Shown here piece after piece: positions 1 to 64,000 of a DNA stretch of 64,000 nucleotides. A program made the position numbers and the translations under genes. Origin of the DNA: Kaistella antarctica (GTDB taxonomy: Bacteria > Bacteroidota > Bacteroidia > Flavobacteriales > Weeksellaceae); assembly GCF_900109615.1 (NCBI RefSeq), contig NZ_FOIX01000001.1, positions 744,001 through 808,000 on the forward strand. Reading direction: 5' to 3'. The notes beneath the pieces are model-generated. The model was not told the origin of the DNA. It made no database searches and was given only the letters and a program-made list of their open reading frames with translations. Each line of letters begins with the position of its first letter. The first letter of the stretch is position 1.

Positions 1-2540
1 TGCGCATTGTTTAACTTCTTAGCAAAAGCATCTTGTTTTTCCTCGTACTTCGGATCATCGTAGTCTATCTTTAAAGTTTGCTTTTCGGCATACAAGTAAA
101 ATTTACCTTGTTCAGCGCTGGCCATTTGAAATAGTATTCTGGCTTTCTGCTCGTCATCCTGACTTTTATCGAGTGCCTTTTGATAGAAGTTAATTGCTAA
201 GTCTAAGTTGTTGTTTTCAACATAACTATGCCAGTTGAAATCTTTGTAGTAATACTGAAAATTCGGTTTCTCCTGATCATAGAAATGAAATTTCGGACCC
301 ATTTGATTATCCACATCCATTACAAAAACTTCCCGATAGTAACCCATGATCGAAGTATTGTACATGAGGTTTCCAATAAGCTGATTGGCCTGCGAGGCTG
401 CCACATTTTTTCCGGCACCAACTTTCTGCAATTGAATAACCGCCTCTGCAAGTTGCAGTTTATTCATTTCATTTTTAATGAAAGGAAATCCTTCAAAATT
501 TTCCGCTTTCATACTTTGACTTTCCTCACTATTGAAACTCTCCCAAACATTATGTCCGAAAATTAAGGAGGAAATATGTGAAAAGCCGTCGTAACTATTT
601 CCATAGGATCTTCTCGCCGTCTGCATCGGTTCTCCTTCTGTATACGAGTAATCAAACCGTGGAATTCCACTAAAGTTTTTTGCCTTCGCGTAGAACTCTT
701 TTGCTTTTTCAAAATTGGTCTGGCGCATTTCATAATCGCCGTAAATTAAATTAAAAAAGGCATCGACATTTCCGACGTCATCAATATTTTTGGCAATGAG
801 TTCTTTTTCTAAAACGGTTTTATCAGATTTATTGTAAAAGGCTTCTACACTTTTCACCAATTCGAGATCTGGGTTATACTGAAGAGCCGAAAGCGTATTG
901 CTCATCAAATAAGATTTCCCTTTTTCACCCTGAATAAAATAGCGGTTGGCCAAAATATCTCGAATAAACCTTTTGGTTGAATTGTCTTGGCTTCCATAAT
1001 AATCTGGCGTATCATTATTTGCCGTCATATCCTTAATGAGTGCTGAATAATTAGTCATTAAATAATTTTCATATTCCGCGTCGATCCTTGGTTGCGAGAC
1101 AATATCGTTCAGCATTTTCATGCGCGTGATTTCAGTAATATATTCTGGATTGCTGGTTTTGACATTATTTAATATTTCGGAACTTTTTTTATAATCGCTT
1201 TTTAAGAAGGCAAGATAAGCCTGCGTGATTTTCCAAAATTCATCACTTGACTTTTCACTAATTTTAAAAGTGACTTTATCTAAGTTATTCAAAAAATCTT
1301 CCTGACTATTTTTAACATCTTTTGTGTAAAAGGGAATTCTATGCGGATTATTCAAAAGTTCTTTATCACTTAGAGAAGTTTCTTTTTTCGGAGTCTCCGA
1401 TTTATTAGATCTAAAAAGTCCCGAGAAGAAATTTTTGATTTTTTGCCAAAAGCTAATCTCGCCAGTTGCAACTTCATTATCATTTTCTGATGATTTATCA
1501 GATGAGTTCGACGCAACATCGTTGTCATCACCTATAAAGTAACCAGGCAGATATCGTCTTTCAAGCTCATTGATACTTCGGGCTGCCAACACTTTTAGAA
1601 TTTCGGAAGTCGGATCAATGTCATACATTTTCTCCATCATCGGGATCGGATTATTAAAATCATCATAACCCAACAGAAAATACGCCATGTTTTTTTCAGC
1701 AGGATTCTCCGCTTTTTCCAGTAGATGTTTAAAAGAAGCCGAATCAGTCCATTTCATGGAAGTGAAAGCACTTTCCTTTCTGCTTTTACTGTTCATAAAA
1801 ACCTGAAAGAAATTCCAGTTGGCTTCTTCCTTCATATTGACTTTACGTTGCGCGCCAGCCAATTGGTCCAAAGCCATATAATAAGGAGCCGTTCTTAATT
1901 TCAGCGGTTGCACAAATTCTCGGAAGGCATCTTTGGCAGATTCAAAATTTTGAGTGTAGTGATTAAATCGAACCAACTGATATCCATATCGTAGTTTAAT
2001 TTCGGGATTTCTTGCGGCGTGATATAGGGAAGTTAAAGCTGCAATGGTTTCATCGTAATCCAGTTGCGTAACATCTTTCGATCCTTCTGCTGGTGTTTGA
2101 TACCAAGCGTTTGGACTTTCGACATATTTGATACTCATGAATGGTTCCAAATATTTGGCTTCAATTAAATAATCGATCCCTTCGTGAAATTTATTATAGC
2201 TGCCTAATTTTTTCAAAACTGAATTCTCAGAGCCGCCTTTTTTAAAAGCATTCAATTCATCCATCGACATTTTTTCGACCAAAAGTTGAGTGTCTGCATA
2301 GGAAAGGGTCTTACCGAAATACTTTTGCCAGTCTTCAATACTATCATTTCGAATATCGTAATGTTCGTGATCGTGAAAACCATTGCTCATGGTTAACAAA
2401 AAAGGGAGATAGTTTTTATCTTTGATAATACTTTGCGTGAAGAGATTAAAATAATCGTAATCTGCATCGTGGTCTGCACAAGCATTTGCGTTCGTATGTG
2501 CCAATAGTATTAAAGAGGCCGAGAAAATAACTTTTTTCAT
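1..2540 (-). CDS. Large exported helical-repeat protein, 3' end cut by window edge
   Basis: The reading frame begins at an ATG at 2540 and, in the stretches I translated, stays open to the first base of the window, giving at least 846 residues. The N-terminus looks like a Sec signal peptide (MKKVIFSASLILLAHTNANA), followed by an Asp/His-rich stretch with motifs such as CADHDADYD and HDHEHYD. The rest is charged and helical with many Tyr/Ala/Leu pairs, as in TPR-like solenoids, for example the stretches around AINFYQKALDKSQDDEQKAR. A Ser/Asn/Asp-rich linker lies near the middle. It follows the lipoprotein gene at 2543 after only 2 bases, so the two are very likely co-transcribed. I do not recognise a named family. 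An exported scaffold or binding protein is an inference. Confidence 0.8.
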   Translation of the reverse strand, partial: MKKVIFSASLILLAHTNANACADHDADYDYFNLFTQSIIKDKNYLPFLLTMSNGFHDHEHYDIRNDSIEDWQKYFGKTLSYADTQLLVEKMSMDELNAFKKGGSENSVLKKLGSYNKFHEGIDYLIEAKYLEPFMSIKYVESPNAWYQTPAEGSKDVTQLDYDETIAALTSLYHAARNPEIKLRYGYQLVRFNHYTQNFESAKDAFREFVQPLKLRTAPYYMALDQLAGAQRKVNMKEEANWNFFQVFMNSKSRKESAFTSMKWTDSASFKHLLEKAENPAEKNMAYFLLGYDDFNNPIPMMEKMYDIDPTSEILKVLAARSINELERRYLPGYFIGDDNDVASNSSDKSSENDNEVATGEISFWQKIKNFFSGLFRSNKSETPKKETSLSDKELLNNPHRIPFYTKDVKNSQEDFLNNLDKVTFKISEKSSDEFWKITQAYLAFLKSDYKKSSEILNNVKTSNPEYITEITRMKMLNDIVSQPRIDAEYENYLMTNYSALIKDMTANNDTPDYYGSQDNSTKRFIRDILANRYFIQGEKGKSYLMSNTLSALQYNPDLELVKSVEAFYNKSDKTVLEKELIAKNIDDVGNVDAFFNLIYGDYEMRQTNFEKAKEFYAKAKNFSGIPRFDYSYTEGEPMQTARRSYGNSYDGFSHISSLIFGHNVWESFNSEESQSMKAENFEGFPFIKNEMNKLQLAEAVIQLQKVGAGKNVAASQANQLIGNLMYNTSIMGYYREVFVMDVDNQMGPKFHFYDQEKPNFQYYYKDFNWHSYVENNNLDLAINFYQKALDKSQDDEQKARILFQMASAEQGKFYLYAEKQTLKIDYDDPKYEEKQDAFAKKLNNA

Positions 2541-2542
2541 AA

Positions 2543-3511
2543 TTAGTAGGAATGGTGGTTGAGAAACCTGGAGTCTAAATGATAATAAACGATGCTGTAT
2601 CCTGGCAATTTTTTATTCAAATATTTTTTAACTTGATTTAATCGATCCTCCGAAATCTCCTCTACCTTTAAATTAAAGCCTTTATTAAGATAATTTCCAA
2701 AATAGAAACCGTCTTTAATGACTTCAACTTCGGTGTCAGATATTTTCTTAAAGTTAACATTTTTTAAATCTTCAACGGATAAAGCGTTGATTAATTTATG
2801 CTTTCCCAAATGATTGGTCACAATTCCCCAGGAATAAATGGGCAAGGCAATTTCAATTTCTAAAGGATAAAGATCGATGTTTTTCAAGTAGGCTTTTAGG
2901 GTTGGAAAATCAAGTATCGAATTTTTAGTTGAATTCTCTAAAGGCGACGAAGTAGAGTAGCACATTAGAAATACTTTTTCAACTGGCGGAATTCCCGACA
3001 ACTTGCTGTTTTTAACTTGATGAAGACGGAGCGTACACGAGATTTCTTTTTTTGAAAACTCTTTTAATTTCTGAAGGAAGGTGAAATATTCTTTGTTTGT
3101 TCCCGCCGTCCAGTCGCAATCAATTTGAATCTGAGTGGATACTTTGAATCCAAATTCTGTTTGTTTCTTCTTAATTAAAGTAGCAACGTTTTGTGCTAAA
3201 AAATTAATTTCATCTAAAGTGATATCGTAAAATAGATCGTTTCTGATGAAAATCACTGGTACAACTTCCTTATCAGTCTTGAAAGTGCGGTCTTTTGTAA
3301 TCACCGCAACGGGCTGAAATTTTCCGTTGACTTTTTCAATATCAAAAAAGCGGGTGTATATATAGGTACTTGATGCTTTATCTAAAGCCGCTTTTTCTGG
3401 CGCGTCTAAAGAAAGGTGAGTTCGCCAATAGTAAAAAGTGTAATCATGGCTTTTAGAATTCTCGCACGAAATCATCAATGCGAAAAGAAAAACAAAACAG
3501 AATATTTTCAT
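2543..3511 (-). CDS. Lipoprotein, possibly DUF3142-like
   Basis: The 322-residue product starts with a lipoprotein signal peptide (MKIFCFVFLFALMISC), so the mature protein should begin at Cys16 and be membrane-anchored. The body has alternating beta and alpha segments. A central motif IQIDCDWTAG, followed later by CYSTSSP and EIALPIYSWG, resembles the barrel strands of glycoside-hydrolase-like DUF3142 proteins. That assignment is from memory of the family pattern and is tentative. The gene is first in a two-gene minus-strand operon, with the large helical-repeat protein 2 bases downstream. It is divergent from the ribosomal operon across a 184-base spacer. No catalytic role can be assigned. 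Confidence 0.75.
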   Translation of the reverse strand: MKIFCFVFLFALMISCENSKSHDYTFYYWRTHLSLDAPEKAALDKASSTYIYTRFFDIEKVNGKFQPVAVITKDRTFKTDKEVVPVIFIRNDLFYDITLDEINFLAQNVATLIKKKQTEFGFKVSTQIQIDCDWTAGTNKEYFTFLQKLKEFSKKEISCTLRLHQVKNSKLSGIPPVEKVFLMCYSTSSPLENSTKNSILDFPTLKAYLKNIDLYPLEIEIALPIYSWGIVTNHLGKHKLINALSVEDLKNVNFKKISDTEVEVIKDGFYFGNYLNKGFNLKVEEISEDRLNQVKKYLNKKLPGYSIVYYHLDSRFLNHHSY

Positions 3512-3570
3512 GCAATAAAAGTATAAAAAATTGTAATATGTTAAAAATCAAAATATTTTACGGTGTTATA

Positions 3571-3600
3571 TTGTCAATTAAAATATTCTTCATACATTTG
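3571..3600 (+). promoter_or_regulatory. Promoter of the ribosomal-protein superoperon
   Basis: TTG at 3571-3573 and TACATTTG at 3593-3600 are separated by 19 bases. This matches the Bacteroidota consensus (TTG, about 17-23 bases, TAnnTTTG). Transcription should start about 6 bases downstream, leaving a leader of roughly 90 bases before rplC. Confidence 0.85.
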
Positions 3601-3695
3601 CACTCTCAATTTAAGGAAGAAGTGCGCCTATTTCAAACGTAGAAACTACTAAAACCTTGATTGATAAACAAGAACTTAATTAGATATATATAAAC

Positions 3696-4322
3696 ATGTC
3701 AGGTATTATTGGTAAAAAAATCGGGATGACATCGCTGTTTGACGAGGCTGGGAAGAATATTCCTTGTACCGTTATCCAAGCAGGTCCTTGCTCGGTTTTA
3801 CAGGTCAGAACCATAGAAAAGGATGGGTACAAAGCTGCTCAACTTGGTTTCGATGACAAGAGTGAAAAGAACGTTGGTAAAGCGTTAGCCGGCCATTTCA
3901 AAAAGGCGGGTTCTAATCCTAAAGCTAAATTGGTAGAATTCTACCATGCTTTCGTAGAGAAGCTAAGCGTAGGAGATGAAGTGAAAGTGAACTTATTTGC
4001 TCAAGGCGAATATGTTGATGTAACTGGAACTTCAAAAGGTAAAGGTTTCCAAGGGGTTGTGAAAAGACACAATTTCCGTGGGGTAATGCAAGCGACTCAT
4101 GGTCAGCACAATAGATTAAGAGCCCCAGGTTCAATCGGTGCAGGATCGGATCCTTCTAGAGTGTTCAAAGGAATGCGTATGGCGGGGAGAATGGGTGGTA
4201 AGCAAGTTACCGTACAAAACCTAGAAGTGTTAAGAGTAGATGAAGAACAAAATCTTTTAGTAGTAAAAGGTGCTGTTCCGGGAGCGAAAAATTCTTATGT
4301 AATTATCAGAAAATGGAACTAG
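3696..4322 (+). CDS. rplC: 50S ribosomal protein L3
   Basis: L3 binds 23S rRNA early in 50S assembly and reaches toward the peptidyl transferase centre. The 208-residue product has the family's start ([20 protein letters not shown]), the long loop around [10 protein letters not shown] and ATHGQHN, and the C-terminal [10 protein letters not shown] region. The length is usual for bacteria. It is the first gene after the promoter at 3571; rpsJ (S10), which precedes it in most bacteria, is not here. The end overlaps the start of rplD by 10 bases, suggesting translational coupling. Confidence 0.98.
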
Positions 4323-4942
4323 TAGTATTAAATACATCAGGAAAAGAAACCGGAAGAAACGTGTCTCTTGACGAAGCAATCTTCGGAATTGAGCCAAACC
4401 AGCACGCGGTTTACTTAGAGGTTAAGCAATATCTTGCTGCACAAAGACAAGGTACGCACAAATCTAAAGAAAGAAACGAAATCTCAGGATCAACCAGAAA
4501 ACTTAAGAAACAAAAAGGTTCAGGTTCTGCAAGATACGGTAGCATCAAATCGCCAATTTTCAGAGGTGGAGGTAGGATTTTTGGTCCAAAACCAAGAGAC
4601 TACAGATTCAAACTGAACAAGGCTTTGAAAAGATTAGCTAAAAAATCTGTTCTTTCACAAAAAATGAGAGATAATTCAATTAAAGTATTAGAAGCATTCA
4701 ATTTCGATGCTCCTAAAACGAAAGAATTTATCACTTTGAACAATGCGTTAGGATTTGAAGGTAAAAAATCTTTATATATTTTACCAGAAGCGAACAAGAA
4801 CGTTTACTTGTCTTCAAGAAACTTAGCGAAAGTGAAAGTTTTGACATACAACGAAATCAGTTCTTACGATTTGGTACACGCCGGAGAGATTATCTTCTTA
4901 GAAGGTGCAATAGAAAAATTTCAAGAAAATTTAAGAAAATAA
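4313..4942 (+). CDS. rplD: 50S ribosomal protein L4
   Basis: L4 is a primary 23S rRNA binder lining the exit tunnel. The 209-residue product has the tunnel-loop basic region ([17 protein letters not shown], then [14 protein letters not shown]) and the globular C-terminal domain. In gammaproteobacteria L4 also represses its own operon through the S10 leader; nothing here shows that this holds. The start codon lies inside the last codons of rplC, and rplW follows after 3 bases. Confidence 0.98.
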
Positions 4943-4945
4943 ATC

Positions 4946-5236
4946 ATGTCTATTATCATTAAACCAATCATCTCAGAAAAAGCAAACTATCTTACAGATT
5001 TGAGAGGACATTATTCTTTTTTAGTTGATCCTAAAACGAATAAAATCCAGATCAGAAAAGCGATAGAAGTAGCTTATGGTGTAAAAGTAGCAGACGTTAG
5101 AACCATGATTTATGGCCCTAAAGTTTCTTCTAAACATACCAAAAAAGGATTGCAAGTTGGGAAAACCAGCAAATTGAAAAAAGCAGTTGTGACTCTTGCA
5201 GAAGGAGAAGTGATTGATATCTTTGCAACCAACTAA
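4946..5236 (+). CDS. rplW: 50S ribosomal protein L23
   Basis: L23 sits at the tunnel exit and forms the docking site for trigger factor and SRP. The 96-residue product begins with the typical MSIIIKPIISEKA and has the extended loop near YGPKVSSKHTKKG. The length is normal. A 65-base spacer to rplB contains an exact AT palindrome (AATAAAATTTTATT, 5271-5284) of unknown role. Confidence 0.97.
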   Translation: MSIIIKPIISEKANYLTDLRGHYSFLVDPKTNKIQIRKAIEVAYGVKVADVRTMIYGPKVSSKHTKKGLQVGKTSKLKKAVVTLAEGEVIDIFATN

Positions 5237-5301
5237 AAAAAGCATCGGGTTAGCGCCCTTTGACTTGAACAATAAAATTTTATTAATTATAAATAATTGT
5301 A

Positions 5302-6123
5302 ATGTCTGTTAGAAAATTAAAACCTATCACCCCGGGACAGAGATTCAGAGTTGTTAACAACTTTGATGAAATTACTACCAACAAACCAGAGAAATCTCTA
5401 ACAGTTGGTATTAGTAAGTCAGGTGGTCGTAACAATACTGGTAAAATGACCATGCGTTACACCGGAGGTGGACACAAACAAAAATACAGAATTATCGACT
5501 TCAAAAGAAACAAGTTTGATGTTGAAGCTACGGTAAAAACTGTTGAGTACGATCCAAACAGAACTGCTTTCATCGCTCTATTAGAATACGCAGACGGAGA
5601 GAAGAGATATATCATCGCTCCTAGTGGAATTAAAGTAGACCAGAAAGTAATTTCCTCAGAAACCGCAGAACCAAATGTTGGTAATGCAATGAAGTTGAAA
5701 AACATTCCTTTGGGAACTGTTATTTCTTGTATCGAATTGAAACCTGGTCAAGGTGGAATTATGGCAAGAAGTGCAGGATCATCGGCACAATTAACTTCAA
5801 GAGATAAGAAATACGTTATCATTAAGTTACCTTCAGGAGAATCTAGAATGGTTCTTGGTGAATGTATCGCAATGATTGGGGCAGTATCTAACCACGATCA
5901 CATGCTTACCGTTTCTGGTAAAGCAGGTAGAAGCAGATGGTTGGGTAGAAGACCTAGAACCAGAGCAGTAGTAATGAACCCTGTCGATCACCCAATGGGA
6001 GGTGGAGAAGGTAAATCTTCTGGAGGTCACCCAAGATCAAGAAATGGTATGCCTGCTAAAGGTTACAAAACCAGAAAGAAAAACAAAGCATCTAACCGTC
6101 ATATCATATCTAAAAGAAAATAA
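5302..6123 (+). CDS. rplB: 50S ribosomal protein L2
   Basis: L2 is needed for subunit association and peptidyl transfer. The 273-residue product carries the conserved N-terminal RNA-binding part ([18 protein letters not shown]), the central SH3-like domain and the C-terminal stretch [19 protein letters not shown] containing the family's conserved His. The length is full. rpsS follows after 2 bases. Confidence 0.98.
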
Positions 6124-6125
6124 TT

Positions 6126-6404
6126 ATGTCAAGATCACTTAAAAAAGGACCTTTCATTCATCACACTTTAGATAAGAAGGTTCAGACAAATATAGAGGCT
6201 GGTAAGAAGACAGTAATCAAAACTTGGTCTAGAGCATCAATGATCTCTCCAGACTTCGTAGGGCAAACCATCGCAGTACACAACGGGAAATCTTTTATCC
6301 CAGTTTATGTAACTGAAAACATGGTAGGTCATAAGTTAGGCGAATTTTCTCCGACAAGATCTTTTAGAGGTCACGGCGGTAACAAAAATAAAGGAGGTAG
6401 ATAA
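6126..6404 (+). CDS. rpsS: 30S ribosomal protein S19
   Basis: S19 lies in the 30S head and forms a complex with S13 that contacts the A-site tRNA. The 92-residue product shows the signature start [11 protein letters not shown], the central [14 protein letters not shown] and the C-terminal [15 protein letters not shown]. Both flanking gaps are 2 bases. Confidence 0.98.
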
Positions 6405-6406
6405 TC

Positions 6407-6808
6407 ATGGGATCAAGAAAAAGAGAAAGTGCATTAGCACGTAAAATAGCAAATCAGGATGTAGCAAAAGCGATACATAATGACTGCCCTTCTTCGCCAA
6501 GAAAAATGAGATTAGTAGTTGATATCATTAGAGGAGTTGAAGTAGATAAAGCGTTGAGTATCCTTAAATATTCCAAGAAAGATGCTTCTAACAAATTAGA
6601 GAAAGTACTTCTTTCTGCGATGGCTAACTGGCAATCAAAGAACGAAGGTGCCGATATCGAAGAAGCAAATTTAATCGTAAAAGAAATTATGGTTGACAGT
6701 GCAAGACAATTGAAGAGACTAAGACCAGCGCCACAAGGTAGAGGTCATAGAATCAGAAAAAGATCAAACCACATCACATTAATTTTAGGAACTAAAGATA
6801 ATAAATAA
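6407..6808 (+). CDS. rplV: 50S ribosomal protein L22
   Basis: L22 contacts all 23S rRNA domains, and its beta-hairpin lines the exit tunnel. The 133-residue product has the [14 protein letters not shown] helix and the hairpin-tip sequence [21 protein letters not shown] roughly 20-residue N-terminal extension ([18 protein letters not shown]) precedes the usual core. rpsC follows after 2 bases. Confidence 0.98.
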
Positions 6809-6810
6809 TC

Positions 6811-7557
6811 ATGGGACAGAAGACAAATCCAATTGGTAACAGATTAGGTATCATCAGAGGATGGGATTCAAACTGGTATGGTGGTAAAGATTATGGAGAC
6901 AGAATCGCAGAAGACTACAAGATCAGAAGATACCTTGAGGCGAGATTATCTAAAGGTGGAATTTCAAAAATCTACATCGAGAGAACATTGAAATTAGTAA
7001 CGATTACAATTACGACTGCAAGACCGGGTTTAATCATCGGTAAAGGAGGTCAGGAAGTTGATAAATTAAAAGAAGAATTAAAAAAATTGACGGATAAAGA
7101 TATCCAGATCAATATCTTCGAAATTAAAAGACCTGAACTTGACGCAGTTTTAGTTGCAGACAGTATTGCAAAACAAATTGAAAATAGAATTTCTTATAGA
7201 AGAGCTGTGAAAATGGCAATTCAAAGTACCATGAGAATGGGAGCTGAAGGAATCAAAGTTCAAATCTCTGGTAGATTGAACGGAGCTGAGATGGCAAGAA
7301 GTGAAAACTTCAAAGATGGTAGAATACCATTGTCAACTTTTAGAGCAGATATCGATTACCATATAGGTGAAGCACTTACTCAGTACGGTAAACTAGGAGT
7401 AAAAGTTTGGATTATGAAAGGTGAAGTTTACGGTAAAGTAGATCTTAGCCCACTAGTAGGACAACAGAAAAAAGGTGGCCCTGCAGGAAGAGGAGATCGT
7501 AATGATCGCAATGACAGAAGAGACAGAGACGACCGTAGACCAAGAGATAGAAAATAA
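6811..7557 (+). CDS. rpsC: 30S ribosomal protein S3
   Basis: S3 is at the mRNA entry channel of the 30S head. The 248-residue product has the start [14 protein letters not shown], the KH domain with the GKGG loop ([19 protein letters not shown]) and the C-terminal domain. It ends in a low-complexity Arg/Asp tail ([20 protein letters not shown]). After it the operon has an 83-base spacer with short AT heptad repeats before rplP. Confidence 0.98.
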
Positions 7558-7603
7558 TTAATGAAATTTTGGAGGATATTTTTTAAATGACCGTTACTTT
7601 TTT

Positions 7604-7624
7604 AAAATCTAAAATCTAAAATCT
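7604..7624 (+). repeat. Three tandem AAAATCT heptads before rplP
   Basis: The spacer between rpsC and rplP contains three exact copies of AAAATCT, followed by a near-copy, ending about 10 bases before the rplP start codon. Related A/T heptads lie just ahead of rplO, rpsD, lpxB and sdhA in this window. Confidence 0.85.
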
Positions 7625-7640
7625 AAAATTCCTAGAAATT

Positions 7641-8066
7641 ATGTTACAACCTAGAAGAACCAAATACCGTAAAGTTCATAAGATGAAAATGAAGGGGATT
7701 GCCCACAGAGGTAGTCAACTTGCATACGGAACTTTCGGGATCAAAGCAAATGAAGGTGCTTGGATCACTGCAAGACAAATTGAAGCGGCGCGTATTGCTG
7801 CAACAAGATATATGAAAAGAGAAGGTCAATTATGGATCAAAGTGTTTCCAGATAAGCCTATTACAAAGAAACCAGCCGAAGTAAGGATGGGGAAAGGTAA
7901 GGGTGCTGTGGAATATTGGGTATCTGTAGTTAAGCCTGGTAAAATTATGTTTGAAGTAGGTGGTGTGTCTTATGAAGTTGCGAAAGAAGCACTTCGTTTA
8001 GCCGCTCAGAAACTTCCTGTTACTACACGTTTTGTAGTTGCTAACGATTTTGTTCAACCTCAATAA
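7641..8066 (+). CDS. rplP: 50S ribosomal protein L16
   Basis: L16 organises the A-site region of the 50S subunit. The 141-residue product has the family start ([14 protein letters not shown]), the central [18 protein letters not shown] and the [12 protein letters not shown] signature. The length is normal. It is separated from rpsC by 83 bases with heptad repeats and from rpmC by 9 bases. Confidence 0.98.
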
Positions 8067-8075
8067 TTTATTAAA

Positions 8076-8267
8076 ATGAAAACAGCTGACATCAAAAATC
8101 TAAGCGCAGGAGACCTTCAAAACAAGTTGACTGAAGTAAGAGCAGATTTCTCTAAAATGAAATTATCTCACAGCATCAGTCCGATTGAAAATCCAATTCA
8201 AATTAAAGACATGAGGAGAATGATCGCTCGTCTGGAAACTGAATTATCACTAAAACAACAATCATAA
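8076..8267 (+). CDS. rpmC: 50S ribosomal protein L29
   Basis: L29 is a small helical protein near the tunnel exit beside L23. The 63-residue product shows the expected two-helix hairpin ([20 protein letters not shown], then [15 protein letters not shown]). Its place between L16 and S17 is the conserved one. Confidence 0.96.
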
Positions 8268-8280
8268 TTTTCCTTTTATC

Positions 8281-8535
8281 ATGGATAGAAATTTAAGAAA
8301 AGAAAGAATCGGAATCGTTTCCAGCAATAAAATGGAAAAGACCATTGTTGTTAGTGAGACGACGAGAGTAAAACACCCAATGTACGGTAAGTTCGTTTTA
8401 AAGACGAAAAAATATACCGCTCATGATGAGAACAATGAGTGTACTGAAGGCGATACAGTAATGATTACTGAAACAAGACCTTTAAGTAAAAGTAAGAGAT
8501 GGAGATTAGTAAGAATCATTGAAAAAGCTAAGTAA
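8281..8535 (+). CDS. rpsQ: 30S ribosomal protein S17
   Basis: S17 is a primary 16S rRNA binder with an OB fold. The 84-residue product has [18 protein letters not shown] and [18 protein letters not shown], both typical. The stop codon TAA overlaps the start of rplN by one base (TAATG), suggesting coupled translation. Confidence 0.97.
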
Positions 8536-8903
8536 TGTTACAAACAGAATCAAGAATAAAAGTTGCTGATAACACAGGTGCGAAAGAAGTACTGGTTATT
8601 AGAGTTCTAGGAGGTACTAGAAGAAGATATGCTTCCGTTGGTGATAAAGTCGTAGTTACTATCAAAGATTCTACACCACAAGGAACAGCGAAAAAAGGAA
8701 CTATTTCTAAAGCAGTAGTGGTAAGAACTAAAAAAGCAGTAAGAAGAAAAGATGGATCATACATCAAATTTGACGACAATGCTTGTGTTCTTTTAAATGC
8801 TACTGGTGAAATGAGAGGAACCCGTGTTTTCGGACCAGTTGCTCGTGAACTAAGAGACAAAGAATATATGAAAGTTATTTCATTAGCTCCTGAAGTACTT
8901 TAA
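8535..8903 (+). CDS. rplN: 50S ribosomal protein L14
   Basis: L14 lies at the intersubunit face and takes part in bridges to 16S rRNA. The 122-residue product has the start [18 protein letters not shown], the signature [13 protein letters not shown] and the C-terminus [20 protein letters not shown]. The length is exactly typical. Confidence 0.98.
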
Positions 8904-8920
8904 TTTTAAAATTTACAAAA

Positions 8921-9247
8921 ATGACAAAGTTAAAAATCAAAAGAGGAGATAACGTAATCATTACTACCGGTAAGAAAGAAATTAAAGGTAAGAAAGGTGA
9001 AGTTATTGAAGTGATCAGAAAAGAAGGCAAAGACGCTAGAGTAATTATTGCAGGTTTAAATATTGTTAAAAAACATACTAAACCATCTGCAGGAAACCCA
9101 CAAGGCGGAATTGTTGAAAAAGAAGCATCAATCCATATTTCAAATGTTATGCTTATCGACAAAGACGGTAAAGCAACTAAAACAGGATCTAAGGTAGAAG
9201 GTGATAAAAAAGTAAGAGTTGCTAAATCAACCGGTGAAACTTTATAA
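8921..9247 (+). CDS. rplX: 50S ribosomal protein L24
   Basis: L24 is an assembly initiator of the 50S subunit with an N-terminal KOW motif. The 108-residue product shows [20 protein letters not shown] followed by [10 protein letters not shown] and [15 protein letters not shown], all typical. It follows rplN by 17 bases and precedes rplE by 10. Confidence 0.97.
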
Positions 9248-9257
9248 TTAAACGACG

Positions 9258-9809
9258 ATGGAATACATAGCAAGACCAAAACAAATATATAAAGACAAAA
9301 TTATTCCTACGATGATGGAAGAGTTTGGGTACAAATCTGTAATGCAGGTTCCCAAATTATTGAAAATCGTTGTATCACAAGGTTTGGGTGCAGCAACAGC
9401 TGACAAGAAAATTGTTGATTACGGAATTGAAGAACTTACAGCAATCACTGGTCAAAAAGCAGTTGGTACAATCTCTAAGAAAGATGAGGCCGCTTTTAAA
9501 TTGAGAAAAGGAATGCCTGTAGGAGCTAGAGTTACTTTAAGAGCAAATCAAATGTATGAGTTCTTAGACCGATTAACTGCTTCAGCTTTGCCACGTATCC
9601 GTGATTTTAACGGTATAAAAGCAGATGGTTTCGACGGAAGAGGAAATTACAACTTAGGAATCACTGAGCAAATTATTTTCCCTGAAATCGCAATCGACAA
9701 AGTAAAAAAAATCCAAGGGATGGACATTACTTTTGTAACTTCTGCAAAAACTGACAAGGAAGCTAAATCACTATTAACGCATTTCGGTATGCCTTTCAAA
9801 AAGAACTAA
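9258..9809 (+). CDS. rplE: 50S ribosomal protein L5
   Basis: L5 binds 5S rRNA and forms bridges with the 30S head. The 183-residue product has the signature [16 protein letters not shown], the [11 protein letters not shown] segment and the C-terminal [20 protein letters not shown]. The length is normal, and rpsN starts 1 base after the stop. Confidence 0.98.
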
Positions 9810-9810
9810 G

Positions 9811-10080
9811 ATGGCTAAAGAATCAATGAAAGCGCGTGAGCGCAAAAGAGAAGCTACGGTAGCAAAATATGCAGAGAAAAGAAAAGCTTTGAAAGAAGCT
9901 AATGACTATGCAGGTTTGCAATTATTGCCGAAAGATGCTTCACCAGTAAGATTACACAATAGATGTAAATTAACAGGAAGACCAAGAGGTTACATGAGAA
10001 CATTCGGTCTTTCAAGAGTAACTTTCAGAGAGATGGCCAACAAAGGTCTTATCCCGGGAGTGAAAAAAGCCAGTTGGTAA
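9811..10080 (+). CDS. rpsN: 30S ribosomal protein S14, long zinc-free type
   Basis: S14 assembles into the 30S head. The 89-residue product is the long form. The C-terminal part reads [20 protein letters not shown] and has a single Cys, so the CxxC pairs of the short zinc-binding form are absent. After this gene the operon has an unusually long spacer of 153 bases before rpsH. Confidence 0.97.
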
Positions 10081-10130
10081 TAAATTTAGAACAATCGAGA
10101 TGATCAAGTTGGTCAAAGATAAAAGATGAA

Positions 10131-10175
10131 TAGAGAAGAGAACGAGAGACTTTAAAAATCTCTCCTCTCTGATCT
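10131..10175 (+). promoter_or_regulatory. Hairpin-capable rpsN-rpsH spacer
   Basis: The 153-base gap contains GAGAGA (10144-10149) and TCTCTC (10159-10164) separated by 9 bases. Weaker purine/pyrimidine-rich arms outside them (AGAGAAGAG against CTCTCT) could extend the stem. There is no T-run directly after, so it does not look like a simple terminator. A regulatory or processing role is inferred only from its size and position. Confidence 0.4.
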
Positions 10176-10233
10176 CGGATTCTACTCTTTAATCAAAACT
10201 GCTCATCACAAACCAATAATTTAAAATAGAAAA

Positions 10234-10632
10234 ATGGTAACAGATCCAATTTCAGATTTCCTAACCAGAGTAAGGAACGCACAAAGCGCAGGCCACAAGG
10301 TGGTGGATATTCCTGCATCGAAAATCAAAAAGGAGATTACAAAAATTTTGTTTGACCAGGGTTTTATCTTGAACTACAAGTTCGAGGATAACGCTGTTCA
10401 AGGAAATATCAAAATCGCTTTAAAGTACGACAAAGCAACCAACAAACCAGTTATCAAAAGCATTCAAAGAGCTTCAAGACCAGGTTTAAGACAATACAAA
10501 GGGTCAGGTGAACTGCCAAGAGTATTGAACGGGTTGGGAATTGCAATTATCTCAACTTCGAAAGGAGTGATGACAGATAAAAAAGCACGTCAGGAAAAAG
10601 TTGGTGGAGAGGTAATCTGCTATGTTTATTAA
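10234..10632 (+). CDS. rpsH: 30S ribosomal protein S8
   Basis: S8 is a primary 16S rRNA binder; in E. coli it also represses the spc operon. The 132-residue product has [17 protein letters not shown], and the C-terminal signature ([20 protein letters not shown]) is intact. The preceding 153-base spacer with a hairpin is the longest inside the operon and could carry a regulatory site, but no S8-binding structure was proven. Confidence 0.98.
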
Positions 10633-10649
10633 TAAATAATCAAAGGAAA

Positions 10650-11195
10650 ATGTCAAGAATTGGTAAATCAATTATAGAAATTCCCGCTAATGTTACCGTA
10701 ACCGAGAAAGACGGATTGGTAACTGTGAAAGGACCGAAAGGAGAACTTACACAACAATTAGGAAGTGGAATCACTATCAAGCAAGAAGACGGGATTCTAA
10801 CTTTCGATCGTCCGTCGGAATCAAAACAACACAAAGCATTACACGGTCTTTACAGATCGTTAATCAATAACATGATTCTAGGAACTGCCGAAGGGTGGAC
10901 CAAAAAACTAGAACTTGTAGGAGTAGGATACAGAGCTTCTAATCAAGGAAACAGATTAGATTTAGCATTAGGATTCTCACATGGAATCGTCCTGGATCTT
11001 CCTAAAGAAGTAGTAGTAGAAACATTATCTGAAAAAGGTAAGAACCCAATTATTACTTTATCATCTTTCGACAAACAATTATTAGGAATGGTTGCTGCTA
11101 AGATTAGATCTTTCAGAAAACCAGAACCATATAAAGGAAAAGGAGTAAGATTCGTAGGAGAAATTGTAAGACGTAAAGCTGGTAAATCTGCTTAA
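10650..11195 (+). CDS. rplF: 50S ribosomal protein L6
   Basis: L6 sits near the GTPase-associated centre. The 181-residue product has the duplicated alpha/beta fold, with MSRIGKSIIEIPANVTV at the start and the signature PEPYKGKGVRFVGEIVRRK at the end. It is 17 bases after rpsH and 18 before rplR. Confidence 0.98.
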   Translation: MSRIGKSIIEIPANVTVTEKDGLVTVKGPKGELTQQLGSGITIKQEDGILTFDRPSESKQHKALHGLYRSLINNMILGTAEGWTKKLELVGVGYRASNQGNRLDLALGFSHGIVLDLPKEVVVETLSEKGKNPIITLSSFDKQLLGMVAAKIRSFRKPEPYKGKGVRFVGEIVRRKAGKSA

Positions 11196-11213
11196 TTTTT
11201 TAAACTTAAGAAC

Positions 11214-11561
11214 ATGGCACTAAGCAAAGTACAAAAAAGAAATAGAATTAAAAGTAGAGTAAGAGGGAAAATCTCTGGCTCTGCAGAATTACCAAGATTA
11301 TCTGTTTACAAAAGCAATAAAGAAATTTACGCGCAATTAATCGACGATAAAGATGGTAAAACTTTAGCTTCAGCTTCTTCAAGAGCGCTGACAGCAAAAG
11401 GAAACAAAGTAGAAATCTCTGCAGAAGTTGGCAAAGCAATCGCTGAAAAAGCTATCGCTGCAGGAATTGAAAAAATAGTGTTCGACAGAAACGGTTTCGT
11501 ATACCATGGTAGAGTGAAAGCTTTAGCTGACGGTGCGAGAGAAGGCGGACTAAAATTCTAA
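11214..11561 (+). CDS. rplR: 50S ribosomal protein L18
   Basis: L18 binds 5S rRNA and helps place it in the central protuberance. The 115-residue product has a basic N-terminus ([18 protein letters not shown]), [18 protein letters not shown] and the C-terminal [20 protein letters not shown]. The length is normal. Confidence 0.97.
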
Positions 11562-11579
11562 TCATTAAATTTCGGAAAT

Positions 11580-12101
11580 ATGTTAGGACTAGATAATATA
11601 GAAAAAATTAAACCGGGAGGATTAGAACTTAAAGATCGTCTCGTGTCTGTTAATAGAGTTACGAAAGTAACAAAAGGAGGTAGAGCTTTCGGTTTTTCTG
11701 CAATCGTGGTTGTAGGAGATGAAGCTGGGACTGTAGGTTTCGGATTAGGAAAATCTAAAGAAGTTGCTTCAGCGATCGCAAAAGCGGTAGAAGATGCAAA
11801 GAAAAATTTAGTAAAGATTCCTATGAAAGAGCATACGATTCCTCACCAAACATCAGCAAGATACGGTGGTGCAGATATCTTTTTAAGACCTGCAACTCAT
11901 GGTACTGGTGTAATCGCTGGTGGTACAGTTCGTATGGTATTAGAAGCTTGTGGTATTAGAGACATTCTGTCTAAATCTAAAGGTTCATCTAACCCACATA
12001 ATGTTGTGAAAGCTACTTTCAAAGCGTTATTGGATATCAGAAAACCTGAAGAGATTGCAAGATTAAGAGGTATTTCATTAAATAAAGTGTTTAACGGTTA
12101 A
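11580..12101 (+). CDS. rpsE: 30S ribosomal protein S5
   Basis: S5 acts in decoding accuracy and mRNA helicase function at the entry channel. The 173-residue product shows the double-stranded-RNA-binding fold ([20 protein letters not shown]) and the signature [19 protein letters not shown] with [14 protein letters not shown]. rpmD starts 10 bases later. Confidence 0.98.
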
Positions 12102-12111
12102 TATTAAAACA

Positions 12112-12288
12112 ATGGCAAAAATTCAAATCAAACAAGTTAGAAGCGCTATTGGTAGAACCAAAACTCAAAAGAGAACGCTTGAAGCATTAGGATTGAAAAA
12201 ACTTCACCAAGTGGTAGAACATGACGATACTCCTGCAATTTTAGGAATGGTAGCGGCAGTAAGTCACTTATTAGAAGTACAAAAATAG
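12112..12288 (+). CDS. rpmD: 50S ribosomal protein L30
   Basis: This 58-residue gene lies in the conserved place between rpsE and rplO. The translation begins MAKIQIKQVRSAIGRTKTQK, continues with LEALGLKKLHQVVEHDDTP and ends AVSHLLEVQK before TAG at 12286, which is the classical L30 pattern. L30 binds 23S and 5S rRNA near the central protuberance. A 76-base spacer with AT-rich repeats separates it from rplO. Confidence 0.96.
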   Translation: MAKIQIKQVRSAIGRTKTQKRTLEALGLKKLHQVVEHDDTPAILGMVAAVSHLLEVQK

Positions 12289-12364
12289 AAAATTGACAAA
12301 GAGGTAAGAGACTTGATCAACATATTCTCTTAACTCTAATCTTTAAATCTCAAATCTAAAAATA

Positions 12365-12811
12365 ATGAATTTAAATAATATCAGACCTGCAGCAGGATCT
12401 ACTCACAGTACTAAAAGAATCGGAAGAGGACAAGGTAGTGGAAAAGGGGGAACAGCTGGGAAAGGTCACAATGGTCAGCAAGCTAGAGCTGGTTATTCTC
12501 AAAAAATTGGTTTCGAAGGTGGACAGATGCCTTTGCAAAGAAGATTACCGAAATTCGGTTTCAACAATATCAACAGAAAAGAGTATAGAGGAATTAATAT
12601 CGATACGCTTCAGATTTTAGCTGATACGAAAAATATTACTGAAATTACTCAAGACATTTTGGTAGAAAATGGTTTAGCTAAAAAACGCGAAATCATCAAA
12701 ATTATGGGTAGAGGAGAATTGAAAGCTGGTATTTCAATCTCTGCGCACAAATTCACTAAATCTGCAGAAGAAGCAATTGCTAATGCAGGAGGTAAAGCAA
12801 TTACTCTTTAA
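12365..12811 (+). CDS. rplO: 50S ribosomal protein L15
   Basis: L15 is a late assembly protein of the 50S subunit with a long, Gly-rich N-terminal tail. The 148-residue product shows GSTHSTKRIGRGQGSGKGGT and GFEGGQMPLQRRLPKFGF. The last part carries the family's globular domain (ISAHKFTKSAEEAIANAGG). secY follows after 8 bases. Confidence 0.98.
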   Translation: MNLNNIRPAAGSTHSTKRIGRGQGSGKGGTAGKGHNGQQARAGYSQKIGFEGGQMPLQRRLPKFGFNNINRKEYRGINIDTLQILADTKNITEITQDILVENGLAKKREIIKIMGRGELKAGISISAHKFTKSAEEAIANAGGKAITL

Positions 12812-12819
12812 CATTTACA

Positions 12820-14202
12820 ATGAAAGAATTTATACAAACACTAAAAAACATCTGGAGTCTTAAGGAACTTAGAGAGAAAATTATGTTCACTCTGGGAATC
12901 GTCCTCGTGTATAGATTCGCATCTTATATTTCCTTACCAGCCATTAACATGGCAGAGGTAGGGAATCTTTTGGATATATATAAAGACCAGGGAGGCAACA
13001 AGCAAGGAGCAGGACTTCTTGGCTTGCTTTCTTCTTTTACAGGTGGGGCTTTCTCCCGAGCGTCTATTATGGCTCTTGGAATTATGCCTTATATTTCTGC
13101 TTCCATTATTGTGCAATTGATGGGTATGGCTATTCCATATCTTCAGAAATTGCAGAAGGATGGGGAAAGTGGTAGAAATACTTTAAACCAAATAACAAGA
13201 TGGTTAACTATAGCAGTTTGTTTGATACAGGCGCCTTCTTACCTTACTTCAATCACCCAAATGTTCTTGCCACACGCACAGTTTGCTTCTGCTTACTATG
13301 TACACCCGGCGTCCATTATGTTCTGGTTGCCAAGTATCGTAATTCTGGTTGCTGGTTCAGTCTTCGCAATGTGGTTAGGAGAAAAGATTACTGACAAAGG
13401 AATCGGAAACGGAATATCTATCCTTATTATGGTAGGAATTTTAGCTGATTTCCCAGGAGCATTTATTCAGGAAGTAGCAACTCAAACAGGAAAAGGTGGT
13501 TTCGGAACGATCATGATCCTTATTGAAGTCTTATTCTGGATGGTCGTTGTTCTGTTAGCAATTATACTCTCGGTCGCGGTGCGGAAAATTCCTATTCAAT
13601 ATGTAAGTAGAGCTCAGGCAAGAGGTGGAGTAAACCGAAACTTAATGCAAGGTGCAAGACAATGGATCCCTTTAAAAGTGAATGCTTCTGGAGTAATGCC
13701 AATTATCTTCGCCCAAGCTTTAATGTTCGTTCCTGGATTATTAACGAAAGTTGATGAATCTAATACGTTCTTAGCAGGATTCAAAAATGTATTCAGTTGG
13801 CAGTACAATGTATTGTTTGCTTTATTAATTATCATCTTCTCGTTTTTCTATACCGCAATTACAATTCCAGTGAACCAAATGGCTGATGATTTAAAAAGAA
13901 ATGGAGGCCTCATTCCGAAGGTAAGACCCGGTAAAGAAACCTCTGATTATCTGGACGATATTTTGTCAAAAATAACATTGCCAGGTTCTATCTTTTTAGC
14001 TATCTTTGCAATCCTTCCAGCACTTGTGTATGGAACGTTTGTTCAGACTGATCGTTTTGCCCTCTTTTTCGGGGGAACATCACTTTTAATTATGGTCGGA
14101 GTAATCTTAGATACTGTACAACAGATCAATACGTATTTGTTGAATCATCATTATGATGGCTTAATGCAGTCGAAATTATCCAGAACAAACAACAATCTGT
14201 AA
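12820..14202 (+). CDS. secY: Preprotein translocase subunit SecY
   Basis: SecY forms the Sec protein-conducting channel in the inner membrane. The 460-residue product has about ten hydrophobic segments. It carries the first signature around FTGGAFSRASIMALGIMPYI and ASIIVQLM, the cytosolic loop (RKIPIQYVSRAQARGG) before transmembrane segment 7 and the long loop with NGGLIPKVRPGKETSDYL. Its place after rplO is the usual one. The adk and map genes that often follow it in other phyla are not here; infA comes 8 bases later. Confidence 0.98.
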   Translation: MKEFIQTLKNIWSLKELREKIMFTLGIVLVYRFASYISLPAINMAEVGNLLDIYKDQGGNKQGAGLLGLLSSFTGGAFSRASIMALGIMPYISASIIVQLMGMAIPYLQKLQKDGESGRNTLNQITRWLTIAVCLIQAPSYLTSITQMFLPHAQFASAYYVHPASIMFWLPSIVILVAGSVFAMWLGEKITDKGIGNGISILIMVGILADFPGAFIQEVATQTGKGGFGTIMILIEVLFWMVVVLLAIILSVAVRKIPIQYVSRAQARGGVNRNLMQGARQWIPLKVNASGVMPIIFAQALMFVPGLLTKVDESNTFLAGFKNVFSWQYNVLFALLIIIFSFFYTAITIPVNQMADDLKRNGGLIPKVRPGKETSDYLDDILSKITLPGSIFLAIFAILPALVYGTFVQTDRFALFFGGTSLLIMVGVILDTVQQINTYLLNHHYDGLMQSKLSRTNNNL

Positions 14203-14210
14203 TTAGATAA

Positions 14211-14426
14211 ATGGCAAAACAAAAACATATTGAACAAGATGGCGTGATTACGGAAGCACTTTCCAACGCTCAATTTCGTGTTGAACTAGAAAATGGGCAT
14301 ATCCTTATTGCACATATTTCTGGTAAGATGCGTATGCACTACATTAAACTTTTACCTGGAGACAAGGTGAAATTAGAATTATCTCCTTACGATTTATCGA
14401 AGGGAAGAATTACATTTAGATATTAA
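14211..14426 (+). CDS. infA: Translation initiation factor IF-1
   Basis: IF-1 blocks the 30S A site during initiation. The 71-residue OB-fold product has [40 protein letters not shown] and [13 protein letters not shown], all typical. The length is full. An inverted repeat starts at the base after the stop codon. Confidence 0.97.
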
Positions 14427-14444
14427 GTTCAGACTCATCTGAAC
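14427..14444 (+). promoter_or_regulatory. Hairpin directly after infA
   Basis: GTTCAGA and TCTGAAC form a perfect 7-base stem with a 4-base loop, beginning right after the infA stop. No run of T follows, so it is more likely an RNA-stability or attenuation element than a strong terminator. The rest of the 142-base spacer before rpmJ holds a second short repeat (GGAATGATTCC) overlapping a five-codon ATG-to-TAA frame (MGMIP). Confidence 0.5.
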
Positions 14445-14568
14445 ATTATTATAAGAGAGAACTCCTAAAGTTGAAATACTTTATTGAAGTTTTAAATTTA
14501 AACAAAATGGGAATGATTCCGTAAGATCTCATTTAACCGTTGCAAAATTAGAAAAGAAAACTTAACAA

Positions 14569-14685
14569 ATGAAAGTTAGAGCATCTATTAAAAAAAGAAG
14601 TGCTGATTGCAAAATCGTTCGCAGAAAAGGCGTTCTGTTTGTGATCAACAAGAAGAACCCAAAATTTAAACAAAGACAAGGCTAA
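14569..14685 (+). CDS. rpmJ: 50S ribosomal protein L36, zinc-free type
   Basis: The 38-residue translation begins [20 protein letters not shown] and ends [12 protein letters not shown], which is the L36 family from end to end. Only one cysteine is kept (Cys14); the other ligands of the zinc ribbon are replaced, so it is a zinc-independent (C-minus) form. It lies between infA and rpsM, its usual neighbours. Confidence 0.97.
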
Positions 14686-14694
14686 AATTAAATT

Positions 14695-15072
14695 ATGGCG
14701 AGAATTTCAGGTATTGATTTACCAAAAAACAAAAGAGGCGTTATCGGTTTAACTTATATTTATGGTGTTGGGAGAAGTACTTCTTCTGAGATCTTAAAAG
14801 CAGCCGGAATCAGCGAAGACAAGAAAGTCAACGAATGGAATGACGATGAATTGGCATTAATCAGAAACTACATCACTGATCACGTAAAAGTGGAAGGGGA
14901 GTTGCGTTCTGAAACACAACTAAACATCAAGCGATTGATGGATATTGGTTGCCAACGAGGAATACGTCACAGACTGGGATTACCTTTAAGAGGACAAAGA
15001 ACTAAGAATAATTCTAGAACCCGAAAAGGAAAGAGAAAAACTGTTGCTAACAAGAAAAAAGCAAGTAAATAA
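14695..15072 (+). CDS. rpsM: 30S ribosomal protein S13
   Basis: S13 is in the 30S head and bridges to the 50S subunit. The 125-residue product starts [20 protein letters not shown] and has the signature [20 protein letters not shown] with a basic tail. It starts the alpha-operon block rpsM-rpsK-rpsD-rpoA-rplQ. Confidence 0.98.
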
Positions 15073-15084
15073 TCGGTAAGAATT

Positions 15085-15474
15085 ATGGCAAAACAGACTA
15101 AAGCAGTAAAGAAAAGAAAAGTAAAAGTTGAAGCAATTGGTGAGGCTCATATCCAAGCCACCTTCAACAATATCATCATTTCTTTAACAAATAAAAGTGG
15201 AGAGGTCATCTCTTGGGCATCTGCCGGAAAGATGGGATTCAGAGGTTCTAAGAAGAATACTCCTTTTGCAGCGCAAATGGCTGCAGAAAATTGCTCAACT
15301 GTAGCACACGATGCTGGACTACGCAGAGTAAAGGTTTACGTGAAAGGTCCTGGTGCAGGTAGAGAATCTGCCATCAGAACTATTCACAATTCAGGAATTG
15401 AAGTTAGTGAAATCGTTGATGTGACTCCAATGCCACATAACGGATGTAGACCACCAAAAAGAAGAAGAGTATAA
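15085..15474 (+). CDS. rpsK: 30S ribosomal protein S11
   Basis: S11 is on the 30S platform near the mRNA exit. The 129-residue product has [20 protein letters not shown], the [20 protein letters not shown] segment and the C-terminal [16 protein letters not shown]. The length is normal. Confidence 0.98.
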
Positions 15475-15565
15475 TCTATGAATTTTAAATTATAGATTAT
15501 GAATTTTAAATGTGATGCATTTTAATTTAAAATCTACAATTTTTAATCTAAAATCTTAAAGAAAT
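15474..15565 (+). repeat. AT repeat-rich rpsK-rpsD spacer
   Basis: The spacer holds a 13-base direct repeat, ATGAATTTTAAAT, at 15478-15490 and 15499-15511. ATCTAT at 15474-15479 can pair with ATAGAT downstream. Two AAAATCT-type units lie closer to the rpsD start. No gene was seen in it. Confidence 0.7.
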
Positions 15566-16174
15566 ATGGCAAGATATATTGGACCAAAAACAAAGATTGC
15601 AAGAAAGTTTGGGGCTGCAATCTACGGAGATGATAAAAGCTTCGAGAAAAGAAAAAACCAACCACCAGGACAACATGGTGTTAACAAAAGAAGAAACCAA
15701 AAGAAATCCGAGTACGCTGTTCAGTTAATGGAAAAGCAGAAAGCGAAATATACTTATGGTATTTTAGAGAAGCAATTTGCTAACCTATACGAAAAAGCAG
15801 TAAGAGCAAGAGGTGTTACTGGTGAAGTTCTTTTACAGTTGTGTGAGTCTAGATTAGACAATGTAGTGTACCGTTTTGGGTTTGCAAAAACCAGAGCTGG
15901 AGCAAGACAATTAGTTTCTCACAGACATATTACCGTAAATGGAGAATTGGTAAACATCGCTTCTTATACTTTGAAGCCAGGTGACGTAGTTGCTGTTAGA
16001 GAGAAATCAAAATCTCTTGAAGTAATTGCTGATTCACTAGCGTACAAATCAAGTTACGAGTGGTTACAATTCAACGACGAAACTAAATCAGGTACTTTTA
16101 CATCTGCACCGGAGAGAATTCAAATTCCGGAAGATTTGAAAGAACAATTGATCGTCGAACTTTACTCTAAATAA
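15566..16174 (+). CDS. rpsD: 30S ribosomal protein S4
   Basis: S4 is a primary assembly protein of the 30S subunit. The 202-residue product starts [16 protein letters not shown] and has the S4 RNA-binding domain ([20 protein letters not shown], then [13 protein letters not shown]). The zinc-binding cysteines of some S4 forms are absent from the N-terminus. rpoA follows after 33 bases. Confidence 0.98.
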
Positions 16175-16207
16175 TAATTTTTCAAATTTTTGCTCAACCT
16201 ATATTAT

Positions 16208-17203
16208 ATGGCAATTTTAACATTTATTAAACCCGATAAAGTAATCCTAATCAACTCTAATGAATTCAAAGGGCAATTTGAATTCAGACCCTTAGAGCAA
16301 GGTTTTGGACTTACTATCGGTAATGCTTTGAGAAGAGTTTTACTTTCCTCACTTGAAGGTTATGCTATTTCATCTATCAAAATAGAAGGCGTAGAGCACG
16401 AATTTTCAACAATTCCAGGTGTAATTGAAGATGTTACAGAAATTATTCTGAACCTGAAACAATTAAGACTTAAAGCAAAATCTGAAACTGCAACTGCAGA
16501 AGAAGTAACTGTAAAAGTATCTGGGCAAACTACTGTAACAGCTGGCGATCTAGGTAAAACAATGCAGGATTTCGAAGTATTGAATCCTGACTTAATTATC
16601 TGTTCAACTAACAAAGACGTGAAATTTGAAATCACGTTCAATATTGAGAAAGGTAGAGGTTATGTTCCAAGTGAGCAAAACAAATCAGCCAATGCTCCTT
16701 TAGGAACTATTGCAATTGATTCAATCTACACCCCGATCAAGAAAGTACAGTACAGTGTTGAAAACTATCGTGTCGAGCAAAAAACAGACTACGAAAAACT
16801 TGTATTGGATATTGAAACTGATGGATCTATCACTCCTCAGAATGCCTTAACAGAAGCTTCTAAGATATTAATTTATCATTTCATGTTGTTCTCCGATGAG
16901 AGAATTACGTTGGAAACTGAAGCAGTGAAAGCCTCAATCCAGTATGACGAAGAAACTTTACATACAAGACAGCTCCTTAAAACTAAATTAGTTGATATGG
17001 ATCTTTCTGTAAGAGCATTAAACTGCTTGAAAGCTGCTGAAGTTGAATCTTTAGGAGAACTAGTTTCTTACACGAAGTCTGATTTGATGAAATTCAGAAA
17101 TTTCGGTAAAAAATCTTTAACAGAATTAGAAGAATTAGTGCACGCAAAAGGTCTTAACTTCGGTTTCGACGTTGCAAAATATAAATTAGACGCTGATAAA
17201 TAA
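16208..17203 (+). CDS. rpoA: DNA-directed RNA polymerase alpha subunit
   Basis: The alpha subunit dimerises to seed RNA polymerase assembly, and its C-terminal domain contacts DNA and regulators. From the ATG at 16208 the product has 331 residues. The N-terminal domain shows [20 protein letters not shown] and [15 protein letters not shown], and the C-terminal domain shows [20 protein letters not shown] and [20 protein letters not shown] six codons upstream could extend the frame, but the ATG start gives the conserved length. rplQ starts 6 bases later. Confidence 0.97.
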
Positions 17204-17209
17204 CAAACA

Positions 17210-17740
17210 ATGAGACACGGTAAAAAATTCAATCACTTATCTAGAACAGCTTCTCACAGAAGTGCTTTGCTTTCTAATATGGCTTGTTCTCTTATTGAGC
17301 ATAAAAGAATCAACACAACTGTTGCCAAAGCGAAAGCTTTGAGAGTGTATGTTGAACCGATCCTTACAAAAGCGAAAGAAGATACAACACACAACAGAAG
17401 AACAGTTTTCTCTTACCTGCAAAGCAAAGAAGCGGTTACTGAATTATTCAGAACAGTTGCTCCTAAGATTGCAGAAAGAAATGGTGGTTACACAAGAATC
17501 ATCAAAACAGGATTCAGACAGGGAGATGCTGCCGATATGGCAATGATCGAACTTGTAGATTTCAATGAACTTTACAACCCGAATGCTGACGAGAAAAAAG
17601 TAACTAGAAGAAGCAGAAGAGCAACTCCAAAAACAGCAGAAGCTGTAGCTGAAGTTAAGGAAACTCCTGCTAAGGAAGTTAAAACTGAAGAGCCTACTGC
17701 AGAAGCTGCAGATGCTACAGAAGAAAAAGCTGGCGAATAA
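17210..17740 (+). CDS. rplQ: 50S ribosomal protein L17 with acidic tail
   Basis: L17 is near the tunnel exit of the 50S subunit. The 176-residue product has the usual core ([20 protein letters not shown] to about residue 120). A tail of roughly 50 residues rich in Ala, Glu, Lys and Thr follows (for example [18 protein letters not shown]). The usual length is about 120 residues, so the tail is an addition, of a kind seen in Bacteroidota. This is the last gene of the superoperon; a terminator follows. Confidence 0.96.
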
Positions 17741-17760
17741 TATTCCCAAGCGTATAAATT

Positions 17761-17800
17761 AAAATCCGCCTCATTTTTAAATGAGACGGATTTTTGTTTT
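17761..17800 (+). terminator. Terminator after rplQ
   Basis: AATCCG-C-CTCAT pairs with ATGAG-A-CGGATT around a short AT loop (one C/A mismatch) and is followed by a T-rich run. It closes the operon that began at 3571. Confidence 0.85.
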
Positions 17801-17820
17801 ATGCCAAGGTTTTTTTATTA

Positions 17821-17855
17821 ATCATCAGTCATCAATCATCAATCATCAATCATCA
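17821..17855. repeat. Five tandem (A/G)TCATCA heptads
   Basis: Five head-to-tail 7-base units fill this stretch (ATCATCA, GTCATCA, then three more ATCATCA). It lies between the rplQ terminator and the 3' end of the convergent lipoprotein gene, ending 8 bases before that gene's stop codon. The unit count could vary between strains by slippage. Confidence 0.85.
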
Positions 17856-17863
17856 TCCATGAC

Positions 17864-18280
17864 TTACTGTCCTCTCGCTTTCTTTAAAACAATCACATTA
17901 TCTTCTTGGGTAATAGTGATGCTGTCATTTTTTGCTACGATCGTAATATCAAAGTCTCCATAAGTTCGAACCTTTTCAGTTGCTTCTTTTTGAGGCGCAG
18001 AAATCGTTTTATTATTACTTCTGATGCTGATATTTTTTTCTTTATCGGTATTTTTAAAGGTCACCAAAGCAGAGGTGCCGTCTTCTCCCACGTAACGTTC
18101 TGTATATTCTTGTGAATGAGTATTATCCGTTTCTCCTGCAACGGTGAGCGTATCTTTGGAGAGATCTTCTGAATAGCCGTTCTCTTGTTTAATAACACTT
18201 TTATTTCCTTCTGAACTTTTGGTGCAGCTACTGATGACTAAAAGTGCAGAACTTGCGGCGATAAGAATTGTTTTTTTCAT
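17864..18280 (-). CDS. Small lipoprotein of unknown function
   Basis: The 138-residue product begins with a lipoprotein signal (MKKTILIAASSALLVISSC). The mature part is hydrophilic, beta-rich and full of Thr/Ser/Lys/Glu, with segments such as YVGEDGTSALVTFKNTDKEK and DFDITIVAKNDSITITQED. No enzyme motif is visible and I do not recognise the family. It is convergent with the ribosomal operon and divergent from eno. A TACATTTG box on the minus strand at 18304-18311 is a plausible promoter element. Confidence 0.75.
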   Translation of the reverse strand: MKKTILIAASSALLVISSCTKSSEGNKSVIKQENGYSEDLSKDTLTVAGETDNTHSQEYTERYVGEDGTSALVTFKNTDKEKNISIRSNNKTISAPQKEATEKVRTYGDFDITIVAKNDSITITQEDNVIVLKKARGQ

Positions 18281-18303
18281 AATCTACTATTTTGTTGTCT
18301 ACT

Positions 18304-18311
18304 CAAATGTA
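18304..18311 (-). promoter_or_regulatory. -7 box for the lipoprotein at 17864
   Basis: Read on the minus strand this is TACATTTG, matching TAnnTTTG, 23 bases before the start codon. No TTG is seen at the expected upstream distance. Confidence 0.45.
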
Positions 18312-18416
18312 AAGATAAGTTTTTGAAATCCCTAGAAACCCCTACAATTAACGAAAGTTTAACGCTAACCTAGTTAATATCATTGTTTAAGACTGTAGCA
18401 ATCACTCAATTTTCGC

Positions 18417-18424
18417 TAAATTTG
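18417..18424 (+). promoter_or_regulatory. -7 box for eno
   Basis: TAAATTTG matches the Bacteroidota -7 consensus and lies 34 bases before the eno ATG. The upstream element is weak: CTG at 18393-18395 is in place of TTG. Confidence 0.55.
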
Positions 18425-18458
18425 TAGTTCATATTAAATAATACAAAAAAATCATACA

Positions 18459-19751
18459 ATGAGTTACATTTCTTACATTGAAGCAAGACAAATTTTAGAT
18501 TCTAGAGGTAATCCTACCATTGAAGTTGATGTTTTCACGGAGGCTGGTTCCATGGGTCGCGCTGCGGTTCCTTCTGGTGCATCTACCGGTGAACACGAAG
18601 CGGTAGAGTTACGTGATGGAGCAAAAGAATATGGCGGAAAAGGGGTTTTAAAAGCAGTTGAAAATGTAAGAGAAATCATTGCGCCAGAATTAATTGGTAC
18701 TTCTGTTTTCGAGCAAAACTTTATCGATCAGTTGATGATTGAGCTAGATGGTACTCCGAATAAAGCCAACCTTGGTGCAAATGCAATTCTTGGTGTTTCT
18801 TTAGCAGTTGCGAAAGCGGCAGCTTTGGATTTGAAAATCCCATTGTACAAATATATTGGCGGCGTCAATGCAAATACGCTTCCCGTTCCGATGATGAATG
18901 TTATCAATGGTGGATCGCACTCAGATGCGCCCATCGCTTTTCAGGAATTCATGATTATGCCGGTGAAGGCTGATTCGTTTTCACACGCTTTACAAAAAGG
19001 AACCGAAATTTTCCACGAACTGAAAGCAATCTTAAAATCAAGAAATCTTTCTACCGCAGTTGGAGATGAAGGTGGTTTTGCCCCTAAATTTAAAGGAACT
19101 GAAGATGCCTTAGATACTTTAACGCAGGCTATCGCTAATGCTGGCTACAAAGCTGGAGACGATATCATGTTTGCATTAGATTGTGCGGCGTCCGAATTCT
19201 ATGTTGATGGAAAATACGATTACAGAAAATTTGAAGGTGAAGATGGAGCTTTAAGAAGTAGAGAAGAGCAAGTCGCTTATTTGACAGAACTGGCTGAAAA
19301 ATATCCAATCATTTCTATCGAAGACGGAATGGATGAAAACGACTGGGAAGGTTGGAAAATGTTAACTGATAAATTAGGAGAAACTACTCAGATTGTTGGT
19401 GATGATTTATTTGTAACCAATACCGAAATCTTAGCCAGAGGAATTAAAGAAAATATCGGGAATTCAATCTTGGTAAAAGTAAATCAGATCGGTACTTTAT
19501 CAGAAACGATGGCAGCTGTACAAATGGCTCAACATAATAAATTTACCACTGTAATATCGCACCGCTCTGGAGAAACTGAAGATTCTACCATCGCAGATTT
19601 AGCCGTAGCAATGAATTGTGGACAAATCAAAACTGGTTCAGCTTCACGATCAGATAGGATGGCAAAGTACAATCAATTATTGAGAATTGAAGAAGCTTTA
19701 GGCGAAACAGCCATATTCCCAGGAATGGATGCTTTTAAAATAAAACGATAA
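18459..19751 (+). CDS. eno: Enolase (phosphopyruvate hydratase)
   Basis: Enolase interconverts 2-phosphoglycerate and phosphoenolpyruvate in glycolysis, in the cytosol with Mg2+. The 430-residue product is full length and shows [15 protein letters not shown], the catalytic [10 protein letters not shown], the metal-ligand regions [13 protein letters not shown] and VGDDLFVTN, the catalytic-lysine region [12 protein letters not shown] and the signature [20 protein letters not shown]. It has its own promoter box and a terminator-like hairpin afterwards, so it is probably a single-gene unit. Confidence 0.99.
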
Positions 19752-19770
19752 TAGAAAAAATGAATGGAGA

Positions 19771-19803
19771 GACTGCAAGAAATACTTGCAGTTTTCTTCT
19801 TTT
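19771..19803 (+). terminator. Terminator after eno
   Basis: CTGCAAG and CTTGCAG form a perfect 7-base stem around AAATA, followed by TTTTCTTCTTTT. Confidence 0.85.
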
Positions 19804-19832
19804 AGTTATAAATTAGTAAAAAATAAATTATA

Positions 19833-21119
19833 ATGTCAGATAACAAAGTTATATTAAACTATGATGGGAAATCTTTTGAATACCCAATCGTAGAAAGTAC
19901 TATCGGTGACAGAGGAATCGATATCTCAAAGTTAAGAGACCAAACGGGTTTAATTACTTTAGACTTAGGATATAAAAATACAGGTGCAACCATTAGCAAC
20001 ATCACTTATTTAGATGGTGATAACGGCGAATTGTATTACAGAGGTTATCCGATTGAGCAGATTGCAGAAAAATCTAGCTTTACAGAGGTAATGTATCTTT
20101 TGTTGAATGATGATTTACCAACAACCGAGCAATTTGCAGGTTTCGAAAAGGGAATCAAACAATATAATTTCGTTGCTGATGAGATGAAAAGATTGATCGA
20201 TGTCTTTCCTCGCTCGGCTCACCCAATGGGTGTTTTGTCTGCGCTTACTTCTGCCTTAATTGCCTTTAATCCAAAAGCAGTTGACGTAAGATCCAAAGAA
20301 GATATGGACCACGCCGCAGAAATGCTAATCGCGAAATTTTCTCACCTTTGTGCTTGGACTTACCGTAAGAAAATGGGCTTATCCATTAACCACGGAGACG
20401 ACAGTTTAAACTATGTCGAGAATTTCTACAAAATGTGTTTCCGTCGTCCAAACCAAGAGTTTCATTTGGATTCTACGGTGGTAAATGCTTTAGATAAATT
20501 ACTAATTCTTCACGCAGATCACGAGCAAAACTGTTCTACTTCCACAGTGAGAATGGTTGGTTCCGCACACACTGGATTGTTCGCTTCAGTTTCAGCTGGG
20601 ATTTCTGCTCTTTGGGGACCACTTCATGGTGGCGCCAACCAAGCGGTTATTGAAATGTTAGAAATGATTGAAAAAGATGGTGGCGATGTTGCGAAATATG
20701 TAGAGAAAGCGAAAAATAAAGATGACGATTTCCGTTTGATGGGCTTCGGACACAGGGTTTACAAAAACTTCGATCCAAGAGCACGCATCATTAAAAAAGC
20801 AGCCGACGATATTTTTGCGGCCTTAGGAATTGAAGACAAAGCTTTAGATATTGCTTTACAATTAGAAAAAGTAGCCTTAGAAGATGAGTATTTCATCGAA
20901 AGAAAACTCTATCCAAACGTAGATTTCTATTCCGGAATTATTTACAGAGCTTTAGGAATTCCTACAGAGATGTTTACGGTAATGTTCGCTTTAGGACGCT
21001 TACCAGGCTGGATTTCTCAGTGGAAAGAAATGAGATTACACAACGATCCAATCGGACGACCAAGACAAGTTTATCAAGGTGCTACAAAACGTGATTACGT
21101 TGACATGAGCGCAAGATAA
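19833..21119 (+). CDS. gltA: Citrate synthase
   Basis: This enzyme condenses acetyl-CoA and oxaloacetate to citrate in the TCA cycle. The 428-residue product is of the type II, gammaproteobacterial-like size. It has GDNGELYYRGYPIEQIA, the HADHEQNCSTSTVRMVGSAH catalytic region, WGPLHGGANQAVIEML, and GFGHRVYKNFDPRA with the second catalytic His. The final part FYSGIIYRALGIP carries the conserved Asp region. It stands between two terminators. Confidence 0.98.
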   Translation: MSDNKVILNYDGKSFEYPIVESTIGDRGIDISKLRDQTGLITLDLGYKNTGATISNITYLDGDNGELYYRGYPIEQIAEKSSFTEVMYLLLNDDLPTTEQFAGFEKGIKQYNFVADEMKRLIDVFPRSAHPMGVLSALTSALIAFNPKAVDVRSKEDMDHAAEMLIAKFSHLCAWTYRKKMGLSINHGDDSLNYVENFYKMCFRRPNQEFHLDSTVVNALDKLLILHADHEQNCSTSTVRMVGSAHTGLFASVSAGISALWGPLHGGANQAVIEMLEMIEKDGGDVAKYVEKAKNKDDDFRLMGFGHRVYKNFDPRARIIKKAADDIFAALGIEDKALDIALQLEKVALEDEYFIERKLYPNVDFYSGIIYRALGIPTEMFTVMFALGRLPGWISQWKEMRLHNDPIGRPRQVYQGATKRDYVDMSAR

Positions 21120-21140
21120 TCTTAACTGATATTTATAAAT

Positions 21141-21174
21141 TCCCTTTCAATTTACTTTGAGAGGGATTTTTTTT
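21141..21174 (+). terminator. Terminator after gltA
   Basis: TCCCTTTCAA pairs with TTGAGAGGGA around a 6-base loop and is followed by a run of T. Confidence 0.87.
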
Positions 21175-21204
21175 GGGCGCACATTTCCTTCTTCCGTTCC
21201 CGCT

Positions 21205-21260
21205 GTCATTGCGAGGATCGAAGCAATCTTATAATAATAGATCGTCGTACTCGCAATGAC
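21205..21260. repeat. Interspersed inverted repeat (GTCATTGCGAG type)
   Basis: GTCATTGCGAG (21205-21215) and CTCGCAATGAC (21250-21260) are perfect 11-base arms enclosing GATCGAAGCAATC. Sequences of this type recur between genes in many bacteria. The 252-base spacer between gltA and the next gene otherwise holds only the gltA terminator and no gene. Confidence 0.7.
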
Positions 21261-21371
21261 GAGCTCCACTCAAGCCGGGGCGCAACTCGGTTTTCAAAAT
21301 TAGATTTCAGCAAAATTGAAATTTTCAGTATCTTAACCCTCGGAAAAATTATTAGAAAAACTTTCTAATCA

Positions 21372-22061
21372 ATGAAGTTATCATACCCTATTCTTTTTGT
21401 AATTTTTACAGGTCTTTCCTTATTCTCCTGCAGTCCAAAAGCTGCGATAAATACTGAGTTAAAAAAGGAATTGGATATGATTATGTTTACAGACCAAGCC
21501 TTCCGCCGACAGTATGATCCTAAAATGTCAGAGGCAGAAAGGAGAGATATAGCAGATAGTCTCAACTTGAATTATGATGAAATGAGACGAAATCTATTAG
21601 TTCTAATGAATAGATATGATACTGAAAATACTAAGAAAATCGAAACCATCATCGCAAAATATGGATATCCCGGAAAATCATTAGTTGGCGAACCCACCAA
21701 TCAGGCAGCTTTTCTAGTGATTCAGCATTCGTCTGTAATACCAAAATACCTTCCTTTAATTAAAGTTGTTGCAGAAAAAAAGGAGTTGCCATTTATGTTG
21801 TATGCAATGATGCTTGATCGTCATTTAATGTACAAAGGTGAAGAGCAAATATATGGATCGCAAGGCGACGAAAGGGATGGTGTCGCCATTATCTGGCCGA
21901 TAAAAGATGTCGTCAATGTTAATAAATTACGAAAGGAAGCTGGTTTTCCAGAAACAGTAGAAGAATATTCGAAATTACTGTTTGGAGAAGAGTTCATCTT
22001 TAAAAGCTATACTTTGAAAGAAGTAGAGGAGATGTTTGCTGGGCAGATTATTTCTTATTGA
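21372..22061 (+). CDS. DUF6624-like lipoprotein
   Basis: The 229-residue product starts with a lipoprotein signal (MKLSYPILFVIFTGLSLFSC). The mature region shows the pattern of DUF6624: an early D-x-x-x-R (DQAFRRQYD), an alternation ending in IETIIAKYGYPGKSLVGEPT, then QAAFLVIQHSS and a His-containing helix (MMLDRHLMYKGEEQIYGSQG). The function of the family is unknown to me. The gene lies downstream of a repeat-containing spacer, 41 bases before a small membrane protein. Confidence 0.75.
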   Translation: MKLSYPILFVIFTGLSLFSCSPKAAINTELKKELDMIMFTDQAFRRQYDPKMSEAERRDIADSLNLNYDEMRRNLLVLMNRYDTENTKKIETIIAKYGYPGKSLVGEPTNQAAFLVIQHSSVIPKYLPLIKVVAEKKELPFMLYAMMLDRHLMYKGEEQIYGSQGDERDGVAIIWPIKDVVNVNKLRKEAGFPETVEEYSKLLFGEEFIFKSYTLKEVEEMFAGQIISY

Positions 22062-22102
22062 AAAAATAAAAGTCTTTATCAAAAAAATATAATTATCAGG
22101 AA

Positions 22103-22387
22103 ATGAATTCCAAAAAGAAAAAAATACTTATAGCCGCCGGAATATTTTTAATTGCATTGAATATCTTTGCTTTTTATATTCTTCAAGAAGGAATCGGTAT
22201 CGCCGAAGCCATTAAAAATACAAAAAATAAAGCAGCCTTAAATTCATTGGAGCAGAAGCAAATTTTCAGCGATGTGTTTCCATCATTAATCTTTACGATT
22301 GATATCGCGATCATCTTTTTTGTCTGTTATCTACTCATTAAAATACTATTTAAAAGTCTTAAAAAATCTTTATCTACGAAATCATGA
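22103..22387 (+). CDS. Small two-helix membrane protein
   Basis: The 94-residue product has a Lys-rich start, one hydrophobic helix at about residues 8-30, a polar segment with EAIKNTKNKAALNSLEQKQ, and a second helix at about residues 60-82 followed by a basic tail. No family was recognised. Its stop codon overlaps the paaZ start (ATGA), so it is probably translated in the same operon. A role for the pair cannot be deduced. Confidence 0.7.
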   Translation: MNSKKKKILIAAGIFLIALNIFAFYILQEGIGIAEAIKNTKNKAALNSLEQKQIFSDVFPSLIFTIDIAIIFFVCYLLIKILFKSLKKSLSTKS

Positions 22388-24879
22388 AATTAAAAAATTA
22401 TATCAGCGGTCACTGGATCGAAGGATCAGGAAATGAAATGCCACTCTACAACGCAGTCAACGGTGAGTTAGTTGCGATTTCAGATACGGGCGGAATTGAT
22501 TTTGAGCAAGCTTTACATTACGGAAGAACAGTCGGCTACAAAAATTTATCCTCCATGACTTTCTACGATCGTGGCGAAATGTTGAAGAAATTAGCATTGT
22601 ATTTACTAGAACGGAAGAAAAAATATTACGATTTATCTTATAAAACTGGTGCAACTCACGCCGATTCTTGGGTTGATATTGAAGGAGGTTTTGGAACTTT
22701 CTTCACCTATTCTGGTCTTGCAAAAAGGATGTTGCCTAACACTCCCTTTTGGGTAGATGGTGATACTCAGAAAATTTCGGCCAATGGAACATTTCTCGGA
22801 ACGCATATTTTAACGCCCAGCGAAGGAGTTTCAGTTCAGATTAATGCGTATAACTTTCCAGTTTGGGGAATGCTAGAAAAATTATCAACCTCACTTTTAG
22901 CTGGAGTTCCAAGCATCGTCAAACCTGCGACGCCAGGTTCCTATTTAACGAATGCAGTTTTTCAGGATATGATTGAAAGCGGATTTCTTCCCGAAGGTGC
23001 TATTCAATTAGTTTGTGGTGAGCCCGGAAATATTTTAGATTACGTTCAAGACGGTGACTCTGTCCTTTTTACAGGTTCGGCATCGACTGGAAAGAAGTTA
23101 AAATCTTTGCCTTCAGTTTCAACGAATTCGGTTCGTTTCAACTTAGAAGCCGATTCATTAAACTGTTCAATCCTTGGCTTAGATGCGAAACCTGGAACAC
23201 CAGAATTTGATCTTTTTATTAAAGAAGTCAGAACTGAAATGACGACCAAAGCGGGACAGAAATGTACGGCGATCCGAAGAATTATCGTTCCTGAAAATTT
23301 AGTTGGTGATGTTCAAAGTACTTTAGCAAAATCCTTAGACCAAACTAAAATTGGAAATCCTTTGAGTAGAGAAACTCGAATGGGTTCCATTGTCGGTAAA
23401 AAAGAAATGGCTGTTCTTCAAGAAAGAATTAATCTTTTAAAAACGGAGACCGAATTAATCTACGATGGGCAACATCAATTGGTTGATGCTGATTACGAAA
23501 GCGGCGCTTTTATGACGCCGAAAGTATTTTACAACGATAAACCTTTTGAGAAAAATATCTCTCACGAAGTCGAAGCTTTCGGACCGGTTTCAACTTTAAT
23601 GCCTTACAAAGATGCAGACGAAGCAGCCGCTTTAGCAAAACGTGGAAAAGGAAGTTTAGTTGGCTCCATTATTTCCCGCGATGAAAAATTTGTAGCCGAA
23701 ACATCTTGGAAAATGGCCTCAAGCCACGGGAGAATTTTCGTCTTAAATAGAGATAACGCAAAAGAATCCACTGGCCACGGTTCACCTTTGCCAACATTAA
23801 TGCACGGTGGTCCGGGAAGAGCAGGAGGTGGTGAGGAAATGGGCGGATTAAATGGACTTCATTTCTTTTTACAAAAAACAGCGATCCAAGGTTCACCAGA
23901 TATTTTAACCGCGATTACCAAAATTTATCAGCAAGGTGCAACTCCAACTTACTCAGATAAACATCCATTTAGAAAATATTTTGAAGAAGTAGAAATCGGA
24001 GATTCTTTAGAAACCGCTGGAAGAACCGTAACCGAAGCAGATATTGTTAATTTTGGTAATGTTTCTTGGGATCATTTCTATGCCCACACTGATTCAACTT
24101 CTTTAAACGGAACCATCTTCGATCAAACAGTAGCGCACGGATATTTCATTCTTTCGGCAGCAGCAGGATTATTTGTTTCTGGTAAAAAAGGACCAGTGAT
24201 TGCCAATTACGGTTTAGAAAATGCGAGTTTCTTTAAACCTGTTTACGCTGGAGATACAATTACTGTTTATTTGACCGCAAAGGAGAGAATCAACAAAGGA
24301 GTAAAAGGGCGTAATGTCCCGAGCGGCGTCGTAAAATGGTTAGTAGAAGTAGTTAACCAGCGGGAAGAAACCGTTTGTATCGCCACGATTTTAACATTGG
24401 TAGCCAAGAAATCTCCTTTCATTAAAATCGATTACAAAGATTTTGCAAAAAGATTAAATAGTTTGACCGCAGAATCTTTACCGAAATGGGGAAGAATGAA
24501 AGCGCAGGAAATGCTCGAACATTTGAAAACCACCATGGAATACAGCATCGGCGAATTAGAAACTTCTCATTGTAAAACGCCAGAAGATCAATTAGAAAAA
24601 TATCAAGATTCGCTTTATAATTTCTGGAAGATGCCGCAGGATTTCCCAGCACCGTTTTTAGAAGACGGCAAACTTCCAAAGTTAAAATATAGAAATTTAG
24701 AAGAAGCGAAAACACATTTCATTGAGTCTGTAAAAAATTATCAAATTTACTTCCGTGAAAATCCAAACGCCGAACATTTACATTTTGTCTTCGGAACTTT
24801 AAATAAAGAAATGATGGAATTATTTCACCAAAAGCATGTGACCCATCACTTTGAGCAATTTGGACTTTTCACTAGCTAA
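22384..24879 (+). CDS. paaZ: PaaZ-type ALDH/MaoC protein with C-terminal DUF1569-like domain
   Basis: PaaZ opens the oxepin-CoA ring with its MaoC-type hydratase and oxidises the resulting semialdehyde with its aldehyde dehydrogenase domain, in aerobic phenylacetate breakdown. Of 831 residues, about 1-510 are ALDH, with FTGSASTGKK, the NLEADSLN glutamate and catalytic Cys294 in GQKCTAIRR. About 525-670 are MaoC-like, with WDHFYAHTD and VAHGYFILS. The E. coli protein ends near 681. Here about 145 more residues follow, with KWGRMKAQEMLEHLKTTMEY and HVTHHFEQFG at the end, matching DUF1569 (DinB-like). No paaABCDE genes are in this window, so the substrate is inferred from the domain pair only. 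Confidence 0.88.
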   Translation: MKLKNYISGHWIEGSGNEMPLYNAVNGELVAISDTGGIDFEQALHYGRTVGYKNLSSMTFYDRGEMLKKLALYLLERKKKYYDLSYKTGATHADSWVDIEGGFGTFFTYSGLAKRMLPNTPFWVDGDTQKISANGTFLGTHILTPSEGVSVQINAYNFPVWGMLEKLSTSLLAGVPSIVKPATPGSYLTNAVFQDMIESGFLPEGAIQLVCGEPGNILDYVQDGDSVLFTGSASTGKKLKSLPSVSTNSVRFNLEADSLNCSILGLDAKPGTPEFDLFIKEVRTEMTTKAGQKCTAIRRIIVPENLVGDVQSTLAKSLDQTKIGNPLSRETRMGSIVGKKEMAVLQERINLLKTETELIYDGQHQLVDADYESGAFMTPKVFYNDKPFEKNISHEVEAFGPVSTLMPYKDADEAAALAKRGKGSLVGSIISRDEKFVAETSWKMASSHGRIFVLNRDNAKESTGHGSPLPTLMHGGPGRAGGGEEMGGLNGLHFFLQKTAIQGSPDILTAITKIYQQGATPTYSDKHPFRKYFEEVEIGDSLETAGRTVTEADIVNFGNVSWDHFYAHTDSTSLNGTIFDQTVAHGYFILSAAAGLFVSGKKGPVIANYGLENASFFKPVYAGDTITVYLTAKERINKGVKGRNVPSGVVKWLVEVVNQREETVCIATILTLVAKKSPFIKIDYKDFAKRLNSLTAESLPKWGRMKAQEMLEHLKTTMEYSIGELETSHCKTPEDQLEKYQDSLYNFWKMPQDFPAPFLEDGKLPKLKYRNLEEAKTHFIESVKNYQIYFRENPNAEHLHFVFGTLNKEMMELFHQKHVTHHFEQFGLFTS

Positions 24880-24884
24880 TTCAA

Positions 24885-25220
24885 ATGACAAAATATCTAG
24901 TTTTAATCTTTGGACTCTTTTTCACTTTGCAGTTTTCTGCACAGAAGGTTTTTTCGGTCGATTATCAAAGTCAGGCAGACGTAAAAGTTTTTGTTGTAAA
25001 ATATGAAAGTCAAGCAGATTTAAAGGTTTTTAAAGTCGATTACCAAAGTCAAGCAGACCGGAACAAAGGGAATTGGTTTTTCGTAAAATATTCGAGCCAG
25101 GCTGATAAAAAAATCTATTTCGTGGATTACGAAAACCAAGCGGACTTGAAAATAATTTTTGTCAAATACCAAAGTCAGGCTGGTTGGAGAAAGAATGAAA
25201 AGAAACAGTTGATGTATTAA
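24885..25220 (+). CDS. Exported protein built of 13-residue repeats (DUF6150-like)
   Basis: The 111-residue product has a signal peptide (MTKYLVLIFGLFFTLQFSAQ) followed by six repeats with consensus KVFxVDYQSQADL, period 13. One 3-residue insertion (RNKGNW region) breaks the phase in the middle. The alternation of hydrophobic and polar residues with an invariant QA suggests a short beta-solenoid. I recall a flavobacterial family DUF6150 with this pattern, but am not certain. The gene starts 5 bases after paaZ, so the two may be co-transcribed. Function unknown. Confidence 0.78.
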   Translation: MTKYLVLIFGLFFTLQFSAQKVFSVDYQSQADVKVFVVKYESQADLKVFKVDYQSQADRNKGNWFFVKYSSQADKKIYFVDYENQADLKIIFVKYQSQAGWRKNEKKQLMY

Positions 25221-25223
25221 AAA

Positions 25224-25285
25224 TCTGTGAAAATCCGTGAAATCTATGTGTAATTCAGCGCACAGATTATACAGATTTTCACAGA
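25224..25285. repeat. Inverted repeat (TCTGTGAAAATC type)
   Basis: TCTGTGAAAATC (25224-25235) and GATTTTCACAGA (25274-25285) are perfect 12-base arms. Between them are further degenerate copies of the same word (CCGTGAAATC, CAGATTATACAGA). It fills the spacer between the repeat protein and the glycosylase gene. Similar intergenic elements are common in flavobacteria. Confidence 0.75.
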
Positions 25286-25295
25286 GAAACTAAAA

Positions 25296-25997
25296 ATGAA
25301 AAAATCATTGAAAAAAACCATCGGGGAACAAGTTGTAGCATTCAATAAAAAGCTACGTTATTCAGGAAATCTTCCTGAAGAATTCGACGTTCTCAATCCT
25401 TTCTTTGATAATCCCGAAACGATGGAGGTGATGTCCAACTTTTACCAAAAGTTTTACAATGATCAGAACCAAAGAAAATTCATCATCGGAATTAATCCTA
25501 GCCGTCACGGAGCTGGTGTTACAGGCGTTCCTTTTACAGACACCAAAAGATTAGAAAGTGTCTGCGGAATCGAAATGAAATCTGCTCACACGCATGAGAT
25601 TTCGTCGGTTTTTTTGTATAGCGTTATTGAGCAGTTTGGCGGACCAGAAGAGTTTTACAAACACTTTTATATCAATTCCCCTTTTCCTTTGGCCATCATT
25701 CGTAAAACAATACGAGGTGGATTAAACGCCAATTATTACGACGATAAGAATCTTTTTGCAGCCGTGAAACCCTTTATGATTCAAAGTTTAAAAGATCACA
25801 TCAGTTTAGGTTTAGATACCTCCGAAGTTTTTATTTTAGGAAAAAAGAACGCTACCTTTATAGATAAAATAAACAGTCAGGAAAAATTCTTTCAGAAACT
25901 GACCGTGTTGGAACATCCCAGATATATCCAGCAATACAAAAGCAAAGAGAAACAGTTATATATCGATAAATACATAATCGCCTTAAATAAAGTCTAA
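25296..25997 (+). CDS. SMUG2-type uracil-DNA glycosylase family protein
   Basis: The 233-residue product matches the SMUG2/DUF4918 branch of the uracil-DNA glycosylase superfamily, which removes uracil or xanthine from DNA in base-excision repair. Motif 1 is GINPSRHGAGVTGVPFTD (about residues 64-81) and motif 2 is LEHPRYIQQY near the C-terminus, with ILGKKNATFI between them. The length is normal for the family. The stop codon overlaps the start of the crotonase gene by one base (TAATG). Which damaged base it prefers cannot be told from sequence. Confidence 0.85.
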   Translation: MKKSLKKTIGEQVVAFNKKLRYSGNLPEEFDVLNPFFDNPETMEVMSNFYQKFYNDQNQRKFIIGINPSRHGAGVTGVPFTDTKRLESVCGIEMKSAHTHEISSVFLYSVIEQFGGPEEFYKHFYINSPFPLAIIRKTIRGGLNANYYDDKNLFAAVKPFMIQSLKDHISLGLDTSEVFILGKKNATFIDKINSQEKFFQKLTVLEHPRYIQQYKSKEKQLYIDKYIIALNKV

Positions 25998-26764
25998 TGA
26001 ACAACGGATTTGTTAATCAAGAAGTTAAAAATAATATTTCAGAAATCACTTTTGGGCATCCGAAAAGTAATTCCTTACCTGGAGAAATTTTAGAATTGCT
26101 CGCGAAAACAATTTTAGCAGCTGGAAAGGATATCAGCATAAAAGCCATCCTGTTAAAATCTGAGGGCGATAGAGCCTTTTGCGCCGGAGCCAGTTTTGAT
26201 GAGCTGCTTTTAATTGAAGAGTTAAATGCTTCAAAAAAATTCTTTGGCGGCTTTGCTAAAGTCTTAAATGCAATGAGAAGTTGTGGGAAAATAATCATCG
26301 TAAGAGTTCAAGGAAAAACGACTGGCGGCGGAGTAGGAATTGCCTGTGCAGCGGATTATTGCTTTGCAACTAAAGATGCTGAAATGGCTTTAACAGAATT
26401 AAATCTGGGAATCGGACCGTTCGTTATCGGACCGTACGTTGAACGAAAAATGGGTAAGTCTGCGTACATAGCCATGTCAATTGACGCTGATTTCAGAAGT
26501 GCGGATTGGTGCGCAAAACACGATGTCTATCATTCAGTTTCGGAAAATATTGCTGAGATGGATCAGGAAATTGAGCAGTTTTTAAAAAAGTTAGCCACCA
26601 GGAGTACAGACGCTTTAGCTTTAATTAAAAAAGTATCTTGGAACGGAACGGAAAATCTCGAATTGGTCATGCCTGCTCGCATTGAAATGAGCGCCAGTTT
26701 AATTTTAAAGGAATCTGCCAAGAAAAATATTGAATTGATTAAAGAAAGGTTGAGAGCGAAATAA
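25997..26764 (+). CDS. Enoyl-CoA hydratase/isomerase family protein
   Basis: The 255-residue product has the crotonase fold, which binds acyl-CoA thioesters with an oxyanion hole. The first oxyanion segment is GDRAFCAGASFDEL and the second GKTTGGGVGIACAADYCFA, followed by ALTELNLGIGPFVIG, where Glu could be catalytic. The length is typical. It overlaps the SMUG2 gene by one base and is 3 bases from the SDR gene. With PaaZ upstream, a role in acyl-CoA breakdown is plausible, but the exact reaction is not known. Confidence 0.88.
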   Translation: MNNGFVNQEVKNNISEITFGHPKSNSLPGEILELLAKTILAAGKDISIKAILLKSEGDRAFCAGASFDELLLIEELNASKKFFGGFAKVLNAMRSCGKIIIVRVQGKTTGGGVGIACAADYCFATKDAEMALTELNLGIGPFVIGPYVERKMGKSAYIAMSIDADFRSADWCAKHDVYHSVSENIAEMDQEIEQFLKKLATRSTDALALIKKVSWNGTENLELVMPARIEMSASLILKESAKKNIELIKERLRAK

Positions 26765-26767
26765 TCG

Positions 26768-27502
26768 ATGAACACTCATTCTAATAAAACGGTTCTGATT
26801 TTAGGTGCCAATTCCGACGTTGCTAAAGAATGCATTTTGCAATATCTGGAGAGAGGCTTTAGTATAATTGCCTCCTCCAGAAATCTTGCTTCTATAGAAA
26901 ATTTTGAGCGCGAAAATAATATTGATTCTTCGAAAATTACGCTTAAATATTTCGACGCTACCGATTTTTCTTCGCATCAAAAATTTTATGATGACCTTTC
27001 CGTAAAACCCAACATTGTAATTTACGCTGCAGGTTTTTTAGTGGAAAATCAGAAAGCGCTTCACGATTTCGAAAGTGCAAAACAAATGATAGAAGTCAAT
27101 TACATGGGCGCAGTTTCTATTTTGAATATTATTGCAATGGATAAATCAAATAAAAATTTGGAGAGAATTATTGGTCTGTCTTCACTGTCTGGAGTTCGTG
27201 GGCGGAAAAGTAATTTCATTTATGGAAGTACAAAGTCTGCCTTCACGCAATATTTAGCCGGGCTTCGACAAGAATTATCTTCAAGAAAAATTATAGTGAA
27301 TGTTTTGGTGAGTGGTTACATCAATACTAAAATTAATGCAGGTTTAGAACTCAACAAAAACCTACTTATGGAACCACATTATGTTGCGAATCAAATCGTC
27401 AATGCTGGAAATTCCTTTTCCATCGTTCCTAATTTTAAATGGAAAATCATTTATTTTATTCTAAAAATATTACCGGAAAGTTTGGTTTCAAAATTACCAT
27501 AA
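26768..27502 (+). CDS. Short-chain dehydrogenase/reductase
   Basis: The 244-residue product is an NAD(P)-dependent SDR. The cofactor motif is LILGANSDVAKECILQYLER at the N-terminus, the structural motif is NIVIYAAGF, and the catalytic set is Ser in IGLSSLSG with Tyr and Lys in FIYGSTKSAF. The C-terminal stretch ILPESLVSKLP is hydrophobic and may contact the membrane. The substrate is unknown; some relatives act on polyprenyl-phospho-sugars. It ends the run paaZ, repeat protein, SMUG2, crotonase, SDR. Confidence 0.87.
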   Translation: MNTHSNKTVLILGANSDVAKECILQYLERGFSIIASSRNLASIENFERENNIDSSKITLKYFDATDFSSHQKFYDDLSVKPNIVIYAAGFLVENQKALHDFESAKQMIEVNYMGAVSILNIIAMDKSNKNLERIIGLSSLSGVRGRKSNFIYGSTKSAFTQYLAGLRQELSSRKIIVNVLVSGYINTKINAGLELNKNLLMEPHYVANQIVNAGNSFSIVPNFKWKIIYFILKILPESLVSKLP

Positions 27503-27573
27503 AAGAGGCGGAATAATAATATTCCGCATCTTATTTTATAATGCTTCTCTCAAAATTCAGAGATGATAAACTT

Positions 27574-29766
27574 TTATTTTAAATTTTTTTCTTTTTCTTC
27601 CCATTTATAAAAAGCAAGCGCAACATTAATTTCAAAGTAAGAATAATCTTCGCCCAATTCTTCTTTTATCGCCTTTAAAGACAGAATAGTTTGAGTTTTT
27701 GCAATAGAAATGATAGGATCTATTTTATTGATATCCATTAATTCGCTAGCTTTAATTGTTCCCACTTCCACGAAATTAGCCAGGTGATTTTGAATGGTAT
27801 TTAAAGACATATTTCTGATATTTGCGATTTCTTCTACGCTGTTTCCCTCTTTGTATAATTGAAAAGTTGTGGTATATGTTCCCGCTTCATATTTATTTAT
27901 TTTCTTGGGTGCGCGTTTTATTCTCGGTGTTTTTTCGGCAATCTTGCTCTGTAAATTATTTTTGTTGCAAAAGTCTAATATTACATTTAAAAATATCTCG
28001 CCGTATTTTTCTATTTTAAAGGCTCCGAAACCACTTATCTGCTCGAGTTCTTCTTTTGTATTAGGAAGATATGTTGCCAGTTCCATCAAACTAGCATCGG
28101 AAAAAATAACATAAGGTGGTACGTTTTCTTGCTCGGCTTGTTGTCTTCTTAAAATTCTTAATTCGTCAAATAATTCCAGATTCGTTTCTATATTATCGGA
28201 AGGATCAGAAATCTCTATTTCCGCCACAGTTACTGCTTGGGCTTGTTCTTTTACTTTTTGAAGGTTTACTTCTCTCTTGCCAAATAAGACGTCTTTACTG
28301 GCTTCTGTTAGTTTTAGTACTGGAAACTCTTCATTCGAATCACGTAGAAAATCATTAATCACTAACTGCTTTATTAGATTTTGCCAGTACGTTTTGTCCG
28401 CGTTGGCACCAATGCCATAAGTGGGCAAATTGCGCATATAATCGGTAATTTTCACCCCTTTCGAACCGCGAAGGAAATCGATAATTAAATTTTTTCCATA
28501 TCGTTCTTTCAATCGATAAACGGCACTTAATAATTTCTGAGCATCTTCAGTAGCATCCCAATTTTCAAAATCACTGAGACAATAATCACAAGAATTACAA
28601 TTGCCAGGATGGGATTCTCCAAAATATTCCATCAGATATTGTCGTCTGCATTTTTGCATTTCGGCAAAGTCGGTCATTTGCTGCAATTTTCGCAGCATTA
28701 AGGATGATTGTTCCTCGTTACCTTCCACCATTGCAAATTTTTTCAACTTCATCACATCGGCATTGGAGTAAAATAAAATCGCCTCACTTGGTAATCCATC
28801 TCTGCCGGCTCTTCCTGTTTCCTGGTAATAACTTTCTATGTTTTTCGGAAGATCTGCGTGCATTACAAAACGGACATTACTCTTGTCGATTCCCATTCCA
28901 AATGCAATGGTAGCAATCATCACTCTGATTTTATCTTTGATGAAGTCGTCTTGAACCTGCGCTCGTTCAGTAGAAGAAATCCCTGCATGATAAAAAGCAG
29001 CGTTGACACCGTTTTCTTTTAAATTATTCGCCAAATCTTCGGTTCCTTTTCGGGACAAACAGTAAATAATTCCCGAGTCATTTGGATGCTCATTGAGATA
29101 TTTAACAACGTGATTGAGCACAGATTGTTTCGGCTGTACAAAGTATTTAATATTGGGCCTATCAAAAGAGGAGATTAAAACAGCCGGTTCTTGAAGATTG
29201 AGTTGTTTAATGATATCTTTCCTCGTAATTTCATCAGCACTTGCAGTTAAAGCAATAATTGGAGTTTGCGGAAATTCTTTTTTTAATCCATTTAAAAATA
29301 AATAATCTGGACGAAAATCGTGTCCCCAATGAGACACACAATGAGCTTCATCGACTGCAAAAAGGGAAATATTAATTTCTTTCAGCAAGTTTAAAAATGA
29401 ACCATTATCTGCGCTTAATTTTTCTGGCGCAACATATAAAAGTTTGAGTTTGTCTTCTTTTAATTGACGAAAAGTTTCATTCTGCTCCAAAGGATTCATC
29501 GAAGAATTGAGGAAAGCTGCAGAAATTCCATTTACTCGCAAAGCATCAACTTGGTCTTTCATTAATGCAATTAATGGTGAAATAACAATTGCTGTTCCGT
29601 CTAAAACCAAGGCTGGAACTTGATAACATAAAGATTTTCCACCGCCCGTTGGCATGAGTACAAACGTGTCTTTTTTTGCAATTACATTTTCAACGGCGCT
29701 CGCTTGGTTCAATCTGAAACTATCGTAGCCAAAATATTGTTGAAGAATTTCTGTAGATTTTTTCAT
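27574..29766 (-). CDS. recQ: ATP-dependent DNA helicase RecQ
   Basis: RecQ unwinds DNA 3' to 5' in recombination and repair. The 730-residue product has Walker A (MPTGGGKSLCYQ, about 39-49), DEAH in VDEAHCVSHWGHDFRPDY (139-142 and on), ALTASAD, motif V/VI around QETGRAGRDG, the zinc-binding cysteine cluster (KCRRQYLMEYFG with CNSCDYC), an HRDC domain (about 535-610) and a C-terminal helix-turn-helix region with NSVEEIANIRNMSLNTIQNH. Length and order are typical of Bacteroidota RecQ. It stands alone, 125 bases from the antitoxin gene with a terminator in the gap. Confidence 0.97.
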   Translation of the reverse strand: MKKSTEILQQYFGYDSFRLNQASAVENVIAKKDTFVLMPTGGGKSLCYQVPALVLDGTAIVISPLIALMKDQVDALRVNGISAAFLNSSMNPLEQNETFRQLKEDKLKLLYVAPEKLSADNGSFLNLLKEINISLFAVDEAHCVSHWGHDFRPDYLFLNGLKKEFPQTPIIALTASADEITRKDIIKQLNLQEPAVLISSFDRPNIKYFVQPKQSVLNHVVKYLNEHPNDSGIIYCLSRKGTEDLANNLKENGVNAAFYHAGISSTERAQVQDDFIKDKIRVMIATIAFGMGIDKSNVRFVMHADLPKNIESYYQETGRAGRDGLPSEAILFYSNADVMKLKKFAMVEGNEEQSSLMLRKLQQMTDFAEMQKCRRQYLMEYFGESHPGNCNSCDYCLSDFENWDATEDAQKLLSAVYRLKERYGKNLIIDFLRGSKGVKITDYMRNLPTYGIGANADKTYWQNLIKQLVINDFLRDSNEEFPVLKLTEASKDVLFGKREVNLQKVKEQAQAVTVAEIEISDPSDNIETNLELFDELRILRRQQAEQENVPPYVIFSDASLMELATYLPNTKEELEQISGFGAFKIEKYGEIFLNVILDFCNKNNLQSKIAEKTPRIKRAPKKINKYEAGTYTTTFQLYKEGNSVEEIANIRNMSLNTIQNHLANFVEVGTIKASELMDINKIDPIISIAKTQTILSLKAIKEELGEDYSYFEINVALAFYKWEEKEKNLK

Positions 29767-29835
29767 TGCTCAAAATTTGTGTTCTGGTAAAATTAGTTAA
29801 TTAAAAACTCAGTTTATATTTGCTTAAATTAAAAA

Positions 29836-29870
29836 ATCCTCACTGTTTTTAAAAACAATGAGGCTTTTTT
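29836..29870 (-). terminator. Terminator after higA
   Basis: CCTCA-C-TGTTTTT pairs with AAAAACA-A-TGAGG, a nearly perfect stem with T-runs on both sides. On the minus strand it follows higA and precedes the recQ promoter region. Confidence 0.85.
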
Positions 29871-29891
29871 ATATTGATTTGAAAAGAAATT

Positions 29892-30245
29892 TTAAACTCC
29901 TAAAATGACAGACGCATCAATATTTAATTTCTTACTTATTTCCCTAGCTACTTTCAAAGTGGGTTCAGATTTTCCTGTTAAATATTCGCTAATTCTGGAT
30001 GGACTTACATTTAATATCTCCGAAAGTTTGACTTGATTGATATCCATTTCAAACATCCGTAGTTTTAAAGTTTCTTTTAAAGATGGCTTTTCTATGGGAA
30101 AATATTTCTCTTCATAATCTGCAACCAAATCTGACAGAAAATCTAACTGTATAAAGTTTTTGTCATTTTGCGAAGTTTCATTTCCAACTACTTTTAATAG
30201 TTCTTCAATTCTTTCGCAACTTACTTCGTATTGTCTTTTTGTCAT
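29892..30245 (-). CDS. higA: HigA-type antitoxin
   Basis: HigA neutralises the HigB mRNA interferase and represses the operon by DNA binding. From the ATG at 30245 the product has 117 residues (MTKRQYEVSCERIEELLKVV). A C-terminal helix-turn-helix reads VKLSEILNVSPSRISEYLTG. The frame is open 27 codons further upstream, but that would run into the higB gene, and the shorter start fits the family. The gap to higB is 4 bases. The toxin comes first and the antitoxin second, as is usual for higBA. Confidence 0.88.
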   Translation of the reverse strand: MTKRQYEVSCERIEELLKVVGNETSQNDKNFIQLDFLSDLVADYEEKYFPIEKPSLKETLKLRMFEMDINQVKLSEILNVSPSRISEYLTGKSEPTLKVAREISKKLNIDASVILGV

Positions 30246-30249
30246 GATA

Positions 30250-30543
30250 CTAAATTTCTGAAGCATTAATTTTATCGTATTGCGAATGAGTCCCAATAAA
30301 TCTGATGTAAACTTTCTGCGATGCAAATATTATAATTGCTACTAACCGATAGTGGTTGCCTTTGATATTAAACACAAAACGATTATTTCCAACATAATCT
30401 ACAGAATTAAATGAATTTTTAATATCTACTAAATTTGTCCAATCTTCGCCCTTAGTTCTCGAATACCAATCTTTTAAAGCAATTTCCGCATCTGGATACT
30501 TTAAAGTGAAATCTTTAATTTTCAAAAAACTTACGATTCTCAT
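30250..30543 (-). CDS. higB: HigB-type mRNA interferase toxin
   Basis: HigB toxins have the RelE fold and cut mRNA at the ribosome. The 97-residue product is of normal length and carries the family pattern: DAEIALKDWYSRTKGEDW near the N-terminus, NNRFVFNIKGNHYRLVAIII in the core and IRFIGTHSQYDKI near the end, which contains the His and Tyr expected near the active site. Its promoter (30550-30579) is a good match to the Bacteroidota form. Confidence 0.9.
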   Translation of the reverse strand: MRIVSFLKIKDFTLKYPDAEIALKDWYSRTKGEDWTNLVDIKNSFNSVDYVGNNRFVFNIKGNHYRLVAIIIFASQKVYIRFIGTHSQYDKINASEI

Positions 30544-30549
30544 TCAGCA

Positions 30550-30579
30550 CAAATTTAATAATTATATTTTGAATTTCAA
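30550..30579 (-). promoter_or_regulatory. higBA promoter
   Basis: On the minus strand TTG (plus-strand CAA at 30577-30579) and TAAATTTG (plus-strand 30550-30557) are 19 bases apart. The -7 box lies only 7 bases before the higB ATG, so the transcript would have almost no leader. HigA probably binds here. Confidence 0.75.
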
Positions 30580-30608
30580 ATTAAAATACCAAAAATCAAA
30601 ATTGAATT

Positions 30609-32363
30609 CTAATCTTTAAGTTCAACTTTCAAAGCCAACTCGTCCAACTGCTCGCCCGCAATCGGACTCGGAGCATCGATCATTACATCTCGTCCTGAAT
30701 TATTTTTCGGGAAAGCGATATAATCTCTGATCACTTCATTCCCATCAAGAATCGCAACCAAACGGTCGAAACCTAATGCTAATCCAGCGTGTGGTGGTGC
30801 CCCATATTGAAAAGCATTCATTAAGAATCCGAATTGGGCTTCTGCCGCTTCTTTGGTGAAACCTAATAAATTGAACATTTTTGCTTGTAGATCTTTATCG
30901 AAAATTCTAACCGAACCACCACCGATTTCATTTCCGTTGAGGATTAAATCGTAAGCATTTGCTCTCGCTTTTCCGGGATCGGTTTCTAATAAATGAACGT
31001 CTTCTGGCTTCGGTGCAGTAAACGGATGGTGCATTGCATGATAACGATTCGTTTCTTCATCCCATTCTAACAATGGGAAATCTACGACCCAAAGTGGTGC
31101 GAATTCTTTTGGATTTCTTAATCCTAATCTGTTCCCCAATTCCATTCTCAAGGCAGAAAGTTGGGTTCTTACTTTATTTTCGTTTCCAGACATTAGGAAA
31201 ATTAAATCTCCTGGTTTTGCGACGAATTTTTCTGTTATCTTCTTTAAGTCTTCTTCGTTGTAAAATTTATTGACGGAAGAAGTAACGGTTCCGTCATTTT
31301 GGAATTTAATCCATATCATTCCGTTTGCGCCAATTTGCGGACGTTTTACCCAATCGATTAATTCATCGATTTGTTTTCTGGTGTATTCTGCACAACCTTG
31401 AACGTTGATTCCGACTACCAGTTCTGCGTCGTCGAATATTTTGAAATCTTTTCCTTTTACCAAATCATTTACTTCCACGAATTCCATCCCGAATCTGATA
31501 TCCGGTTTGTCGTTTCCGTATTTTTTCATTGCGTCTGCAAAAGTCATTCTTGGGAATTTTCCGAACTCTTTTCCGGCAATATCTTTTAATAAAGTTGCGG
31601 TCATTCCTTCGAAGATTTGTAAAACATCTTCCTGTTCCACGAATGCCATTTCACAATCGATCTGTGTGAATTCAGGTTGACGGTCAGCTCTTAAATCTTC
31701 ATCACGGAAACATTTTACAATCTGGAAATAGCGATCCATTCCACCGATCATCAATAATTGTTTGAAAGTTTGTGGCGATTGCGGCAAAGCATAAAACTGT
31801 CCTGGATTCATACGGCTTGGAACGACGAAATCCCTTGCTCCTTCGGGAGTTGATTTAATAAGAACCGGAGTTTCTACTTCGATGAAATCTTGGTCAGATA
31901 AATAGTTACGAACTTTCTGCGCCATTTTGTGACGGAAAATTAATTTGTCTTTTACGGGATTACGTCGGATATCTAAATATCTGTATTTCATACGAAGTTC
32001 TTCACCGCCATCAGTTTGGTCTTCAATGGTGAAGGGTGGAACTTCTGAGGAATTTAAAATCGTTAATTTTTCAACTAATATTTCAATATCTCCAGTTGGG
32101 ATTTTAGGGTTTTTGCTCACTCTCTCAATAACTTTTCCTTCAACTTGAATGACGAATTCCCGTCCAAGTTTGTTCGCATTTTCTAACAATTCTGCAGACG
32201 AACGATCGGCATCAAAAACCAACTGGGTAATTCCGTAACGATCACGTAAATCAATCCAAATCATAAATCCTTTGTCGCGGATGGTTTGAACCCAGCCAGA
32301 AAGAGTGACCGTTTGATCGATGTTTTGAGAAGTTAATTCTCCGTTGGTGTGCGTACGAAACAT
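30609..32363 (-). CDS. aspS: Aspartyl-tRNA synthetase
   Basis: AspRS charges tRNA-Asp with aspartate. The 584-residue product is the full bacterial type: an N-terminal OB-fold anticodon domain ([20 protein letters not shown]), the class II catalytic core with motif 2 ([20 protein letters not shown]), the bacterial GAD insertion domain and motif 3 ([15 protein letters not shown]). The end [20 protein letters not shown] is typical. A TATCTTTG box on the minus strand at 32423-32430 lies 59 bases upstream. Confidence 0.98.
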
Positions 32364-32422
32364 GTTTTAAAGATATTTGAGGTTAGACTTTAGATATAAG
32401 AACTCATCTAAAATTTCAGGTG

Positions 32423-32430
32423 CAAAGATA
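32423..32430 (-). promoter_or_regulatory. -7 box for aspS
   Basis: Read on the minus strand this is TATCTTTG, followed by CACC. No TTG lies at the expected distance upstream. Confidence 0.5.
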
Positions 32431-32509
32431 AGATTTTTGGACGATTGATAGCGGTTTGTCATTGGACTTTATTTGTGAGCGGAGTGTGATTATAAGATAA
32501 TGGAAATTA

Positions 32510-32752
32510 AATTCTAGCGCGAGCGAAGCGATCACCAAAAAGGATGAGGGATTGTAGTTTTTAAAGTGATAGGAGAAAATATCCATTATTTTTATCCGTC
32601 ATTCTCAACTAATCACAATTTCGCGTGAGGGATTGTAGTGAAAATCCCGGAATGAAGCAAAGCGGAATGAGGAATTGCAATGAAAAGCCCGACCCAAGCG
32701 TTGGCAAATTTTCCATAATGAAGGTAAGCGTTGGAAAAGGGTCACGCCCTAA
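32510..32752. repeat. Degenerate intergenic repeat cluster between aspS and bTHX gene
   Basis: This 467-base spacer has no gene. Three related units occur: a TGAGGGATTGTAG unit at 32543, a longer GCGTGAGGGATTGTAGTG unit at 32623 and the variant GAATGAGGAATTGCAATG at 32665, the last two followed by AAAATCCCG or AAAAGCCCG. AAGCGTTGG occurs twice (32696-32704 and 32736-32744), and GACCC/GGGTC form outer arms. GCGAGCGAAGCGA lies near 32520. It looks like decayed copies of one interspersed element. Confidence 0.65.
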
Positions 32753-32830
32753 ACTTTATGATTATTTAAGAATGGTTTGCCGATATAATTTCTAACTTTG
32801 TTAAAACCAACATTAAAAAATTATTTCATT

Positions 32831-33166
32831 ATGGGAAAAGGTGATAAAAAATCGAAAAGAGGAAAAATTATTGCAGGAAGCTATGGTAAGAAAAGACCAA
32901 AGAAAGCAAGTTCTATCAATCATGTTCCTGTGACAGTTTTAGATGAGGATGACAAAAAAGCTTCTAAAGAAAAAGTAAGAAAAGAGGTCGGTTATCCTAC
33001 TGACAAATCTGAAAATGCAGAAGTAGAGAAAAAACCTAAAGCGACGCCAAAACCTAAAGCGGAGAAAAAAGAAGATACGGCTGAAGCTAAACCGAAAGCT
33101 GAAAAAACAGCAGACAAGGAAGAAGCAAAACCGAAAGAAGAAAAACCTAAAAAAACCGAAGATTAA
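32831..33166 (+). CDS. 30S ribosomal protein bTHX (S31) with long charged tail
   Basis: From the ATG at 32831 the 111-residue product begins MGKGDKKSKRGKIIAGSYGK, then KRPKK. This matches the whole Thx/bTHX peptide, about 26 residues in Thermus, which lies in a cavity of the 30S head. About 80 more residues follow, made of Lys, Glu, Ala and Pro with repeats such as PKAEK and EEAKPKEEKPKKTED. I place the start at this ATG, not the TTG eleven codons upstream, because the family begins here. A TAACTTTG box (32793-32800) lies upstream. It is a single-gene unit with its own terminator. Confidence 0.85.
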   Translation: MGKGDKKSKRGKIIAGSYGKKRPKKASSINHVPVTVLDEDDKKASKEKVRKEVGYPTDKSENAEVEKKPKATPKPKAEKKEDTAEAKPKAEKTADKEEAKPKEEKPKKTED

Positions 33167-33180
33167 TCTTCGGTTTTTTT
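33151..33180 (+). terminator. Terminator overlapping the bTHX gene end
   Basis: AAAACCGAAGAT and ATCTTCGGTTTT form a perfect stem around TA, followed by T. The last codons of the gene lie in the left arm. Confidence 0.88.
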
Positions 33181-33199
33181 ATAGATGATGTTCGGAGAA

Positions 33200-33862
33200 T
33201 TATTTCCCGCCTAAAATACTGCCTAAAAGCCCACCTAATCCTCCTTGAGATTGTTGCTGATTTCCACCACCGAGCACACTTCCTAAAATATCGTTTAATG
33301 GATTTCCAGAAGAGTTCGCTTGTGAGCCGCCACCAAGAACACTTCCTAAAATATCATTTAGTGGATTTGAAGGTTCTGCTTGAGCCTGGCTTTGTGCGCC
33401 ACCCAAAATGCCACCTAGCAAATCTCCTAAACCACCACCAGAAGTAACTCCGCTCGATTGTTTTTGTTTACCGATGTAGCCCATAATCAATGGAGCTAAC
33501 ATTCCTAAAATCGGACCGATTTTATCCATCGAAATCCCAGTGTTTTGAGACAATCTATTTTCAACATTATTTTTTTCTCCGCCAAAAATATGATCTAAAA
33601 TTGAACTGCCTTCTTGCTGTCTAGCCACCGCTTGCGAAGGATCATTCAAAATACTTCCATCATGATCTTTGTCTAATGCGCTATTCAACGCATCCGCATC
33701 TGCTGAATTATCCTGTGATTTTTTTCTCAAATAAGAAATCACCAATGGCGCAGAAACTGCCAATAACGCGATCACCTGATTTTTACTAATTCCAAATTTA
33801 TTTTCTGCTTCACCAGCTACCTGATTTCCAGCACTTCCTGTAATAAGATCAATTAAACTCAT
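33200..33862 (-). CDS. DUF937 family protein with Gly-rich C-terminal repeats
   Basis: The 220-residue product has no signal peptide. The first 130 residues match DUF937: MSLIDLITGSAGNQVAGEAE, then VIALLAVSAPLVISYLRKKS and later MDKIGPILGMLAPLIMGYIG. The last 80 residues are Gly/Ser/Gln-rich and contain two copies of NPLNDILGSVLGGG plus related LGGLLGSILGG units, also visible as imperfect direct repeats in the DNA. The function is unknown. It is convergent with the bTHX gene. Confidence 0.88.
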   Translation of the reverse strand: MSLIDLITGSAGNQVAGEAENKFGISKNQVIALLAVSAPLVISYLRKKSQDNSADADALNSALDKDHDGSILNDPSQAVARQQEGSSILDHIFGGEKNNVENRLSQNTGISMDKIGPILGMLAPLIMGYIGKQKQSSGVTSGGGLGDLLGGILGGAQSQAQAEPSNPLNDILGSVLGGGSQANSSGNPLNDILGSVLGGGNQQQSQGGLGGLLGSILGGK

Positions 33863-33953
33863 TTTTTTTTTATTTTAAAGGTTATAAAAAATTTCGAGGC
33901 ATATTTAGCAAAAGACAGTCCATTTATGAAGTTCTATTTGAAGTTAAACTCAA

Positions 33954-34460
33954 TTAGTTTTTAAAGATGGGCACATTCGAACAGGCTTCACCAAACATTA
34001 GGGATTTCACGAGTGGCTTTAACTGTTCCACCAATTCGATATAAGCATTCTCGGGAATTGATTGGTCGCTGCAACCTTTAACTAAAACTCTTTTACCCAT
34101 CAAGTCAGTAAAATCGTAGGTTTGAACTGCTTGATGCATCAACAAAACTTCTAAATCTTCTCGATTACCGAACACTATTTTTTTAGCCGTTTCTGTTAAT
34201 TTTGCCGTAATTAGAAAGTAAGCCCAAAGGGGAACAATCGCATCTGCAGAATTAAAAATGTAAACGTAGCAATCATTATACTCGTCCGTATTGATCGCTG
34301 CTATTTTTTCCCTGAATTCTTTTTCCTTTAAAATCAATTCTTGAAAAAGAAAATCTTTTAAATCGATGCCGACTCTTTTCCCTTTTGGCACGAGTTGCGA
34401 CAGATCTAAATTGACCAAACCGCTTTCGGCTATTTTATTTTTTATTTCTAAATCAGACAT
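33954..34460 (-). CDS. DUF2480 family protein
   Basis: The 168-residue product matches DUF2480, a Bacteroidota family of unknown function. Typical segments are NKIAESGLVNLDLSQLVPKG, LKDFLFQELILKEKEFREK, IFNSADAIVPLWAYFLI and a C-terminal MGKRVLVKGCSDQSIPENAY with MFGEACSNVPIFKN. The two conserved cysteines (KGCS and EACS) could bind a metal. It is divergent from lpxB. Confidence 0.9.
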   Translation of the reverse strand: MSDLEIKNKIAESGLVNLDLSQLVPKGKRVGIDLKDFLFQELILKEKEFREKIAAINTDEYNDCYVYIFNSADAIVPLWAYFLITAKLTETAKKIVFGNREDLEVLLMHQAVQTYDFTDLMGKRVLVKGCSDQSIPENAYIELVEQLKPLVKSLMFGEACSNVPIFKN

Positions 34461-34470
34461 TTTTTTATTT

Positions 34471-34488
34471 TATCTTTGAACAAAATTA
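34471..34488. promoter_or_regulatory. Back-to-back -7 boxes for lpxB (+) and the DUF2480 gene (-)
   Basis: TATCTTTG on the plus strand (34471-34478) and TAATTTTG on the minus strand (plus-strand 34481-34488) both match TAnnTTTG and are 2 bases apart. Neither has an obvious TTG upstream. Confidence 0.5.
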
Positions 34489-34559
34489 AGGTAAATAATT
34501 GATTTTGAATGAAGGGTTCAAAACTCTGAAAGCTGAAATCTACAATCTAAAACTTCATC

Positions 34560-35666
34560 TTGAAATATTATATCATCGCTGGCGAAGCATCCGGAGATTT
34601 ACACGCTTCCAATTTAATGAAATCCCTTCTCAAAAAAGATTCTCAAGCAGAATTTCGTTTTTGGGGTGGCGATTTAATGACGGCTGTGGCTGGGTTTGAA
34701 CTGGTGAAGCATTATCGGGAATTAGCCTTTATGGGTTTCTTAGAAGTTGCTAAAAATTTGGGTGCCATTCTGAAAAACATCAAATATTGTAAGAAAGATT
34801 TGCAGCATTATCAACCCGATGTTTTAATTTTAGTTGATTATCCTGGCTTTAATTTACGGATCGCCGAGTTTGCTAAAAGTTTAGGAATTAAAGTCGTCTA
34901 TTATATTTCACCCCAACTTTGGGCGTGGAAAGAAGGCCGCGTTGAGAAGATTCGAAAGTTCGTCGATGAGATGTTAGTGATTCTTCCCTTCGAAAAAGAT
35001 TTTTACAAAAAACATAATGTTGAGGCACATTTCGTGGGACATCCTTTGCTAGATGCTATTTCTGATTTGCCGGAAATTGATATTGATCAATTTAAAAAAG
35101 ACAATAATCTAAATGCAAAGGAAATCATTGCTCTCTTGCCTGGATCACGTGAACAAGAGGTAACGAAAATGCTGGAGCTGATGCTTTCTATTCGTCCTCA
35201 TTTTGAGGAATATCAGTTTGTAATTGCAGGAGCCCCAAGTTTACCCAAGGAATTCTATCAAAAATTCACAGATGAAAATGTGCATTTCGTTTCTAATAAA
35301 ACGTATGACTTGTTGAGATGTTCTAAAGCTGCTTTAGTTGCTTCTGGAACAGCCACCTTAGAAACGGCGTTGCTCAATATTCCGGAAGTGGTTTGTTATC
35401 GAACCAGCACGGTTTCTTATGAGATTGGAAAACGGGTGGTTAAAAATCTCAAGTATATTTCCTTGGTCAACTTGATTATGGACAAAGAAATTGTAACAGA
35501 ATTGATTCAAAGCGATTTGAATACAAAAAAATTAGTGAAGGAGCTCAATGCAATTCTGGAGGGCAAAGGAAGAGATGAAATGCTTTCTGGTTTCAAACAA
35601 CTTAGAGCGAAACTAGGTGGAAAAGGCGCGAGTGATGAAGCGGCGGAAATAATTGTTAATGGGTGA
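34560..35666 (+). CDS. lpxB: Lipid-A-disaccharide synthase
   Basis: LpxB joins UDP-diacylglucosamine and lipid X to the lipid A disaccharide at the inner membrane (GT19). The 368-residue product has YYIIAGEASGDLHASNLM, RELAFMGFLEV, DYPGFNLRIAEFAK, YYISPQLWAWKEGRVEKI, HFVGHPLLDA, LLPGSREQEV and a C-terminal VASGTATLETALLNIPEVV. The start must be TTG at 34560: an in-frame TAA is four codons upstream and no ATG comes before the conserved start. The preceding leader contains heptad-like AATCTA repeats. Confidence 0.96.
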   Translation: MKYYIIAGEASGDLHASNLMKSLLKKDSQAEFRFWGGDLMTAVAGFELVKHYRELAFMGFLEVAKNLGAILKNIKYCKKDLQHYQPDVLILVDYPGFNLRIAEFAKSLGIKVVYYISPQLWAWKEGRVEKIRKFVDEMLVILPFEKDFYKKHNVEAHFVGHPLLDAISDLPEIDIDQFKKDNNLNAKEIIALLPGSREQEVTKMLELMLSIRPHFEEYQFVIAGAPSLPKEFYQKFTDENVHFVSNKTYDLLRCSKAALVASGTATLETALLNIPEVVCYRTSTVSYEIGKRVVKNLKYISLVNLIMDKEIVTELIQSDLNTKKLVKELNAILEGKGRDEMLSGFKQLRAKLGGKGASDEAAEIIVNG

Positions 35667-35693
35667 TTTTACCCGTGATTTTGTCAGCGAAAG

Positions 35694-37493
35694 TTGATAA
35701 TTTTACGGAAAAACATCGTGTATAAAGAACCTTTATTTATTCTTTTTGGTTGTTTCGTCTTAGGAATTTTCTGTCAAGATTATTTTTTCTTGTCTGAAAT
35801 TAAAGTATACACGCTTCTGATGGTAAGTTTATTATCACTTTTTTTAATGGCCTTTAAAAATTATTATTTCTACAAGTTTCGTCCCTTATTATTCGGAATT
35901 CTGTTTTTTACCTTAGGAATTTTCATTCATTATATTCATTCTCAAAAACCTAAACTTCCATCATTGGAAGGTAAGGAAACGATTACTTTTAAAATCACCA
36001 AAAAACTAAACTCCAACGATAAAAATCGTCGCTACGAAATTGATGCCTGGAAAGAAAAATCCTATTTTAAAAGTGTGCTGTCAATTCCTAAAGCTCAGAA
36101 AGAATTGGATTTCCTCCATTATTATAAAGGTGAAGTTTACGTTAACAAAATTGAGAAACCCTACAGCGATTTTCAATTCGATTATGGAAAATATCTCGCC
36201 AGAAAAGGAATTTATTTTCAAAGTTATGTGCCCAATTCATTACTATTTGCAGCAAGAGAGGATCTTTCTTTCGGTGAAAAGGTGAAGCAACGGCGGCTGG
36301 AAACGTTAGCGAAAATTGATCAAACTTCTTTGAATAAAAGAACCCGTGAATTTACCAAGGGAATTATCCTGGCCGACCGCACCGAAATGGATCAGGAGAC
36401 GGTTCGCGATTTTCGAGATTCTGGGACGATGCATATTTTAGCAATTTCAGGAACTCACATGGCAATCATTTTTGGGGTGATTCTATTGGTTCTAAACTTT
36501 ATTTTTCCACCCAAATATCGGCGGTACAAAATTATGCTTGCGTTAATTTTGATTTGGTCTTTTGCCGTGTTTATCGATTTTGGCAATTCGGTCGTCAGAA
36601 GTTGCATCATGATTTCGGCTTATTATATTTTTGTGCTCCTTCAAAGAAAGACGGATTTATTGCATTCCATGGCGCTGGCGGGTTTCGTCATTCTTTTCGC
36701 AAATTCCAATCAGCTTTTTGACGTTGGGTTTCAACTTAGTTTTACTGCAGTGTTGGGAATCTTTTGGCTTAATCAACCTGTTTTAAAATATTTACCCAAA
36801 CCCAGAAATAAGTTTCAAAATTTTATGGTGAATATCCTTTCGATCAGTTTATCGGCGCAACTTGGTACGATTCCTTTGGTGATTTACTATTTTCATCAGT
36901 ATTCGGCAATTTCGATTATAGCGAATTTAGCGATCATTCCCTTTTCTGAAATTGTGATCGTTTTTTCATTGTTAATGGTGATTTTAATATCTATCTCCAT
37001 CCATTTTTCTTGGCTTAATTTTATTTATGATGGTCTTATTTCTTCTACTTTAAAGTTAATTCACCTTTTCGCAGACACCGATTCTTTAATGCAAAAAATG
37101 ATTCCTTTAACATTGCTAGAAGTCATGCTTTTATATTTGCTCTTTTATTTTCTGAGATTTGCGATTCAGAAGTTCACCATTAAAAATGTTTCTAGATTGA
37201 TTTATTTTACCTTAATTTTCATTTCGCTTCGATGGATGTTAAATTATAAGGCTGCTCAATTAAATGAGGTTTTAGTCCATCAGTTCTTCAAAGAAAAAAT
37301 AGTTTCTGTAAAAGAAGGAAATAATGTTTATTTTTATTGCTCAGAAAATTCCAATCAAGAAAAAATTCAACAATATATTATTGGACCCTATTTAACTTCG
37401 AGAAGAACCAAAACCTTTTCTCTTACCGCTGTACCGCAAAATGGTTCCCCTGTAGAAATTTACGGTCAGAAATACGAGCTTTATAATAAATGA
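35694..37493 (+). CDS. ComEC/Rec2-family membrane protein
   Basis: ComEC forms the inner-membrane channel for DNA uptake in competent bacteria. The 599-residue product has an N-terminal membrane region, a soluble OB-like region (about 80-200, DUF4131 type) and the ComEC core starting at FTKGIILADRTEMDQ, SGTMHILAISGTHMA, followed by many hydrophobic helices. The C-terminal part after about residue 510 is only about 90 residues, and the metallo-beta-lactamase domain of B. subtilis ComEC is absent. The start TTG (35694) is uncertain; GTG at 35718 is an alternative. Confidence 0.85.
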   Translation: MIILRKNIVYKEPLFILFGCFVLGIFCQDYFFLSEIKVYTLLMVSLLSLFLMAFKNYYFYKFRPLLFGILFFTLGIFIHYIHSQKPKLPSLEGKETITFKITKKLNSNDKNRRYEIDAWKEKSYFKSVLSIPKAQKELDFLHYYKGEVYVNKIEKPYSDFQFDYGKYLARKGIYFQSYVPNSLLFAAREDLSFGEKVKQRRLETLAKIDQTSLNKRTREFTKGIILADRTEMDQETVRDFRDSGTMHILAISGTHMAIIFGVILLVLNFIFPPKYRRYKIMLALILIWSFAVFIDFGNSVVRSCIMISAYYIFVLLQRKTDLLHSMALAGFVILFANSNQLFDVGFQLSFTAVLGIFWLNQPVLKYLPKPRNKFQNFMVNILSISLSAQLGTIPLVIYYFHQYSAISIIANLAIIPFSEIVIVFSLLMVILISISIHFSWLNFIYDGLISSTLKLIHLFADTDSLMQKMIPLTLLEVMLLYLLFYFLRFAIQKFTIKNVSRLIYFTLIFISLRWMLNYKAAQLNEVLVHQFFKEKIVSVKEGNNVYFYCSENSNQEKIQQYIIGPYLTSRRTKTFSLTAVPQNGSPVEIYGQKYELYNK

Positions 37494-37581
37494 TTTTAAG
37501 TTATTCGAACCATCTTATTTAGAGTCATTACAAACTAAAATATTCTGACATTAGTCACGTGCGATTGGTTCTACAATTTTC

Positions 37582-37589
37582 TAACTTTG
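37582..37589 (+). promoter_or_regulatory. -7 box for sdhCAB
   Basis: TAACTTTG matches TAnnTTTG, 28 bases before sdhC. TTG at 37565-37567 is only 14 bases upstream, shorter than the usual spacing. Confidence 0.5.
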
Positions 37590-37616
37590 TGGGAATTTCA
37601 AATTTAAACATTAATT

Positions 37617-38279
37617 ATGGCAGGATTAACTAGTTCTACTATTGGTAGAAAGTACGCAATGGCATTATCTGCAATGTTCTTGCTCATTTTCCTATTGATT
37701 CACCTCTTCGTGAATTCACTCTCAGTTTTTAGTCCAGATGCATTTAACGCTGCATCGGAATTTATGGGTTACAACCCCCTAATTCAGTTTGTAATGCAGC
37801 CTGTTCTTGGCTTTGCAGTAATTTTTCACTTCGTACTAGGTTTCGTTCTGGAAATTAAAAACAGAAATGCACGACCGGTCAAGTACGCAGTAAACGGTTC
37901 AGCAGCAAATTCAACTTGGATGTCTCGAAATATGATTATTTCTGGATTGGTTGTATTGGCATTTTTAGGATTACACATGTATGACTTTTGGTGGCATGAA
38001 ATGGACTACAAATATATTGTAGGAAATGTTCGTGATGAAGCACGGTATTGGCCAGAACTTCACGCACAGTTTGGGAACATCGCAAGAGTTCTTTTTTATG
38101 TAGTTGCTTTCGTATTGTTGGGACTGCATTTGGCGCACGGTTTCCAGTCGTCATTCCAGTCGGTAGGAGCAAGGCATCCAAAGTACACGCCGATGCTTAA
38201 AACTTTGGGAACATGGTATTCAATCCTTATTCCAGGAGCATTTATTTTTATCGCCGTTTTTCATTACGTAACTCAATAA
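37617..38279 (+). CDS. sdhC: Succinate dehydrogenase/fumarate reductase cytochrome b subunit
   Basis: This is the membrane anchor of complex II, carrying heme b and the menaquinone site. The 220-residue product has five hydrophobic helices, as in class B single-anchor enzymes, with His residues in suitable helices (FLLIHLFVNS, VIFHFVLGFVLE, FLGLHMYDFWWH, VLLGLHLAHGFQS, AVFHYVTQ). It is the first gene of sdhCAB, 57 bases before sdhA. Confidence 0.95.
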   Translation: MAGLTSSTIGRKYAMALSAMFLLIFLLIHLFVNSLSVFSPDAFNAASEFMGYNPLIQFVMQPVLGFAVIFHFVLGFVLEIKNRNARPVKYAVNGSAANSTWMSRNMIISGLVVLAFLGLHMYDFWWHEMDYKYIVGNVRDEARYWPELHAQFGNIARVLFYVVAFVLLGLHLAHGFQSSFQSVGARHPKYTPMLKTLGTWYSILIPGAFIFIAVFHYVTQ

Positions 38280-38336
38280 ATTTTAAATTTTGTATCGACA
38301 TTAAAATTTAAAATCTAAAATTTAAAATTTCTAAAA

Positions 38337-40349
38337 ATGAGCAAATTAGATTCAAAAGTTCCAGCAGGTCCGTTAGCGGAAAAATGGAGTAATCATAAAG
38401 ATCATATGAACTTGGTTTCGCCAAACAACCGTGATAAAATCGATATCATTGTTGTAGGAACGGGTTTAGCAGGTGGATCAGCCGCAGCAACATTAGCAGA
38501 ACAAGGTTATAATGTAAAAGCATTTTGTTACCAGGATTCACCAAGACGTGCACACTCGATTGCAGCACAAGGTGGTATCAACGCTGCTAAAAATTATCAA
38601 GGTGATGGTGACTCAGTCTACAGATTGTTTTACGATACCATCAAAGGTGGAGATTATCGATCTAGAGAAGCAAACGTATATAGACTTGCGGAAGTTTCGG
38701 CAAGTATCATCGACCAATGTGTCGCTCAGGGTGTTCCTTTCGGAAGAGAATATGGCGGTCAGTTAGACAATCGTTCTTTCGGTGGAGTTCAGGTTAAAAG
38801 AACTTTCTATGCGAAAGGACAGACTGGTCAACAATTATTATTAGGAGCTTATTCTGCCATGAGCCGACAAATCGGTAAGGGAAGAATCAAAATGTATAAC
38901 CGTCATGAAATGCTGGATTTAGTTCTGGTTGATGGAAAAGCAAGAGGAATTATCGCGAGAAATTTAGTGACTGGAGAAATCGAAAGACATTCTGCTCACG
39001 CTGTGGTGATTGCTTCTGGTGGATACGGAAATGTTTATTTCCTTTCTACCAACGCAATGGGATCTAACACCTCTGCCGCTTGGAAAGTACACAAAAAAGG
39101 AGCGTATTTCGCAAATCCATGTTATGTACAGATTCACCCAACTTGTATTCCAGTACATGGTGTAGCACAATCGAAACTGACTTTAATGTCAGAATCATTA
39201 AGAAACTCAGGACGGATCTGGGTTCCGAAAAATATCGAAGATGCTGTAGCAATCCGTGAAGGAAAATTAAAAGCCGAAAGCATTGCTCCTGAAAATCGTG
39301 ATTATTACTTAGAAAGAAGATATCCAGCTTTTGGAAACTTAGTTCCTAGAGACGTAGCTTCCAGAGCAGCAAAAGAAAGATGTGACGCTGGTTACGGAAT
39401 TGAAAATAACGATACTCAAGAAGGTGTTTACTTAGACTTTTCTACTGAAATTCAGAAGAAAGGAAAAGAAGCTGCGATTGAGAAAAATATTCACAATCCT
39501 ACAGAGCAACAAATTTATGATTTAGGAAAAGCTTGGATTGAAGAAAAATATGGGAATCTTTTCGTGATGTACGAAAAAATTACGGCAGACAATCCATACG
39601 TAACTCCAATGAAGATTTATCCAGCAGTTCACTATACAATGGGTGGAGTTTGGGTAGATTACAATTTACAATCGACAATTCCTGGTTGTTTCGTTATTGG
39701 TGAAGCGAATTTCTCTGATCACGGTGCAAACAGACTTGGTGCTTCAGCTTTGATGCAAGGTTTAGCCGATGGTTATTTCGTACTTCCATATACCATTGCA
39801 GATTATCTTGCAGCGGATATTAGAACAGGTGAGATTTCTACAGATAGTCCAGCATTTGAAGCAGCTGAGAAAGAAATTCAAGATAAAGTGAATTTCTTCA
39901 TGACGAACAAGGGAACGCACAGTGTTGATTACTTCCACAAAAAACTTGGTCACATCATGTGGAATAAAGTTGGAATGGGGAGAACACCTGAAGGTTTACA
40001 AGAAGCGATTCTTGAAATCGAAGCCGTGAAAAAAGAATTCTGGGCAGATGTAAAAGTTCTGGGCGATCCAATGGGAATGAATATGGAGCTTGAAAAAGCC
40101 TTCAGAGTTGCAGACTTTTTGGAACTTGGTCAATTGATGGCGAAAGATGCTTTGGCAAGAGAAGAATCTTGTGGTGGGCATTTCCGTTGGGATCATGCAA
40201 CGCCAGAAGGTGAGGCCGAAAGAGATGATGAAAACTTCAAATATGTTGCGATATGGGAATATCAGGGAGATGATATTAATCAAGAAACCATGCATAAGGA
40301 AGATTTGATTTATGAAAATATCGAAGTTAAAACAAGAAGTTATAAATAA
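38337..40349 (+). CDS. sdhA: Succinate dehydrogenase flavoprotein subunit
   Basis: SdhA oxidises succinate to fumarate with covalently bound FAD. The 670-residue product has the dinucleotide motif [20 protein letters not shown], the FAD-attachment region [12 protein letters not shown], the active-site stretches QIHPTCIPV and [12 protein letters not shown], and [10 protein letters not shown] with [13 protein letters not shown]. Its size and close match with fumarate reductase types fit class B. It is 20 bases before sdhB. The upstream spacer is made of AAAATTTAAAATCTA-type repeats. Confidence 0.98.
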
Positions 40350-40369
40350 TCTCCAAAAAAGTTAATAAA

Positions 40370-41137
40370 ATGAGTGCACAAAAAGGATTAAACCTGACTC
40401 TGAAAATTTGGAGACAGAAAAACAATAAAACAAAAGGACAGTTTGAGACCTACAAAATTTCCGATGTTTCCACAGATTCATCTTTCTTGGAAATGTTGGA
40501 TATGCTCAACGAGAACCTGATCAACGAAGGTCAAGAAGCTATTGCTTTTGATCACGATTGCCGAGAAGGTATTTGTGGAATGTGTTCATTATACATTAAT
40601 GGGCGTCCACACGGGCCAGATACAGGAATCACCACTTGTCAGTTGCACATGAGAATGTTCAAAGACGGTGAAACAATCCATATCGAACCTTGGAGAAGTG
40701 CGGCTTTCCCAATCATTAAAGATTTAGTGGTTGATAGAAGTTCTTTCGAAAGAGTAATGGCTGCAGGTGGATTTATTTCGGTAAATACCTCTGGAAATAC
40801 ACTTGATGCCAACGCAATTTTAGTTCCGAAAGATGACGCAGATAGCGCTATGGATGCTGCGGCCTGTATCGGTTGTGGCGCTTGTGTTGCGACTTGTGTC
40901 AACGGTTCTGCCATGTTATTTGTGGGGGCTAAAGTTTCTCAGTTCGCCTTACTTCCACAAGGAAGAGTAGAAGCAAAAAGAAGAGTTTTGAACATGGTAA
41001 AAGCCATGGATGAAGAAGGATTCGGTAACTGTTCAAACACCGGAGCTTGTGAAGTAGAATGTCCGAAAGGAATTACTTTATCTGTGATCGCAAGAATGAA
41101 TAGAGAATATATGGTAGCTAACATCGATCAAGGTTAA
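40370..41137 (+). CDS. sdhB: Succinate dehydrogenase iron-sulfur subunit
   Basis: SdhB passes electrons from FAD to the membrane subunit through three Fe-S clusters. The 255-residue product has the plant-ferredoxin-like [2Fe-2S] site ([18 protein letters not shown]), the [4Fe-4S] motif [11 protein letters not shown] and the [3Fe-4S] region [14 protein letters not shown]. The length is typical of class B enzymes. It ends the sdhCAB operon before a terminator. Confidence 0.98.
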
Positions 41138-41156
41138 TAGGTACTGTTATGATATT

Positions 41157-41191
41157 AAAAACTGCTTTCAGAAATGGAAGCAGTTTTTTCT
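41157..41191 (+). terminator. Terminator after sdhB
   Basis: AAAACTGCTTTC pairs with GGAAGCAGTTTT around a short loop and is followed by T. Confidence 0.87.
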
Positions 41192-41324
41192 TTGTTAAAC
41201 TTTCACAAATCTTAACAATTTATTTTTAATAACTCAGCGAAAACCTTATTTTTGCCGCAATCTAAAAATCCATATTTCTAAGGATTTAGGTATTGTACTT
41301 AATTAAAAGAAAAAAACAATAAAG

Positions 41325-42830
41325 ATGAGTAAGTATTTTATGATGCTAATGGTTGCCTTCGTTGCAATGTCATGTTCAAAAAAAGTAGAAGTAACTGGTA
41401 ATTTTGCCGGCGGTTCTCCTTTAGAAAGAATAGAATTTATAGAAGCGTCAGGCGTGGCAACACTTCCAATAATTAATATTGGCGTCGACAGTAAAGGTAG
41501 CTTTACCGGAAGTTTCGATGCGCCCAAAGACGGAATGTATATTATGACTTACGCGGGTAAACAAGCCATGGTTTATCTTAAAGGTGGTCAGAAATTAAAT
41601 ATTTCAGGACAAGCAGAAGCCTTCCCAGGTAAATTTACGGTTACGGGTGATGCTAAAAAGAATAACGATTTCTTGCAAGATGCCACGGCTCAAATTCAAA
41701 CCTACGCTACCCAAATAAATGTGGGTGAATTGGTAACGAAAGATGAAGCCGCATTTTTGAAAGAAGTTGAAAAAGTAAGAGCAGAATTAGAAAAACGCAT
41801 CGACATTGCTGCCAAAAAAACATCTCCAGACAGCGAAGTTGTTAGTTGGAAAAAAGACGAAATGAACGCCAGTATCCTTGGTTTATTAAATCAATATGAA
41901 ATGAATCACGGTCAAATCAGCGGAAAGGAAAATTTCAAAGTCTCCAAGAATTTTACTGATGTTGAAACCAAAATGAAGAAAGATAGCGATAGAATGTTGA
42001 AAAATCAGCCGATCTATAGAAATTATTTACTTGGAAAATTGAGTCAGGATTTCCAGAAATATGCTGAAGCGAATAATAAAAATGGTGAAGAAACTTCTTC
42101 CGTTTTATTTTCAAATTTTTTAGATACTAAAAAAGAAGTGAGCCAATTGGAGAAAGATTATTTGTTAGCATTTGTAATGTCAAACAGTGATATCAATCCT
42201 TCAACCACTCCAGAAAATGCCGCGAAAATTGATAAGATCATTAAAGATAAAATCAAAGATGCTGACATTAAAAAAGATCTAGAGCGTATTCAGTTTGTCC
42301 TTTCTGGTCCTAAAATGGGCGAAGCGATCACTGGTGCGAAATTGATCAAAGAAGATGGTACCGCTTTCAAATTGACTGACAATAAAACAAAACCAACCAT
42401 GATTATGTTTTATGCTTCTTGGAATCCTTACATTTCTGAAGCAACACTTCCAGTTTTATCAGAGGTAACTAAGTTTTATCAATCAAAACTAGATTTCGTT
42501 TATGTAAATTTAGACGATACTAAAGATCAGTTTGCTAAAACCAGCAAAGCGATGCTACAAGGGATGCCAGGAACAAATGTTTATGGCGAAGGCGGTATGA
42601 ATTCTCAGATTGCTAAAGATTTAGGAATTTATGGTTTCAAACTTCCCTCTTTTATCCTAATTGACAAAGAAGGAAAAGTGGCCAGCAAATTTTTCTTTAA
42701 TTTAGGAGATCCGGAATTGGTTACTACTCTTGATAAATTAACAGGTTTAAAAGCACCAGCTGCTCCAGAAGCGACTTTGCAAAATGACTTGCTTGCACCA
42801 CCAATGCCAGAAATGCCTCAAACGAAGTAA
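41325..42830 (+). CDS. Thioredoxin-fold lipoprotein without active-site cysteines
   Basis: The 501-residue product begins with a lipoprotein signal (MSKYFMMLMVAFVAMSC). An N-terminal domain of about 90 residues resembles DUF4369 (GSFTGSFDAPKDGMYIM), then comes a long charged helical region and a C-terminal TlpA/AhpC-type thioredoxin fold (about 335-475). The usual WCxxC is replaced by YASWNPYISEA around residue 363, so no redox cysteines remain. The cis-proline loop KLPSFILIDKEG is kept. The tail is Pro/Ala-rich. A binding or structural role in the outer membrane seems more likely than disulfide exchange. A TATTTTTG box lies at 41247-41254. Confidence 0.85.
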   Translation: MSKYFMMLMVAFVAMSCSKKVEVTGNFAGGSPLERIEFIEASGVATLPIINIGVDSKGSFTGSFDAPKDGMYIMTYAGKQAMVYLKGGQKLNISGQAEAFPGKFTVTGDAKKNNDFLQDATAQIQTYATQINVGELVTKDEAAFLKEVEKVRAELEKRIDIAAKKTSPDSEVVSWKKDEMNASILGLLNQYEMNHGQISGKENFKVSKNFTDVETKMKKDSDRMLKNQPIYRNYLLGKLSQDFQKYAEANNKNGEETSSVLFSNFLDTKKEVSQLEKDYLLAFVMSNSDINPSTTPENAAKIDKIIKDKIKDADIKKDLERIQFVLSGPKMGEAITGAKLIKEDGTAFKLTDNKTKPTMIMFYASWNPYISEATLPVLSEVTKFYQSKLDFVYVNLDDTKDQFAKTSKAMLQGMPGTNVYGEGGMNSQIAKDLGIYGFKLPSFILIDKEGKVASKFFFNLGDPELVTTLDKLTGLKAPAAPEATLQNDLLAPPMPEMPQTK

Positions 42831-42849
42831 TTCTGTTTAACTGAAAATA

Positions 42850-42884
42850 AAGTTCCTGTCATTCTTTGGCAGGAATTTTTTTAT
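42850..42884 (+). terminator. Terminator after the thioredoxin-fold lipoprotein
   Basis: TTCCTGTCA and TGGCAGGAA form a near-perfect stem, followed by seven T. Confidence 0.85.
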
Positions 42885-42907
42885 CTTTAATGAAAAGATT
42901 TTATATC

Positions 42908-43216
42908 ATGAAAAGTGAACTCCTTGTACCGAAGAATATTTTATTTGCACTAATTGCTTTTGGTTTTCTATTTAATTTTTCTGCACTCAGTTTCGATTTC
43001 GAAAAGATGGGAATTCCGCTAGAGGTGAGCAATGTTCTGATTTCTTTGGGCTTAATTTCCAGTTTTATCGCAACCATAATTTTGATTGTTGACGTTTTTA
43101 AAAACAATGTAAACGCTAAATATATTTGGACCGTGGCCTTTCTATTTTCTGGTGGGCTGATCGGCTTTTTCTATTTACGCAGCCGCGATTATTATTTGAA
43201 AATTAGTAATCAATAA
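42908..43216 (+). CDS. Small three-helix membrane protein
   Basis: From the ATG at 42908 the product is about 102 residues (MKSELLVPKNILFALIAFGF). It has three hydrophobic helices: residues about 10-30, 42-65 and 75-92. The first ATG option (42890) lies beside a TATCTTTA box just after the upstream terminator, so the later ATG is preferred; a TTG at 42866 lies inside the terminator and is rejected. No family was recognised. Confidence 0.7.
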   Translation: MKSELLVPKNILFALIAFGFLFNFSALSFDFEKMGIPLEVSNVLISLGLISSFIATIILIVDVFKNNVNAKYIWTVAFLFSGGLIGFFYLRSRDYYLKISNQ

Positions 43217-43242
43217 AACATCAAATCTTAATTAGACTTTAA

Positions 43243-43275
43243 AAAACACAAAGCGGGTTAAGTCCCGTTTTTTTG
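43243..43275 (+). terminator. Terminator before rlmD
   Basis: AAGCGGG and CCCGTTT can form a short stem around TTAAGT, followed by a T-run. It would end the small membrane-protein gene. Confidence 0.65.
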
Positions 43276-43286
43276 TTTTAAAACCT

Positions 43287-43294
43287 TACTTTTG
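43287..43294 (+). promoter_or_regulatory. -7 box for rlmD
   Basis: TACTTTTG matches TAnnTTTG, 17 bases before the ATG. No properly spaced TTG was found. Confidence 0.45.
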
Positions 43295-43311
43295 CCGTCA
43301 GAACATTTATC

Positions 43312-44721
43312 ATGAGAAAGAGAAAACAAAATATCATTTTAGAAAATATAAAACTGGTTTCTGCCGGGTCAAAAGGCGTTGCAGTCGGAAGAACGGACGA
43401 AGGAAAAACCGTTTTGGTTTCCGGCGCAGTTCCAGGAGATGTCGTCAATGCCCGTGTAAAAAAATCGAAATCGAATTACTACGAAGCAGAAATGATTGAG
43501 ATTGTAGAAAGGTCACCTTTCCGTGTGGAACCAAGATGCATGCACTTCGGAGTTTGCGGCGGTTGTAAATGGCAGAATCTTTCTTACGAAAAACAATTAG
43601 AATTTAAACAAGACGAAGTTTATAATCATATCAAAAGAATTGCAGGAATCGAGGATTTCGAAGTATTACCAATTCTTGGCAGCGATGAGCAGTACTTTTA
43701 CCGCAATAAAATGGAATTTTCTTTTTCTAATGCACGCTGGCTCACCCAATATGAAATAAGCTCTGAAGAAAATTTCGGAAATAGAGATGCTTTAGGTTTT
43801 CATATTCCGGGAATGTGGAGCAAGATTTTAGATTTAAATGAATGTTTTCTTCAGGAAGATCCGTCGAATGCGATGCGATTGGCCATTAAAAAACACGCGG
43901 TAGAAAACGGATTGGAATTTTTCGATGTTCGGAATCAGGAAGGTTTTTTACGAACCGTAATGTTCCGTCAAAACTCAAAAGGAGAATGGATGATTTTATT
44001 TCAATTATTCCGTCAGGAAAAAGAAAATCAGCAAAAATTATTCGACTTCATGTTGAGTGAATTTCCTCAAATTAAAACTTTGCTTTTCTGTATTAATGCC
44101 AAACAAAATGATTCTCTTTATGATCAGGATGTTCAAAACTATTATGGCGACGGCTTTTTAATGGAAGAAATGGAAGGTTTAAAATTCAAAATAGGACCCA
44201 AATCATTCTTTCAAACCAATTATAAACAAGCCTTAAATTTATATGCAAAAACTTTAGAATTTGCAGATTTAAAAGGTGATGAGGTTGTTTACGATTTATA
44301 CACAGGAACGGGAACCATCGCTCAATATGTTGCGAGAAAAGCGAAACAGGTAATCGGAATCGAATCCGTACAGGAATCGATTGATGCTGCCAAAGAGCAC
44401 GCAGAATTGAATGGTTTAACCAATTGTACTTTTTACTGTGGCGATATGAAGGAAATCTTTAATGATGAGTTCATCGCCCAACATCCGAGAGCTGATGTTT
44501 TAATTACGGATCCACCAAGAGACGGAATGCATCAGAAAGTGGTGGAACAAATTTTAAAAATCGCTCCTGAAAAAATTGTGTATGTAAGTTGTAATTCTGC
44601 GACTCAAGCAAGAGATTTAGCTTTAATGAAAGACCATTACAAATTGGTGAAAATTTTGCCAGTTGACATGTTTCCGCAAACACATCATGTCGAAAACATC
44701 GCGCTTTTAGTAAAGATTTAA
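43312..44721 (+). CDS. rlmD: 23S rRNA (uracil-5-)-methyltransferase RlmD
   Basis: RlmD makes 5-methyluridine in 23S rRNA. The 469-residue product has an N-terminal TRAM RNA-binding domain (KLVSAGSKGVAVGRTDEGKT, VSGAVPGDVV), an Fe-S cysteine set with MHFGVCGGCKWQ, the SAM motif VYDLYTGTGTIAQYVARKAK and the catalytic regions TDPPRDGMHQKV and YVSCNSATQARDL. Paralogues for other uridines have the same motifs, so the site (U1939) is taken from the closest family name. The next gene follows after 13 bases. Confidence 0.92.
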   Translation: MRKRKQNIILENIKLVSAGSKGVAVGRTDEGKTVLVSGAVPGDVVNARVKKSKSNYYEAEMIEIVERSPFRVEPRCMHFGVCGGCKWQNLSYEKQLEFKQDEVYNHIKRIAGIEDFEVLPILGSDEQYFYRNKMEFSFSNARWLTQYEISSEENFGNRDALGFHIPGMWSKILDLNECFLQEDPSNAMRLAIKKHAVENGLEFFDVRNQEGFLRTVMFRQNSKGEWMILFQLFRQEKENQQKLFDFMLSEFPQIKTLLFCINAKQNDSLYDQDVQNYYGDGFLMEEMEGLKFKIGPKSFFQTNYKQALNLYAKTLEFADLKGDEVVYDLYTGTGTIAQYVARKAKQVIGIESVQESIDAAKEHAELNGLTNCTFYCGDMKEIFNDEFIAQHPRADVLITDPPRDGMHQKVVEQILKIAPEKIVYVSCNSATQARDLALMKDHYKLVKILPVDMFPQTHHVENIALLVKI

Positions 44722-44734
44722 TTAAATTTGAGCC

Positions 44735-45214
44735 ATGAAATTTTTGAAAACATTCTTGATTTCCCTATTTTTCCTTTCGCTTTTTTCTTGCGGAAGCGAT
44801 GATGATATCTGCGTGGGTGGTGAAGCAACGCCGCGAATGAAGATTAAATTCAAAACTCAAGCTACCGGAAAAATGAAAACTATGGATTCGCTTTTCATTG
44901 CTGTTGATTATGGCAACGGTCCAGTCGCTGTTTTTGGCAGTGTGGTGAAAACCGATTCCGTTATCATTCCTTTGCGAGTTGACGATACACCTTTTACGAA
45001 AATGTATGTGGGAACTTTCCGCAAGGCTGTGAATTCAGAAATCAAAATTAATTATACCACCGAGACAGAATATGTCTCACCTGCCTGTGGAATAAAAAAA
45101 ATATATCAGAATGTAAATTCTATCCTGGAAGTTCCCAATGCTGTTTTGGGAGTAGAACAAAATCAAAATGAAATCATCAATGAAAGCAAAACGCATCTTT
45201 ACCTTCTTTTTTAG
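44735..45214 (+). CDS. DUF6452-like lipoprotein
   Basis: The 159-residue product has a lipoprotein signal (MKFLKTFLISLFFLSLFSC) followed by GSDDDICVGGEATPRMKIKF and a beta-rich body ending with PACGIKKIYQNVN. I recognise this as the flavobacterial DUF6452 family, which usually follows rlmD; that is from memory. Cys in DDIC and PACG could pair. Its 3' end overlaps the next gene by about 35 bases. Confidence 0.8.
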   Translation: MKFLKTFLISLFFLSLFSCGSDDDICVGGEATPRMKIKFKTQATGKMKTMDSLFIAVDYGNGPVAVFGSVVKTDSVIIPLRVDDTPFTKMYVGTFRKAVNSEIKINYTTETEYVSPACGIKKIYQNVNSILEVPNAVLGVEQNQNEIINESKTHLYLLF

Positions 45215-45839
45215 TTTTCTTTTGATGCTTACTTTTGGTCAGAAAAAGCAAGATTCTTTAGAAGTAGAATGGAAATATGAACCTAATTTTTTAGTTGGTT
45301 TCGATGTTTTGAATGTGGGGGTTGCAGCCTTTTCAGATCGTCAATTATTTCAGGGATTTGTTTCTTCTAAGGTTAAAGGTAATTGGTATGCGACTGCTGA
45401 TGCTGGCTTTGAAAAAAATATTTATGAAAAGAACGGTTATGATGCCGCCGCAAGTGGGCCGTTCCTAAAGTTAGGCGCGCTTTATATGTTAGCCAACGAT
45501 TTGGATAATCCGATGAATGGCTTTTTTATTGGTGGAAAAGCCGCGGGTTCTTTTTATAATCAAGAATACAAAGCGGTTCCTATTCGTGGTTTTGGCGGAA
45601 GTGATTTTTCACAAGCCTTCGAAAAATCTTCACAAAGTTCTTATTGGATGGAACTGAACATTGGCGGAAGAGTTCAGTTTTTTGATTCTCCGTTTTTTAT
45701 TGAAGCGACTATTCAACCAAAATACTTAGTGTTTACTACAACACAAGATGACATTAAACCCATGATTGTACCAGGATTTGGGAAAAGTTCTGCGAAATTT
45801 AATCTTGGTTTTTCCTGGAATATTGCCTATTCATTTTAA
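45180..45839 (+). CDS. DUF6048-like outer-membrane protein
   Basis: The product (about 219 residues from the ATG at 45180; an ATG at 45168 is also possible) has a signal peptide ending LLMLTFGQ. The body is beta-rich with alternating residues and aromatic girdles, as in small outer-membrane barrels: WYATADAGFEKNIY, GFFIGGKAAGSFYNQEY, SYWMELNIGGRVQFF, and KFNLGFSWNIAYSF, which ends in Phe. The family name DUF6048 is from memory. It overlaps the upstream lipoprotein, so the two are probably one complex or pathway. Confidence 0.78.
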   Translation: MKAKRIFTFFFSFLLMLTFGQKKQDSLEVEWKYEPNFLVGFDVLNVGVAAFSDRQLFQGFVSSKVKGNWYATADAGFEKNIYEKNGYDAAASGPFLKLGALYMLANDLDNPMNGFFIGGKAAGSFYNQEYKAVPIRGFGGSDFSQAFEKSSQSSYWMELNIGGRVQFFDSPFFIEATIQPKYLVFTTTQDDIKPMIVPGFGKSSAKFNLGFSWNIAYSF

Positions 45840-45849
45840 AGTCAAAGAA

Positions 45850-45874
45850 TTAAAAACCTATTTTTAGTTTTTAA
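45850..45874 (+). terminator. Weak terminator after the DUF6048-like gene
   Basis: TTAAAAAC pairs with GTTTTTAA around a 9-base loop. The remainder of this 250-base spacer holds the promoter at 46033 and no gene. Confidence 0.5.
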
Positions 45875-46032
45875 TCTGATATTCACTTTTAATTATCTTT
45901 AAAGGTTTTCAATTTTGTTTATTATTACGTCATACGTGTAAAACAGCCTATTAATTTACGAATGTGTTAATTTGTTGTGGTAATAAATAACGATTGGTTT
46001 GTAAATTAAGTGATTTTTTACCGTTTTAAATT

Positions 46033-46062
46033 TTGATAAAAGTTTGTTTAATGGTAGATTTG
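46033..46062 (+). promoter_or_regulatory. Promoter of the reprolysin-type protease gene
   Basis: TTG at 46033-46035 and TAGATTTG at 46055-46062 are 19 bases apart, the same spacing as at 3571 and 30550. Confidence 0.8.
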
Positions 46063-46089
46063 ACTGATATTGAATAAAAAATCAGTCCA

Positions 46090-48984
46090 ATGAAGAAAAT
46101 TTTTACCAGCTTAATCTGCGGGTTTTTGACCACTACTATGTTTGGTCAGTGGAGCCCGACCTCCATGACAGGAGAAAAATTGAGACCTGAAACTCAGGTC
46201 AAAAATTATTACACTTTAGATCTCAATTTGTTGCAAACCCAATTAAATGGAGCAACCGAAGCGGGCAAAGGAAATAAACCAGTAATCATCAATCTACCGA
46301 CATTGAATGGGAAGATTGAAAAGTTTGCCGTTTACAGCGCACCAGTTGTGGCCAAGACGCTTGCAGAAAAATACCAACTACAGTCTTATGCTGGAGTTAG
46401 TGTAGATGACGCTAACAAATCTGTTCGTTTCAGTTTGGCGCCAAATGATTTTCAGTCAATGGTTTTCAGCGATGGAAATTATGAATTTATTGAACCTCAA
46501 AATAAGTCTAAATCGGTTTATGGCGTTTTCCCGAAAACAAACCGAACTGGTAAAGCGTTTGAATGTTCTACCGTAGAAAGTTATGCTAGCAAAGCAGAAT
46601 TGGAAGAATTCAGACTAAACAATACTGCGACGCCTACCAATGTTTTTAATAAAAACAGTGATCAGAAATTTCGCACCTATCGATTAGCGATTTCTGTGAC
46701 TGGTGAATATACCGTTTTCTTTGGCGGTGTGCCACAGGCTTTGGCGGCGATTAATGCTACGATGACCAGAGTTAATGGCGTGTTCGAAAAGGATTTTGCA
46801 ATTAGAATGATTTTGCAGGATTTCCCAGAACTAATTTATACTGATCCGATTAAAGATCCTTACAGTGCAGCTGGCGCAGGAGCAGGCGGAGCTTGGAGTC
46901 TTGAACTTCAGCGAAACTTAACTGCTGTAATCGGAAATGCTGCGTACGATATCGGTCACTTATTTGGTCGCTCAGGTGGCGGTGGAAGTGCTGGAGATAT
47001 CGGAAATGTATGTAGAAATCCATCTGGTACTAGTGATGGTACCGCGAAAGGTTCGGCATTTACGTCCCCAGGATCAGGTGATCCAGTAGGAGATAATTTC
47101 GATATTGATTATGTTGCTCATGAAATGGGTCATCAATTCGGAGCCGATCATACCTTTTCTCACGCTTTGCATGGTGCCCCCAATAATAGCGCTCATATGG
47201 AGCCGGGTTCTGGATCTACTATCATGAGTTATGCTGGGATTACCAATTCAAATGTACAGTTGCATTCTGATCCTTACTTTTTGGTAAGGAGTATCGAACA
47301 AGTACAAACATATGTCAACACGCAAAGCTGTGATGTCAATACAGCGATTACCAATACGCCACCTGTAATTTCAGCAATGGCCAGCAAAACAATACCGAAA
47401 GGAACTGCTTTTGTGTTAACGGCTGATGCTACTGATGCCGAAAATGATCCGCTTACTTATACGTGGGAAGAATATGACCGTGCAACTTCTGCCGTAACTA
47501 CGGTTACAGGTAATAACTTGACGGGTGCAAAGTTTAGATCATTGCCTGGAACTTCTAGTCCTTCTAGATATTTCCCTAAATTATCATTAGTTCTAAACGG
47601 AACTTTATCGAGCGCGGCTGATTGGGAAGCAGTTTCAAATATTGCCAGAACAACCAATTTTAGAGTTACTGTAAGAGACAATAATCCTAACGTTGCTCAG
47701 CAACAAACGTCGATTGGTGTTCAAAATCTTACCGTTGGAGCTGCGGGACCTTTTAAAATTACAAGCACTAAAGTTTTTAATAATGCTCCAGGACCATTAA
47801 CTTGGGACGTAGTAGGAACGAATGCTGCTCCTTATGATGTGTCTGATGTAAAAATTGATTACACTCTAGACAATGGAGTAACGTGGACGGTCTTATCTGC
47901 ATCTACGCCTAACGATGGATCGGAAGACTTCAGTTTCGCATCAATTCCAACCAATACTGCTTTGAAAATTAGAATTTCTGCAATCGGAAATGTCTTTTAT
48001 GCAGTGGCTCCAGTTACAGTATCTGCAATTGTTAATTGTGACGGTACAGCGCCCGCAGGTGTTGCTGTTTCTGCAATTACGAACGCTTCTGCAAACGTAA
48101 ACTGGGGTCCTATCGCAAATGCAACGTACAAAGTTAGATACAGAAAAGTGTCTGAGCCAACTTGGATTATGGCTGATGCTCCTACCAATACTTATGCAAT
48201 CGTAGGTTTGACTGAAGGTACCAATTATGAAGTTCAGGTTGCCGCGGTTTGTACTGGGACAACTGGTGCTTATTCAGCATCTGCTAATTTCACCACAACT
48301 GTTCCAACTTATTGTGCAGCTGGTTCTACTGCAACTAGTTTTGAGAAAATATCGAATGTGCAATTTGCTAACATTAATAAAAGTTCTACCAGTACGGCAG
48401 GTTATGAAGACTTTACGGCAGTAAGTGGAAATGTAATTAAAGGAACTTCTTATCCTTTCACCGCAACGAGTACCAATTCGTATGCAGCTGATGAAATAAG
48501 AGTCTGGATCGATTTTAATGGAGATAAGAATTTTGACAATAACGAACTGGTTTTTGTTTCCGATATTAAAAAATCGCCTTGGACTGGTAGTATTGCAATC
48601 CCTGCTGATGCTAAAACTGGTCCGACCAGAATGAGAGTTAGACTACATGATACTAGTATTGGTCCGAATAGCTCTGCTTGTGGCAATTCTAGTTATGGTC
48701 AGGTAGAAGATTATACTATAGAGATTGGTGGTCTTGCTGTAGGTGAAAGTGTAAATCAGGTAAACAACGTTCAAGTATACCCGAATCCAGCTACAGACAT
48801 TCTTAATATTACCAAGGTGAGCGACAAAGCAACTTACACAATTTACAGCATGAGCGGTCAGACTGTGAATAAAGGTAAAGTTGTTAATAATAAAGTACAA
48901 GTTTCGCAATTGCAGAAAGGAGTTTACATTATTGCAGTTGATAACAACGGCGAACTGAGCAAAGTGAAATTTATCAAAAAATAA
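46090..48984 (+). CDS. Secreted reprolysin-type zinc metalloprotease with T9SS sorting domain
   Basis: The 964-residue product has a signal peptide (MKKIFTSLICGFLTTTMFGQ), a propeptide-like region, and a metzincin domain with HEMGHQFGADH (zinc ligands His344, His348 and His354, catalytic Glu345). Ig-like and fibronectin III domains follow (about 425-735). A GEVED-type domain (VWIDFNGDKNFDNNELVF, about 785-880) comes next. The final part NNVQVYPNPATDILNITKVS to KVKFIKK is a type A T9SS C-terminal sorting domain. It should be exported by Sec, then by T9SS to the surface or medium, to cleave proteins. The substrate is unknown. Confidence 0.93.
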   Translation: MKKIFTSLICGFLTTTMFGQWSPTSMTGEKLRPETQVKNYYTLDLNLLQTQLNGATEAGKGNKPVIINLPTLNGKIEKFAVYSAPVVAKTLAEKYQLQSYAGVSVDDANKSVRFSLAPNDFQSMVFSDGNYEFIEPQNKSKSVYGVFPKTNRTGKAFECSTVESYASKAELEEFRLNNTATPTNVFNKNSDQKFRTYRLAISVTGEYTVFFGGVPQALAAINATMTRVNGVFEKDFAIRMILQDFPELIYTDPIKDPYSAAGAGAGGAWSLELQRNLTAVIGNAAYDIGHLFGRSGGGGSAGDIGNVCRNPSGTSDGTAKGSAFTSPGSGDPVGDNFDIDYVAHEMGHQFGADHTFSHALHGAPNNSAHMEPGSGSTIMSYAGITNSNVQLHSDPYFLVRSIEQVQTYVNTQSCDVNTAITNTPPVISAMASKTIPKGTAFVLTADATDAENDPLTYTWEEYDRATSAVTTVTGNNLTGAKFRSLPGTSSPSRYFPKLSLVLNGTLSSAADWEAVSNIARTTNFRVTVRDNNPNVAQQQTSIGVQNLTVGAAGPFKITSTKVFNNAPGPLTWDVVGTNAAPYDVSDVKIDYTLDNGVTWTVLSASTPNDGSEDFSFASIPTNTALKIRISAIGNVFYAVAPVTVSAIVNCDGTAPAGVAVSAITNASANVNWGPIANATYKVRYRKVSEPTWIMADAPTNTYAIVGLTEGTNYEVQVAAVCTGTTGAYSASANFTTTVPTYCAAGSTATSFEKISNVQFANINKSSTSTAGYEDFTAVSGNVIKGTSYPFTATSTNSYAADEIRVWIDFNGDKNFDNNELVFVSDIKKSPWTGSIAIPADAKTGPTRMRVRLHDTSIGPNSSACGNSSYGQVEDYTIEIGGLAVGESVNQVNNVQVYPNPATDILNITKVSDKATYTIYSMSGQTVNKGKVVNNKVQVSQLQKGVYIIAVDNNGELSKVKFIKK

Positions 48985-49003
48985 GACTTCACTTATATAA
49001 TGA

Positions 49004-49038
49004 TAATCCCCGGGAAATTTCCTGGGGATTTTTGTTTT
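49004..49038 (+). terminator. Terminator after the protease gene
   Basis: AATCCCCGGGAAA pairs with TTTCCTGGGGATT (one mismatch) and is followed by a T-rich run. Confidence 0.87.
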
Positions 49039-49162
49039 TAACTATTGCATAATAGAATTGAAATCTATTAACATTTATTTTGAGGCTTTAACCAAACTTT
49101 AACCATGATTTATTGTCTAAACAAGAATTATTAGTTAAAAATTCATTTATTTTGCGCACTGT

Positions 49163-49954
49163 ATGAGGAAGCTTTTTTTACTGCTCACTTTTTTTATTTT
49201 AATTAAAGTTGAGGCCCAATTTTTTTCTGGAGAAATCTTAATTAGAGACAAGTCAATCTACTATCTCAATCAAGTATATGTAACGAATATTACCGCTCAG
49301 AAAACCGTCTACACGGATTACTTTGGCACTTTCAAAATCCCGGCAAAACCTGGAGATGTCATTCGCTTTACTTCTATTGTAACCGATAGAAAAGATGTTG
49401 CAGTTACAGCAGACCAATTAGAGACGGGTAAAAATATTGTTGAGTTAAAGATTGCTTACTACGATATACAGGAAGTCGTAATCAGTAAATTTAAACCAAC
49501 TGGAAATTTACGTAAAGATGTAACTTCTTTAAAAACGGGAGAAAAAGCTTTGGCACTACAAAAAGTAATCGGGCTTCCCGTTCCGAAGGGGGATGGCACT
49601 TCGCCGCAGTTGCCGGTAGCAGGATTTAATGGTGGCGGACTAACCTTTAACTTAGAAAGTATTTTTGATATTCTTTCTGGCGAGCGAAAAAAGCAAGAAC
49701 GCGCGCAACAGTATGAAAAGATGAATCTTGCTGTTAGTAATATTAAAAACTATTATGGCGAAGCATATTTTGCCAATCTTAAAATACCCGTCAATTTAAT
49801 CGATAACTTTTTACAGTTCGTCTATTCTTCCGATAATATTAGTACTTATGTTCAGACTAATAATTACGAAGCGGTTGGAATTTACATTGATAAATACTTA
49901 CCCATCTATCAGCGAAGGTTGAAAAACTCCAGTTTAATGAGTGAGCTTAAGTAA
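49163..49954 (+). CDS. Exported protein with carboxypeptidase-like regulatory domain
   Basis: The 263-residue product has a signal peptide ending IKVEAQ. Next is a CarboxypepD_reg-like beta-sandwich (about 20-105) with KSIYYLNQVYVTNITAQKTV, YTDYFGTFKIPAKPGDVIRF and YDIQEVVISKF, as seen at the start of TonB-dependent receptors. The rest is helical, with LPVAGFNGGGLTFNLESIFD and KKQERAQQYEKMN. No TonB barrel follows. It may be an outer-membrane accessory protein; the function is unknown. Confidence 0.8.
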   Translation: MRKLFLLLTFFILIKVEAQFFSGEILIRDKSIYYLNQVYVTNITAQKTVYTDYFGTFKIPAKPGDVIRFTSIVTDRKDVAVTADQLETGKNIVELKIAYYDIQEVVISKFKPTGNLRKDVTSLKTGEKALALQKVIGLPVPKGDGTSPQLPVAGFNGGGLTFNLESIFDILSGERKKQERAQQYEKMNLAVSNIKNYYGEAYFANLKIPVNLIDNFLQFVYSSDNISTYVQTNNYEAVGIYIDKYLPIYQRRLKNSSLMSELK

Positions 49955-50017
49955 TAAAGCCGATCTTCATTTTATATTTACTATTTTACATTTTAACTAT
50001 CCTATAAATAAGCAAAC

Positions 50018-50863
50018 ATGTATTTCGACTTTAAAAATATCAGAGGACTTCGATTATCATCGATCATTGTAATCTTCAGATTTAATAAAATAATAGCAAA
50101 GCAAATATTTTTTATATTACTATTGTTCTGCTCATCTCTAAATTTATCAGCTCAGCAGAAAGGTAAAGACTTTAGTAAAATTATGCAAAGTACCAGCATT
50201 TATGAGATAGATGCTTATCTGCGGATTGCACATCCTGATGATCCGAAAAGGTCAATTCTAAAACCACGTTTGATTAAAATGCTGAAAGAATACATTAGAA
50301 CTGCTCATCCTGCAGATTCCAGAGTTGTTGATTTTCAAGAGAAAATTGCCTTGCTGAGAAGAAAATCTTCTACCAGAATCAGTTATGTAGAGATGTCTGA
50401 AAATATCAGACAGAAACAAATTGCAAAATATCAGGCAGACTTAGAAGCGGTAAGAAAAGGGGAGAATGCTGGTAGCTCACAAGCACTACAAGAAGAAATT
50501 TTCGTGAAATCCTCTACTCTAGGTGCTGCAGAACAAGAGGAATTCAAGATGTTAATGACACAAAGCGCCGCAGAACACAAAAATAAAACGGTAAACATTT
50601 TGAATTCCCTTTTTGATAACGATCCTAATAGCAAAGAAAGCATTGTTTTAATAGAAAATAAATCAGATTGCAATATGATTGTACGGATCGAAGGAGTTGG
50701 CAGATCCATGTACCGTCTACCAGTGGCTTCAAAGACAGAGAATTCCATTGTGGTAGCAAAAGGTAATTATCTATTCTCAAGTAATGTTTGCGGTGCGCAG
50801 TATGCGTCGCAGAAGTCAGTTCATAAAGCCATTATGGTTTCTCTAAATAATCCGGGCAAATAG
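50018..50863 (+). CDS. DUF6759-like exported protein
   Basis: The 281-residue product has an extended N-terminus followed by a hydrophobic segment ending SSLNLSAQQKG, which I take as a signal peptide. A helical region with AHPDDPKRS and AHPADSRVV repeats follows, and a C-terminal domain of about 90 residues reads LIENKSDCNMIVRIEG, RLPVASKTENSIVVAKGNY and FSSNVCGAQYASQKSV. The last domain matches a flavobacterial family I know as DUF6759. Two Cys in this domain may form a disulfide. The start codon is uncertain, since few Met residues lie in the early part. Confidence 0.78.
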   Translation: MYFDFKNIRGLRLSSIIVIFRFNKIIAKQIFFILLLFCSSLNLSAQQKGKDFSKIMQSTSIYEIDAYLRIAHPDDPKRSILKPRLIKMLKEYIRTAHPADSRVVDFQEKIALLRRKSSTRISYVEMSENIRQKQIAKYQADLEAVRKGENAGSSQALQEEIFVKSSTLGAAEQEEFKMLMTQSAAEHKNKTVNILNSLFDNDPNSKESIVLIENKSDCNMIVRIEGVGRSMYRLPVASKTENSIVVAKGNYLFSSNVCGAQYASQKSVHKAIMVSLNNPGK

Positions 50864-50912
50864 TTCAATATTTATTTTCACATTTTTAAAAAGATAAGAA
50901 AATTATTTTAAC

Positions 50913-50920
50913 TAATTTTG
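50913..50920 (+). promoter_or_regulatory. -7 box for trmB
   Basis: TAATTTTG matches TAnnTTTG, 19 bases before the ATG. The upstream element was not found. Confidence 0.45.
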
Positions 50921-50939
50921 AGCGCTTTTCTAAAAAAAT

Positions 50940-51614
50940 ATGGGTAAAAATAAAATGGCAAGATTTGCCGAAAACAAAATACTTCCGAACGTTTTTCAAC
51001 CAACCAGAGCCGAGGCTTTAGCAGATTTTCATCTAAAAGGAAAATGGCGACGAGAGGTTTTTAAAAATGATAATCCAATCGTTTTAGAATTAGGTTGCGG
51101 AAAGGGTGAGTATTCTGTAGGTTTAGGACGGGCTTTCCCAGAAAAAAACTTTATCGGTATTGATATCAAAGGAGCCAGATTTTGGTTTGGAGCCAAAGAT
51201 GCCATTGATAATAATCTGAATAATGTAGCTTTTCTAAGAACTCAGATTGAATTGATCGATCATTTTTTTGACGAAGATGAGGTTGATGAAATCTGGATTA
51301 CTTTCCCAGATCCTCAAATTAAATACCGACGGACCAAACACCGAATGACGCATCCTGATTTCCTGGAACGTTATAAAAAAATTCTGAAGAAAGATGGAAT
51401 CATGCATTTAAAAACGGATTCAGAGTTTTTACATGGCTACACTTTAGGATTGCTTCAAGGATTAGGAAAAGAAATTATGTTTGCCAATCACGATATTTAC
51501 GGGGCTCCAGAATTCGATCCAGAAACGCCACTATTGAGAGAGATTAAAACCTATTACGAAGGTTTGTTTGAAGCAAAAGGTAAAACGATTACGTATATCA
51601 AATTTAGAATATGA
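50940..51614 (+). CDS. trmB: tRNA (guanine-46-N7)-methyltransferase
   Basis: TrmB adds a methyl group to G46 in the variable loop of tRNAs. The 224-residue product has the SAM motif VLELGCGKGEYSVGLGRAFP, IGIDIKGARFWFGAKDA, and the catalytic and tRNA-binding part WITFPDPQIKYRRTKHRMTH. The length is normal for the family. It is convergent with rpsB, with a shared bidirectional terminator in between. Confidence 0.95.
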   Translation: MGKNKMARFAENKILPNVFQPTRAEALADFHLKGKWRREVFKNDNPIVLELGCGKGEYSVGLGRAFPEKNFIGIDIKGARFWFGAKDAIDNNLNNVAFLRTQIELIDHFFDEDEVDEIWITFPDPQIKYRRTKHRMTHPDFLERYKKILKKDGIMHLKTDSEFLHGYTLGLLQGLGKEIMFANHDIYGAPEFDPETPLLREIKTYYEGLFEAKGKTITYIKFRI

Positions 51615-51647
51615 GGAAGAAAATAGATCTTTCATCACAAAGCACAA

Positions 51648-51683
51648 AAAAAGGTTCAGAATTAATTCTGAACCTTTTCTATA
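51648..51683. terminator. Bidirectional terminator between trmB and rpsB
   Basis: AAAGGTTCAGAATT and AATTCTGAACCTTT form a perfect 14-base stem, with A and T runs on the two sides, serving both converging genes. Confidence 0.88.
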
Positions 51684-51697
51684 TTTAAGATAAAATC

Positions 51698-52480
51698 TTA
51701 TTCTGCAGCCGGAGCTGGAGCTTCAGAAATAAAATCTGCGTCAGCATCTGCTGAAACTTTTTCTCCTTCTTCTTTAGATTTTTCTTTATCTGCTTTTCTT
51801 TGAGATAAACCGTCTTTGATAGAAGCTGAAACTACGCTCAACAACATATCAATTGATTTAGAAGCATCATCGTTTCCTGGAATAACGTACTCAACTTTTC
51901 TTGGGTCAGAGTTCGTATCAACGATAGCGAAAATTGGAATTCCCAGTTTTTTCGCTTCAGTAACTGCGATGTGTTCTTTCATAATATCAACAACAAAAAG
52001 TGCTGATGGAAGACGAACCATGTCAGAGATTGAACCTAAGTTTTTCTCCAAGTTCGCTCTTTGACGATCAACCTGTAGTCTTTCTTTTTTAGATAAAGTT
52101 TCGAAAGTTCCGTCTTTCTTCATTTTATCAATGTGGTTCATTTTCTTAACAGCTTTACGAATGGTAACAAAGTTTGTTAACATTCCTCCTGGCCATCTTT
52201 CTGTAATATAAGGCATATTAAGTTCTGCAGCATATTTCGCTACTACTTCTTTCGCTTGCTTTTTAGTCGCTACGAAAAGAACTTTTTTACCTGCAGAAGT
52301 AATTTTTTCTAAAGCTGAACAAGCTTCGTCTAATTTTACTGCTGTTTTATGTAGGTCGATGATGTGAATACCATTCTTCTCCATAAAAATGTATGGAGCC
52401 ATATTTGGATTCCACTTTCTGGTCATGTGACCAAAGTGTACTCCTGCCTCTAAAAGGTCTTTAACATTTGCTTTTGCCAT
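51698..52480 (-). CDS. rpsB: 30S ribosomal protein S2
   Basis: S2 binds late at the 30S head-body junction. The 260-residue product starts MAKANVKDLLEAGVHFGHMT, then has NPNMAPYIFMEKNGIHIIDL, TERWPGGMLTNFVTIRKAVK and the C-terminal VDTNSDPRKVEYVIPGNDDA. About 25 extra residues (Glu, Ala, Asp and Pro) end the protein. tsf, which normally follows rpsB, is not here; a terminator and convergent trmB follow. The 165-base spacer to rpsI upstream may be an rpsB leader; no promoter was found. Confidence 0.98.
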   Translation of the reverse strand: MAKANVKDLLEAGVHFGHMTRKWNPNMAPYIFMEKNGIHIIDLHKTAVKLDEACSALEKITSAGKKVLFVATKKQAKEVVAKYAAELNMPYITERWPGGMLTNFVTIRKAVKKMNHIDKMKKDGTFETLSKKERLQVDRQRANLEKNLGSISDMVRLPSALFVVDIMKEHIAVTEAKKLGIPIFAIVDTNSDPRKVEYVIPGNDDASKSIDMLLSVVSASIKDGLSQRKADKEKSKEEGEKVSADADADFISEAPAPAAE

Positions 52481-52645
52481 GTCTCTTTTTTGTTTTTAGT
52501 TTACGTGCCGCTTTATGCAATCAACAATTTCTTTAGATGGGAGAAATGTTTGGGTGCTAAACTAACGGGGCATTTTGTGATTAATAATAGAATAAAGAGT
52601 GAGGAAATAAAATCTCCCAGCTCTTTCCAAAAATCTCGTCTTGTA

Positions 52646-53032
52646 TTAACGTTTCGAGAATTGGAATTTCTTTCTTGCTTTTTTCTGACCTGGTTTCTTT
52701 CTTTCTACCATTCTTGCGTCTCTCGTAAGCAATCCGTGTGGCTTCAAAAGCAAACGGTTTTCTTCGTTGATTTCGCACATGGCTCTAGAAATAGCGAGTC
52801 TGATTGCTTCAGCCTGACCAGTAATTCCACCACCAAAAACATTCACAGTTACGTCATACTGACCTACTGCTTCTGTTAATAAAAATGGTTGATTCACTTT
52901 GTAAACTAAAACGTCAGTTCCAAAGTATTCCTTAGAATCCTTTTTGTTTATCGTGATCACACCAGTACCTGGTCTCACGTAAACTCTTGCAACAGAAGTT
53001 TTTCTTCTTCCGATTTTATGAACTATTGACAT
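52646..53032 (-). CDS. rpsI: 30S ribosomal protein S9
   Basis: S9 reaches with its C-terminal tail to the P-site tRNA. The 128-residue product has [40 protein letters not shown] and the ending [13 protein letters not shown] with the final Lys-Arg that contacts tRNA. It is 5 bases after rplM, the usual partner. Confidence 0.98.
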
Positions 53033-53037
53033 ATTAA

Positions 53038-53529
53038 TTATTTGAATTCGTTAATATTAATTACTTTCGGCTGCTGAGCTTCATGTTTATGTTCAGTTCC
53101 TTCATATAAATAAAGATTCTTGAACAATTGATTCCCTAATTTAGTTTTTGGAATCATTCCTTTTACAGATTTTTCCAATACTTTCAAAGAATCTTTCTTT
53201 TGAAGTTCGAGCGCAGTCATTGACTTTTGACCGCCTGGATACCCAGTATGCCAAATGTAAGTTTTGTCAGCCCACTTGTTTCCAGAAAGGGTAATTTTTC
53301 CAGCATTCAAAACGATTACATTATCTCCGCAGTCTGCGTGAGGTGTAAAATTCGTTTTGTGCTTCCCTCTCAAAATCTTTGCAACCTTAGAAGCTAATCT
53401 TCCTAAAGGTTGTCCTTCAGCGTCTACCACAACCCATTCTTTGTTAGCGGTAGCTTTGTTAGCTGAGACGGTTTTGTAACTTAATGTATTCACACTTTTT
53501 CGTTTACGATTAAACATAATTTTCCCCAA
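53038..53529 (-). CDS. rplM: 50S ribosomal protein L13
   Basis: L13 is an early 50S assembly protein. The 163-residue product has the core motif [38 protein letters not shown] and [20 protein letters not shown] with [10 protein letters not shown]. About 10-15 extra residues extend the N-terminus compared with the common 142-residue form. A TACCTTTG box (plus strand 53540-53547) lies upstream on the minus strand. Confidence 0.97.
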
Positions 53530-53539
53530 AACGGGTGTG

Positions 53540-53547
53540 CAAAGGTA
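53540..53547 (-). promoter_or_regulatory. -7 box for rplM-rpsI-rpsB
   Basis: Read on the minus strand this is TACCTTTG, matching TAnnTTTG, 10 bases before the rplM start codon. No TTG was found at about 19 bases further upstream. Confidence 0.6.
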
Positions 53548-53798
53548 GCGATTATTTTTCTATCTGAAAATATTTATTGAAAATATATTTGATGGTTTTC
53601 GTAAATATATAAAAACAACTTGTCTATCTCTTCGGTTGGAAATTAAAATCTATTTTCAAATTTCTAATTATTGCTTTCCAATCAGTTAGTTTTAAAAGAA
53701 ACCAAATCCCCTTAAATAAAGATATTTTGACTTTATATAATAGAACATATTTCATATTTAAATCAAGTGATAAATTCTATATCGATTTTTATTTCCCC

Positions 53799-53806
53799 TA
53801 AATTTG
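53799..53806 (+). promoter_or_regulatory. -7 box for the CotH-family gene
   Basis: TAAATTTG matches TAnnTTTG, 14 bases before the ATG. No TTG at the expected distance. Confidence 0.5.
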
Positions 53807-53820
53807 ATTAAAATTATTAA

Positions 53821-55260
53821 ATGAAACTCCTCGCAAGATATTCGATTTATTTAGTGGCTTTACTATTTTCTGTATCGTGTCGAAATGATATTGTTAATCT
53901 GGACCCAGAAATTGTAATTCCACCAGAGGAACTTTTGCAGCAACCTTATCAAACTCCGTATCAACTTTCTGCCTCTCAAAAATACCTTTATGATATTGAA
54001 GCGGTGCCCGAAATTTCTCTCGAAATCTCCAAAGACGAATGGAATAAGATTCTTTCTTACTACGATCAAAATAAAAATAATGAAGAATATATTGTCGGCA
54101 AATTTGCTTTTAATAAATCGGGGACGCCAGAAAAATTAGATAGTATCGGCGTAAGACTACGTGGTAATACCAGTCGAAGAAGGCCTGAAGGTTTCGCGGG
54201 ACAGTCTCATAATTCTTCCAATCCAGATTGGAAACATGCTAGTTTTACCGTCAACTTTAAGAAATTTCGCAAGACTCAAAAATTTCACGATTCAGAAAAA
54301 CTAATTTTAAAATGGTTCAAAGACGATCCCAATTACGTTCGCGAAGTTTATTCCTATGATTTGTTTGAAAGGTTCGGCGTTTGGACGGCGCCACAATCCA
54401 GTTATTGTAAACTGACCATCAAAGTTACAGGCGATGAAAAACCAGCTTATTTTGGAGTTTATCAAATGATTGAACCTGTTGACGATACTTATTTGGCCAA
54501 TCGAAATTCTTTCTATAAAAGCAATGCTGGAAATTTATGGAAGGCAAGTTACGGCGCAGATCTCAAGAACACTTCAACTTCGCCAGATCGCATGGGAATT
54601 GAGAATGTAACTTTAACGTCAAACTATTCGCCGATCTATGATTATAAAGGAAAGAAAGGAAATCTGGAATCATCAAAAGCCCAACTGGTGGATTTCATCA
54701 CGCAAATCAATTCCAAATCTGGTGCAGAGCTTCAAACTTACATTGATTCAAAAATGGATGTTAATCTTTTTTTGAAAACCTATGCCGTAAATGTTACGCT
54801 CGGCATGTGGGATGATTACTGGAACAATAAAAATAATTTTTACTTTTATTTCGACTCCGATAACAAGTTTTATTTCATTCCTTACGATTACGACAACACT
54901 TTAGGGACGTCGTTTGAAATGGGAGATTCGGGAACGCAGAATCCATTAGAATGGGGGAAAACCGCCACCAACCCGTTGGTCTCGAAAATCTTAAGCATTC
55001 CAGCATATAGAAACCAGTATATTAAATATTTGAATGATCTGATCGATAGGAAGTATGATTTATTCTACAGCACTTACAGTCAGGAAAGAATTCTAAAATG
55101 GCGAGGTAAAATCTCCAATAATATTTCTAATGATACGGGCGAAGATATGATCATTTCAGATATGCCAGCAAACTGGGGAAACCAGGCACGATATCGATTA
55201 CTTAGCAATGATCAAAATAATTTTTTTACAGTAAAAGCCAATTCAATTCCCAAAAATTAA
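53821..55260 (+). CDS. CotH kinase-family lipoprotein
   Basis: The 479-residue product has a lipoprotein signal (MKLLARYSIYLVALLFSVSC). It matches the CotH family, kinase-fold proteins of which some phosphorylate extracellular proteins. Typical segments are DSIGVRLRGNTSRRRPEGF, ILKWFKDDPNYVREVYSYDL, PAYFGVYQMIEPVDD and FYFIPYDYDNTLGTSF, where the paired Asp residues would bind metal. The length fits. Its substrate here is unknown. A TAAATTTG box lies at 53799-53806. The 291-base spacer to rplM holds no gene. Confidence 0.88.
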   Translation: MKLLARYSIYLVALLFSVSCRNDIVNLDPEIVIPPEELLQQPYQTPYQLSASQKYLYDIEAVPEISLEISKDEWNKILSYYDQNKNNEEYIVGKFAFNKSGTPEKLDSIGVRLRGNTSRRRPEGFAGQSHNSSNPDWKHASFTVNFKKFRKTQKFHDSEKLILKWFKDDPNYVREVYSYDLFERFGVWTAPQSSYCKLTIKVTGDEKPAYFGVYQMIEPVDDTYLANRNSFYKSNAGNLWKASYGADLKNTSTSPDRMGIENVTLTSNYSPIYDYKGKKGNLESSKAQLVDFITQINSKSGAELQTYIDSKMDVNLFLKTYAVNVTLGMWDDYWNNKNNFYFYFDSDNKFYFIPYDYDNTLGTSFEMGDSGTQNPLEWGKTATNPLVSKILSIPAYRNQYIKYLNDLIDRKYDLFYSTYSQERILKWRGKISNNISNDTGEDMIISDMPANWGNQARYRLLSNDQNNFFTVKANSIPKN

Positions 55261-55286
55261 GTTGAGATTTCATCGTTTAAAAATTC

Positions 55287-55619
55287 TTATTTTCTCAGCG
55301 ATTTCGTTTTTCTAAAACTAGCAAAAACATAATACGCCACGAAGACCATTGAGAATTTAATGAGGGAGGGAACGGCTAATTCCATATTGAACACCAATAA
55401 ACCAATTACAATTAAAACTGCCATTGCCACAAAGGAATACATTAGTTTCTGTGGAAGTGCAAATTTCTCATCATCTAAAAAATAGGCTGTTCCCCAAGCC
55501 AAACCAAAAGCAAAGCCATAATACAAATCAAGTTTCCAGCCTTGGCTTCCCAATAAAAAGTAGTTTAATAAAAAACTGATACCGGTTCCAGCGAATAAAT
55601 AGAGTAGAGACTTTTGCAT
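55287..55619 (-). CDS. Small four-helix membrane protein
   Basis: The 110-residue product has hydrophobic helices at about 3-23, 30-47, 60-80 and 85-102 and a basic tail (FRKTKSLRK). No family or catalytic residue was recognised. It is convergent with the CotH-family gene (27 bases between stops) and divergent from icmF. Confidence 0.7.
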   Translation of the reverse strand: MQKSLLYLFAGTGISFLLNYFLLGSQGWKLDLYYGFAFGLAWGTAYFLDDEKFALPQKLMYSFVAMAVLIVIGLLVFNMELAVPSLIKFSMVFVAYYVFASFRKTKSLRK

Positions 55620-55761
55620 GGCTAAATTATTTTTGCAAAACTAACCTTTTTAAAGTTTCACCAATTACTAAAGGGCAACGATAACGTCCTCGCTTTTTGC
55701 GCATCGCATCTTTCTATTGAGTCGATATCCTTTTTCGGTTTCCATATTTTAGAGAAAACCT

Positions 55762-55769
55762 TATCTTTG
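55762..55769 (+). promoter_or_regulatory. -7 box for icmF
   Basis: TATCTTTG matches TAnnTTTG, 20 bases before the ATG. No TTG at the expected distance. Confidence 0.5.
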
Positions 55770-55789
55770 GAACAATCGAAAATTCAATT

Positions 55790-58700
55790 ATGGAATCTCA
55801 AAAATATACGCCCAAAAATAAAGTAAGAGTCGTAACCGCCGCTTCATTATTTGATGGTCACGACGCTGCAATTAATATCATGCGAAGAATGATTCAGGCA
55901 ACTGGTGCTGAAGTTATTCATCTCGGTCATGATAAATCTGCCGAAGAAGTGGTTGATTGCGCTATTCAGGAAGATGCAAATGCGATTGCCTTAACTTCTT
56001 ATCAAGGTGGTCACAACGAATATTTTAGATATATCTATGATCTGCTCCGCGAAAAAGGAGCGCCTCAAATTAAGATTTTTGGTGGTGGCGGTGGCGTAAT
56101 TCTACCAGAAGAAATTCGAGAGTTAATGGAATACGGCATCGACCGAATCTATTCGCCAGATGACGGACGTGAAATGGGGTTGCAAGGAATGATCAATGAT
56201 CTGGTTCAAAAATCTGATTTTTCCACCGGAGAACATGTTCAAGTTTCAGATTTAGACAAGATTAAATTTGAGGATTCTAAATCCATCGCAGAAGTTATTT
56301 CCGCCGTAGAAAATTTCTCTGATGAAAAACAAGATTTAATAAAAGCCATTGACGAAAAAGCAAAAGATTCCAAAATTCCAATTATCGGAATTACGGGAAC
56401 TGGTGGCGCCGGGAAATCGTCCTTAACCGATGAATTGGTTCGTCGTTTTTTACGGTCAAATCCAGATCAGAAAATCGCTATTGTTTCCGTCGATCCTAGT
56501 AAAAAGAAAACCGGTGGAGCACTTTTAGGCGATAGAATAAGAATGAATTCCATCAATGATGCGCGTGTTTATATGCGTTCGATGGCAACTCGGGAACATA
56601 ATGTTTCGGTTTCGCCTTACATTCATTCTGCTTTAAATATTTTAAAATTAGCAGAACCAAATGTGATTATTTTGGAGACTTCCGGAATCGGACAGTCGGG
56701 TTCTGAAATTACAGATATTGCAGACATTTCGATGTACGTGATGACGCCAGAATATGGCGCTTCAACCCAATTGGAAAAAATCGACATGCTGGATTTTGCC
56801 GACTTGATTGCTTTAAATAAATCAGACAAACGAGGAGCTTTAGATGCCTTGCAAGCTGTTCGGAAAACTTATCAACGAAATCACGTTGCATTTGATCAGC
56901 CTTTAGATGCGATGCCTGTTTTTGCGACCAAAGCGAGTCAGTTCAACGATTACGGAATGACGGAATTGTATAACGCATTGATTCAAAAAGTAAATGAAAA
57001 GTTTGCAGACATGAATCTTCAAGAATTTGTCGAGCAAAACGTTTCTGAAGATACCACCGTGATACCGCCAAAACGCGTTCGTTATCTTTCTGAAATTGTA
57101 GAATCGAATCACGCTTATGATAAAGAGGTGGAGCAGCAAGCACTCATCGCCAAGAGAATGTATCTTTTAGAAGGCGCTCGAGTTCTGATCACCGACGATC
57201 AACATACCGTGGATAAATTAGAAAAGGTCTTCCTTAAAACGAAGAAAGAATTGTCTGAAGAGAATATTGCTTTCTTGAAAGGATGGCATAATTTCAAAGA
57301 AGAAATGGCTGGAGATGCTTATTCTTATTTTGTTCGTGGAAAAGAAATTAAAGTAGAAACAAAATACGAATCTCTTTCTCATTTAAAAATTCCAAAACTA
57401 TCTCTACCCAAATTTCAGGATTGGGGCGATTTGCTGCGTTGGAAAGGTCAGGAAAATGTTCCTGGACAATTTCCGTACACGGCGGGTTTATTTCCTTTTA
57501 AAAGAACGGGTGAAGATCCGACCAGAATGTTCGCCGGTGAAGGTGGACCAGAAAGAACCAACCGTAGATTTCATTATGTGTCTGCAGATATGGATGCGAA
57601 AAGATTATCTACCGCTTTTGACTCGGTGACTTTATATGGTCAGGATCCTGGTTTTCCACCCGATGTTTTTGGGAAGATTGGTAATGCTGGAGTTTCAATT
57701 GCAACTTTAGATGATGCTAAAAAATTATATTCTGGTTTTGATTTGGTGAATGCCATGACTTCGGTTTCCATGACCATTAATGGACCTGCGCCAATGATCT
57801 TAGCCTTTTTCATGAATGCTGCCATTGATCAGAATGTTGAGAAATATTTAACGGAGAATAATCTTTGGGAAGCTGTTGAAGCAAAATTAAAAGCCAAGTT
57901 CGATGATCAAGGTTTGAAAAGACCAGGTTATGAAGGCGACCTTCCAAAAGGAAATAATGGTTTAGGTTTAAAATTACTAGGAATCACCGGTGACGAAGTT
58001 ATAGATGCTGAAACTTATAATAGAATTAAAGCAGAAACCATCGCGACAGTTCGTGGGACCGTTCAGGCAGACATTTTAAAAGAAGACCAAGCGCAAAACA
58101 CGTGTATTTTCTCGACTGAATTTGCGTTGAGATTAATGGGAGATGTTCAGCAATATTTCATTGACCAAAAAGTTAGAAATTTTTATTCAGTTTCTATTTC
58201 CGGATATCACATTGCAGAAGCCGGTGCAAATCCGATTTCGCAGTTGGCATTTACCTTGGCAAATGGATTCACGTATGTTGAATACTATTTGAGTCGCGGA
58301 ATGGATATCAATGATTTCGCTCCGAATTTATCCTTCTTTTTCTCGAATGGATTGGATCCGGAATATGCGGTAATCGGACGTGTTGCCCGTCGTATTTGGT
58401 CGAAAGCCATGAAGTTGAAATACCAAGCCAACGAAAGAAGTCAGATGTTGAAATACCACATTCAAACATCTGGAAGATCTTTGCACGCGCAGGAAATTGA
58501 TTTTAATGATATCAGAACAACTTTGCAAGCCTTGTATGCGATTTACGATAACTGTAACTCATTGCACACCAATGCTTATGACGAGGCAATCACCACTCCG
58601 ACTGAAGATTCAGTTCGTAGAGCCATGGCAATTCAGTTGATTATCAATAAAGAATTAGGTTTAGCGAAAAACGAAAATCCGCTGCAAGGTTCCTTTATTA

Positions 58701-59152
58701 TTGAAGAATTAACAGACTTAGTGGAAGAAGCAGTTTACACCGAATTCGACCGAATCACCGAAAGAGGCGGAGTTCTTGGTGCCATGGAAACGATGTACCA
58801 ACGATCCAAAATCCAAGAAGAAAGTATGCATTACGAAATGTTGAAACATACGGGAGAGTTTCCGATAATCGGCGTAAATACGTTCTTAGGAAAAGACGGT
58901 TCACCAACTGTTTTACCACGAGAAGTAATTCGTTCAACGGAAGAAGAAAAACAATTACAGATTCAGAATTTAGAAAACTTCCAAAAATCTCATGCTGATA
59001 AACGCGAAGAAATTTTAAATGATTTACAAATCGCCGCCATCAATCAAGAAAACCTTTTTGAAAAAATGATGGAAGCGGTGAAGTATTGTTCACTGGGACA
59101 GATTACCAATGCATTATTTGAAGTTGGTGGGATGTACAGAAGGAATATGTAA
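55790..59152 (+). CDS. icmF: Fused acyl-CoA mutase IcmF (B12-binding, G-protein chaperone and mutase)
   Basis: IcmF rearranges isobutyryl-CoA and n-butyryl-CoA (some forms isovaleryl/pivalyl-CoA) with adenosylcobalamin. The 1120 residues include a B12 domain (about 12-145) with [10 protein letters not shown] (His24 as the cobalt ligand), a MeaB-like G domain with the P-loop [20 protein letters not shown] (about 200) and LNKSD, and the mutase barrel from about 555, with [17 protein letters not shown] and [23 protein letters not shown] in place of the methylmalonyl mutase Tyr region supports IcmF. The order (B12, G, mutase) is that of IcmF, not of the mutA/mutB type. Confidence 0.93.
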
Positions 59153-59182
59153 TGAAGTTATTTGAGTCATAAATAGTTACCA

Positions 59183-59213
59183 ACCGTGTCAAGGTTTTAA
59201 ACCTTGACACGGT
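59183..59213. repeat. 31-base palindrome, copy 1
   Basis: ACCGTGTCAAGG and CCTTGACACGGT flank TTTTAAA, with T following, so it also acts as a terminator for icmF. It is the exact reverse complement of the copy at 59816; both are preceded by TTACCA or TACCA. Confidence 0.85.
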
Positions 59214-59230
59214 TTTTGATAAATCGAAAT

Positions 59231-59791
59231 ATGAAAAACATTCTTTTATTCTTAAGTTTTATTCTTCTGACTTCATGTGGAGGCAGAGATGATGAACCTA
59301 CTAAGGAAACCAACTCAAGTGGTTCTTTTACAGCTAAAATCGAAGGGGTCCAAAAGTCAGTTAAAAATAATGGCAATTCACATTATGTAAAATGGAAAAA
59401 AGGCAAGGATGATCGGAATGGATCTTTTTATCAATTAAGTGTTTATGGAGCCGATGAGGGATTTTATTTCGATTATATTATTTATGACGAAAATATTCAA
59501 GTAGGTAAAGAATATATTTATCAGCATTCCAGTGATTTTGCTAATCTTCATTATGAAATTAAGTACTCTGAAACTTGTAGTGGGCCTTGCGCATCGCATT
59601 GGGGAACGTCGAATGAATTTTATGGAACGCCATCTGGCAAAATTACATTTACTTCTTTTGATGGAAAAAGGATGAGTGGAACATTAGAAGCAAAAGTTAA
59701 TCACCAATATTTTGGTATGAAAGAAGATCAAACCCGAACTATTGCAGAAGGTAAATTTGTGAATGCAGAAAAGGAATTTGGGAGTTTGTAG
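59231..59791 (+). CDS. DUF6252-like small lipoprotein
   Basis: From the ATG at 59231 the 186-residue product starts with a lipoprotein signal (MKNILLFLSFILLTSC), then GGRDDEPTKETNSSG. The rest is beta-rich (GSFTAKIEGVQKSVK at about residue 35, GKITFTSFDGKRMSGTLEAK near 145), as in DUF6252-like sandwich lipoproteins. Two Cys in ETCSGPCASH may pair or bind metal. I take the ATG with the signal peptide, not the frame opening at 59204. It lies exactly between two palindromes. Confidence 0.72.
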   Translation: MKNILLFLSFILLTSCGGRDDEPTKETNSSGSFTAKIEGVQKSVKNNGNSHYVKWKKGKDDRNGSFYQLSVYGADEGFYFDYIIYDENIQVGKEYIYQHSSDFANLHYEIKYSETCSGPCASHWGTSNEFYGTPSGKITFTSFDGKRMSGTLEAKVNHQYFGMKEDQTRTIAEGKFVNAEKEFGSL

Positions 59792-59815
59792 ACTATTCTA
59801 TTTAATGATTTACCA

Positions 59816-59846
59816 ACCGTGTCAAGGTTTAAAACCTTGACACGGT
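59816..59846. repeat. 31-base palindrome, copy 2
   Basis: ACCGTGTCAAGG and CCTTGACACGGT flank TTTAAAA, followed by a run of T. It is the exact reverse complement of the copy at 59183, and can act as a terminator for the lipoprotein gene. Confidence 0.85.
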
Positions 59847-59961
59847 TTTTTTTAGGGATTTTTTGAATGATGTTAAAATACGTTAAATCAAATAATTACC
59901 ACGATTTTCTTAAAATCATTTTTTATCTTTATTTCCTAATCTTTTAATTAAATAGAAAATT

Positions 59962-60069
59962 ATGGAAAATAATAATTGTACCTGCAACTGCGAGAGCTGC
60001 AAATCGGGTGACTGTAAAAAATGTACTTGTATCAATTGCACTTGCAAAGGTTGCACCTGTGATAAGTAA
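59962..60069 (+). CDS. Cysteine-rich metallothionein-like peptide
   Basis: A 35-residue frame (MENNNCTCNCESCKSGDCKK, then CTCINCTCKG and CTCDK, stop TAA at 60067-60069) contains 11 cysteines in CxC and CxxC spacing, with no aromatic residue. It begins with Glu/Asn and ends with Asp-Lys. This is the composition of a bacterial metallothionein, which would bind Zn, Cd or Cu through thiolates in the cytosol. It has its own terminator and a TATCTTTA near-match to the -7 box at 59924-59931, supporting it as a real gene. Family membership and the metal are inferred. Confidence 0.75.
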   Translation: MENNNCTCNCESCKSGDCKKCTCINCTCKGCTCDK

Positions 60070-60099
60070 GTCACGTAGACAAAAGCAATAATTAATAAC

Positions 60100-60140
60100 T
60101 AAAACCATCAATGCTTCTAAGGTTTTGATGGTTTTTTTTT
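60100..60140 (+). terminator. Terminator after the cysteine-rich peptide gene
   Basis: AAAACCATCAA and TTTTGATGGTTTT form a long stem around a 10-base loop, ending in a T-run. Confidence 0.85.
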
Positions 60141-60182
60141 GAAATTTTATAAAAAATATTAAATCAATAAAACCTAAATCAA

Positions 60183-60581
60183 ATGAATATTACCTTATCA
60201 CAAGCTGAACAATTAATTTCAGCAGCAAAAGAAAAAGCAGTATCAATCGATTGCAAAATGAACATTGCTGTTGTAGATGCTGGCGCCAATCTAGTTGCCT
60301 TCGCCCGAATGGATGGCGCTTGGTTGGGCTCGTTAGACATTTCCATCAAGAAAGCAAAAACAGCCAGATTCTTCGATATGAATTCTGGTGAAATCGGAAA
60401 ACTTTCTCAACCCGGCGAATCGCTTTATAACATCGAACATTCTAACGGTGGATTAATCACTTTCCCAGGCGGAGTTTTAGTGAAAAATTCCGATGGGGAA
60501 ATTATTGGTGCAATTGGCGTAAGTGGAAACGCTGTGGAAAATGACCACGCCGTAGCAGAAGCTGGAGCAGCGGCCTTATAA
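60183..60581 (+). CDS. GlcG/HbpS-family protein
   Basis: The 132-residue product matches the GlcG/HbpS fold (DUF336), small cytosolic or exported proteins of which some bind heme or act in sensing. It has [58 protein letters not shown] and [15 protein letters not shown]. No signal peptide is visible. The length is typical. Its place after the metallothionein-like gene may be coincidental. Confidence 0.88.
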
Positions 60582-60604
60582 TTTGTTATCAAGCAGTCAA
60601 TTAA

Positions 60605-60637
60605 GGATTTCTCAAGTTTTGAGAGATCTTTTTTTTG
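60605..60637 (+). terminator. Terminator after the GlcG/HbpS-family gene
   Basis: GATTTCTCAA pairs with TTGAGAGATC (imperfect) around GTT, followed by nine T. Confidence 0.8.
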
Positions 60638-60684
60638 TTTCTAGCGTATCTGGTTTTAAAGCGGGTCGTTTATTTTTCATTCTT

Positions 60685-60692
60685 TATATTTG
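60685..60692 (+). promoter_or_regulatory. -7 box for the serine hydrolase gene
   Basis: TATATTTG matches TAnnTTTG, 17 bases before the chosen ATG, which supports that start over one at 60635. No TTG upstream. Confidence 0.5.
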
Positions 60693-60709
60693 ACAAAAAG
60701 CCTTTACTT

Positions 60710-61849
60710 ATGAATTTTAAATCTCTTTTCTTCTTCTTAATTTTAGCGACCACATTTTCCTGCAAATCTGAAGCAGAAAAAATTGTTGACCAAACTTCTA
60801 CTCGAAATGCCTTAATAGATTCTACTATCAATCAATTTCAAAAAAAATTATTGACGCAACAAATCGATTCGGTTTTTTCAAAATATCAATTTAATGGTTC
60901 CGTAGCTGTTCTTAAAAATGATGAAATACTTTACCAAAAAGATAGTGGCTTTGAAGATTTTAAACAAAAGAAAAAACTAGACAGCAGTTCAGTATTTGCA
61001 ATCGCTTCGGTGAGTAAACAGTTTACCGCCGTTTTGATTTTGCTGCAGGAAGATTCAGGAAAATTAACTACAGAAGATCAAGTTTCAAAATACTTAAATA
61101 CTTTTCAAACCAATCAGTTTAAAAATATTTCTATTAAAGAATTATTGAATCACACGTCAGGAATTAGTGATTATGGAGACGGCTTATTGTCAGAACCTGG
61201 AAAGGAATTTCATTATTCCAATAAAGGATATCGGCTGCTGGGAGAAATCATCGAAAAGGTATCCGGAAAATCTTATGATGAAAATGTGAAAGAACTCTTT
61301 TCGAAAGCTGGGATGCAAAATTCTTCTACCGCTAATTCGTTTCAAGGAAGTAGGTTGGCCAGCGCTTTTACAGGTGATGCTAAAAGTTATCATGAAGTGG
61401 AAAATATGCCGAAAAGGCTTGCCAACAAATCCATTAGCGTACCTGCTGGCGGAATTCTGTCGACGGTTAATGATTTGCATCGCTGGAATACGGCGCTTTA
61501 TGGAGGAGTCATTTTAAAGCCTGAATCTTTAAATAAGTTGATGGAAAAATCTTCTAATCGAAATCATCAGATTTTAGGTAAAATGGGTTACGGTTTAGGT
61601 TTGATGACCAATGTTGGAAAACCGCTTGCTTACTTCCATACTGGTTATGTGAAAGGGGCGCCGTCGCTTTTAATTTATTACCCTGAGAGTCAAACCTCCG
61701 CAATAATTTTATCGAATATCGCTGATGAAGTAAAAGGAAAAAATGCGATTTTCAATCCTCATAAAGAAGTGAAACAAATTACCGATGTGATTCAAAATAC
61801 GGTCATTGATTTGCGGAAAGACATGATAGAAGCGCCTTTGCCGGAATGA
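60710..61849 (+). CDS. Beta-lactamase-class-C-like serine hydrolase lipoprotein
   Basis: From the ATG at 60710 the 379-residue product has a lipoprotein signal (FFFLILATTFSC). The fold is that of class C beta-lactamases and DD-peptidases. Ser100-x-x-Lys103 reads ASVSKQFTA, the second motif is HYSNKGY (Tyr169), and the third is HTGYVKG, with His in place of Lys in KTG. ELLNHTSGISDYGDGLL is also typical. It may cleave peptidoglycan peptides or esters; the substrate is unknown. A frame opening at 60635 is rejected, because the signal peptide begins at this ATG. Confidence 0.88.
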   Translation: MNFKSLFFFLILATTFSCKSEAEKIVDQTSTRNALIDSTINQFQKKLLTQQIDSVFSKYQFNGSVAVLKNDEILYQKDSGFEDFKQKKKLDSSSVFAIASVSKQFTAVLILLQEDSGKLTTEDQVSKYLNTFQTNQFKNISIKELLNHTSGISDYGDGLLSEPGKEFHYSNKGYRLLGEIIEKVSGKSYDENVKELFSKAGMQNSSTANSFQGSRLASAFTGDAKSYHEVENMPKRLANKSISVPAGGILSTVNDLHRWNTALYGGVILKPESLNKLMEKSSNRNHQILGKMGYGLGLMTNVGKPLAYFHTGYVKGAPSLLIYYPESQTSAIILSNIADEVKGKNAIFNPHKEVKQITDVIQNTVIDLRKDMIEAPLPE

Positions 61850-61869
61850 GCGTGAATATTTTAGCTAAG

Positions 61870-61910
61870 AAAAATCCGACTCACTTCTGAATCGGATTGC
61901 TATAAAAATT
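61870..61910. terminator. Terminator between the serine hydrolase and the M64 protease
   Basis: AATCCGA and TCGGATT form a stem with a 12-base loop, between two converging genes. The T/A runs are short, so strength is uncertain. Confidence 0.6.
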
Positions 61911-61917
61911 TTATGAT

Positions 61918-63279
61918 CTATTCTTTAATAATTTTTTGAGTCAGGATCAAAGTTTTATTTTCATAGACTTTAATGATATATGACTGTGGTAGTAAACCTT
62001 CGACATTTACCGAAACTTCGTTAGCAGATAAATTTTGAACGCGTGGGCTTTTTAAGTTTCTACCTGAGGCATCGTAAATTTCTACGGTGATATTCTTCAA
62101 GTTTTTAGTTTCATCCTTAATAAAAATTTGTGACTTTGCAGGATTTGGATATACTTGGAAATTTCTCTGCGAAGCATTTATATCAACAACGGCGAGCGTT
62201 TTAGTCACGCTCCAACTAATGGTAGAAACGTGTAGATTCTCATGATTATCAACTTTTAATAAAGTGTTTTTGTCAACGACCGTAAAGAGAACGGTATTCA
62301 CTCCATTGATGAAATCGCTTGGAGACAAGGTTGCAACATTAGAAGTTTCGCTGATAGCAGTTCCATTCACAGACCAAGTATTTGCCAGCGTATTTGGAAC
62401 GGGCAGGATTTCATTAACAGAGAAAGTGATTGGTCCGGTAAGATTGATCGCAGAAGAATTGGTTGGGGTAAAAGAATCAATGGGGTTTTGCAAAGTATGA
62501 ACGCGCTCTACCAACTGTTGTTTGCAAACAGAACAAAATTCACGATCCAAAAAACGCATTTCGCAATTTTGATGAGGTCGGAACCAAGTTGGGCTTTCGG
62601 TGTACGGAAAAATACCGACGTTATTAATACCAATCCAGTTCTTCCATTTGTTCGTTGCGGCATTATTGTTCTTCGTCTTATTTGGAGATTCTCCAGTCCC
62701 AGAAAACCAGTATTCATCGGCTAACTTTCCAAAAGAATGTCCTAGCTCATGCACCACAATTTCAGATGCTGAAGGATGATTTGACACAAAGGCGTACGTT
62801 CCACCGCAACCACCATATTCAGGGGAATTACCTAAAACAAAAGCGATATCGAAGTCAGGTACGTTGCTTGCCAAAACACTTGATACGACATTGGTGGTAT
62901 TCGAATAAACGCAGCGATGGACACCGACGTCGAAGGTAGTTCCTAAAAAGTTATTAGGATTGCTTACCGCAAAAACCGGCTCTGTAACATCTGTCGCAGT
63001 TCCGGGATGCTTTACGCCTGATTCGGCGGAGATCACTTTAACCGCATAAACATTAAAATAATTTTTATACTGGTTAAAAGGTGATTTATTAAATAAGTAA
63101 TCTACTAAATTACTAGCATCTGCTACGAAATCTGCTTGTTGCCCAGCAGTAAATCCGTCGCCCAAAATAACCATATTGATTCTTTTGTCTCTTGGTCCAT
63201 TTTCTAAGATTGGAACGGTTTCAAAAACTTGTGAAAAGCACAATTGGCTTATCATTAAAAGAAGTAGAATTTTTTTCAT
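61918..63279 (-). CDS. M64-type secreted metalloprotease with T9SS sorting domain
   Basis: The 453-residue product has a signal peptide (MKKILLLLMISQLCFS). It matches the M64 (IgA-peptidase-like) family: INMVILGDGFTAGQQADFVA near residue 34 and HELGHSFGKLADEY at 177-190, giving zinc-binding His177 and His181 with catalytic Glu178. An Ig-like part precedes a type A T9SS sorting domain (FQVYPNPAKSQIFIKDETKN to ILTQKIIKE). It would be secreted and processed by T9SS. The substrate is unknown. The lipoprotein gene precedes it by 2 bases on this strand. Confidence 0.92.
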   Translation of the reverse strand: MKKILLLLMISQLCFSQVFETVPILENGPRDKRINMVILGDGFTAGQQADFVADASNLVDYLFNKSPFNQYKNYFNVYAVKVISAESGVKHPGTATDVTEPVFAVSNPNNFLGTTFDVGVHRCVYSNTTNVVSSVLASNVPDFDIAFVLGNSPEYGGCGGTYAFVSNHPSASEIVVHELGHSFGKLADEYWFSGTGESPNKTKNNNAATNKWKNWIGINNVGIFPYTESPTWFRPHQNCEMRFLDREFCSVCKQQLVERVHTLQNPIDSFTPTNSSAINLTGPITFSVNEILPVPNTLANTWSVNGTAISETSNVATLSPSDFINGVNTVLFTVVDKNTLLKVDNHENLHVSTISWSVTKTLAVVDINASQRNFQVYPNPAKSQIFIKDETKNLKNITVEIYDASGRNLKSPRVQNLSANEVSVNVEGLLPQSYIIKVYENKTLILTQKIIKE

Positions 63280-63281
63280 GT

Positions 63282-63770
63282 TTAAAGTTTTAAGGTTATT
63301 AATGTGTTTTTAGATTTATCGGTAATTTTTTCGACTCTCACATTGGAGATTTCTCCTTTCTGATTAAATCGAACGCTAAATTCTGCTTTGTTCAAATTGA
63401 GTTTGTTTTTACTCAAACCTTCTTCTGCATAAACTTCTAGAATGGGATTCAACGGATCTTCAATTATTCTTTCTTCGAGAACTTCACCACTTTTGTTAAG
63501 AAAAGAAATCAGAAGATTCCCAGAAACTGAAGCTTTATTTTCGATGGAAGCATTTTTAATAAATCCCTCACTGATTTTAGTGCCTGTCAATTTCACTTTT
63601 TCTGAGCCCTTCTCACTTTTTTCAATCTCAAAAAATAAATAGACGATACTGTTTTCGGTTTTAGTCACGGCTGAAATTGGGGTGCTATCTGAAGCAACAG
63701 AATTTTTTGAACCGCAACTTAGTAGGAATGCCAAAGTTATCAATAGTTGAAAAAAGGAATAAAGTCTCAT
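63282..63770 (-). CDS. Small lipoprotein upstream of the M64 protease
   Basis: The 162-residue product has a lipoprotein signal (MRLYSFFQLLITLAFLLSC). The rest is beta-rich and charged (YLFFEIEKSEKGSEKVKLTG, then ISFLNKSGEVLEERIIEDPL), with no Cys after the lipobox. No family recognised. Its stop is 2 bases before the M64 protease start, so the two are probably co-transcribed from the box at 63797-63804. A helper role for the protease would be an inference. Confidence 0.72.
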   Translation of the reverse strand: MRLYSFFQLLITLAFLLSCGSKNSVASDSTPISAVTKTENSIVYLFFEIEKSEKGSEKVKLTGTKISEGFIKNASIENKASVSGNLLISFLNKSGEVLEERIIEDPLNPILEVYAEEGLSKNKLNLNKAEFSVRFNQKGEISNVRVEKITDKSKNTLITLKL

Positions 63771-63796
63771 AGTCAGTTAGTTAAAATTGCAATAGT

Positions 63797-63804
63797 CAAA
63801 TTTA
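63797..63804 (-). promoter_or_regulatory. -7 box for the lipoprotein-M64 protease pair
   Basis: Read on the minus strand this is TAAATTTG, matching TAnnTTTG, 26 bases before the lipoprotein start. No TTG at the expected distance. Confidence 0.5.
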
Positions 63805-63894
63805 GCATATTTTTATAAAAAAAAGATTAATTTTTTCTATTAGAATTTTCTGTCATAAATAATTATTATTTATAGCATAATTCCTCTAAATGAA

Positions 63895-63902
63895 TATCTT
63901 TG
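63895..63902 (+). promoter_or_regulatory. -7 box for the gene at 63919
   Basis: TATCTTTG matches TAnnTTTG, 16 bases before the ATG. No TTG at the expected distance. Confidence 0.5.
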
Positions 63903-63918
63903 CGTCTTAATTTAAAAT

Positions 63919-64000
63919 ATGACCAAAGAACACGAAGAAATTATAATTAACGATCTGAAAGACTGGAAAAGTATTATCAAACCTTATGCTTCGCCAGAAT
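63919..64000 (+). CDS. Partial gene cut by the window end, possibly a fatty-acid desaturase
   Basis: The frame starts with ATG and stays open for 27 codons to the window end (MTKEHEEIIINDLKDWKSII, then KPYASPE). The phrase DLKDWKSIIKPYASPE resembles the cytosolic start of membrane-bound acyl-lipid desaturases in flavobacteria. This is a weak, short match from memory, so the product name is tentative. Confidence 0.45.
   Translation, partial: MTKEHEEIIINDLKDWKSIIKPYASPE

Follow-up and report, generated by a model that had tools for sequence, protein, structure and literature searches.

Can a frame of 35 codons, eleven of them for cysteine, be a real gene in Kaistella antarctica, and if so, what is its product for? 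The question is raised by an open reading frame at positions 59962-60069 (forward strand) of a 64,000-nucleotide stretch of contig NZ_FOIX01000001.1 (the whole of this stretch is hereafter the window), which a preliminary description had presented as an unannotated metallothionein-like gene. To our knowledge, few bacterial lineages have yielded metallothioneins. The frame proves to be a real, conserved gene, and its partnership with a SigZ-like sigma factor, its spread in Flavobacteriaceae and the existence of a second, 14-cysteine peptide family reach beyond what the window alone shows.

A conserved gene encodes an 11-cysteine peptide

The frame opens with its own ATG at 59962, closes with a stop codon at 60067-60069 and encodes MENNNCTCNCESCKSGDCKKCTCINCTCKGCTCDK, in which 11 of 35 residues are cysteine, in the CxC (five pairs) and CxxC spacing originally described, and none is histidine or aromatic. 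This is the highest cysteine count among ATG-initiated ORFs of 30-80 residues in the whole window; in 60 equal-length control windows generated by an order-2 Markov model, no such ORF exceeded 8 cysteines, a value reached in 2 of the 60. Small and cysteine-rich with both CxC and CxxC motifs, the peptide has the size and composition of metallothioneins in the broad sense of the class.

Conservation of the cysteine pattern and frame in relatives, and an excess of synonymous substitutions, had been proposed as checks on the gene, and both were found. The peptide lies at the same locus in 8 of 36 Kaistella genomes, with seven clear orthologues (79-91% identity) besides the window's own. Across these eight sequences the pooled pN/pS is 0.12 (pN 0.076; pS 0.63, an uncorrected value near saturation), and the third codon position takes 356 of the 488 pairwise differences, indicating purifying selection on the frame.

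Outside Kaistella, searching 395 genomes of the order with a profile yielded eight matches better than 1e-6 in Flavobacteriaceae, besides three in Kaistella, and in a class-wide sample of 395 genomes five matched at E <=0.01, namely four known members and one weak match (E 0.004; G912). A pattern scan of GTDB (84,980 species, one genome per species), which detects exact pattern matches only, recovered 107 copies of this peptide, hereafter type 1, in 106 loci. The full spacing is C-x-C-x-C-x2-C-x4-C-x2-C-x-C-x2-C-x-C-x2-C-x-C; the scan pattern forces eight of the cysteines and some neighbouring residues, and the three last, unforced columns hold cysteine in 106, 105 and 104 copies, respectively, out of the 106 in which they can be read. 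TGT and TGC codons are mixed in every cysteine column. For 80 of the 106 loci, the source is Kaistella, a genus of Flavobacteriaceae (a placement that we assume for the named genera other than Kaistella), or an unclassified member of Bacteroidetes, Bacteroidia, Flavobacteriales or Flavobacteriaceae.

The window peptide matches no model in Pfam or NCBIfam, and no Pfam family was found for 18 type-1 members, in searches where the composition bias of HMMER may hide weak matches. The peptide profile matched no PDB sequence at E 1, and the plasmid and phage collections held no match to the peptide. Matches scoring below about 20 bits were set aside as too weak; the six of them that we inspected (L011, L012, L028, L029, L039 and L041) proved to be frames in or across other genes. 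At one locus in another genus of the window's family, L186 (also L009), two type-1 copies lie ~2 kb apart without SigZ.

The peptide gene precedes a sigma factor with a cysteine tail

A SigZ-like ECF sigma factor is encoded by the next gene on the same strand in 94 of the 106 loci, which amounts to 94 of the 98 whose sequence extends far enough; the two genes are usually 40-115 bp apart. In eight of the 12 remaining loci the sequence breaks off no more than 215 bases past the peptide stop codon, and the other four are three Kaistella loci and L186. The same gene also follows the peptide in eight Flavobacteriaceae loci and in L010, all of which came from profile or BLAST searches and not from the pattern scan; in L010 and its likely copy L181, from the same family as Kaistella, peptide and sigZ still lie below the gene for the fused isobutyryl-CoA mutase IcmF. 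Type-1 SigZ is absent from the eight Kaistella genomes, whose best ECF matches score 66-71 bits, except for one genome at 155 bits (G256).

For the two partners tested, the best NCBIfam models are those of SigZ. The L010 partner lies above the cut-off of TIGR02959 (171.3 against 168.65) and below that of NF007215 (180 against 212), while the L031 partner lies below both. The NF007215 cut-off was exceeded in none of the 395 genomes of the order, with a Bacillus subtilis control matching as it should.

We aligned the 88 partners scoring at least 250 bits. The six of the 94 left out comprise three in which the stretch ends within the gene (L113, L143 and L153), one with a frame change before the tail (L195, a broken gene or an assembly error) and two divergent proteins (L112 and L131), which also end in CC...CxxC. 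Five cysteines are conserved: a linker cysteine at position 96 and the pair at 154-155 in 88/88 partners, and those at 175 and 178 in 87/88, the sole exception (L107) being cut by the end of its stretch. The partners thus carry the C-terminal cysteine-rich extension characteristic of CorE-like sigma factors (CC in 88/88, CxxC in 87/88), with a single conserved linker cysteine and no CXC. An AlphaFold model predicts a helix to residue 155, a short hairpin and then the CxxC, placing the last four cysteines near or after the end of the last sigma helix (tail pLDDT 63-76, pTM 0.44).

The tail and the peptide occur together. Among 30 SigZ-like loci of the order, all 14 whose product ends in CC...CxxC have a cysteine-rich peptide gene in front, of type 1 in eight and of the second family described below (type 2) in six, and all 16 without this tail have neither. 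Two of these 16 loci (L071 and L077) have other cysteine-containing ORFs in front; in L071, from another family, these are small CC-rich ORFs that resemble the ends of arsenic-related proteins.

A conserved anti-sigma gene beside sigZ was considered and rejected. Within 1.2 kb after sigZ in 74 loci, the commonest families, named by eye, are an antisense one (29 loci), one resembling Lrp (25) and one resembling a helicase (18); no co-directional family occurs in more than 25 of the 74, and hence an anti-sigma gene in its usual place beside the sigma gene is not apparent.

The peptide-sigZ promoter motif recurs at metal exporter genes

Upstream of the pair we found a common promoter motif, TGC[A/G]TCTT-N15-GTCTA, which is present in its strict form in 91 of the 105 loci with readable upstream DNA, always in the same 23-nt phase and with GTCTA 29-34 nt 5' of the ATG in 89 of the 91. 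The other 14 comprise four loci without sigZ, nine with near matches by eye and one (L130) with none; the genome of the latter has, below IcmF, a site at the end of a contig (L252), which we counted as a peptide site.

Whole genomes were scanned for the motif in 105 genomes with a type-1 pair (101 after removal of four duplicates) and in three without one. The site at the genome's own peptide was recovered in 87 of 96 genomes in two of the three scans (for G1089 it is that of L294), and a reversed-pattern control gave 6 matches in all three scans together. Away from the peptide the motif is rare, with 29 other strict sites in the 101 genomes. Ten of these precede zinc-type CDF exporter genes, five precede DUF3703 genes, one a CusA/CzcA pump gene and one a P1B ATPase gene of the Zn/Cd family; of the remaining 12, seven lie inside genes and five before genes with no evident metal-export role (by eye, two closely similar TonB receptors, a SusC-like receptor 138 nt from its site, a sterol desaturase-like and a quinone oxidoreductase-like gene). 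With 29 further sites in 101 genomes, seven of them within genes and five before genes of no evident metal-export role, many genomes have no exporter with the strict motif.

All ten CDF targets match Pfam Cation_efflux, and the one tested in NCBIfam (L238) exceeds the cut-off of the CDF model, its nearest equivalog being ZitB, below that model's own cut-off. The DUF3703 assignment is backed by a Pfam match in 5/5 targets. Of the 17 metal or DUF3703 genes, 14 have GTCTA 18-26 nt from the ATG, and the others have it at 28 (L293), 39 (L247) and 58 nt (L199). In five loci (L243, L257, L258, L261 and L264), the peptide-sigZ pair is directly preceded by a DUF3703 gene with its own TGCATCTT...GTCTA site; DUF3703 is a candidate metal-response protein. 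Our literature searches found no open-licence paper on DUF3703, none joining the SigZ sigma factor to Flavobacteria and none joining metallothionein, Flavobacteriaceae and small protein, which does not in itself show absence in print.

In the relatives, the peptide gene thus appears to share its promoter type with genes for Zn/Cd exporters, which would fit metal-linked regulation and supports the metallothionein-like reading of the preliminary description; this link is not seen in Kaistella, and the window's own genome has one strict site, located inside a gene.

A second, 14-cysteine peptide accompanies another SigZ branch

Type-2 peptides have about 37-41 residues with 14 invariant cysteines and precede another branch of SigZ. 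The type-2 loci (L079, L080, L082-L085, L285, L287 and L290-L292) mostly lie before a SigZ-like gene. A promoter of the form TGTATC-N17-GTCT was found in the same phase in all seven loci compared (GTCTA in six) and in L287; two loci from another class (L290 and L292) have a looser AATCCTTT...ATCTA only, and no type-2 promoter was seen upstream of L291. Among 321 genomes of the phylum, seven carry type 2, four of them new and three of these in another class. By eye, a SigZ-like gene comes next in three of the four new loci, L291 being the one without, and the partner in L290 ends in CxxxCC instead of CxxC. No Pfam or NCBIfam family was found for seven type-2 members, with the possibility that HMMER composition bias masked weak matches. 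One Kaistella genome (G256) has both an orphan type-1 gene and a complete type-2 pair.

In Kaistella the peptide gene stands alone

In the window, the near-consensus -7 box of the preliminary description corresponds to TATCTTTA at 59924-59931 (forward strand), which resembles the type used by the Bacteroidota primary sigma factor (consensus TAnnTTTG). The box can be aligned across the eight Kaistella upstream regions, as TAYCTTTA in six and as TACATTTA in two. Further upstream, 72-90 bases 5' of the start codon, a direct repeat GTTAA-N5-GTTAAATCA (59872-59890, forward strand) has invariant letters in 8/8 upstream regions and may be a regulator site. It is almost unique to the peptide promoter, with 10 matches across the eight Kaistella genomes, of which eight are at the peptide. 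As a regulon marker it gave nothing: neither extra site is at a metal gene, one lying within a gene (L277) and the other 5' of a gene with a secreted-looking product (L284). Promoter-motif and repeat scans found no direct tie between the Kaistella peptide promoter and metal genes.

The terminator also holds. Downstream of the gene, a hairpin at 60101-60135 (forward strand) runs into a T run, with a folding energy of -14.2 kcal/mol (z -5.8); it is missing from the consensus-scan listing and is formed by both relatives that we folded. With the box on its 5' side and this hairpin on its 3' side, the peptide gene looks like a one-gene unit in Kaistella.

We regard the genes flanking this unit as genomic context, with IcmF marking the ancestral locus. 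Upstream lies the IcmF gene (55790-59152, forward strand; NF045497, 1738 bits), separated from the peptide by one ORF (59231-59791) with a below-cut-off match to NF052634, and downstream an HbpS/GlcG-like gene (60183-60581, forward strand; PF03928, 7.6e-40), which is present in 10 of 36 Kaistella genomes. IcmF is upstream in all eight Kaistella peptide loci and HbpS downstream in seven (G281 is without it). We rejected HbpS/GlcG as a functional partner, having found it in two Kaistella only among the 106 loci, and also IcmF, a common neighbour of unrelated chemistry. In 52 of the 106 loci an IcmF gene on the same strand ends no more than 1.5 kb before the peptide gene, and the Kaistella arrangement is therefore most readily explained as this same ancestral locus, now lacking sigZ. 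The window also has, at 59185-59211 and 59818-59844, two copies of one inverted repeat, each with a T run behind it (CGTGTCAAGGTTTNAAACCTTGACACG), where none is expected by chance; similar elements, repeated and of terminator-type appearance, precede the peptide in several Kaistella relatives.

A model for the peptide and its sigma factor

A conserved gene whose relatives stand before a cysteine-tailed sigma factor apparently tied to Zn/Cd pumps most likely encodes a miniature metal-trapping protein, and with thiols but no histidine, and a promoter motif common with Zn/Cd-type exporters, metal buffering would be the most economical role. We regard it as probable, from sequence and genomic context, that the type-1 peptide represents a new family of metallothioneins and that, ancestrally, it served as effector in a module built on a metal-sensing sigma factor of the CorE-like kind.

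We propose that the peptide is cytoplasmic and that its 11 thiolates enclose ions of the Zn(II) or Cd(II) type in a purely thiolate cluster, buffering toxic excess; the choice of metals is suggested by the exporter families, whose substrates overlap. In the ancestral state, the peptide gene and then sigZ would form a two-gene operon. The sigma factor would probably bind metal through its linker cysteine and CC...CxxC tail, become active and transcribe its own operon, along with metal exporter genes, from TGC[A/G]TCTT-N15-GTCTA promoters, after which the peptide would take up metal and damp the response. By analogy, SigZ-like proteins would sense metal as CorE does, with the peptide closing the loop. 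In Kaistella, the sigma factor and its promoter would have been lost from the locus, leaving the peptide alone with a terminator, a primary-type promoter and the conserved upstream repeat. More tentatively, we suggest an undescribed metal-response module of Bacteroidota, in which a Zn/Cd-sensing, cysteine-tailed sigma factor may be paired with one of two miniature metallothionein families acting both as effector and as off-switch, retaking metal from the sigma tail, with the peptide set free in some lineages, including Kaistella. Against the main reading stand the small number of strict sites at exporter genes, the missing tie to metal genes in Kaistella, further copies without SigZ (L186 for type 1 and L291 for type 2), the CxxxCC ending of the L290 partner and the modest confidence of the modelled sigma tail.

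The strongest alternative, which we consider unlikely, is that the peptide chiefly regulates SigZ, as a metal relay or an anti-sigma factor acting on the cysteine tail, with storage as a secondary role. It would explain why nothing neighbours this SigZ group as constantly as the peptide does, with no co-directional gene after sigZ found in more than 25 of the 74 loci, and why each of two SigZ branches has its own, divergent peptide family. However, CorE-like sigma factors are described as acting through their own tail (PMC8999054). Moreover, the peptide persists in Kaistella, where it is under purifying selection, and in L186, in both cases with no type-1 SigZ, and the first position in the operon suits an abundant product.

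Considerably less probable is a thiol redox buffer or a role in arsenic or electrophile stress rather than in Zn/Cd handling. Thiol-rich peptides do react with oxidants and arsenite, and one type-2 locus (L084) has upstream a transporter of the SBF family, which includes the arsenite exporter ACR3; the transport genes that share the promoter, however, encode CDF, CzcA and Zn/Cd-type P1B ATPase proteins, and no peroxidase, thioredoxin or ars gene is among the 22 sites before genes. A spurious ORF, as the short length and the missing family match might suggest, is refuted by conservation, given the pN/pS of 0.12, the 107 copies, the common locus, the promoter-like box and the terminator.

If the preferred reading of a metallothionein serving a metal-sensing sigma factor is true, two metallothionein families would be added in Bacteroidota, and the SigZ-like sigma factors of this phylum would gain a predicted trigger, promoter and regulon. 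It makes testable whether a sigma factor of Bacteroidota senses zinc without an anti-sigma factor, and also how many genes of 30-40 residues escape gene callers and family libraries.

Comparison with known systems

The mammalian metallothionein alpha domain has eleven cysteines, and the fungal Cu-metallothioneins are short and CxC-rich; like the window peptide, both offer pure thiolate ligands, a likeness that concerns composition. With SmtA/BmtA and the Pseudomonas-type metallothioneins, all of which are longer, the peptide has in common that it is small, cysteine-rich and likely a cytoplasmic metal buffer. Histidine and hydrophobic residues are often present in bacterial metallothioneins, and SmtA adopts a zinc-finger fold (PMC10612145); the window peptide, in contrast, lacks histidine and matches no Pfam family.

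On the side of the sigma factor, SigZ of B. subtilis (NF007215, TIGR02959) is the best family match of the partner, whose scores straddle or miss the curated cut-offs. A proposed functional likeness is to CorE and CorE2 of Myxococcus xanthus (ECF238, formerly ECF44), which have a C-terminal cysteine-rich extension, linker cysteines and metal-handling targets (PMC3107203, PMC8999054). The 38-residue, six-cysteine tail of CorE is required for its response to copper (PMC3107203), and CorE2 responds to Cd and Zn (PMC8999054); the word metallothionein is absent from the latter review. Compared with CorE, the partner described here has one linker cysteine instead of CXC, a CC...CxxC tail with four cysteines instead of six, and a metallothionein-like partner gene.
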